This document shows, in pieces, positions 1-22,487 of a stretch of DNA of 22,487 nt. Position numbers and translations under genes: made by a program. This DNA is from a virus, in the IMG/VR virus record IMGVR_UViG_3300032334_000099, positions 1 to 22,487 of that record, one strand, 5' to 3'. The notes beneath the pieces are model-generated. The model worked only from the letters and a program-made list of their open reading frames with translations. It did not search any database and was not told the DNA's origin. Every line of letters starts with the position of its first letter. Positions within the stretch are counted from its first letter, which is position 1.

Positions 1-390
1 CATAGTGAAAAACTTGCTATTAATGTTCCCAGTGTGGCTATAACCAAAGATTATTTTAACTTTAAACGTCGAGTAAATTTTACACGATACAACATGTATC
101 TACGTGATTTATATCAGTGTCAGTATTGCGAAGATACATTTGATTTTGACGATCTGACCATTGATCATGTTGTTCCTGTCAGCCAGGGCGGTAAAACAGA
201 ATGGACCAACTGTGTGACCAGTTGCAAAGCCTGTAATTGGCGTAAAGCAGACAAGGCCGTTATGCAGCCCATACGTAAACCATATCGTCCGGACTATTGG
301 GCATTAGCTGCGGCGTGGAAGCATAGTCCATTTAGAGTTAAAGATCAGAAGTGGAATCAATATTTGGGTAGGGATCGGGCTGCTGCTTAG
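1..390 (+). CDS. HNH endonuclease, 5'-truncated at window edge
   Basis: The frame is open from base 1 to the TAG at 388-390, so the true start lies outside the window; a GTG at 34 is only an internal candidate without a convincing ribosome site. Numbered from that GTG, the protein shows CxxC (Cys29, Cys32), a DH pair in the strand TIDHVVPVS (Asp44-His45), Asn59 in the WTNC helix and a second CxxC (Cys64, Cys67) followed by NWRK. This is the treble-clef beta-beta-alpha-metal HNH fold with a structural zinc and His45 as the expected general base. Stand-alone HNH proteins in T4-like phages are often homing-type nicking enzymes or DNA-processing factors; which applies here is unknown. It converges on the next gene with a 4-nt overlap of stop codons. 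Confidence 0.85.
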   Translation, partial: HSEKLAINVPSVAITKDYFNFKRRVNFTRYNMYLRDLYQCQYCEDTFDFDDLTIDHVVPVSQGGKTEWTNCVTSCKACNWRKADKAVMQPIRKPYRPDYWALAAAWKHSPFRVKDQKWNQYLGRDRAAA

Positions 391-596
391 ATTGGCTTTT
401 CGCCTGTTAGATAAGGCTTAGAGAACCACAACTTAAACCATTCATCAGTACCAGGGCGAATATCATGAGTTTTCATGAGTTCGCCCTTTTCGTTACCGGT
501 AACTGAAATATTACTGCCAGCGAAGCCTTTGTATTCTTGCATTATTGCACGATCACCAATGCCAGCCAATAATTTAAGTTGTTGTATATCGTCCAT
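387..596 (-). CDS. Small hypothetical protein (69 aa) with LAG-type motif
   Basis: A 69-aa reading frame at the downstream end of the minus-strand module, 42 nt after the secreted endonuclease gene. I do not recognise the family. The N-terminus (DDIQQLKLLAGIGD) carries the same short amphipathic E/D-L-x-x-L-x-x-L-A-G pattern found in two large virion-type proteins upstream, which argues that it is a real gene of the same module. The C-terminal part has Trp53 and Trp57 around EWFKLWF. No clear Shine-Dalgarno precedes the ATG at 596, and its stop codon interlocks with that of the HNH gene on the other strand. It could be a non-expressed frame, but motif and position favour a gene. Confidence 0.55.
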   Translation of the reverse strand: MDDIQQLKLLAGIGDRAIMQEYKGFAGSNISVTGNEKGELMKTHDIRPGTDEWFKLWFSKPYLTGEKPI

Positions 597-618
597 TAGT
601 GTTCACTGTAAGGTACTA

Positions 619-637
619 CCGGATGATCGTCGTCCGG
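619..637 (-). other. Stem-loop between nuclease and 69-aa gene
   Basis: The sequence CCGGATGA-TCG-TCGTCCGG can fold into an 8-bp stem with one G-T pair and a 3-nt loop. It lies just after the stop of the endonuclease gene. No T-run follows on either strand, so it is not a standard intrinsic terminator; it may be an RNA-processing or stability element, or chance. Confidence 0.3.
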
Positions 638-638
638 A

Positions 639-1451
639 TTATTCCCCGGATCCCTTGCATTTGCTTCTTTTCGCATTGGTCAAAGCTCCGAAGTCTATAG
701 GCCATTCACCGCCTACTGGTAATTCTTGTGCACCTGCTGGAAAAGCAAATGTAACACCGGCTTTTTGTTGTATTTGTGCAATACTGGCACGCACTTTGGT
801 TAAGTCGTTACCTTGGCCGCCTTCGTGTTTAAAGTACCAGCCTGCCATTTGTTTAGTATTTTGATTAACGACAATTTTGTAGAATGCAGTAGGCACCACA
901 ACGCCATTGCCAATTTTCTTGTCTGTGGCTGTGTTGTATATGCCACCAACATAAATGTTATATGTTTGATTGGTTTGTACTGCCCATCCACGCACACTAG
1001 TTTCTAATAGTTTCCAAATGCCACGATTCAATCCACCAAGTTGTGGAAACATATTGGTCATTAAGAAACTTTCATATTCTACTTGTTGATCCCAACTTAG
1101 ATCGCCGTCGGGTGCAGCATGACCCTTATCATATCCTGTACCAGCATAATCGTCGGGGCGAGGTCCGCCGGGAACACTAGCATCTGCTACAAACGCATTT
1201 GTTCTTGGCCAGCAGCCTAATGCGTTTGCTGGAGTTAACGTGTATGTTACATAGTTAGGAATCTTGGCAGCAGCATCGTAACCTACAAAGTATGCACGAC
1301 GGCAAATAGGTGTTACAGATTTGCCTGCTACCTGCGGGAACCCATATGGGTTATGTACTTGGCATTTTTCTACTGCTAAAGGAGCTGTTTGATCCCAAGC
1401 AAACGCTGAACTACTTGCTGCTAATAATACGATCGAAATCCATGTTTTCAT
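639..1451 (-). CDS. Secreted DNA/RNA non-specific endonuclease (NUC1 family)
   Basis: A 270-aa protein with a clean signal peptide: MKTW, a hydrophobic core ISIVLLAASSSAFA, and an Ala-x-Ala-type cleavage site after residue 18. The mature part is a Serratia-nuclease-type betabetaalpha-metal enzyme: DKGH at 108-111 (a D-[RK]-G-H motif, His111 the expected general base) and LNRGIWKLLE at 141-150, where Asn142 is the expected Mg ligand. Cys30, Cys50 and Cys80 suit an oxidising compartment. The family hydrolyses single- and double-stranded DNA and RNA; export would place it in the periplasm or outside the cell. It lies 27 nt downstream of the 169-aa protein gene. A weak late-promoter-like box (TATAAAGA, 1462-1469) and a poor GA-rich ribosome site precede the ATG. 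Its role in the phage is not shown. Confidence 0.88.
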   Translation of the reverse strand: MKTWISIVLLAASSSAFAWDQTAPLAVEKCQVHNPYGFPQVAGKSVTPICRRAYFVGYDAAAKIPNYVTYTLTPANALGCWPRTNAFVADASVPGGPRPDDYAGTGYDKGHAAPDGDLSWDQQVEYESFLMTNMFPQLGGLNRGIWKLLETSVRGWAVQTNQTYNIYVGGIYNTATDKKIGNGVVVPTAFYKIVVNQNTKQMAGWYFKHEGGQGNDLTKVRASIAQIQQKAGVTFAFPAGAQELPVGGEWPIDFGALTNAKRSKCKGSGE

Positions 1452-1478
1452 TTTGATTCTTTCTTTATAAGTTAAATT

Positions 1479-1988
1479 TTACCAAGCTCTGCACGACCAA
1501 TATCTAGCACTTGTACGTGGTCCTGGATTGGCACAATTGTGTCTTGCTCTAAAGCTCTTACGACGCTTGGGGTTTGACTTTTTGATTTTCATGTTAGGAT
1601 CGCCAAAGTTAACTTTAACTACATTGCCTTTTGCATTCTTAACATAAACTTTAGATTTCTTTACATCGCCGGCCATGGGCTTACCTAGTGGTACTTTGCG
1701 TCCATGATATTCGGCTTCGTCAATATCTCTATCGTTGCCGCCGTGTATAGGGCTTGTACTGTCAATGGCAACAGGCATGTTTGAGTCCTCAGTGAGGTAT
1801 CCTACATGTTCTAGAATCTGTAATATTGTTGCATCTGCTTCAATCAATATACCATCCTCTAGTATGTCAATAACTGTAGTTTCTAGTACAATTTCTTCCC
1901 TGGCAATCTCTAACTCAAATACATCACCAAGACTCGGAGAGTCCTCCATAAGCTCAGTTTCTAATAGGTATTCTTTAAAAGATTTCAT
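1479..1988 (-). CDS. Virion-type protein with Arg-rich conserved C-terminal domain (169 aa)
   Basis: Two parts are visible. Residues 1-95 are acidic and leucine-rich. They start MKSFKEYLLE, close to the capsid-targeting leader of T4 internal protein III (MKTYQEFIAE), and contain several (L/I)xE triplets (LLE, LME, ILE, LTE) of the type cut by prohead protease gp21. Residues 95-169 form a compact basic domain with VYVKNAKGNVVKVNFGDPNM, RRKSFRARHNC, and a terminal ARYWSCRAW; I recognise this as a conserved domain of unknown function in T4-like aquatic phages (probably DUF5872, from memory). Stop and start overlap the upstream gene as TAATG, and AAGGGA supplies a Shine-Dalgarno, so it is translationally coupled. 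A packaged internal or head-associated DNA-binding protein is inferred, not shown. Confidence 0.8.
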   Translation of the reverse strand: MKSFKEYLLETELMEDSPSLGDVFELEIAREEIVLETTVIDILEDGILIEADATILQILEHVGYLTEDSNMPVAIDSTSPIHGGNDRDIDEAEYHGRKVPLGKPMAGDVKKSKVYVKNAKGNVVKVNFGDPNMKIKKSNPKRRKSFRARHNCANPGPRTSARYWSCRAW

Positions 1989-3919
1989 TATTTTCCCTTA
2001 GGTGGCATCATGTTTCGCTTGTCGCCTGGCGGAAATTGACTGTCAGGGGGCGGCATTGTTGCGCCTTTTGGGGGTGTAACCATCTTGCCAGTCTTTTCAT
2101 CACGGTATGGCTGTTCGGCTTTTAGCACATCAGTCATTTCTTCGCGGAACAATATGCTATCTAGTAGATCTTGTAGTTCTTCATCCAAGGATATGTCTTC
2201 GCCTACCAATGGGTTATCACCTGTGAAACCGGCCACTGGATGCTGTGCTTTTTCACGATTTAAATCGTCGCCTTGATGAATGATGCTATCTATGGTTTGG
2301 TATTCTTGTTCCGGACTGTTGGCGTACTCTTCGTCCATCATTTCTTCTTCATGCATATCGTCATGTGGTGCAGAGCTAACCATAATAACTTCTGGCTCTG
2401 TCATCGCCATGCTGTTATCATTGTCATGTGGTCTCATGCCAGCCATCTTTAACATTTGTAATAGTGCATCAGCACGATCGCCTTGTGCGCTGATGTTTAC
2501 ACTCTTGGTACCGTCACTGCTCATGTTAGTGCTGACATTCATGGAATCTTTTTGCTCCATATCCATGTCACCACATTCAACTACTTGGCTTTCGCTTAGT
2601 CCGGCTAAACGTGCTAGTTCTGTTAGTTCGTGATCGGCACCAGGCATGTTCAGCATGTCTGCTTGTCTACCGTAACCATGCATTTGCATTTCGTCAGCAA
2701 ATCTATCACTGATCCATTGATAAGGATCGCCGTCACGGGCTTTAGCAACACCATATGGCATTTCGCCATTGTCTGAATAGTAGTCATACAGTGCATCGTA
2801 TAGATCACTGTCTAAATCATTTCCGGCCAAGAAGTTCTTGGTTTCATGTTTGAACTTTTTAACAATATGCTCAAGTGTACTACCAGCTTCTAACATAATG
2901 CTTTCACTTACTTTATCTTTGTTATGTGCTTTCCATGCTGTGGCATAAGCAATGCCTTTTTCTTTGTCAGTCAATTTTTCATCCTTACTGTAGCCTTGTT
3001 TAACATGTTTGACCATACGCTCTGCTTTTGCTCCTGGTGGAGCTTTTTCTTGCATGGGTCGGCCACTTAGACGCATTAATTCACTTAGCTCGTCGTCTTC
3101 TTCCAACTCCTCTTCCATTGTAGCAGGTGGGTTACTTGCCCCAAATGTACTCTTGACTTTATCTCCTACTGCACTAGCGAAATCTCCAAAACTGTCATAA
3201 CTTTTTGTTGCTTGATTTTGTTGCCCATATGGGGTTCTTTTTGCAATTACATCATCGGAATCTCTGGAGATATTAGTTTCTTGACCAAATCCGCCTGTTA
3301 CTGCAGGACCACCTTGTGTAGGTGGATTAACTGATGCAGGATTTGCTGCGGTTGGTCCACCACTGGTTGTGATTGGTAGTGCTCGTGATGCTGAACTTGT
3401 AGCAGCATCAGGTGCCGCATTTGTGGCAGCACCAAATTGCGGAACATTGGCTTGTGGGGCAATGCCTAGTGCATTAGGTTGTGGTGCTGGTGTTGGCTTT
3501 TCAGCAGGTCCAGTTTGCATACCTGGGACATTGGCTTGTGGTGCAATACCTAACGCATTAGTTTGCGGTGCTGGTGTTGTTGCTGCTGCAGGCTTTGCAC
3601 CGCCTGCTGCACCAGGTAAGAAATCTGCATTGGTTTTACCACCGGCAGTTTGATCACCTTGTGGTGCTTTTGCTTGGTTGGCAACAAATGCAGCATTGGC
3701 AGATTTAACAGCTGATTTATAATTAGGAGCAGCCGGCTTATTAACTACTGGCTTTCCTGCTGTCACTGGCTTTCCTGATGATAGATCAGGCGCAACTTTC
3801 TTAACATCAGCGTCTGATGCCATCTTGGGTATACGATTATCTGTTGTGCCTGTTGGGACACCAGCATAACCACCTACACCAGGTGCTTCAAATAATTTTA
3901 AAAGTTTTCTCATTGTCAT
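1988..3919 (-). CDS. Large modular virion-type protein (643 aa), function unknown
   Basis: A mosaic of short modules. Residues 1-12 form a basic amphipathic leader ending LFEA; starting at Met3 gives MRKLLKLFE/A, a possible capsid-targeting leader with an LxE site. Residues 22-265 are a low-complexity Pro/Ala/Gly/Gln linker with an internal 28-aa repeat. Residues 276-286 and 430-440 are LAG-type boxes. Residues 293-330 (PPGAKAERMVKH ... IAYATAWKAHN) and 373-400 (LYDALYDYYSDNGEMPYG) are modules I recall from structural genes of T4-like aquatic phages. Residues 445-600 are acidic and Met-rich. No enzymatic motif is visible. It lies 1 nt after the transglycosylase gene and overlaps the next gene as TAATG. 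A head-interior or scaffold-associated role is an inference from the leader and the context. Confidence 0.78.
   Translation of the reverse strand: MTMRKLLKLFEAPGVGGYAGVPTGTTDNRIPKMASDADVKKVAPDLSSGKPVTAGKPVVNKPAAPNYKSAVKSANAAFVANQAKAPQGDQTAGGKTNADFLPGAAGGAKPAAATTPAPQTNALGIAPQANVPGMQTGPAEKPTPAPQPNALGIAPQANVPQFGAATNAAPDAATSSASRALPITTSGGPTAANPASVNPPTQGGPAVTGGFGQETNISRDSDDVIAKRTPYGQQNQATKSYDSFGDFASAVGDKVKSTFGASNPPATMEEELEEDDELSELMRLSGRPMQEKAPPGAKAERMVKHVKQGYSKDEKLTDKEKGIAYATAWKAHNKDKVSESIMLEAGSTLEHIVKKFKHETKNFLAGNDLDSDLYDALYDYYSDNGEMPYGVAKARDGDPYQWISDRFADEMQMHGYGRQADMLNMPGADHELTELARLAGLSESQVVECGDMDMEQKDSMNVSTNMSSDGTKSVNISAQGDRADALLQMLKMAGMRPHDNDNSMAMTEPEVIMVSSAPHDDMHEEEMMDEEYANSPEQEYQTIDSIIHQGDDLNREKAQHPVAGFTGDNPLVGEDISLDEELQDLLDSILFREEMTDVLKAEQPYRDEKTGKMVTPPKGATMPPPDSQFPPGDKRNMMPPKGK
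3441..3580 (-). repeat. Two-copy in-frame repeat, 84-nt period
   Basis: Bases 3441-3496 and 3525-3580 are near-identical and encode the peptide NALGIAPQANVP within TPAPQ-rich context twice, 28 residues apart, inside the linker of the 643-aa protein. The copies differ mostly at third codon positions, so the repeat is not very recent. Confidence 0.85.
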
Positions 3920-3920
3920 T

Positions 3921-6356
3921 TTATTTTCTCTTCTTTCCTGCCAACCACAAGATATCCTGCAATTCAGGGTCTGGTGTAGTATTTATTGATTCAAATTGAA
4001 CTGGCTTAACTGCTTCCTTGCTGCTAGTAGTTGGACTACTTTGCTTCTGTTTAATTACTTTTGCTATTTCATCATCAGCATCATCAGGTTTGTCTGTGGG
4101 TGCGTAACTCTTCTGTAAAATTTTAGTTGGGTCAATTTTATCAACTGTGTGCATTACTCCTGGCACTTGTGTATTGGCTGATTTAAAATTAATTGGTTCA
4201 GCTTTTTGTGATGCAATAGGTTCAAACTTAAAAGGAGTTGGCTCAGATGGTTTTTCCTTGGTAGTATCTTTTACAGGTGCTGTCTTGTCTGTAGAAGATA
4301 CAGGCGCTGCAGATGTTTTTGCTGGCTTTTCAGGTGTTGTAGCTGCAGGCACTGCAGATGTCTTTGCTGGCTTTTCAGGTGCTACAGGTGCAGCTTGAGT
4401 TGGTGCTGCAGCTGGCTTGGTTGGATCAGGTTTAACATCTGATTTGTTATTTGTGGCAGTTGCTTTTTCTGAGCCAAATTTGTTTTTAAACCAATCCGCC
4501 ATTGCATCGCCTTTGGTACGTCCTGACATTTCACCGGCTTCTGCACTTTTTGCTCCAACTAGTGCTCCTAATGCTGCTGTTCCGGCTGCTGCAAGTTTTC
4601 CTTGTTTAGATGATGCCACTTGACGATCTTGCATCTTATTACTTAGATTTGAATATGTTGATCTGACTGTATCGTTTGGACTTAGATTAGGATTCTGTGT
4701 ATAAACAGGATTCCTAATTACCCTAACTTCTCCGGTGCGTTTATCTTTTTTGCGTACATACTCAGGAATAACAGAAGATAATGTTGCGTCAGGGCCTTGC
4801 TGTAATATTTGTGTAGCTTTCTCTGGTCCAAAGAAATGACTCATATACAGCGAACCACTTGTAACAGGAACTTTAGATGATCGTAATTTATTAATATAGT
4901 CTTGAGTTGCAATAGCTAGTGTTTGCTTTTGTAGATTGGTGTCAGCTTTAAATTCTTCCCATGTTTTACCGTATAGTGGGGAATCTGGTCGTGCTTGTTT
5001 TACCATGCCTTTAAAAGTGCTTGGCATAAATTGTGCTATACCAAAAGCAGAACTACCTGATTTATTTTGTATGTTCTTGCCACCACTTTCTCTACTTACT
5101 ACATTTCTAAGAAATTGTCTAACTGCTTCAGAATCGTCTTCGGTCAATTTCAATGATTCGTTAGTGTTGCCATCGCCGGGCCAATACTTGCTGCCTCTGG
5201 CTTTTAATCTATCAGCTGCTGACTGTTCCGGAGATATTTCGTCTGCTGCAGGTGCATCTGGAGTTGGTGTACGATTACTAGGGCTTCTGTTACCGCCACT
5301 ATTACTTGATCCATCGTTGATCCATGACGCATCAACGTCGGGAGTATTAGAACCTGAACTAGGAGTAGCAGTTGGACTATCAGTTGCTGTATCACCGGAA
5401 CCTGTATTACTAGCAGGTGGGTCCATGACTGCTCGCATTGGTCCTTTAACAAGTCCACCTAGACTAGGTGTCCATTCTTGATCTACGGGAGTAGTTGCAT
5501 AATCTGCTGCTGCAGCCGCGCTAACTGCGCCAGCGGCAGTTTTTATTGGATTACGTTTAAGTATGTTAGGTCTGTTTGCATTTACTGCATCAAGCTCGGC
5601 TTGTGCTTTTTTGGTATCAATTCTGGCTTGTTTAACCTGCTCGATTCCCTTGGCATCAGTGGTACCGTATCGAAAGTTTTTGTATCTGTCTACTAGTCCA
5701 GGCTTTTTTGCTGCGGCCGCAGCCGGAGCATCAACAGCAGGTGTGTCTACTTTAGATGCGGGTGCATCAGCTGGCTTATTTAAATCTAATTCTTTTCCGG
5801 ATCTAGAGCCAGTTCTTGGTGTCATTTGAACGTCTGCTGTAGGTGCCGCAGGTGCTGCTGCTGTTCTTTGTGACGGAGGAACATCTAATTTAGAATAATC
5901 TTTTGGCTCAGGAATGTTAACGTCACGTTTGGGAATGTCAGGTGTTTTTTTAAGCAGACTGGCAGCGAGATCTTTGCCCTTTGACCATAAGCCGGCTTCG
6001 TCAAGATCATGTTCTTCCATTGGCATCTGTTCAGCCGATGATACTGATGGTTGAAGTTTCTTCCCTAATTCTTTCCAACCGCCTGCAGATTTAGCTTCAT
6101 CTCTAGCAATATTAAATGCATCCAACGCACCGGCTATAGCAGTGCCAGGTCCTGGCACTGTACCAGCTGCAGCTGACACTCCGGCGATACCAGCGCCAAC
6201 ATAATCTTTGTCAGCAGCACGGGCAGCAGCATCTGCTACACCAAATCCAACACCAACTCCAAATGGAGCATACTTTCCAGCTTTTTTAAGTGCTGCTTTA
6301 GCTATGTCTGCTCCGCCTTCGTTGACAGGCTTTTTTATAATATCACTGGCTTTCAT
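3921..6356 (-). CDS. Large protein with lytic transglycosylase (SLT) domain (811 aa)
   Basis: Residues about 408-520 are an SLT-type lytic transglycosylase, which cleaves the MurNAc-GlcNAc bond of peptidoglycan with formation of a 1,6-anhydro end. The catalytic Glu423 lies in SRESGG, followed by SSAFGIAQFMPSTF (435-448) and YMSHFFGPEKA (504-514), all characteristic. Residues 31-85 are a Gly/Ala-rich hydrophobic stretch that could contact membrane. Residues 160-400 and 640-760 are Pro/Ala/Ser/Thr linkers. The C-terminus ends with an LAG-type box (ELQDILWLAGKKRK). The N-terminus MKASDIIKKPVNE loosely resembles a capsid-targeting leader. No holin or signal peptide accompanies it, so a virion-associated enzyme acting at infection is more likely than the lysis endolysin. 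It has AAGG before the ATG and is packed between two virion-type genes. Confidence 0.88.
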   Translation of the reverse strand: MKASDIIKKPVNEGGADIAKAALKKAGKYAPFGVGVGFGVADAAARAADKDYVGAGIAGVSAAAGTVPGPGTAIAGALDAFNIARDEAKSAGGWKELGKKLQPSVSSAEQMPMEEHDLDEAGLWSKGKDLAASLLKKTPDIPKRDVNIPEPKDYSKLDVPPSQRTAAAPAAPTADVQMTPRTGSRSGKELDLNKPADAPASKVDTPAVDAPAAAAAKKPGLVDRYKNFRYGTTDAKGIEQVKQARIDTKKAQAELDAVNANRPNILKRNPIKTAAGAVSAAAAADYATTPVDQEWTPSLGGLVKGPMRAVMDPPASNTGSGDTATDSPTATPSSGSNTPDVDASWINDGSSNSGGNRSPSNRTPTPDAPAADEISPEQSAADRLKARGSKYWPGDGNTNESLKLTEDDSEAVRQFLRNVVSRESGGKNIQNKSGSSAFGIAQFMPSTFKGMVKQARPDSPLYGKTWEEFKADTNLQKQTLAIATQDYINKLRSSKVPVTSGSLYMSHFFGPEKATQILQQGPDATLSSVIPEYVRKKDKRTGEVRVIRNPVYTQNPNLSPNDTVRSTYSNLSNKMQDRQVASSKQGKLAAAGTAALGALVGAKSAEAGEMSGRTKGDAMADWFKNKFGSEKATATNNKSDVKPDPTKPAAAPTQAAPVAPEKPAKTSAVPAATTPEKPAKTSAAPVSSTDKTAPVKDTTKEKPSEPTPFKFEPIASQKAEPINFKSANTQVPGVMHTVDKIDPTKILQKSYAPTDKPDDADDEIAKVIKQKQSSPTTSSKEAVKPVQFESINTTPDPELQDILWLAGKKRK
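4303..4385 (-). repeat. Two-copy in-frame repeat, 45-nt period
   Basis: Bases 4303-4340 and 4348-4385 are near-identical and encode PEKPAKTSA twice, 15 residues apart, in the Pro/Ala/Lys linker of the transglycosylase protein. It is probably a spacer expanded by local duplication. Confidence 0.8.
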
Positions 6357-6365
6357 CTAATTGCC

Positions 6366-7187
6366 TTATTTTGCAAATCTATCTTTCTTGGGACGACCGC
6401 GACCTTTTGGAGTCATATCAACGTCGGCGCCTTTGTCTACTGCATCATAATCACGCTCGTGCTTGGTGCCAGTTTTAGTGATTGTTTTTTTACCGTGTGC
6501 GGTTTTACCTTCTCTGTCATCCATACGCTTTTTAGCGTCAGCTACTGTAGGAAAACCTTCTTGTACTTTATACTCTTTATCACCAACTTTAAACTCGTCG
6601 GCACCTGTGGCTTTGGCTTTGGCCACTGCACCACTGAAAGCATTGCCTTCTTTTTTCTTGTCTTTTCCGGCACGTAATGCCTTGAGATCATTGGCATCAA
6701 TTTTGTCAGGTGGCGGACTCATTTGGGCAATTTTCTTTTGACCTGGTGATAGCATATCTTCGTCTATACCATCTTCGCCCAACTTCTTGCCAGCGGCTGC
6801 GGCTTTCTGAAACTTTGCCTTGCCATACTTCTTACGACCAATACTTGCAGCAAGACCTTCAGGATTTTCTATACCGCCTTGCTTTTTTAAAGCTCCAACA
6901 GTTTTCTTAAAGCCCATGTACTTTTCGTTTAGTTGCTTTTCAACTTGTGCAACTGCTTCAGCAACGGCACCTTTGCTTTTTTCTTTAGCAGCTTTTTTCA
7001 TCGGCTCTTTGGTATCGCCATCTTTGTCCATGTCAAGAAAGTCAGGCTTGCTGCCTTTACTTTCGTCTACACATTTGCATTTTGCTTTGCCGCAAGATTT
7101 ACAAACTGTCTTACCTTCAGACAATACATTTTTAACTGAATCAAGATTGTTAAACTTCTTTAGGATATCATAGATATTGTTTGACAT
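6366..7187 (-). CDS. Lys-rich virion-type protein with Cys cluster, EF-hand-like loop and AT-hook-like tail (273 aa)
   Basis: A basic protein built of short modules. Residues 1-24 form an amphipathic leader ending VLSE, an LxE triplet suited to a prohead protease. CKSCGKAKCKC (29-39) is a possible zinc site. DMDKDGDTKE (52-61) fits a DxDxDG calcium-binding loop. Residues 92-135 (GFKKTVGALKK ... IGRKKYGKAKFQKAAAAGKK) form a module I recall from T4-like aquatic phages. FKVGDKEYKVQEG (199-211) is a small beta unit, and GRGRPKK (262-268) is an AT-hook-like DNA-binding tail. No catalytic motif is seen. Its ATG overlaps the previous stop as TAATG with AAAGGA upstream. High charge and the DNA-binding tail fit an internal, DNA-associated head protein, but this is inference. 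Confidence 0.75.
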   Translation of the reverse strand: MSNNIYDILKKFNNLDSVKNVLSEGKTVCKSCGKAKCKCVDESKGSKPDFLDMDKDGDTKEPMKKAAKEKSKGAVAEAVAQVEKQLNEKYMGFKKTVGALKKQGGIENPEGLAASIGRKKYGKAKFQKAAAAGKKLGEDGIDEDMLSPGQKKIAQMSPPPDKIDANDLKALRAGKDKKKEGNAFSGAVAKAKATGADEFKVGDKEYKVQEGFPTVADAKKRMDDREGKTAHGKKTITKTGTKHERDYDAVDKGADVDMTPKGRGRPKKDRFAK

Positions 7188-7813
7188 TATTTTTTTCCTT
7201 TACGCATGTCGGTAATTTTATTTTGGTTTGATCCTACAGGACTCTTAACACCTTGTGGAATCTGATTTGTTGTCGCTGCTGCTTTAGTTCTTTCTGTAGC
7301 ACGAGTCGAAGTTAGTTCAGGATTAGATTCTAATGCTACCATCTTGGGCGACTGTGTATCTAATTCTTTAAGCATACTATCTCTGCGCTTATCGCCCACT
7401 AGTTCTTGTGCACCAGGTACATCTTTAAGTTCGTTATCTAATAGTAATGCACCAGTATGATCTTTACCATAGGCTTCTGCATAATCATTCTGCTCTGCTT
7501 GTTGTTTACCATATACACATACCCACTCGGCTCGCATGCCAGTGCGCTCACGCAATAGTTGAGCAATTTGTACTGAGGTAGTAGGGTATGCCACAGTGGC
7601 TTCAAACTGCCAGCATTCGCATGCACCCCATTTTGGGAATTCTCTGTGTTCCATAACTGGAAGGCTTTTAGGAGTAGTAACACTCACTAACTCGTATGCA
7701 TCTAGTGCATTCTTAATTTCTTCCATTATGTCTTTGGGATTTTGTTTAGCGACTTTAATCCTAAACTCGTAGTTTGTGTTTCGTTCTGCGATGTAAGCGT
7801 GTAGACTTTTCAT
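7187..7813 (-). CDS. Conserved hypothetical virion-module protein (208 aa)
   Basis: The N-terminus MKSLHAYIAE followed by RNTNYEF is the closest match in the window to the T4 internal-protein leader MKTYQEFIAE with an IAE cleavage site. Residues 14-105 look like an alpha/beta domain (YEFRIKVAKQNP, then VMEHREFPKWGACECWQFEATVAYP cut by Cys and Trp residues, then a helix with LLRERTG). Residues 105-208 are polar and probably disordered, ending MRKGKK. I do not recognise an enzyme family. The gene has its own late-promoter-like box (CATAAATACT, about 30 nt upstream) and an AGGA ribosome site, and it is translationally coupled to the 273-aa gene downstream. This makes it the first gene of a probable late operon of virion proteins. 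Confidence 0.75.
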   Translation of the reverse strand: MKSLHAYIAERNTNYEFRIKVAKQNPKDIMEEIKNALDAYELVSVTTPKSLPVMEHREFPKWGACECWQFEATVAYPTTSVQIAQLLRERTGMRAEWVCVYGKQQAEQNDYAEAYGKDHTGALLLDNELKDVPGAQELVGDKRRDSMLKELDTQSPKMVALESNPELTSTRATERTKAAATTNQIPQGVKSPVGSNQNKITDMRKGKK

Positions 7814-7835
7814 AGGTTTTATCCTGTTTATAGAG

Positions 7836-7843
7836 TATTTATG
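7836..7843 (-). promoter_or_regulatory. T4-type late promoter before the 208-aa gene
   Basis: CATAAATA followed by CT matches the T4 late box TATAAATA at 7 of 8 positions. Start of transcription is expected near 7830, giving a leader of about 16 nt that contains AGGA. The box overlaps the TAA stop of the gp16 gene. Confidence 0.65.
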
Positions 7844-8333
7844 TGTTTTTGTTCTTTTGGAGAATCTGCTCTAGTAGAGCATTACGATCTAGTACGATTC
7901 CTTGTCCTTCAACTGCACGACTTCCGGGATCATCTTTACTCATTTGATGATCTAGTCTGGCTTTTTGTAGCTGCAGGCTGACCATGCGTAGCTTCTTGTC
8001 CATTTTGGCAGTTTTGGCAGTAATGGCGTGCCCTAGCAATGTACCAGCAGTTTGGAATACTACTCCACCAAATCTGGGATCCATGTTCATCCCAAGATCC
8101 ATTAGATCTTCGAATTTTTCTTTGGCTAGATTTGCAAGCTCGTCCATTTCTTCGTCGCTGGCTTCTAGGTCGCGCACTGTGGGCAATGCTAGATCAATTT
8201 TATCTATGGCATCATCCACTTGGGCTATTATGTCTTGCTGGTCTTGTATGGTTTGAAATGCTTCGCTGGTTTCTGCTGAGGCATCTGCAGGAACTTCAGG
8301 GAGATCAAATAGTTCGGCTAGTTTCTTGGTCAT
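7839..8333 (-). CDS. gp16: Small terminase subunit, T4 gp16-like
   Basis: The 164-aa length equals that of T4 gp16, and the sequence follows the cyanophage-type gp16 pattern: N-terminal KKLAELFDLPEVP, a long central helical pair (ALPTVRDLEASDEEMDELANLAKEKF) and MDLGMNMDPRFGGVVFQTAGTLLGHAITAKTAKMDKKL in short blocks, then helices ending LEQILQKN. In T4, gp16 forms a ring that recognises concatemeric DNA and controls the ATPase/nuclease gp17 during head filling. The partner gp17 is not in this window. The gene starts 8 nt after the gp4 stop; the ATG lies directly after the arm of an inverted repeat enclosing a late-promoter-like box and has no ordinary Shine-Dalgarno. Confidence 0.82.
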   Translation of the reverse strand: MTKKLAELFDLPEVPADASAETSEAFQTIQDQQDIIAQVDDAIDKIDLALPTVRDLEASDEEMDELANLAKEKFEDLMDLGMNMDPRFGGVVFQTAGTLLGHAITAKTAKMDKKLRMVSLQLQKARLDHQMSKDDPGSRAVEGQGIVLDRNALLEQILQKNKNT

Positions 8334-8350
8334 GCTCGTATTTACCGAGC
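8334..8350 (-). promoter_or_regulatory. Inverted repeat with late-promoter-like loop at the gp16 start
   Basis: GCTCG at 8334-8338 and CGAGC at 8346-8350 flank a loop read on the minus strand as GTAAATA. With the adjacent base this gives GGTAAATACG, 6 of 8 to TATAAATA. The loop also contains the gp4 stop codon. The 3' arm abuts the gp16 ATG. A start 6 nt past the box would fall on that ATG. The arm is only 5 bp, so the hairpin is weak. Confidence 0.4.
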
Positions 8351-8779
8351 TCGACCTTGATGGAAGATATCATTTTCTGTTAGGACTCGAAAACGCAATC
8401 CATTTTGATTACACCAGGCTTGTGCTGCTTGCCACTTATACATGTTCAATACTGCTGCTGCTTGGTCACGAGGACTTTTACCTGCTGCTTCTAGTGTGGT
8501 TTGTTTTGAAGGTTTAATTTCAACCAGTTCACCAAACTTTTCACCGTTTTTGTTTACATACATAATCATAAAATCTGGTACATAAATGGTATTTTTATTT
8601 GTAAAAGGATTCCGATAAGGAATGTGTATTGCTTCGCTAGCCCATTGTAGTACTGCAGGATTTTCATCACAGAAGCGCATAAAACTATGTTCCCAACTGC
8701 TACGAAACTGAGGAACTTTTTTACCCACATACTTGTCGGCATTGACAATTTGATAAAAACCGTTAGCGTATTTGCCCAT
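8342..8779 (-). CDS. gp4: Head completion protein, T4 gp4-like (TnsA-like nuclease fold)
   Basis: A 145-aa protein, close to T4 gp4 (150 aa). It carries the TnsA-type PD-(D/E)xK layout: Glu30 in SSWEHSF, Asp69 in VPDF, and Glu87-x-Lys89 in LVEIKPSKQ. In T4, gp4 (gp50/4) is needed to finish DNA-filled heads before tail joining; the nuclease-like fold suggests it trims or holds the DNA end, though this is less established. The ATG overlaps the stop of the upstream 132-aa gene as TAATG, so the two are translationally coupled. It is followed 8 nt later by gp16. All three putative catalytic residues are present, so activity is plausible. Confidence 0.88.
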   Translation of the reverse strand: MGKYANGFYQIVNADKYVGKKVPQFRSSWEHSFMRFCDENPAVLQWASEAIHIPYRNPFTNKNTIYVPDFMIMYVNKNGEKFGELVEIKPSKQTTLEAAGKSPRDQAAAVLNMYKWQAAQAWCNQNGLRFRVLTENDIFHQGRAR

Positions 8780-9177
8780 TATGATATTATAGTACGTTGA
8801 ATATATTTGTTCAATTGAGGAGTGTTGTTAATGCCAAGGTAACTAGTTCCCACACGTTCAAAATTCAAAAACATCGCTGTGTATGCATCCAGTTCACCAG
8901 CACTTAATTTTTGAAACTCTTTTAAAGTAATCATCGGATCTAGTCCTTGTTTAAGACTAGTGTAGATTACCGCGCTGGCCAATGCTTTGGCACTTTCTTT
9001 ATTAGATGTTATCTGTTCAAAATACGCAACTATTGCACTATCTACATTACTACTTACGTTTATTGGTATATCAAAATAGTTATTAAAATATTTTTCCACA
9101 TCACGTGTTGTTAACGGATTGGTATTAATCTTACTTAAATTGGTAGGATAGGTTGCTCTTGTAATTAATTTAGCCAT
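8779..9177 (-). CDS. Conserved hypothetical protein (132 aa)
   Basis: A mostly helical small protein with RATYPTNLSKIN near the start, YFNNYFDIP at 30-38, and a C-terminal YLGINNTPQLNKYIQRTIIS. I recall similar proteins beside gp4 and tube genes in T4-like aquatic phages, but know no function. It starts with AAGGA about 8 nt before the ATG and overlaps the end of the 64-aa gene by 8 nt, and its own stop overlaps the gp4 start. The tight coupling to tail and head-completion genes suggests a structural or assembly role. Confidence 0.75.
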   Translation of the reverse strand: MAKLITRATYPTNLSKINTNPLTTRDVEKYFNNYFDIPINVSSNVDSAIVAYFEQITSNKESAKALASAVIYTSLKQGLDPMITLKEFQKLSAGELDAYTAMFLNFERVGTSYLGINNTPQLNKYIQRTIIS

Positions 9178-9364
9178 TATTCTTATCCTTGGCTATACCT
9201 TGATTACTAGGCACTTTAGGTAACGTTGCTCGCATGTTTGCTATTCCAATTTGAAGTAAGTATGTTTCTTGAGTTTGTGTTTGTAAGACAGCAAGTTCTT
9301 CTTTGGTATAGCTACTGCTATTACCAAACACAGTTGTTGTAAATATTTTGCTATTACTATCCAT
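9170..9364 (-). CDS. Small hypothetical protein (64 aa)
   Basis: A 64-aa frame starting 2 nt after the stop of the tube-fold protein, with AGAAG upstream of the ATG at 9364. The N-terminal part is polar (Ser/Thr-rich); residues 20-45 (YTKEELAVLQTQTQETYLL) should form a helix; the tail is polar with Pro. No family is recognised. The coding case rests on its exact fit between two genes of the same operon and the 8-nt overlap with the next gene. Confidence 0.6.
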   Translation of the reverse strand: MDSNSKIFTTTVFGNSSSYTKEELAVLQTQTQETYLLQIGIANMRATLPKVPSNQGIAKDKNNG

Positions 9365-9366
9365 AA

Positions 9367-11046
9367 TTAACTTCTAGCCGGCACAGTTGATCTACCGCCT
9401 GTGTATTTTCCTGGAGTACCTTCAACTAGAGTTTGTACGTTAGTGCCAGTAGTAAAGTTTGCTGCATCTCTATTGGCCAGTGCCGTTTCTGGGGGAATAT
9501 ATGTTGATGACCAAGGTGTCTGTAATAAAGGATTTGTATTTTGCACAGTGGCGTTTGTGCCTGTGGTGAACAACGGAGCCTGACTCACAGTGGCAATAGA
9601 TTGCGATCCAGCAAATGATTGACTTGATAAAATATTTTGACTATTGGGAGCAGATTGCGATGCTGTTGCTTTTGTTATTTGTTCGTTTTTAACTCGTTCA
9701 GCTGATGCTGCTGCTGATCTTGTAGCGACTATATCGTTAAGTGCTTTGTTGTATGTAAAGTCATCTTCTGGTGATGTGCTGCTAACCGCTACTAGCGGTG
9801 AATTATATGTTATGTTCACTACTTTATTCAATGAGCCTCCTGTTACAGAACCTTGACTATTAACTGCTACTCCAGCCAAGGCTAAGCCAGCACCTAATGC
9901 GGGTTTTCCTGTAACAGCAAGTACAGTTCCAGCAGTAGCTAGTATTTTTCCTAATCCAATACCTGACCCATTACTTGAAACACTTCCAGCACTGGCACCA
10001 GATGTAAAGTTTGATATTCCACCGGGTGCTGATGGTTTGTCTGCTAGTGATCCCGAGTACGGAACATAGAATCTATCGCGAGGATCTTTGCCATTTATAA
10101 TATCTTTACCTGCTGTTAGTAGCTCTTGTGCAGCTAGGCCTTTGAGATCAACGTTTTTATTATTTTGTGTTGCTCTCAACAATTTAAAAGCAGCAGATCC
10201 AAAATTACCAGCTCTTCCGTCTTGTGTTATTTCATCTGCTGCTGCTAGAATACCACCAGGTCCCAAAATGCTGTTTGTACCGCCACCAGCTACAGTCAAT
10301 GGACTAGGTGCTTTATCGTAGTGCAGGTCTGCAAAACCTTTAACAGTGTTAACAGATACACGACCACTAGAATACAACACAGTCTCGTAGCTGATGGTCA
10401 TCGATGACTCTAATCCACCCTGAGTGCTAACATCATGATTACCGTGACTAAAAGCAGTAATTGTGGGATTAATTAAAGTGTATTCGCTAAATTTTTTCTG
10501 ATGCAAACTATAGATTCGTATAGATTGTATGTATTGTGTAGTGAGTGAAGATGTTCGTGGACTATAACCAAAGTTATTAAGTCTATCTCTTTGTCCTAAT
10601 GTATATTTGTTAGGTGCTTGATATACAGGATTGATTCCTCCACTGTTGTTATCATATCCAGCATCAGTGTCTCTATAATAATAATTGTAATAGTCAAACC
10701 ATAATTTTCTAATCACGTTGGATTGATCGTCGTGAAAGGTTATGTTAATGGAGTCATAGTTAACTTTATTCTGTACAATATTTGGTCTATTGTAGTTGTT
10801 TAAAGTTTTTGTATTAATTGTAAATTTAGGCAAATCAACACCTTTAACTAGCATACCTGCTTCTAGATTTTTATCTCTATCAATTCTAGCCAAGGTTGGA
10901 TTTAAATCAAAGAACACATGGAATAGCCAAGAATACTTGGGGCTTAGTGCATAATTATTATCTACAAATAAGCGCGAGGCATGTTGATAGTCTTTTATTG
11001 TATCGCCGCGGCCTAATTGTGGAAAAAAATTATCAAAGATGTTCAT
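9367..11046 (-). CDS. Tail-tube-fold virion protein with Gly/Ala-rich C-terminal extension (559 aa)
   Basis: Residues 1-260 follow the pattern of a tail-tube-related family: DYQHASRLFVDNNYALSPKY near the start, VDLPKFTINTKTLNNYNRPN, YDSINITFHDD, a Tyr-rich stretch YYNYYYRDTDAGY, and a late strand VSTQGGLESSMTISYETV cut by short loops. The middle segment (SIRIYSLHQKKFSEYTLINP) is also typical. T4 gp48 and gp54, the tube cap and initiator on the baseplate, share the gp19 tube fold, so a baseplate-tube junction protein is the best guess; assignment to gp48 or gp54 is not certain. Residues 270-559 are low-complexity, including a hydrophobic GLGLAL-type stretch near 370-400. It has its own late-promoter-like box 9 nt before the ATG and lacks a Shine-Dalgarno. 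Confidence 0.75.
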   Translation of the reverse strand: MNIFDNFFPQLGRGDTIKDYQHASRLFVDNNYALSPKYSWLFHVFFDLNPTLARIDRDKNLEAGMLVKGVDLPKFTINTKTLNNYNRPNIVQNKVNYDSINITFHDDQSNVIRKLWFDYYNYYYRDTDAGYDNNSGGINPVYQAPNKYTLGQRDRLNNFGYSPRTSSLTTQYIQSIRIYSLHQKKFSEYTLINPTITAFSHGNHDVSTQGGLESSMTISYETVLYSSGRVSVNTVKGFADLHYDKAPSPLTVAGGGTNSILGPGGILAAADEITQDGRAGNFGSAAFKLLRATQNNKNVDLKGLAAQELLTAGKDIINGKDPRDRFYVPYSGSLADKPSAPGGISNFTSGASAGSVSSNGSGIGLGKILATAGTVLAVTGKPALGAGLALAGVAVNSQGSVTGGSLNKVVNITYNSPLVAVSSTSPEDDFTYNKALNDIVATRSAAASAERVKNEQITKATASQSAPNSQNILSSQSFAGSQSIATVSQAPLFTTGTNATVQNTNPLLQTPWSSTYIPPETALANRDAANFTTGTNVQTLVEGTPGKYTGGRSTVPARS

Positions 11047-11055
11047 AGTTAAAAA

Positions 11056-11063
11056 TATTTATG
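11056..11063 (-). promoter_or_regulatory. T4-type late promoter before the tube-fold gene
   Basis: CATAAATA matches the T4 late box at 7 of 8 positions, directly downstream of the gp19 terminator hairpin. Expected transcription start near 11050 leaves only about 4 nt before the ATG at 11046, so the mRNA would be nearly leaderless. Confidence 0.6.
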
Positions 11064-11065
11064 CC

Positions 11066-11096
11066 AAAAAAATACCCGGTCAAAGCCGGGTATTTT
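11066..11096 (-). terminator. Intrinsic terminator after gp19
   Basis: Perfect 11-bp stem AAAATACCCGG (11069-11079) with CCGGGTATTTT (11086-11096), 6-nt loop, followed on the minus strand by seven T. It lies between the gp19 stop and the next gene and should end the gp19 transcript. Confidence 0.88.
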
Positions 11097-11113
11097 AAAT
11101 AACAACTGTTTAA

Positions 11114-11737
11114 TTATGTTATACCAGTAATTAATGTGCCTAAAGTTCTTCCAACTGCTGTTCCAATACCAGTTCCAATTGGTGATTGGATAGCATTATC
11201 ATACATGATTGTTAATGCAATAGTAGCTGGTTCGTTACTGCTATAATCCATTTCGCCGTAGTTCACAGTCTGTACTAGCGCACCATACAGTTCCCAAGTT
11301 TCTAGTACATTGGGTTGATTTGCGCCGTTACCGCCATCGAGCATTTCGAACTTTAACAAGAATTTGTAATCAATACCAGAGCTTGCACTTGCTTGCTCAG
11401 CAAAATCAAATTGCTTCTGAATTTGTTCGCCAACCAATTTACTAATATTACCACCTGCGTCATCACGCAATGTAACGTTAACCGCTTCCCAAGTTGGCTT
11501 GCCAACTAGGTTTACTTTACTGTTATAAACATCAATGGTAAATGGGTTAAAATTTAAATTTGGGCGACTAATTGATGCAACTTGCTTAGTTAGCTCAACT
11601 TTGTCTGTACTTACACCGAAGTTTTCAAATATTGCACGGAAGCGATATTTTAGCTTAGGCATTAACAAGCCTTGTGTGCTAGCACTCTGGTTAGTTGCTA
11701 ATGGTACTGTAAATTTGTTCAATGAGGCTATTGCCAT
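11114..11737 (-). CDS. gp19: Tail tube protein, T4 gp19-like
   Basis: A 207-aa protein directly downstream of the tail sheath gene, as in T4 (gp18-gp19). It has the tube-protein pattern: PKLKYRFRAIFENFG (27-41), a basic strand with VASISRPNLNFNP, WEAVNVTLRDDAGG around 100-115, a helix EQIQKQFDF, and LETWELYGALVQTVNYGEMDYSSNEP near 150-175 in short blocks. gp19 hexamers stack into the inner tube through which DNA leaves. It is longer than T4 gp19 (163 aa), with a hydrophobic glycine-rich tail. AGGAG lies 8 nt before the ATG, and a GATAAATACC late-type box precedes it. A strong terminator follows, so it is probably a single-gene late transcript, suiting a protein needed in high copy. Confidence 0.9.
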   Translation of the reverse strand: MAIASLNKFTVPLATNQSASTQGLLMPKLKYRFRAIFENFGVSTDKVELTKQVASISRPNLNFNPFTIDVYNSKVNLVGKPTWEAVNVTLRDDAGGNISKLVGEQIQKQFDFAEQASASSGIDYKFLLKFEMLDGGNGANQPNVLETWELYGALVQTVNYGEMDYSSNEPATIALTIMYDNAIQSPIGTGIGTAVGRTLGTLITGIT

Positions 11738-11757
11738 TTATATTCTCCTGTTATAGG

Positions 11758-11765
11758 TATTTATC
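11758..11765 (-). promoter_or_regulatory. T4-type late promoter before gp19
   Basis: GATAAATA followed by CCTAT matches the late box at 7 of 8 positions. Expected start near 11752 gives a leader of about 15 nt carrying AGGAG at proper spacing to the gp19 ATG. Confidence 0.7.
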
Positions 11766-11787
11766 AAATTTTTTCCAAAATTTTCTA

Positions 11788-11806
11788 GGGGGTATTTTAC
11801 ACCCCC
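11788..11806 (-). terminator. Possible terminator after gp18
   Basis: GGGGGT (11788-11793) pairs with ACCCCC (11801-11806) around a 7-nt loop, 10 nt after the gp18 stop. The following minus-strand sequence is TAGAAAATTTT, not a clean T-run, so termination may be partial. Confidence 0.5.
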
Positions 11807-11815
11807 TTACCCATA

Positions 11816-14800
11816 TTATATTCCTGCTGCTATATCACCTGGGTTTTTCAAACGAATTGGAATGTAGATGAATTCAACATCCTTCATTGGTTCAATAGCA
11901 ATATCAACGTACAACTCATTTCTAGCGATGCGTGTTGGTGTATTATTTGTTTCGTCGCATACAACTAGATAATCGTAAATACCGCGTTTTGCTATTAAAT
12001 CGTTAATTGCACCACTGATGATATTCTTAATCTGATCACGTGTGATCTTGTCGTTTGGTTCAAACAAGAATCCGTTACCAACGCTGGCAAGTATTGTACG
12101 AATGTAGTTAACTAAACGTGCTACATTGATACGATCCAATGCACTTGCAGTACCGTTACGTGTTTTTTGTCCCCAAACAACTAAACCAACTCCAGGTAAG
12201 TTAGTAATAGGATTGATTCTGTTCTCGTACAATGTATCGCGTAGTCCTTCTCTAATAGAATTAAAGTTGTACTCGCCTGTGGCAGCATCAATGAAACCAA
12301 TGCTGCTTGCATTATCTACTAGACCACGACGTGTGCCAGCTGGGGCAAACCACTGATATGCCACGTTGTCGTTGTAAATCATTGTACGTAACGCCATATG
12401 ACTTGCTGGAACAGTGATTGTATTACCTGATAAATCACTAGTTTGTCCACTTGGGTAATAAACACCCAAGTAAGGATCAGCTGTCGCTAAACCATCACCG
12501 TTAGTGTTATTGCTCCAGTTAGCAATATCAATTGCATTAGGTGCTAGACGCATTGGAGTATCGCCAATGATAAACGCTGTATTGGCACGATCATTGTTTA
12601 GTGAAACCATTTCGTCAATCAACTCAGGGTAACCAGGAGCACATATAATATTAAATTGATACTGCTCTTCACGTACTTCTGTGTTAGCAATAATTGCTGC
12701 TTGCATTGCGGCAGTAATCATTCTACGCTGTGCTTGACGACCCATGTATGGACTGCCGTTATCTTTCAACCCACTGGCTGTTTGCCAAGTATTTTTAATA
12801 GTTGGTAACGAGCTAGGTGCGCCAGCCGACGGTGATGTAGGTAAGTCAGGATATGCATTTGCATTAAACTTGTTACTTACATATTGTTTTACGTTGTATC
12901 CGGAGCGACGTGTGTTGAATAACAACATGCCACGTGGATATAATCTATAATCCGGAGCATCAACGTCAATGTAATCGCTGGCTATTAGATCTGTTACTGC
13001 TGGTAATGAGCCAGTGATAATGTCTGTGGTGCCGGTGGTGTCCCAACGAGCATCAGCAAACAAAATACCATTCTGACTAACTTGGTCGGTATTGTCAATC
13101 AAGCCCCAAGCACTGCCATCATAACGATATAAGGCTGGATAGTTTTCTAAATCTCCAGTATCTAACCAAAGGTCGCCACCTACTAATGCAGTAACGCCAT
13201 CGCTTTGATATTCTGGTTCACTGGCACTAACTATAACGCCTTCGGGATCAGTGGAACCTAGATCGTAACCACGTGCATCTGTTTTAGTTGCGCTACCATC
13301 ATAATATGATGTATTTCTATAACCTCTCCAGCCGCCAATTTCGTTGACCATGATATCAACAGTTGCAGGATCACTATAGTACCATAACGTACCATCTACA
13401 GGAGCTTGGTAAGGCTCGTTTGCACTGAAAGTGTATGTTAATGCTTCCCAGTTAGTTAATGCCAAAGTAGTACCATATGCAATTGTACCAGTGGTACTGG
13501 TGCTAAATCCGGCCTCTACAGTTGGAGTCCCGGTACTGTCAGTTAGGTAAATATCGCCACCATAAATGTGAGTAAATGTAATAGCATTACCTGTACCAAC
13601 AGAAATATTCAATTCAGGAATATTTTTTGCTAAAACATCACTAACAAAGCTGGCAGGACTAGATCCTGTTAATGTAACTGAATATTCTGTAATTGTTGCG
13701 CTGCCAATGGAGGTAACACCAATTACAATAACGTCAGTCGCGGTTAAAGCAGTTGAACTAAGTGCAGTACCAGTTACGATCGTTTGACCAGCAACTCTTC
13801 TACGGAATGGTTTGAATCCGCCTGTGTCTGTACGCAATGGATCGTAAGCGACCCATACTGTACCTGCTGCAATTCCGTTTCCGCCGCCAGCTGGATCTAA
13901 TCCGTATAACGCATCTTCTGCTCTATTGTAAAAAGGAGCTGCTAAAGTGGCAAATGATTCTGTACTTGAATTATAACGTTTGATAACAACATCAGATCCG
14001 CTACCAGTTGCTCCTAATTTTGCAAATACACTTCCACTTGGACGAGGCACTGTATCGGTGCTTCTCCAACTTGGTACTTCAGCAAATGTGCCGTATGTTA
14101 ATAATGGATTTGCGTATGTTCCAGCAACAACACCCAATGTAGCTAACGGTGTACCAACACCATTTGCAATAGTAATCTTACCATCGGCCGTGCTACCATT
14201 GCTTTCTGCCAACGATGATGCATAAATTTCAAGTTTACCATTAACTGCTGCAGAGGTTACACCATCAATTGTTGCGGCATTAATTAATGCAGCCACTTGT
14301 GCTACTGTTTTAGTAGTTGCGGTATTACCTAAACTAACTGTTGTTCCATTGATAACTATGGTCCATTGTGGGCTAGCAACAGGAATAGCAGTAGTTGTTG
14401 TACCTTTAATGGTAGGCCATGAAATCTGCCAGGCTGTGGTTCCTAAACGAACCCAAGTATTACTTCTGTTCTTGTAAAATAACAATGCATTGCTGCCAGT
14501 ATTAAAAGCAACTGCATAACTACCAATCTGACCAACATCTGAATCTGGTACTTCAATGCTACTGCTAAGAGTACTGTCATCAGTGGAAGTAACTAATATT
14601 GGACTTTTAAGACTAAAGGTACCTGTAACTGCATCCCACTCGTTGATACCCCAAGAAGATTCTGTTAAATCCATCCAGTGCGTACCGTTGGCAACTGCAC
14701 CAGTAGGACGAACACTAGTTCCAACTAGTTCGTCTAGGTTAATATCTGCACGAATAGCGTACAGTCTATTAACATTGCCAAGTGCGCTATAAGCAGCCAT

Positions 14801-15079
14801 TAAACCGTATTCGTTGCGCTCATCACCGTGCAACGGTGTACCAGCTGAGCTTTGTTTAAAGCTTGGATAACCCATTGCAGTAATTAATTCTCTTTGGCTA
14901 CTATAAGCCAGTAGTTTGCCTGCTCTTGAAGCAGTAGTGTCAGCAGCTACAGTGCCTGCTGGGCTTAGTTTATCTTGTCCAGTAGCAAGAATAACTAGTG
15001 GTACAGTTCCGACCGCGCCCGGTACGTATTGACTTTCGTCAGTGACTGTAATTTGTAAACCTGGGGATACTAGTGCCAT
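11816..15079 (-). CDS. gp18: Tail sheath protein, T4 gp18-like, with large insertions (1087 aa)
   Basis: The ends are typical of contractile sheath proteins: N-terminal SPGLQITVTDESQYVPGAV, and a C-terminal block with RLVNYIRTILAS, GNGFLFEPND, RDQIKNIISGAINDL, YDYLVVCDETNN and NELYVDIAIEP. This C-terminal domain forms the linked sheath lattice that contracts during DNA ejection. The protein is much longer than T4 gp18 (659 aa). The extra length lies between residues about 120 and 700, including two beta-rich segments (237-322 and 440-530) and a WYYSDPATVDIMVN / GDLWLDTGDLENYP / YRYDGSAWGLID region (565-662), presumably decorating the outer surface. It has AAAGGA before the ATG, the best late promoter in the window upstream, and a hairpin after the stop. 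Confidence 0.95.
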   Translation of the reverse strand: MALVSPGLQITVTDESQYVPGAVGTVPLVILATGQDKLSPAGTVAADTTASRAGKLLAYSSQRELITAMGYPSFKQSSAGTPLHGDERNEYGLMAAYSALGNVNRLYAIRADINLDELVGTSVRPTGAVANGTHWMDLTESSWGINEWDAVTGTFSLKSPILVTSTDDSTLSSSIEVPDSDVGQIGSYAVAFNTGSNALLFYKNRSNTWVRLGTTAWQISWPTIKGTTTTAIPVASPQWTIVINGTTVSLGNTATTKTVAQVAALINAATIDGVTSAAVNGKLEIYASSLAESNGSTADGKITIANGVGTPLATLGVVAGTYANPLLTYGTFAEVPSWRSTDTVPRPSGSVFAKLGATGSGSDVVIKRYNSSTESFATLAAPFYNRAEDALYGLDPAGGGNGIAAGTVWVAYDPLRTDTGGFKPFRRRVAGQTIVTGTALSSTALTATDVIVIGVTSIGSATITEYSVTLTGSSPASFVSDVLAKNIPELNISVGTGNAITFTHIYGGDIYLTDSTGTPTVEAGFSTSTTGTIAYGTTLALTNWEALTYTFSANEPYQAPVDGTLWYYSDPATVDIMVNEIGGWRGYRNTSYYDGSATKTDARGYDLGSTDPEGVIVSASEPEYQSDGVTALVGGDLWLDTGDLENYPALYRYDGSAWGLIDNTDQVSQNGILFADARWDTTGTTDIITGSLPAVTDLIASDYIDVDAPDYRLYPRGMLLFNTRRSGYNVKQYVSNKFNANAYPDLPTSPSAGAPSSLPTIKNTWQTASGLKDNGSPYMGRQAQRRMITAAMQAAIIANTEVREEQYQFNIICAPGYPELIDEMVSLNNDRANTAFIIGDTPMRLAPNAIDIANWSNNTNGDGLATADPYLGVYYPSGQTSDLSGNTITVPASHMALRTMIYNDNVAYQWFAPAGTRRGLVDNASSIGFIDAATGEYNFNSIREGLRDTLYENRINPITNLPGVGLVVWGQKTRNGTASALDRINVARLVNYIRTILASVGNGFLFEPNDKITRDQIKNIISGAINDLIAKRGIYDYLVVCDETNNTPTRIARNELYVDIAIEPMKDVEFIYIPIRLKNPGDIAAGI

Positions 15080-15107
15080 GTTTTTATCCTTTTATAAACA
15101 TTTCTAG

Positions 15108-15115
15108 TATTTATA
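15108..15115 (-). promoter_or_regulatory. T4-type late promoter before gp18
   Basis: A perfect TATAAATA followed by CTAGA, 28 nt before the gp18 ATG. Expected start near 15102 leaves a leader of about 22 nt that contains AAAGGA. This is the strongest late-promoter match on the minus strand. Confidence 0.8.
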
Positions 15116-15146
15116 AAAGGGTTTACATTTTTAGTGGTTACAGGTG

Positions 15147-15158
15147 CCTTTCGAAAGG
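15147..15158. other. 12-bp perfect palindrome between divergent late promoters
   Basis: CCTTTCGAAAGG is self-complementary and sits between the gp18 promoter (15108-15115) and the HNH promoter (15165-15172). It may be a protein-binding site or chance. Confidence 0.35.
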
Positions 15159-15164
15159 TTTCGT

Positions 15165-15172
15165 TATAAATA
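15165..15172 (+). promoter_or_regulatory. T4-type late promoter abutting the HNH start codon
   Basis: A perfect TATAAATA followed by ATACT and then the ATG at 15178. With the usual 6-nt spacing, transcription would begin on the A of the ATG, giving a leaderless mRNA. No Shine-Dalgarno is present at usable distance. Confidence 0.65.
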
Positions 15173-15177
15173 ATACT

Positions 15178-15522
15178 ATGACTAGGCCACTTTGCACCGC
15201 ATGTAACGGTAATCCTGCTGCTATAAACTATCACTCAGGCGACAAAATACGATATAGGCGCATGTGCGCCGGCTGTATTCGTAAAGGAAAGAAAGTAAGG
15301 ACAATACCCGGATGGGTAAAAGCAGGGTATAAGAAAAAAACAATCTGCGAGCGGTGTAACTTCAAAGGAAAACTAATCAATCAGCTATTTGTATTTCATA
15401 TTGACGGAAACTTAAAAAATAACGATTGGCAAAATCTTAGATCTGTGTGTGCAAACTGCAGAATAGAATTAAACACCGGAAAAACTACTTGGCGTGAAAG
15501 TCCGCTGGTAGCAGATTTTTAA
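15178..15522 (+). CDS. HNH-type Cys-rich protein, putative endonuclease (114 aa)
   Basis: Four CxxC pairs (Cys6/9, Cys30/33, Cys57/60, Cys91/94) can bind two zinc ions. The second half is an HNH fold: CERC, then FVFHIDGN (His74, Asp76), WQNLRSVCANC with Asn86. His74 is the expected catalytic base. I recall such proteins with this double-zinc layout in T4-like aquatic phages. The Met at 15178 was chosen because the frame upstream runs into the gp18 start region and a perfect late box lies just before this ATG. The gene is divergent from gp18 and its last 38 nt overlap the end of the kinase gene on the other strand. Late expression would suit a role in DNA processing or packaging, but the function is unproven. 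Confidence 0.8.
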   Translation: MTRPLCTACNGNPAAINYHSGDKIRYRRMCAGCIRKGKKVRTIPGWVKAGYKKKTICERCNFKGKLINQLFVFHIDGNLKNNDWQNLRSVCANCRIELNTGKTTWRESPLVADF

Positions 15523-16144
15523 TTTGAGTATACAGTTGTTGTACTGTTCCATTATTATCTACAGTGTAGTTAAATGTCTGCCCAATCCAGGCCCACTCTG
15601 ATTGATGTATATTGGGATACTTTTGAGGCATAAGTTGGTGTGCGTCTTCTAATAGCCATTGTCTATCGGTTGGAGTAGTGTTTTCTGTTAATGCACAATC
15701 ATACCATTCGGGAAGTTCTCCTCGCTGCACCCAAACACATACGCCACCTGCTCTGCGTATTGCTGCAATTTCGTTAGGAAAGCGCACATCGCTAATAACA
15801 ATATCATCTACTGTTTTACGCAGTCTATTTTCCATGCTAGCAATCCAAATATCATCATGGAATCCTTGCCTGCACACTTCTGTTCCCCATAGTTGCAGCA
15901 TATACCTTGGAGTAAGACGTGGCATATCTAATCGTTTGGCCCACCATGGATCCACTTGTTCGCGCCAGGCGCGGGCTTTGGGTGTAAGTCCTTCTAGCAG
16001 TTCACGATCCCAACCAAACACTTGTGCTACTGCATCTTTGAGTGTGCCAGCAAAACTGTCACGTCTAAATCCATGCTGTGCTACAAGATAATTGGCTGCG
16101 GTGTCTTTGCCGCTTCCAATAAATCCGGTGATTCCTATAATCAT
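15485..16144 (-). CDS. gp1: Deoxynucleoside monophosphate kinase, T4 gp1-like
   Basis: A P-loop kinase that phosphorylates dNMPs for phage DNA synthesis. The P-loop GFIGSGKD is at residues 7-14; further blocks are FRRDSFAGTLKDAVA, a LID-like QLWGTEVCR, and DIVISDVRFPNEIAAI followed by GGVCVWVQR, all typical of the family. The protein has 219 residues against 241 in T4 gp1. I chose the Met at 16144 because it begins MIIGITGFIGSGKD and has AAGGGG 7 nt upstream; the longer frame adds 17 residues with no family support. A sigma70-like promoter (16167-16195) precedes it, consistent with early expression. It lies among late genes, unlike most metabolic genes, and converges on the HNH gene with a 38-nt overlap. 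Confidence 0.9.
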   Translation of the reverse strand: MIIGITGFIGSGKDTAANYLVAQHGFRRDSFAGTLKDAVAQVFGWDRELLEGLTPKARAWREQVDPWWAKRLDMPRLTPRYMLQLWGTEVCRQGFHDDIWIASMENRLRKTVDDIVISDVRFPNEIAAIRRAGGVCVWVQRGELPEWYDCALTENTTPTDRQWLLEDAHQLMPQKYPNIHQSEWAWIGQTFNYTVDNNGTVQQLYTQIKNLLPADFHAK

Positions 16145-16146
16145 AA

Positions 16147-16171
16147 AAAATGCCCCTTGTAGGAGCATTTT
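16147..16171 (-). terminator. Hairpin with T-run between the 125-aa gene and dNMP kinase
   Basis: A 10-bp stem with one G-T pair: bases 16147-16156 pair with 16162-16171 around a 5-nt loop. On the minus strand the 3' arm runs into six T, the shape of an intrinsic terminator for the gp13 unit. The same 3' arm contains the AAGGGG ribosome site of the kinase, so folding would also hide that site in read-through RNA. Confidence 0.6.
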
Positions 16172-16195
16172 AATATAGTTGTGTGTGAAAGTCAA
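16167..16195 (-). promoter_or_regulatory. Sigma70-like promoter before dNMP kinase
   Basis: TTGACT (16190-16195), a 17-nt spacer, and TAAAAT (16167-16172) match the bacterial sigma70 consensus at 10 of 12 positions. Transcription would begin near 16160, inside the hairpin, so the transcript would lack the 5' arm and leave the kinase ribosome site free. Confidence 0.6.
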
Positions 16196-16569
16196 ACACC
16201 GTACTTGTTTGTTTTCTTTTTGGCAACCGGACTTGCAGTATTTGTGCTTTTTAACTCTTGGCTTCGCATGTCGCCTTTGTTAACATCTTCGTAGTCGGCA
16301 CCCACTGCTTGATAAGCTTTTTTGAGCATTTCTTGATCAAGCTGACTGTAAGGTGCGGTTACTTTCCATTTACCCACCCAGGATTCTTTATCTGTGTCAG
16401 GAACTGTTTTGCCATCTGTACTAGCAACTGCTAGTCCCAAACGATACAATGTGTAATCACTGTTCCAGTGATCACCATCAGTAAACTTGTTTAAGCCACG
16501 AGTTGGCTGCTGTTGGCGCTTTGTTATTTTGCCCGCTGATGCTTCTGTAATAACTTCGTTAATTTTCAT
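16192..16569 (-). CDS. Conserved hypothetical protein (125 aa)
   Basis: I chose the Met at 16569: it begins MKINEVITEA and its ATG overlaps the gp13 stop as TAATG; a longer frame would add five residues inside gp13. The protein has blocks GKITKRQQQPTRGLNKF (residues 13-29), DYTLYRLGLAVASTDGK, ESWVGKWKVTAPY and a Lys-rich end NKYGV. I recall this family from T4-like aquatic phages, always short and of unknown function, often near gp13. The first nine residues end in ITE followed by Ala, fitting a capsid-targeting leader with a prohead-protease site. A packaged internal protein is possible; a neck-assembly partner of gp13 is the alternative. Confidence 0.78.
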   Translation of the reverse strand: MKINEVITEASAGKITKRQQQPTRGLNKFTDGDHWNSDYTLYRLGLAVASTDGKTVPDTDKESWVGKWKVTAPYSQLDQEMLKKAYQAVGADYEDVNKGDMRSQELKSTNTASPVAKKKTNKYGV

Positions 16570-17489
16570 TATCCAATTACCCAAGTTAATGGCAGCGATC
16601 CGTCAACATAATTTTTTAGCTGCTGTTCTAGATCTTTCATTTCTGCAATGGATTCTGCTTTTAAACTAGCACCATTTAACTGTGTTCCGCCCTGCGGCCC
16701 TGCAATACTGGCAAACTTTTCTCTAGCTTCTCCAAGAATGCTTTTGGCGAATGCATAAGCGTAATCTTGTAACCAAGGATATGCCTGATAGTCATTGAAC
16801 AACATACTGTCAGGTTTATAATTGTAGATATGCAACATGCAGTCTTCCATTTGACTTTCTTGCATGTTAACGCCAGCAAAAGGTATCTTACGTATTAGTG
16901 TAAGCTTTTTTGTGGTTTTGTTAAAGTGGAAGTTTAAGTATCCGCCAAACATTTTCATGCTCAATTTTTGGTAATCTACAAATAGTTCGTAGCTTAACAA
17001 GCCACCAACTCGTCCTGCCACTAACATGTAAGTGTTTAAGTAGCCGGAACTGAACGGTTCAAATTGGCTAGCAGTTGTACCAGTTACTGATCCAATGCCC
17101 CGACGATATGCAGCACGTACTTCCATGACAGTGTTAGGCAGTATGTATTCTTGCGTTTCAGGTTTGAGTTTTAGGAATGCGTAACTTTCTTCTTGGCTAT
17201 TGCTGGCCAATTGTCTGTAGCGATTTAGTGCCTGGTCAATTGAAAGTTCGTAGTGTTCTTTGTCAAGTTCCACATCAACAATGCCATCTGCTAAACGTAA
17301 TCTGATATAATCAATTATGTCTTTGCGATGATGATTATCTGTTTGTAAATCTGGAGCAGTGGTGTCGCCCAATTCCTCAGTAGGATCGTATGCAATGTGA
17401 CCCGAACCCGTGCCTGTTGCAGGGTTATATAAACTGTCTGTTATTAGTACGCCGTTAGCGTAAAATGAAGTAGTATCTGCTGTAGCCAT
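16569..17489 (-). CDS. gp13: Neck protein, T4 gp13-like
   Basis: A 306-aa protein matching T4/cyanophage gp13, which with gp14 forms the neck that closes the filled head and receives the tail. Recognisable blocks are KDIIDYIRLRLADGIVDVEL (56-75), HYELSIDQALNRYRQ, YILPNTVMEVRAAYRRGIGS, the Gly/Phe stretch QFEPFSSGYLN, MFGGYLNFHFN, and IYNYKPDSMLFNDYQAYPWL with GEAREKF and AGPQGGTQLNG near the end. The ATG has AGGA 7 nt upstream, inside the arm of a long inverted repeat with a late-type box in its loop. It is coupled to the 125-aa gene by TAATG. Unlike in T4, gp14 and gp15 are not downstream but on the opposite strand about 1.6 kb away. Confidence 0.85.
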   Translation of the reverse strand: MATADTTSFYANGVLITDSLYNPATGTGSGHIAYDPTEELGDTTAPDLQTDNHHRKDIIDYIRLRLADGIVDVELDKEHYELSIDQALNRYRQLASNSQEESYAFLKLKPETQEYILPNTVMEVRAAYRRGIGSVTGTTASQFEPFSSGYLNTYMLVAGRVGGLLSYELFVDYQKLSMKMFGGYLNFHFNKTTKKLTLIRKIPFAGVNMQESQMEDCMLHIYNYKPDSMLFNDYQAYPWLQDYAYAFAKSILGEAREKFASIAGPQGGTQLNGASLKAESIAEMKDLEQQLKNYVDGSLPLTWVIG

Positions 17490-17492
17490 TTA

Positions 17493-17523
17493 GGTGTCCT
17501 AGTAATGTATTTACCAGGACACC
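17493..17523 (-). promoter_or_regulatory. Inverted repeat enclosing a late-type promoter and the gp13 ribosome site
   Basis: GGTGTCCT (17493-17500) and AGGACACC (17516-17523) are perfect complements; after one A-C mismatch the inner GTAA/TTAC also pair, leaving a 5-nt loop. The minus strand reads GGTAAATACA across the inner stem, 6 of 8 to TATAAATA, and a start near 17501 would omit the 5' arm. AGGA of the gp13 ribosome site is in the 3' arm. Long read-through RNA would mask it; RNA begun at the late box would not. Confidence 0.65.
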
Positions 17524-17529
17524 GTGGAC

Positions 17530-18720
17530 TTAGTTGATTCGGAGCAGGATCATATCAGCGTTAATACGGCCGTTCCCGATGGTTTCTGTTGCTTTAATTT
17601 CCTCCAAGAACTTGCGTAGCTGTATTTTAGTGGCTTTTGCAAATTCTTTGAGTTTTTCGTCGGGCTTGCGTAATGTTTTGCCCACACTCTTTGCTAGGTC
17701 AAAGCCTGTTAAACTAGTGCCTTTGATGCCTAACGGTCCAGTTAAACTGTCAGCAATGTATTTGTAGAGCTTGCGTGTCTTGGTGTTATAGCACCAGACT
17801 TCCTGTGCGCCAATAATGTCCACAGGATTAATGCTTACTAACTTCAGCGTCTTTTCTTCCCGCATGTATTTGAGCTTGCCAACAAGTTTTTCTTTGTTAG
17901 GCGCACGTTTTACACGAGCTTTCTTTGTTGCTTTCTTGACTCCGCGATACTGTTCTAGTGCATCAAGTACGGCATCCAAAAACGCATAGTGACGTTTATA
18001 GTCTGCCGCTTTGAAATGTTTATAAGATTCAACATAGTCTTCAAACAGTCGACCTTGTGCTGCGCCTAGTTCTGCTTTACGAGCACTAAACAGTTCTACA
18101 AATTTGTTAATCTGACTTTGCGGTACTGTATTAGCAGTCAAGTAATCAAATGCCTTTGGATCAACGGTTCCGCCTGATACAACTTCGTCATACAAGCCTT
18201 CAAAGTGTGCCAAGTGCTCACTTGTTTTTTCGTTAAGTCGATCCTGGATAGTGGGTGCTCGTACTGTGGCTTTTTCAGCTGCTGGCATTGGTGCGCCAGT
18301 TGAACTTTCTACTACATCTCCGTCGTCTTGTAGCAATGCTATTTCAATACGCTCTCGAAGATAGCCAAGTTCTTTTTCACGTAGCGGCATGCCTTGACGA
18401 TTTGCCATAAGCAAGCCGTATGCTGTCATTGGGACTGCGCGATCTGGGCTGCGGATAAATGCACTAACTTGCTGTTTTGTATATTTGTTATCCTGCATCC
18501 ATTTAACCAGATGCTTTTTTAGATCTTTTTGGCTGTAGTAATAATTGTAATACGAAAAACTTTTACGCAAGAAGTGATCAAATTCGTCCTGGCTCATTGC
18601 TGTTGCACGTTCTGTATCCCAGACTGGTTCACTCCCGGTGTACTTCTCATCAGAGAACATGGGATCTCGAGATTTTTTGGCTACTTTTTTGGGTGCCTTT
18701 ACACTTTGCTGTAATGCCAT
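17530..18720 (-). CDS. Unknown protein, Lys-rich and helical (396 aa)
   Basis: No family is recognised with confidence. Residues 1-30 are basic; residues 50-100 contain FLRKSFSYYNYYYSQKDLKKHL and a helix; 100-170 include LRERIEIALLQDDGD and an Ala/Pro linker; 180-280 are helical; 270-300 are strongly basic (KKATKKARVKRAPNKEKLVGKL). Residues 295-396 look like an alpha/beta domain with LKLVSINPVDIIGAQEVWCYNTKTRKLYKYI, then KIQLRKFLEEI and a final strand MILLRIN. The basic tract suggests binding to nucleic acid. A perfect sigma70 promoter and an AAGGAG ribosome site precede it, so strong early transcription is expected, unlike its structural neighbours. I recall similar proteins in aquatic T4-like phages, always unnamed. 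Confidence 0.75.
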   Translation of the reverse strand: MALQQSVKAPKKVAKKSRDPMFSDEKYTGSEPVWDTERATAMSQDEFDHFLRKSFSYYNYYYSQKDLKKHLVKWMQDNKYTKQQVSAFIRSPDRAVPMTAYGLLMANRQGMPLREKELGYLRERIEIALLQDDGDVVESSTGAPMPAAEKATVRAPTIQDRLNEKTSEHLAHFEGLYDEVVSGGTVDPKAFDYLTANTVPQSQINKFVELFSARKAELGAAQGRLFEDYVESYKHFKAADYKRHYAFLDAVLDALEQYRGVKKATKKARVKRAPNKEKLVGKLKYMREEKTLKLVSINPVDIIGAQEVWCYNTKTRKLYKYIADSLTGPLGIKGTSLTGFDLAKSVGKTLRKPDEKLKEFAKATKIQLRKFLEEIKATETIGNGRINADMILLRIN

Positions 18721-18749
18721 TTTTCGCTCCTTGTTACTTAGAATATAAC

Positions 18750-18778
18750 ATTATACTACTCTTCGGGTTTTGTGTCAA
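18750..18778 (-). promoter_or_regulatory. Perfect sigma70 consensus promoter before the 396-aa gene
   Basis: TTGACA (18773-18778), a 17-nt spacer (18756-18772) and TATAAT (18750-18755): all 12 consensus positions match. The -35 and spacer are coding sequence for the end of the 93-aa protein, and the -10 follows its TAG stop directly. Expected start near 18743 leaves a leader of about 22 nt with AAGGAG. Confidence 0.85.
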
Positions 18779-19037
18779 GTAGTGTTGCAAACACGAGCCA
18801 TTGTTGCAACTCTGCTAACTCTTGTTTACATTTAGCTAACTGTAGATTGTGTTGTGTATAATTGTTCGTTCTACGGGCATCAATTTCTGCTTTACTTAGC
18901 TCTGTTACACTATTATAAAGATTGTCGTGCATTTTGAGCAACTGGCGACGATGTTGTATATTGTACAACTCCCGTACATTACGGCGTAGTTGCTGATCTA
19001 GCAACGCCCAGTCGTCTAAAGAGTTAAATGCATTCAT
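18756..19037 (-). CDS. Small coiled-coil protein (93 aa)
   Basis: The protein is almost wholly helical and charged, with heptad-like Leu/Ile spacing (WALLDQQLRRNVRELYNIQHRRQLL, then LAKCKQELAELQQWLVFATLL). It should form a coiled coil. No family is recognised. Two in-frame ATGs exist, at 19043 and 19037; I prefer 19037 because the perfect sigma70 promoter would start transcription at or next to it, making the mRNA leaderless; no Shine-Dalgarno is seen for either. The longer frame upstream would run through the promoter. Early expression of a small helical protein suits an inhibitor or adaptor acting on host machinery, but that is speculation. Confidence 0.65.
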   Translation of the reverse strand: MNAFNSLDDWALLDQQLRRNVRELYNIQHRRQLLKMHDNLYNSVTELSKAEIDARRTNNYTQHNLQLAKCKQELAELQQWLVFATLLDTKPEE

Positions 19038-19044
19038 AACCATA

Positions 19045-19073
19045 ATTATACTATTTTTGGTATTTACTGTCAA
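19045..19073 (-). promoter_or_regulatory. Perfect sigma70 consensus promoter before the 93-aa gene
   Basis: TTGACA (19068-19073), a 17-nt spacer (19051-19067) and TATAAT (19045-19050): all 12 consensus positions match. Expected start is at 19037-19038, on the ATG of the gene. The -35 abuts the late-type box of the divergent gp14 gene. Confidence 0.85.
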
Positions 19074-19081
19074 ACTAAATA
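19074..19081 (+). promoter_or_regulatory. Late-type promoter before gp14
   Basis: ACTAAATA followed by CTAGA matches the late box at 6 of 8 positions and shares the CTAGA extension with the gp18 promoter. Expected start near 19087 gives a short leader with GAGG 8 nt before the GTG at 19102. Confidence 0.5.
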
Positions 19082-19101
19082 CTAGATACGAGGATTTTAT
19101 T

Positions 19102-20484
19102 GTGCCAAGATTATCACTTTGGAAAGACGGAAAACACAGCAACGATTATAAGTTTATGGATCGTCGCATGAGCGAGATGTTTACTGTTGGCGGTACTGGA
19201 ATTTATATCCACAAATATCTTGGTGTAAATGAACAAAATTTAGTCAAGACTACCAGTGCTGCTCAAGGTAACACTAGCCCAACATTGACATTTACAAGCA
19301 CATCCGACATTGATTTAGGAATGTATGTAGTTGGTACCGGAATATCAACGGGTGCTACTGTTACCGCAAAAACTGCTACCACTGTTACACTAAGTGCTAA
19401 CACTATTTCAGCTAGATCATCAGGTTCTACAATTAAGTTTTATACTGAAGCAAGTAAACCAAGTTACATTAACGAAAGTGCTTCAAACATCCAAGACCTA
19501 TTTTTCTTAGAAAATAGAGATAGAAAATATGATACCAGTATATACTCATTACGTGGAGTTTATCAAGTACAGGACGTAACATTTGATTTGAGTCAGTTTG
19601 GTATGTTCTTGCAAACTGGTACGCTGTTTATGGTATTTCATATCAACGATATGATAGAGACTGTTGGACGCAAGCTAATGTCTGGTGATGTAATTGAACT
19701 TGCGCATCTTAAAGATTACAATCCATTGGACGACACTTTACCTGTTGCACTGAAACGTTATTATGTAATCAGTGATTGTCAAAATGCAGCTGAAGGATAT
19801 AGTGCCACATGGTGGCCGCACTTGTGGCGTTGTAAAATCAACCCATTAACTGATAGCCAAGAATATAAAGATATACTGAATCAAATTACTTTAGATAACG
19901 AACTTGACCCCACAGGAGGTAATGTAACACTGGGCTCAGTAAGTAGTATCATTGGCAAATATCAAGCGATTAACGATGCCATAATTAAAGAAGCCGAACT
20001 TAATGTTCCGTATTCGGGATACGATACTTCTCACATGTATATTAAACCGTTGGAGCCAACAGGTGCTGTAGGTGATCCGATTGGAACTACTGCCGACTCG
20101 GGCAACATATCAGCTGATTCTGGTAATATTAATTCTTCGTCGGGCGTAGTAACTCCTGATGCCACAGTTGCAGGATATTTGACTGGAGACGGATTAACTC
20201 CAAATGGATTGCCTGTTACTGTTGGTATTGCTTTCCCAACTGGCCCAGCAGTAGGAGATTATGCATTAAGAACCGATTACTTGCCAAATAGATTATTTAG
20301 ATACGACGGACGTCGTTGGGTCAAGATTGAAGATAATGTAAGAACTAACTTGACTCCAGGTTCAACCAATCAAACACAACGTAGTAGCTTTGTTAATAAT
20401 ACAGAAACGTATTCAAACAACTCCGGTAATGTCACAGTTAGACAAAGTTTAAGCAAGGCATTAAAGCCTCAGGCGGATAATTAA
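19102..20484 (+). CDS. gp14: Neck protein, T4 gp14-like, with inserted beta domain
   Basis: I start at the GTG at 19102, giving MPRLSLWKDGKHSNDYKFMD (family start), with GAGG 8 nt upstream; a longer frame would cross the promoter region. The product is 460 aa. Family blocks are FTVGGTGIYIHKYLG, QDLFFLENRDRKYD, VQDVTFDLSQFGMF, GRKLMSGDVIELAHLKDY, WWPHLWRCK, and the C-terminal YLTGDGLTPNGLPVT and RTDYLPNRLFRYDGRRWVKIED. In T4, gp14 joins gp13 in the neck. Residues about 52-118 are a Ser/Thr-rich beta insertion absent from the family pattern I know. It ends in TAATG shared with gp15. Assignment to gp14 relies on recall and on position directly before gp15. Confidence 0.75.
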   Translation: MPRLSLWKDGKHSNDYKFMDRRMSEMFTVGGTGIYIHKYLGVNEQNLVKTTSAAQGNTSPTLTFTSTSDIDLGMYVVGTGISTGATVTAKTATTVTLSANTISARSSGSTIKFYTEASKPSYINESASNIQDLFFLENRDRKYDTSIYSLRGVYQVQDVTFDLSQFGMFLQTGTLFMVFHINDMIETVGRKLMSGDVIELAHLKDYNPLDDTLPVALKRYYVISDCQNAAEGYSATWWPHLWRCKINPLTDSQEYKDILNQITLDNELDPTGGNVTLGSVSSIIGKYQAINDAIIKEAELNVPYSGYDTSHMYIKPLEPTGAVGDPIGTTADSGNISADSGNINSSSGVVTPDATVAGYLTGDGLTPNGLPVTVGIAFPTGPAVGDYALRTDYLPNRLFRYDGRRWVKIEDNVRTNLTPGSTNQTQRSSFVNNTETYSNNSGNVTVRQSLSKALKPQADN

Positions 20485-21839
20485 TGGCACAACAATATTT
20501 TTACGACGGGCAAATTCGAAGATTCCTTGTTCAGTTTATCAGGGCAGTAAGTAACTTTGAAGTTGAATTTGGCAAGGACCGTGACGGTACTCGCACGTTA
20601 CAACGTATTCCTGTGTACTACGGTGATGCCAGCAGACAGGCACAAACAATCTTAAAAGGTAATAGCGAAAATGTAATGAACGCTGTGCCAGCAATGAGTG
20701 CTTATATCACTGATTTGACTTACGAACAAACACGAACACAAGAGCCTACATTTGTTAGCAAGATGCATTTGCGAGAAAGAGAATACGATTCTGCCACTGG
20801 CTTGTATGGTACTCAGCAGGGAGATGCATATACCATTGAACGTTTAATGCCTGTTCCTTACAAGCTGACAGTTAAACTTGATATATGGACTAGTAACACT
20901 GAGCAAAAGATGCAGATTATCGAACAGATTGCCGTACTGTTTAATCCAAGTTTAGAAATACAAAGCACAGACAATTACATTGATTGGACCAGTTTAACTT
21001 TTGTACAACTTACCAATGTGACCTGGACATCAAGAACTGTACCAGCAGGGACCGAAGAACCGATTGATATTGCCACATTAACGTTTGATATGCCAATCTG
21101 GATTAGTGCCCCGGCCAAAGTCAAGAAGCTTGGTGTTATACAAAAAATTATTAACACCATTTACGACGAGCAAGGTGCATTTGACGAAAATTCTTTATTG
21201 ACTGTTGATGTAGGCAAGCGTTACAATACCCCTGTACAATACGGAGTTTATTATTCCGGCAATCAATTAAAATTGATCAAACCGCAAGAGGTCGAAGTTG
21301 CTGGTAGTCTAATTAAAATTAATCCTCCAGAAACTTGGAAGTCTGTAGTGGAAATCTATGGTACCTTGGTAACTGGTCAAACTGAAATCAGACTTCAACT
21401 ACCTAACGGCAACGAACTGATAGGGCAAGTTACTTACCATCCAACTGATCCAAAAATACTGTTGTTTACACCCATCGAAGACACAATGCCTGTAAGTACG
21501 TTGACAGCAGTTGATGCTATTATTAATCCTATCAACGTTACAGTCGACAGTAACTTACTAACTCCTACCACTGGCGCTAGATACCTATTAACCGATGATA
21601 TTGGCAGTGATATTAACGTAGTAGGTAGCACAGTCTGGGGTTCGGTGGTAGCTGTAGCGAACGATATTATTCAGTTTGATGGAGCACAATGGATAGTGTC
21701 ATTTGATAGTCCGAACAGTCATGATGTAGAGTACATAACCAATACCAATACTGGTGTTCAATATAGATGGACCGGAACAGAATGGGTCCGTAGTGTAGAA
21801 GGTGTCTATCGAGGCGGTGAATGGTCAATCGTAATATAG
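20484..21839 (+). CDS. gp15: Tail sheath stabiliser / tail terminator, T4 gp15-like
   Basis: Residues 1-240 follow T4 gp15: an N-terminal FYDGQIRRFLVQFIRAVSNFE (T4: FYNSSFRRYATLMGDLFSN), IPVYYGDASRQ, MSAYITDLTYEQ, the PVPYKLTVKLDIWTS / EQIAVLFNPS pair, and TFDMPIWISAPAKVKK. In T4, gp15 caps the tail at the head end and locks sheath and tube for joining to the neck. The 451-aa length exceeds T4 gp15 (272 aa); residues 245-451 are an added beta-rich region ending in YRWTGTEWVRSVEGVYRGGEW, a repeat type also seen at the end of the gp14-like protein. The start overlaps gp14 (TAATG), and its last 19 nt overlap the Nudix gene. Confidence 0.82.
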   Translation: MAQQYFYDGQIRRFLVQFIRAVSNFEVEFGKDRDGTRTLQRIPVYYGDASRQAQTILKGNSENVMNAVPAMSAYITDLTYEQTRTQEPTFVSKMHLREREYDSATGLYGTQQGDAYTIERLMPVPYKLTVKLDIWTSNTEQKMQIIEQIAVLFNPSLEIQSTDNYIDWTSLTFVQLTNVTWTSRTVPAGTEEPIDIATLTFDMPIWISAPAKVKKLGVIQKIINTIYDEQGAFDENSLLTVDVGKRYNTPVQYGVYYSGNQLKLIKPQEVEVAGSLIKINPPETWKSVVEIYGTLVTGQTEIRLQLPNGNELIGQVTYHPTDPKILLFTPIEDTMPVSTLTAVDAIINPINVTVDSNLLTPTTGARYLLTDDIGSDINVVGSTVWGSVVAVANDIIQFDGAQWIVSFDSPNSHDVEYITNTNTGVQYRWTGTEWVRSVEGVYRGGEWSIVI

Positions 21840-22267
21840 GTTGTGGTGCATTAATCTATAGTAAATCAACCAAGCGTTATCTATTTTTACTACGTAATCA
21901 AAAGCGTCATGCCGGATCGTGGGGATTGGTTGGTGGCGGTGTTGAACATGACGAAACTCCTGCTCAAGCATTACAAAGAGAAATTGTAGAAGAAATTGGT
22001 CCTATTGCTTTTGAAAAAATTATACCGTTAGAAAAATTTACAGCAGACAACAAACCATTTGAATATCATACTTATCTTATAACAGTCGAGTCAGAATTTG
22101 TACCTATACTAAATGGCGAACATCGAGGATATGCGTGGACGCAATTGAGTGATCATCCAAAACCTTTACACCCAGGTGTCTGGCGAACATTTAGTTTTAA
22201 AAGTATAGTTGATAAGATTAAAACAGTCGAAACAGTTATACATCAGCCTCAAGAACAAAATCTCTAA
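21821..22267 (+). CDS. Nudix hydrolase
   Basis: A complete Nudix box GX5EX7REUXEEXG lies at residues 39-60 (Gly39, Glu45, Arg53-Glu54, Glu57-Glu58, Gly60), the Mg-binding catalytic helix that cleaves nucleoside diphosphates linked to another group. The flanking N-terminal strand CGALIYSKSTKRYLFLLRNQKRHAG and SWGLVGGG is typical. Length (148 aa) is normal. The substrate cannot be deduced: oxidised dNTPs, ADP-ribose, NADH or capped RNA are options. The ATG lies inside the last 19 nt of gp15, with GAGG 7 nt upstream, so it is coupled to a late tail gene, an unusual place for a metabolic enzyme. Its end overlaps an opposing gene by 32 nt. Confidence 0.9.
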   Translation: MVNRNIGCGALIYSKSTKRYLFLLRNQKRHAGSWGLVGGGVEHDETPAQALQREIVEEIGPIAFEKIIPLEKFTADNKPFEYHTYLITVESEFVPILNGEHRGYAWTQLSDHPKPLHPGVWRTFSFKSIVDKIKTVETVIHQPQEQNL

Positions 22268-22487
22268 AATCAATGACTCTATAATTTAAAAGATATTTCC
22301 ATGCTTCGGGTGATCTAAAGGTTCTTGTTGGCGCTACTCTTATAAATTCAGTGTCCGAATAAGTCTTCATTAAATTTTCTAAACTTAACACCCAAAAGTC
22401 TTCTAGTATATTATCTGTTTTTGCAGGATAAGATGGTGTTCCGGCATAAACATTATAGATATCTGTAGGATTGTCTATACCATCAAA
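22236..22487 (-). CDS. Unknown protein, C-terminal 83 residues (truncated by window edge)
   Basis: Reading the minus strand from 22487, the frame is open for 83 codons to the TAA at 22236-22238; the start is outside the window. The peptide has a protein-like composition: YNVYAGTPSYPAKT, a helix EDFWVLSLENLMKTY, TEFIRVAPTRTFRSPEAW and YRVIDFRDFVLEADV. I do not recognise it. It accounts for all of the 220 bases after the Nudix stop and overlaps that gene tail to tail by 32 nt. Confidence 0.65.
   Translation of the reverse strand, partial: FDGIDNPTDIYNVYAGTPSYPAKTDNILEDFWVLSLENLMKTYSDTEFIRVAPTRTFRSPEAWKYLLNYRVIDFRDFVLEADV

Follow-up and report, generated by a model that had tools for sequence, protein, structure and literature searches.

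Why should the ribosome site of a phage neck protein gene lie within a hairpin that also carries a late promoter? The question is raised by the window, by which we mean the whole 22.5-kb virus record analysed here, which holds a cluster of T4-like structural genes, most of it on the minus strand. The cluster encodes the neck protein Ad2/gp13, a 130-aa protein, a dNMP kinase, the tail sheath, the tail tube, and more connector and tail proteins. The gp13-like neck protein gene (head-tail adaptor Ad2, 306 aa; 16569-17489, minus strand; phrog_211, E 1e-33) groups with those of jumbo phages, e.g., PA5oct, GAP32, CBB, Munch and K64-1 (36-42% identity by tblastn), and megablast of the window against phage records returned zero matches. 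It lies 40 nt downstream of a same-strand gene of unknown function (396 aa; 17530-18720, minus strand; phrog_11903, E 4e-69), which is itself preceded by a conserved sigma70 promoter.

The minus-strand sequence GGTGTCCTGGTAAATACATTACTAGGACACC forms a hairpin at 17523-17493 that ends 3 nt before the gp13 start codon. Its 5' arm (17523-17511) and 3' arm (17505-17493) enclose a loop of 5 (17510-17506), and the 13 base pairs comprise 8 perfect outer pairs, one G-U pair and 4 inner pairs. The Shine-Dalgarno sequence, AGGA (17500-17497), is within the 3' arm, 7 nt from the gp13 ATG (17489). The RNA has a folding energy of -22.8 kcal/mol, compared with -9.4 (sd 2.5) for dinucleotide shuffles (z -5.5; 0/200). 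A first-pass annotation of this DNA had described 8-bp arms, a 4-bp inner pairing and AGGA in the 3' arm, all of which are present in this fold; of the span that it gave, 17491-17523, the boundary at 17523 is right and the one at 17491 is not, since the hairpin occupies 17493-17523. The hairpin matches no curated Rfam model, even at E values up to 1.

The late-promoter core, TAAATAC (17513-17507, minus strand), is located in the 5' arm and loop, with a predicted start near 17502-17500. The window's promoter reads GGTAAATAC, which is two letters short, at its beginning, of T4's TATAAATA. TAAATA is present in all 81 distinct gp13 leaders of the relatives, where the form that is kept is TAAATA[CT], and ahead of genes TAAATAC occurs more often in sense than in antisense orientation (17 vs 1 in GAP32, 13 vs 3 in G014, 10 vs 1 in G001). 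ATAAATA has been reported for structural genes of CBB and proposed as the late promoter of CBB and GAP32 (PMC5259590); the window resembles these phages in having the same type of core upstream of structural genes and a similar gene order. TAAATAC is not rare in the window (9 found vs 5.5 expected), as would suit a hairpin that arose by chance around a common A+T-rich motif, but the shuffle tests, together with the recurrence of the hairpin with unrelated arms and the compensatory changes described below, weigh strongly against this, and we find such an origin scarcely credible. Elsewhere in the window, at 19045-19082, a second perfect sigma70 promoter (19073-19045, minus strand) overlaps a same-strand TAAATAC (19066-19060) and is adjoined by a divergent TAAATAC (19076-19082, plus strand).

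In T4, late transcription begins 6 nt downstream of TAAATA. Using ViennaRNA, we computed the cost of opening the Shine-Dalgarno sequence for two transcripts, the read-through RNA and one that begins at this same distance from TAAATA. For the window's gp13, opening costs 13.9 kcal/mol in the read-through RNA, where the predicted P(unpaired) is 0.00, and 1.3 kcal/mol in the RNA from the predicted late start. The site is predicted to be closed in the first form and open in the second, which is the outcome favorable to the reading in the first-pass annotation, where folding of both forms had been suggested as a check. By the same measure, T4 gene e goes from 13.1 to 0.6 kcal/mol and gene 49 from 7.5 to 0.9, while T4 soc reaches only 1.7 kcal/mol, so that the measure misses some accepted cases. 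We call a leader significantly occluded if its occlusion exceeds that of 95% of the sequences obtained by shuffling its 5' part (5% level). Of the 81 distinct gp13 leaders from environmental relatives, 66 qualify, as do 0/11 control leaders with a late promoter (those of the tube, a 208-aa gene and a 475-aa virion gene). The remaining 15 gp13 leaders fall below significance (e.g., L038, L061 and L069), and occlusion is likewise not significant in the gp13 leaders of cultured PA5oct and Atu_ph07.

The presumed source of read-through RNA is the sigma70 promoter of the 396-aa gene (18778-18750, minus strand; TTGACA-17-TATAAT), which is a perfect 12/12 match, as had been noticed earlier, and is conserved, scoring at least 10/12 in 53 of 62 distinct leaders of relatives. 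Between this promoter and gp13, our terminator scan of the minus strand found no terminator-like site. The window's gp13 stem is followed by TAAATG rather than by a T run, and does not qualify as an intrinsic terminator, defined as a G+C-rich stem with a T run. These results bear on a different role for the hairpin, namely that its main effect is to end or process the early transcript from upstream, as an intrinsic terminator or RNase site, with the hiding of the ribosome site being incidental. GAP32, CBB, BF and L200 do have a T run between stem and ATG that could terminate transcription, but this run and any positive terminator call are lacking in the window, and the Shine-Dalgarno sequence is retained inside the stem in most clades; we regard this role as unlikely to be the main one.

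The 81 distinct gp13 leaders, gathered by four scans of viral contigs, have arms that differ completely between clades. The arms are GGTGTCCT/AGGACACC in the window's clade, GGTATCCT/AGGATACC, CCTTAAAGTGCAA/TTGTACTTTAGG and AAGTCCTGT/ACAGGACTT in other leaders, and TCCCCGTGTGCT/AGCATACGGGGA in L200. The cultured phages GAP32, BF, CBB, XbC2, Munch, K64-1 and Hallingskeid share this layout, again with different arms (CCCCTAAATATG..CATGTTTAGGGG in GAP32, CBB and XbC2; AGCACCTC..GAGGTGCT in K64-1), and opening costs of 14-17 kcal/mol. Within clades, paired positions change together; for example, stem columns 8-32 are GC in 25 sequences and AU in 12. Covariation exceeds that of shuffled alignments in the first clade (0.160 vs 0.122; 0/500) and in the second (0.217 vs 0.138; 0/500), and in both it is higher than in every slid register, so that the arms do covary in relatives, on which the initial proposal had been made to depend. 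These covariation counts are inflated by relatedness, while the rewriting of arms between clades is independent of that test. To judge from these alignments, the gp13 hairpin is conserved across giant T4-related phages although its letters were rewritten many times.

A near-symmetric site centered on a promoter core might also be expected of a DNA operator, at which a dimeric regulator would control the late promoter. The rewriting of the arms leaves no conserved operator, however, and G-U pairs on the mRNA strand outnumber their mirror, the A-C mismatches (34 and 24 vs 18 and 7), which speaks for pairing in RNA rather than in DNA. We consider an operator to be very improbable.

Our preferred reading, to which we assign a probability of roughly 0.86, is that the gp13 hairpin acts as a switch of the T4 e/soc/49/I-TevI type that times translation. 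Early RNA initiated at the sigma70 promoter (18778-18750) would read through the 396-aa gene into gp13, and the hairpin would form in this RNA and hide the Shine-Dalgarno sequence, so that early infection would yield no neck protein. In the late phase, a sigma factor of the gp55 type would initiate at the TAAATAC inside the hairpin, with a start near 17501, and the resulting RNA, being without the 5' arm, would have an open ribosome site from which gp13 could be translated. The layout, the folding energies, the conservation with compensatory change, the conserved early promoter and the late sigma gene in relatives support this switch; what we infer from them is where the transcripts start, that early RNA reads through and that its translation is blocked. 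Translation of gp13 only from late transcripts, as first proposed, would follow. With regard to the sigma factor, the late-sigma family phrog_12791/phrog_234 is found in relatives G002, G003, G014 and G015, and in GAP32, CBB, Munch, K64-1 and PA5oct. The gene is absent from the window, a 22-kb fragment, and was not found in G001 (the nearest long relative, itself a 137-kb fragment) or in G013. For CBB, a gp55-like factor has been reported, without gp33 or gp45 homologues (PMC5259590).

Hidden-ribosome-site leaders are known for T4 e, soc, 49, I-TevI and others, which are late genes that are present on long early or middle RNAs (PMC3014915, PMC2988022), and the original comparison with e, soc and 49 was the right one, with I-TevI a further match. 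As in T4 e, the read-through RNA would hide the ribosome site, the late promoter is in the 5' arm sequence, and the late RNA would be without that arm (PMC3014915); the opening costs are also similar (13.9/1.3 kcal/mol for the window, 13.1/0.6 for e). The differences are that the gene here is a neck protein gene in a jumbo-phage lineage, that the hairpin sequence is not the same, and that this case is a prediction from sequence. The gp13 leader fits the e type in every feature that can be assessed in this way except for the late sigma gene, which is absent from the fragment. It also has in common with T4 soc, 49, I-TevI, I-TevII, I-TevIII and segB, and with Aeh1 mobE, a late gene on a predicted polycistronic early or middle RNA, a hidden ribosome site and an adjacent late promoter (PMC2988022). 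Those are mostly accessory genes, whereas gp13 is a core virion gene with a leader conserved across the whole phage group. This is probably a known T4 device on a new gene, unusual in what it would guard and in its deep conservation. The text of the CBB paper (PMC5259590) never mentions a hairpin, and the hidden-ribosome-site layout of CBB and GAP32 is observed here; a literature search, with most subscription journals outside its reach, found no description of the gp13-type layout for jumbo phages. The results suggest that a regulatory device described for a few T4 genes, most of them accessory, protects a gene for a core virion component across a large group of jumbo phages, and that selection has apparently kept it while its sequence turned over. 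The relatives constitute a natural compensatory series for testing how RNA structure times gene expression.

Strong occlusion is also associated with TAAATA at other genes. Across six genomes or fragments surveyed with mechanical gene calls, occlusion of at least 10 kcal/mol was found for 12 of 165 genes with an upstream TAAATA and 8 of 814 others (Fisher p 1e-5). Besides gp13, the strongly occluded TAAATA genes include, in GAP32, those for virion structural proteins and for an HNH endonuclease and, in G014, those for a baseplate hub protein and a GH19-type endolysin. Genes with a hairpin showed no difference in having a co-directional upstream neighbor (15/21, vs 111/144 without a hairpin). 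The endolysin of G014, a 354-kb relative (L247:2937-3560, minus strand; start 122360), has a late-promoter hairpin (10.1 vs 3.1 kcal/mol) that parallels that of T4 gene e. Three GAP32 loci (L223:16348-16866, L232:10213-10521 and L234:18113-18643: a virion structural gene, an unknown gene and a KTSC-domain gene) have a strongly hidden Shine-Dalgarno sequence and an internal TAAATA.

Within the window, a weaker, A+T-rich hairpin (15120-15088, minus strand) with its own TAAATAC (15113-15107) is located upstream of the tail sheath gene. We rejected it as an equal partner of the gp13 hairpin, as its opening cost is only 1.8 kcal/mol, a value reached by 10% of shuffles, and only 20 of 59 sheath leaders pass. 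The sheath hairpin is strong (11-15 kcal/mol) in cultured jumbo phages other than PA5oct, and in GAP32, CBB, BF and Munch strong hairpins hide GGAGGA.

The leader of the dNMP kinase gene (ATG at 16144) looks like the inverse of the gp13 design, in that an early sigma70 promoter runs into a terminator-like hairpin that hides the ribosome site. The hairpin (16171-16145, minus strand) has the form AAAATGCTCC-TACAA-GGGGCATTTTTT; its 3' arm contains the Shine-Dalgarno sequence AGGGG (16157-16153), and a T run precedes the ATG. The sigma70-like promoter (16195-16167, minus strand; TTGACT-17-TAAAAT) has its -10 element at the base of the hairpin; its start would fall inside the hairpin, so that early RNA would be open. 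An occluding hairpin is present in 50 of 77 distinct dNMP-kinase leaders, and all 50 have the T run, a sigma70-like promoter (by a loose pattern) and an open site in RNA from that promoter; covariation of these stems was left uncounted, as the clades are aligned out of register with each other. Any RNA coming from the late genes upstream would be terminated or stay silent at this hairpin. In cultured jumbo phages, terminator-like hairpins precede the kinase gene with the Shine-Dalgarno sequence outside them, and thus the exact mirror form is seen only in environmental relatives.

We tentatively suggest, at slightly less than even odds, that hairpins with an internal promoter are two-way temporal insulators, with a late promoter at early-to-late boundaries (gp13 and, weakly, sheath) and an early sigma70 promoter at the late-to-early boundary before the dNMP kinase gene. 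If this is true, the inverse form would shield an early gene, that of the dNMP kinase, from late read-through. No description of the inverse form was found in the literature search, again with most subscription journals beyond its reach; the kinase leader suggests a mirror-image device serving an early gene, which is a more novel point than the gp13 switch. Further along the cluster, an inverted repeat with a T run (about 11072-11096), located after the tube gene and before the next gene, has the look of an intrinsic terminator by eye.
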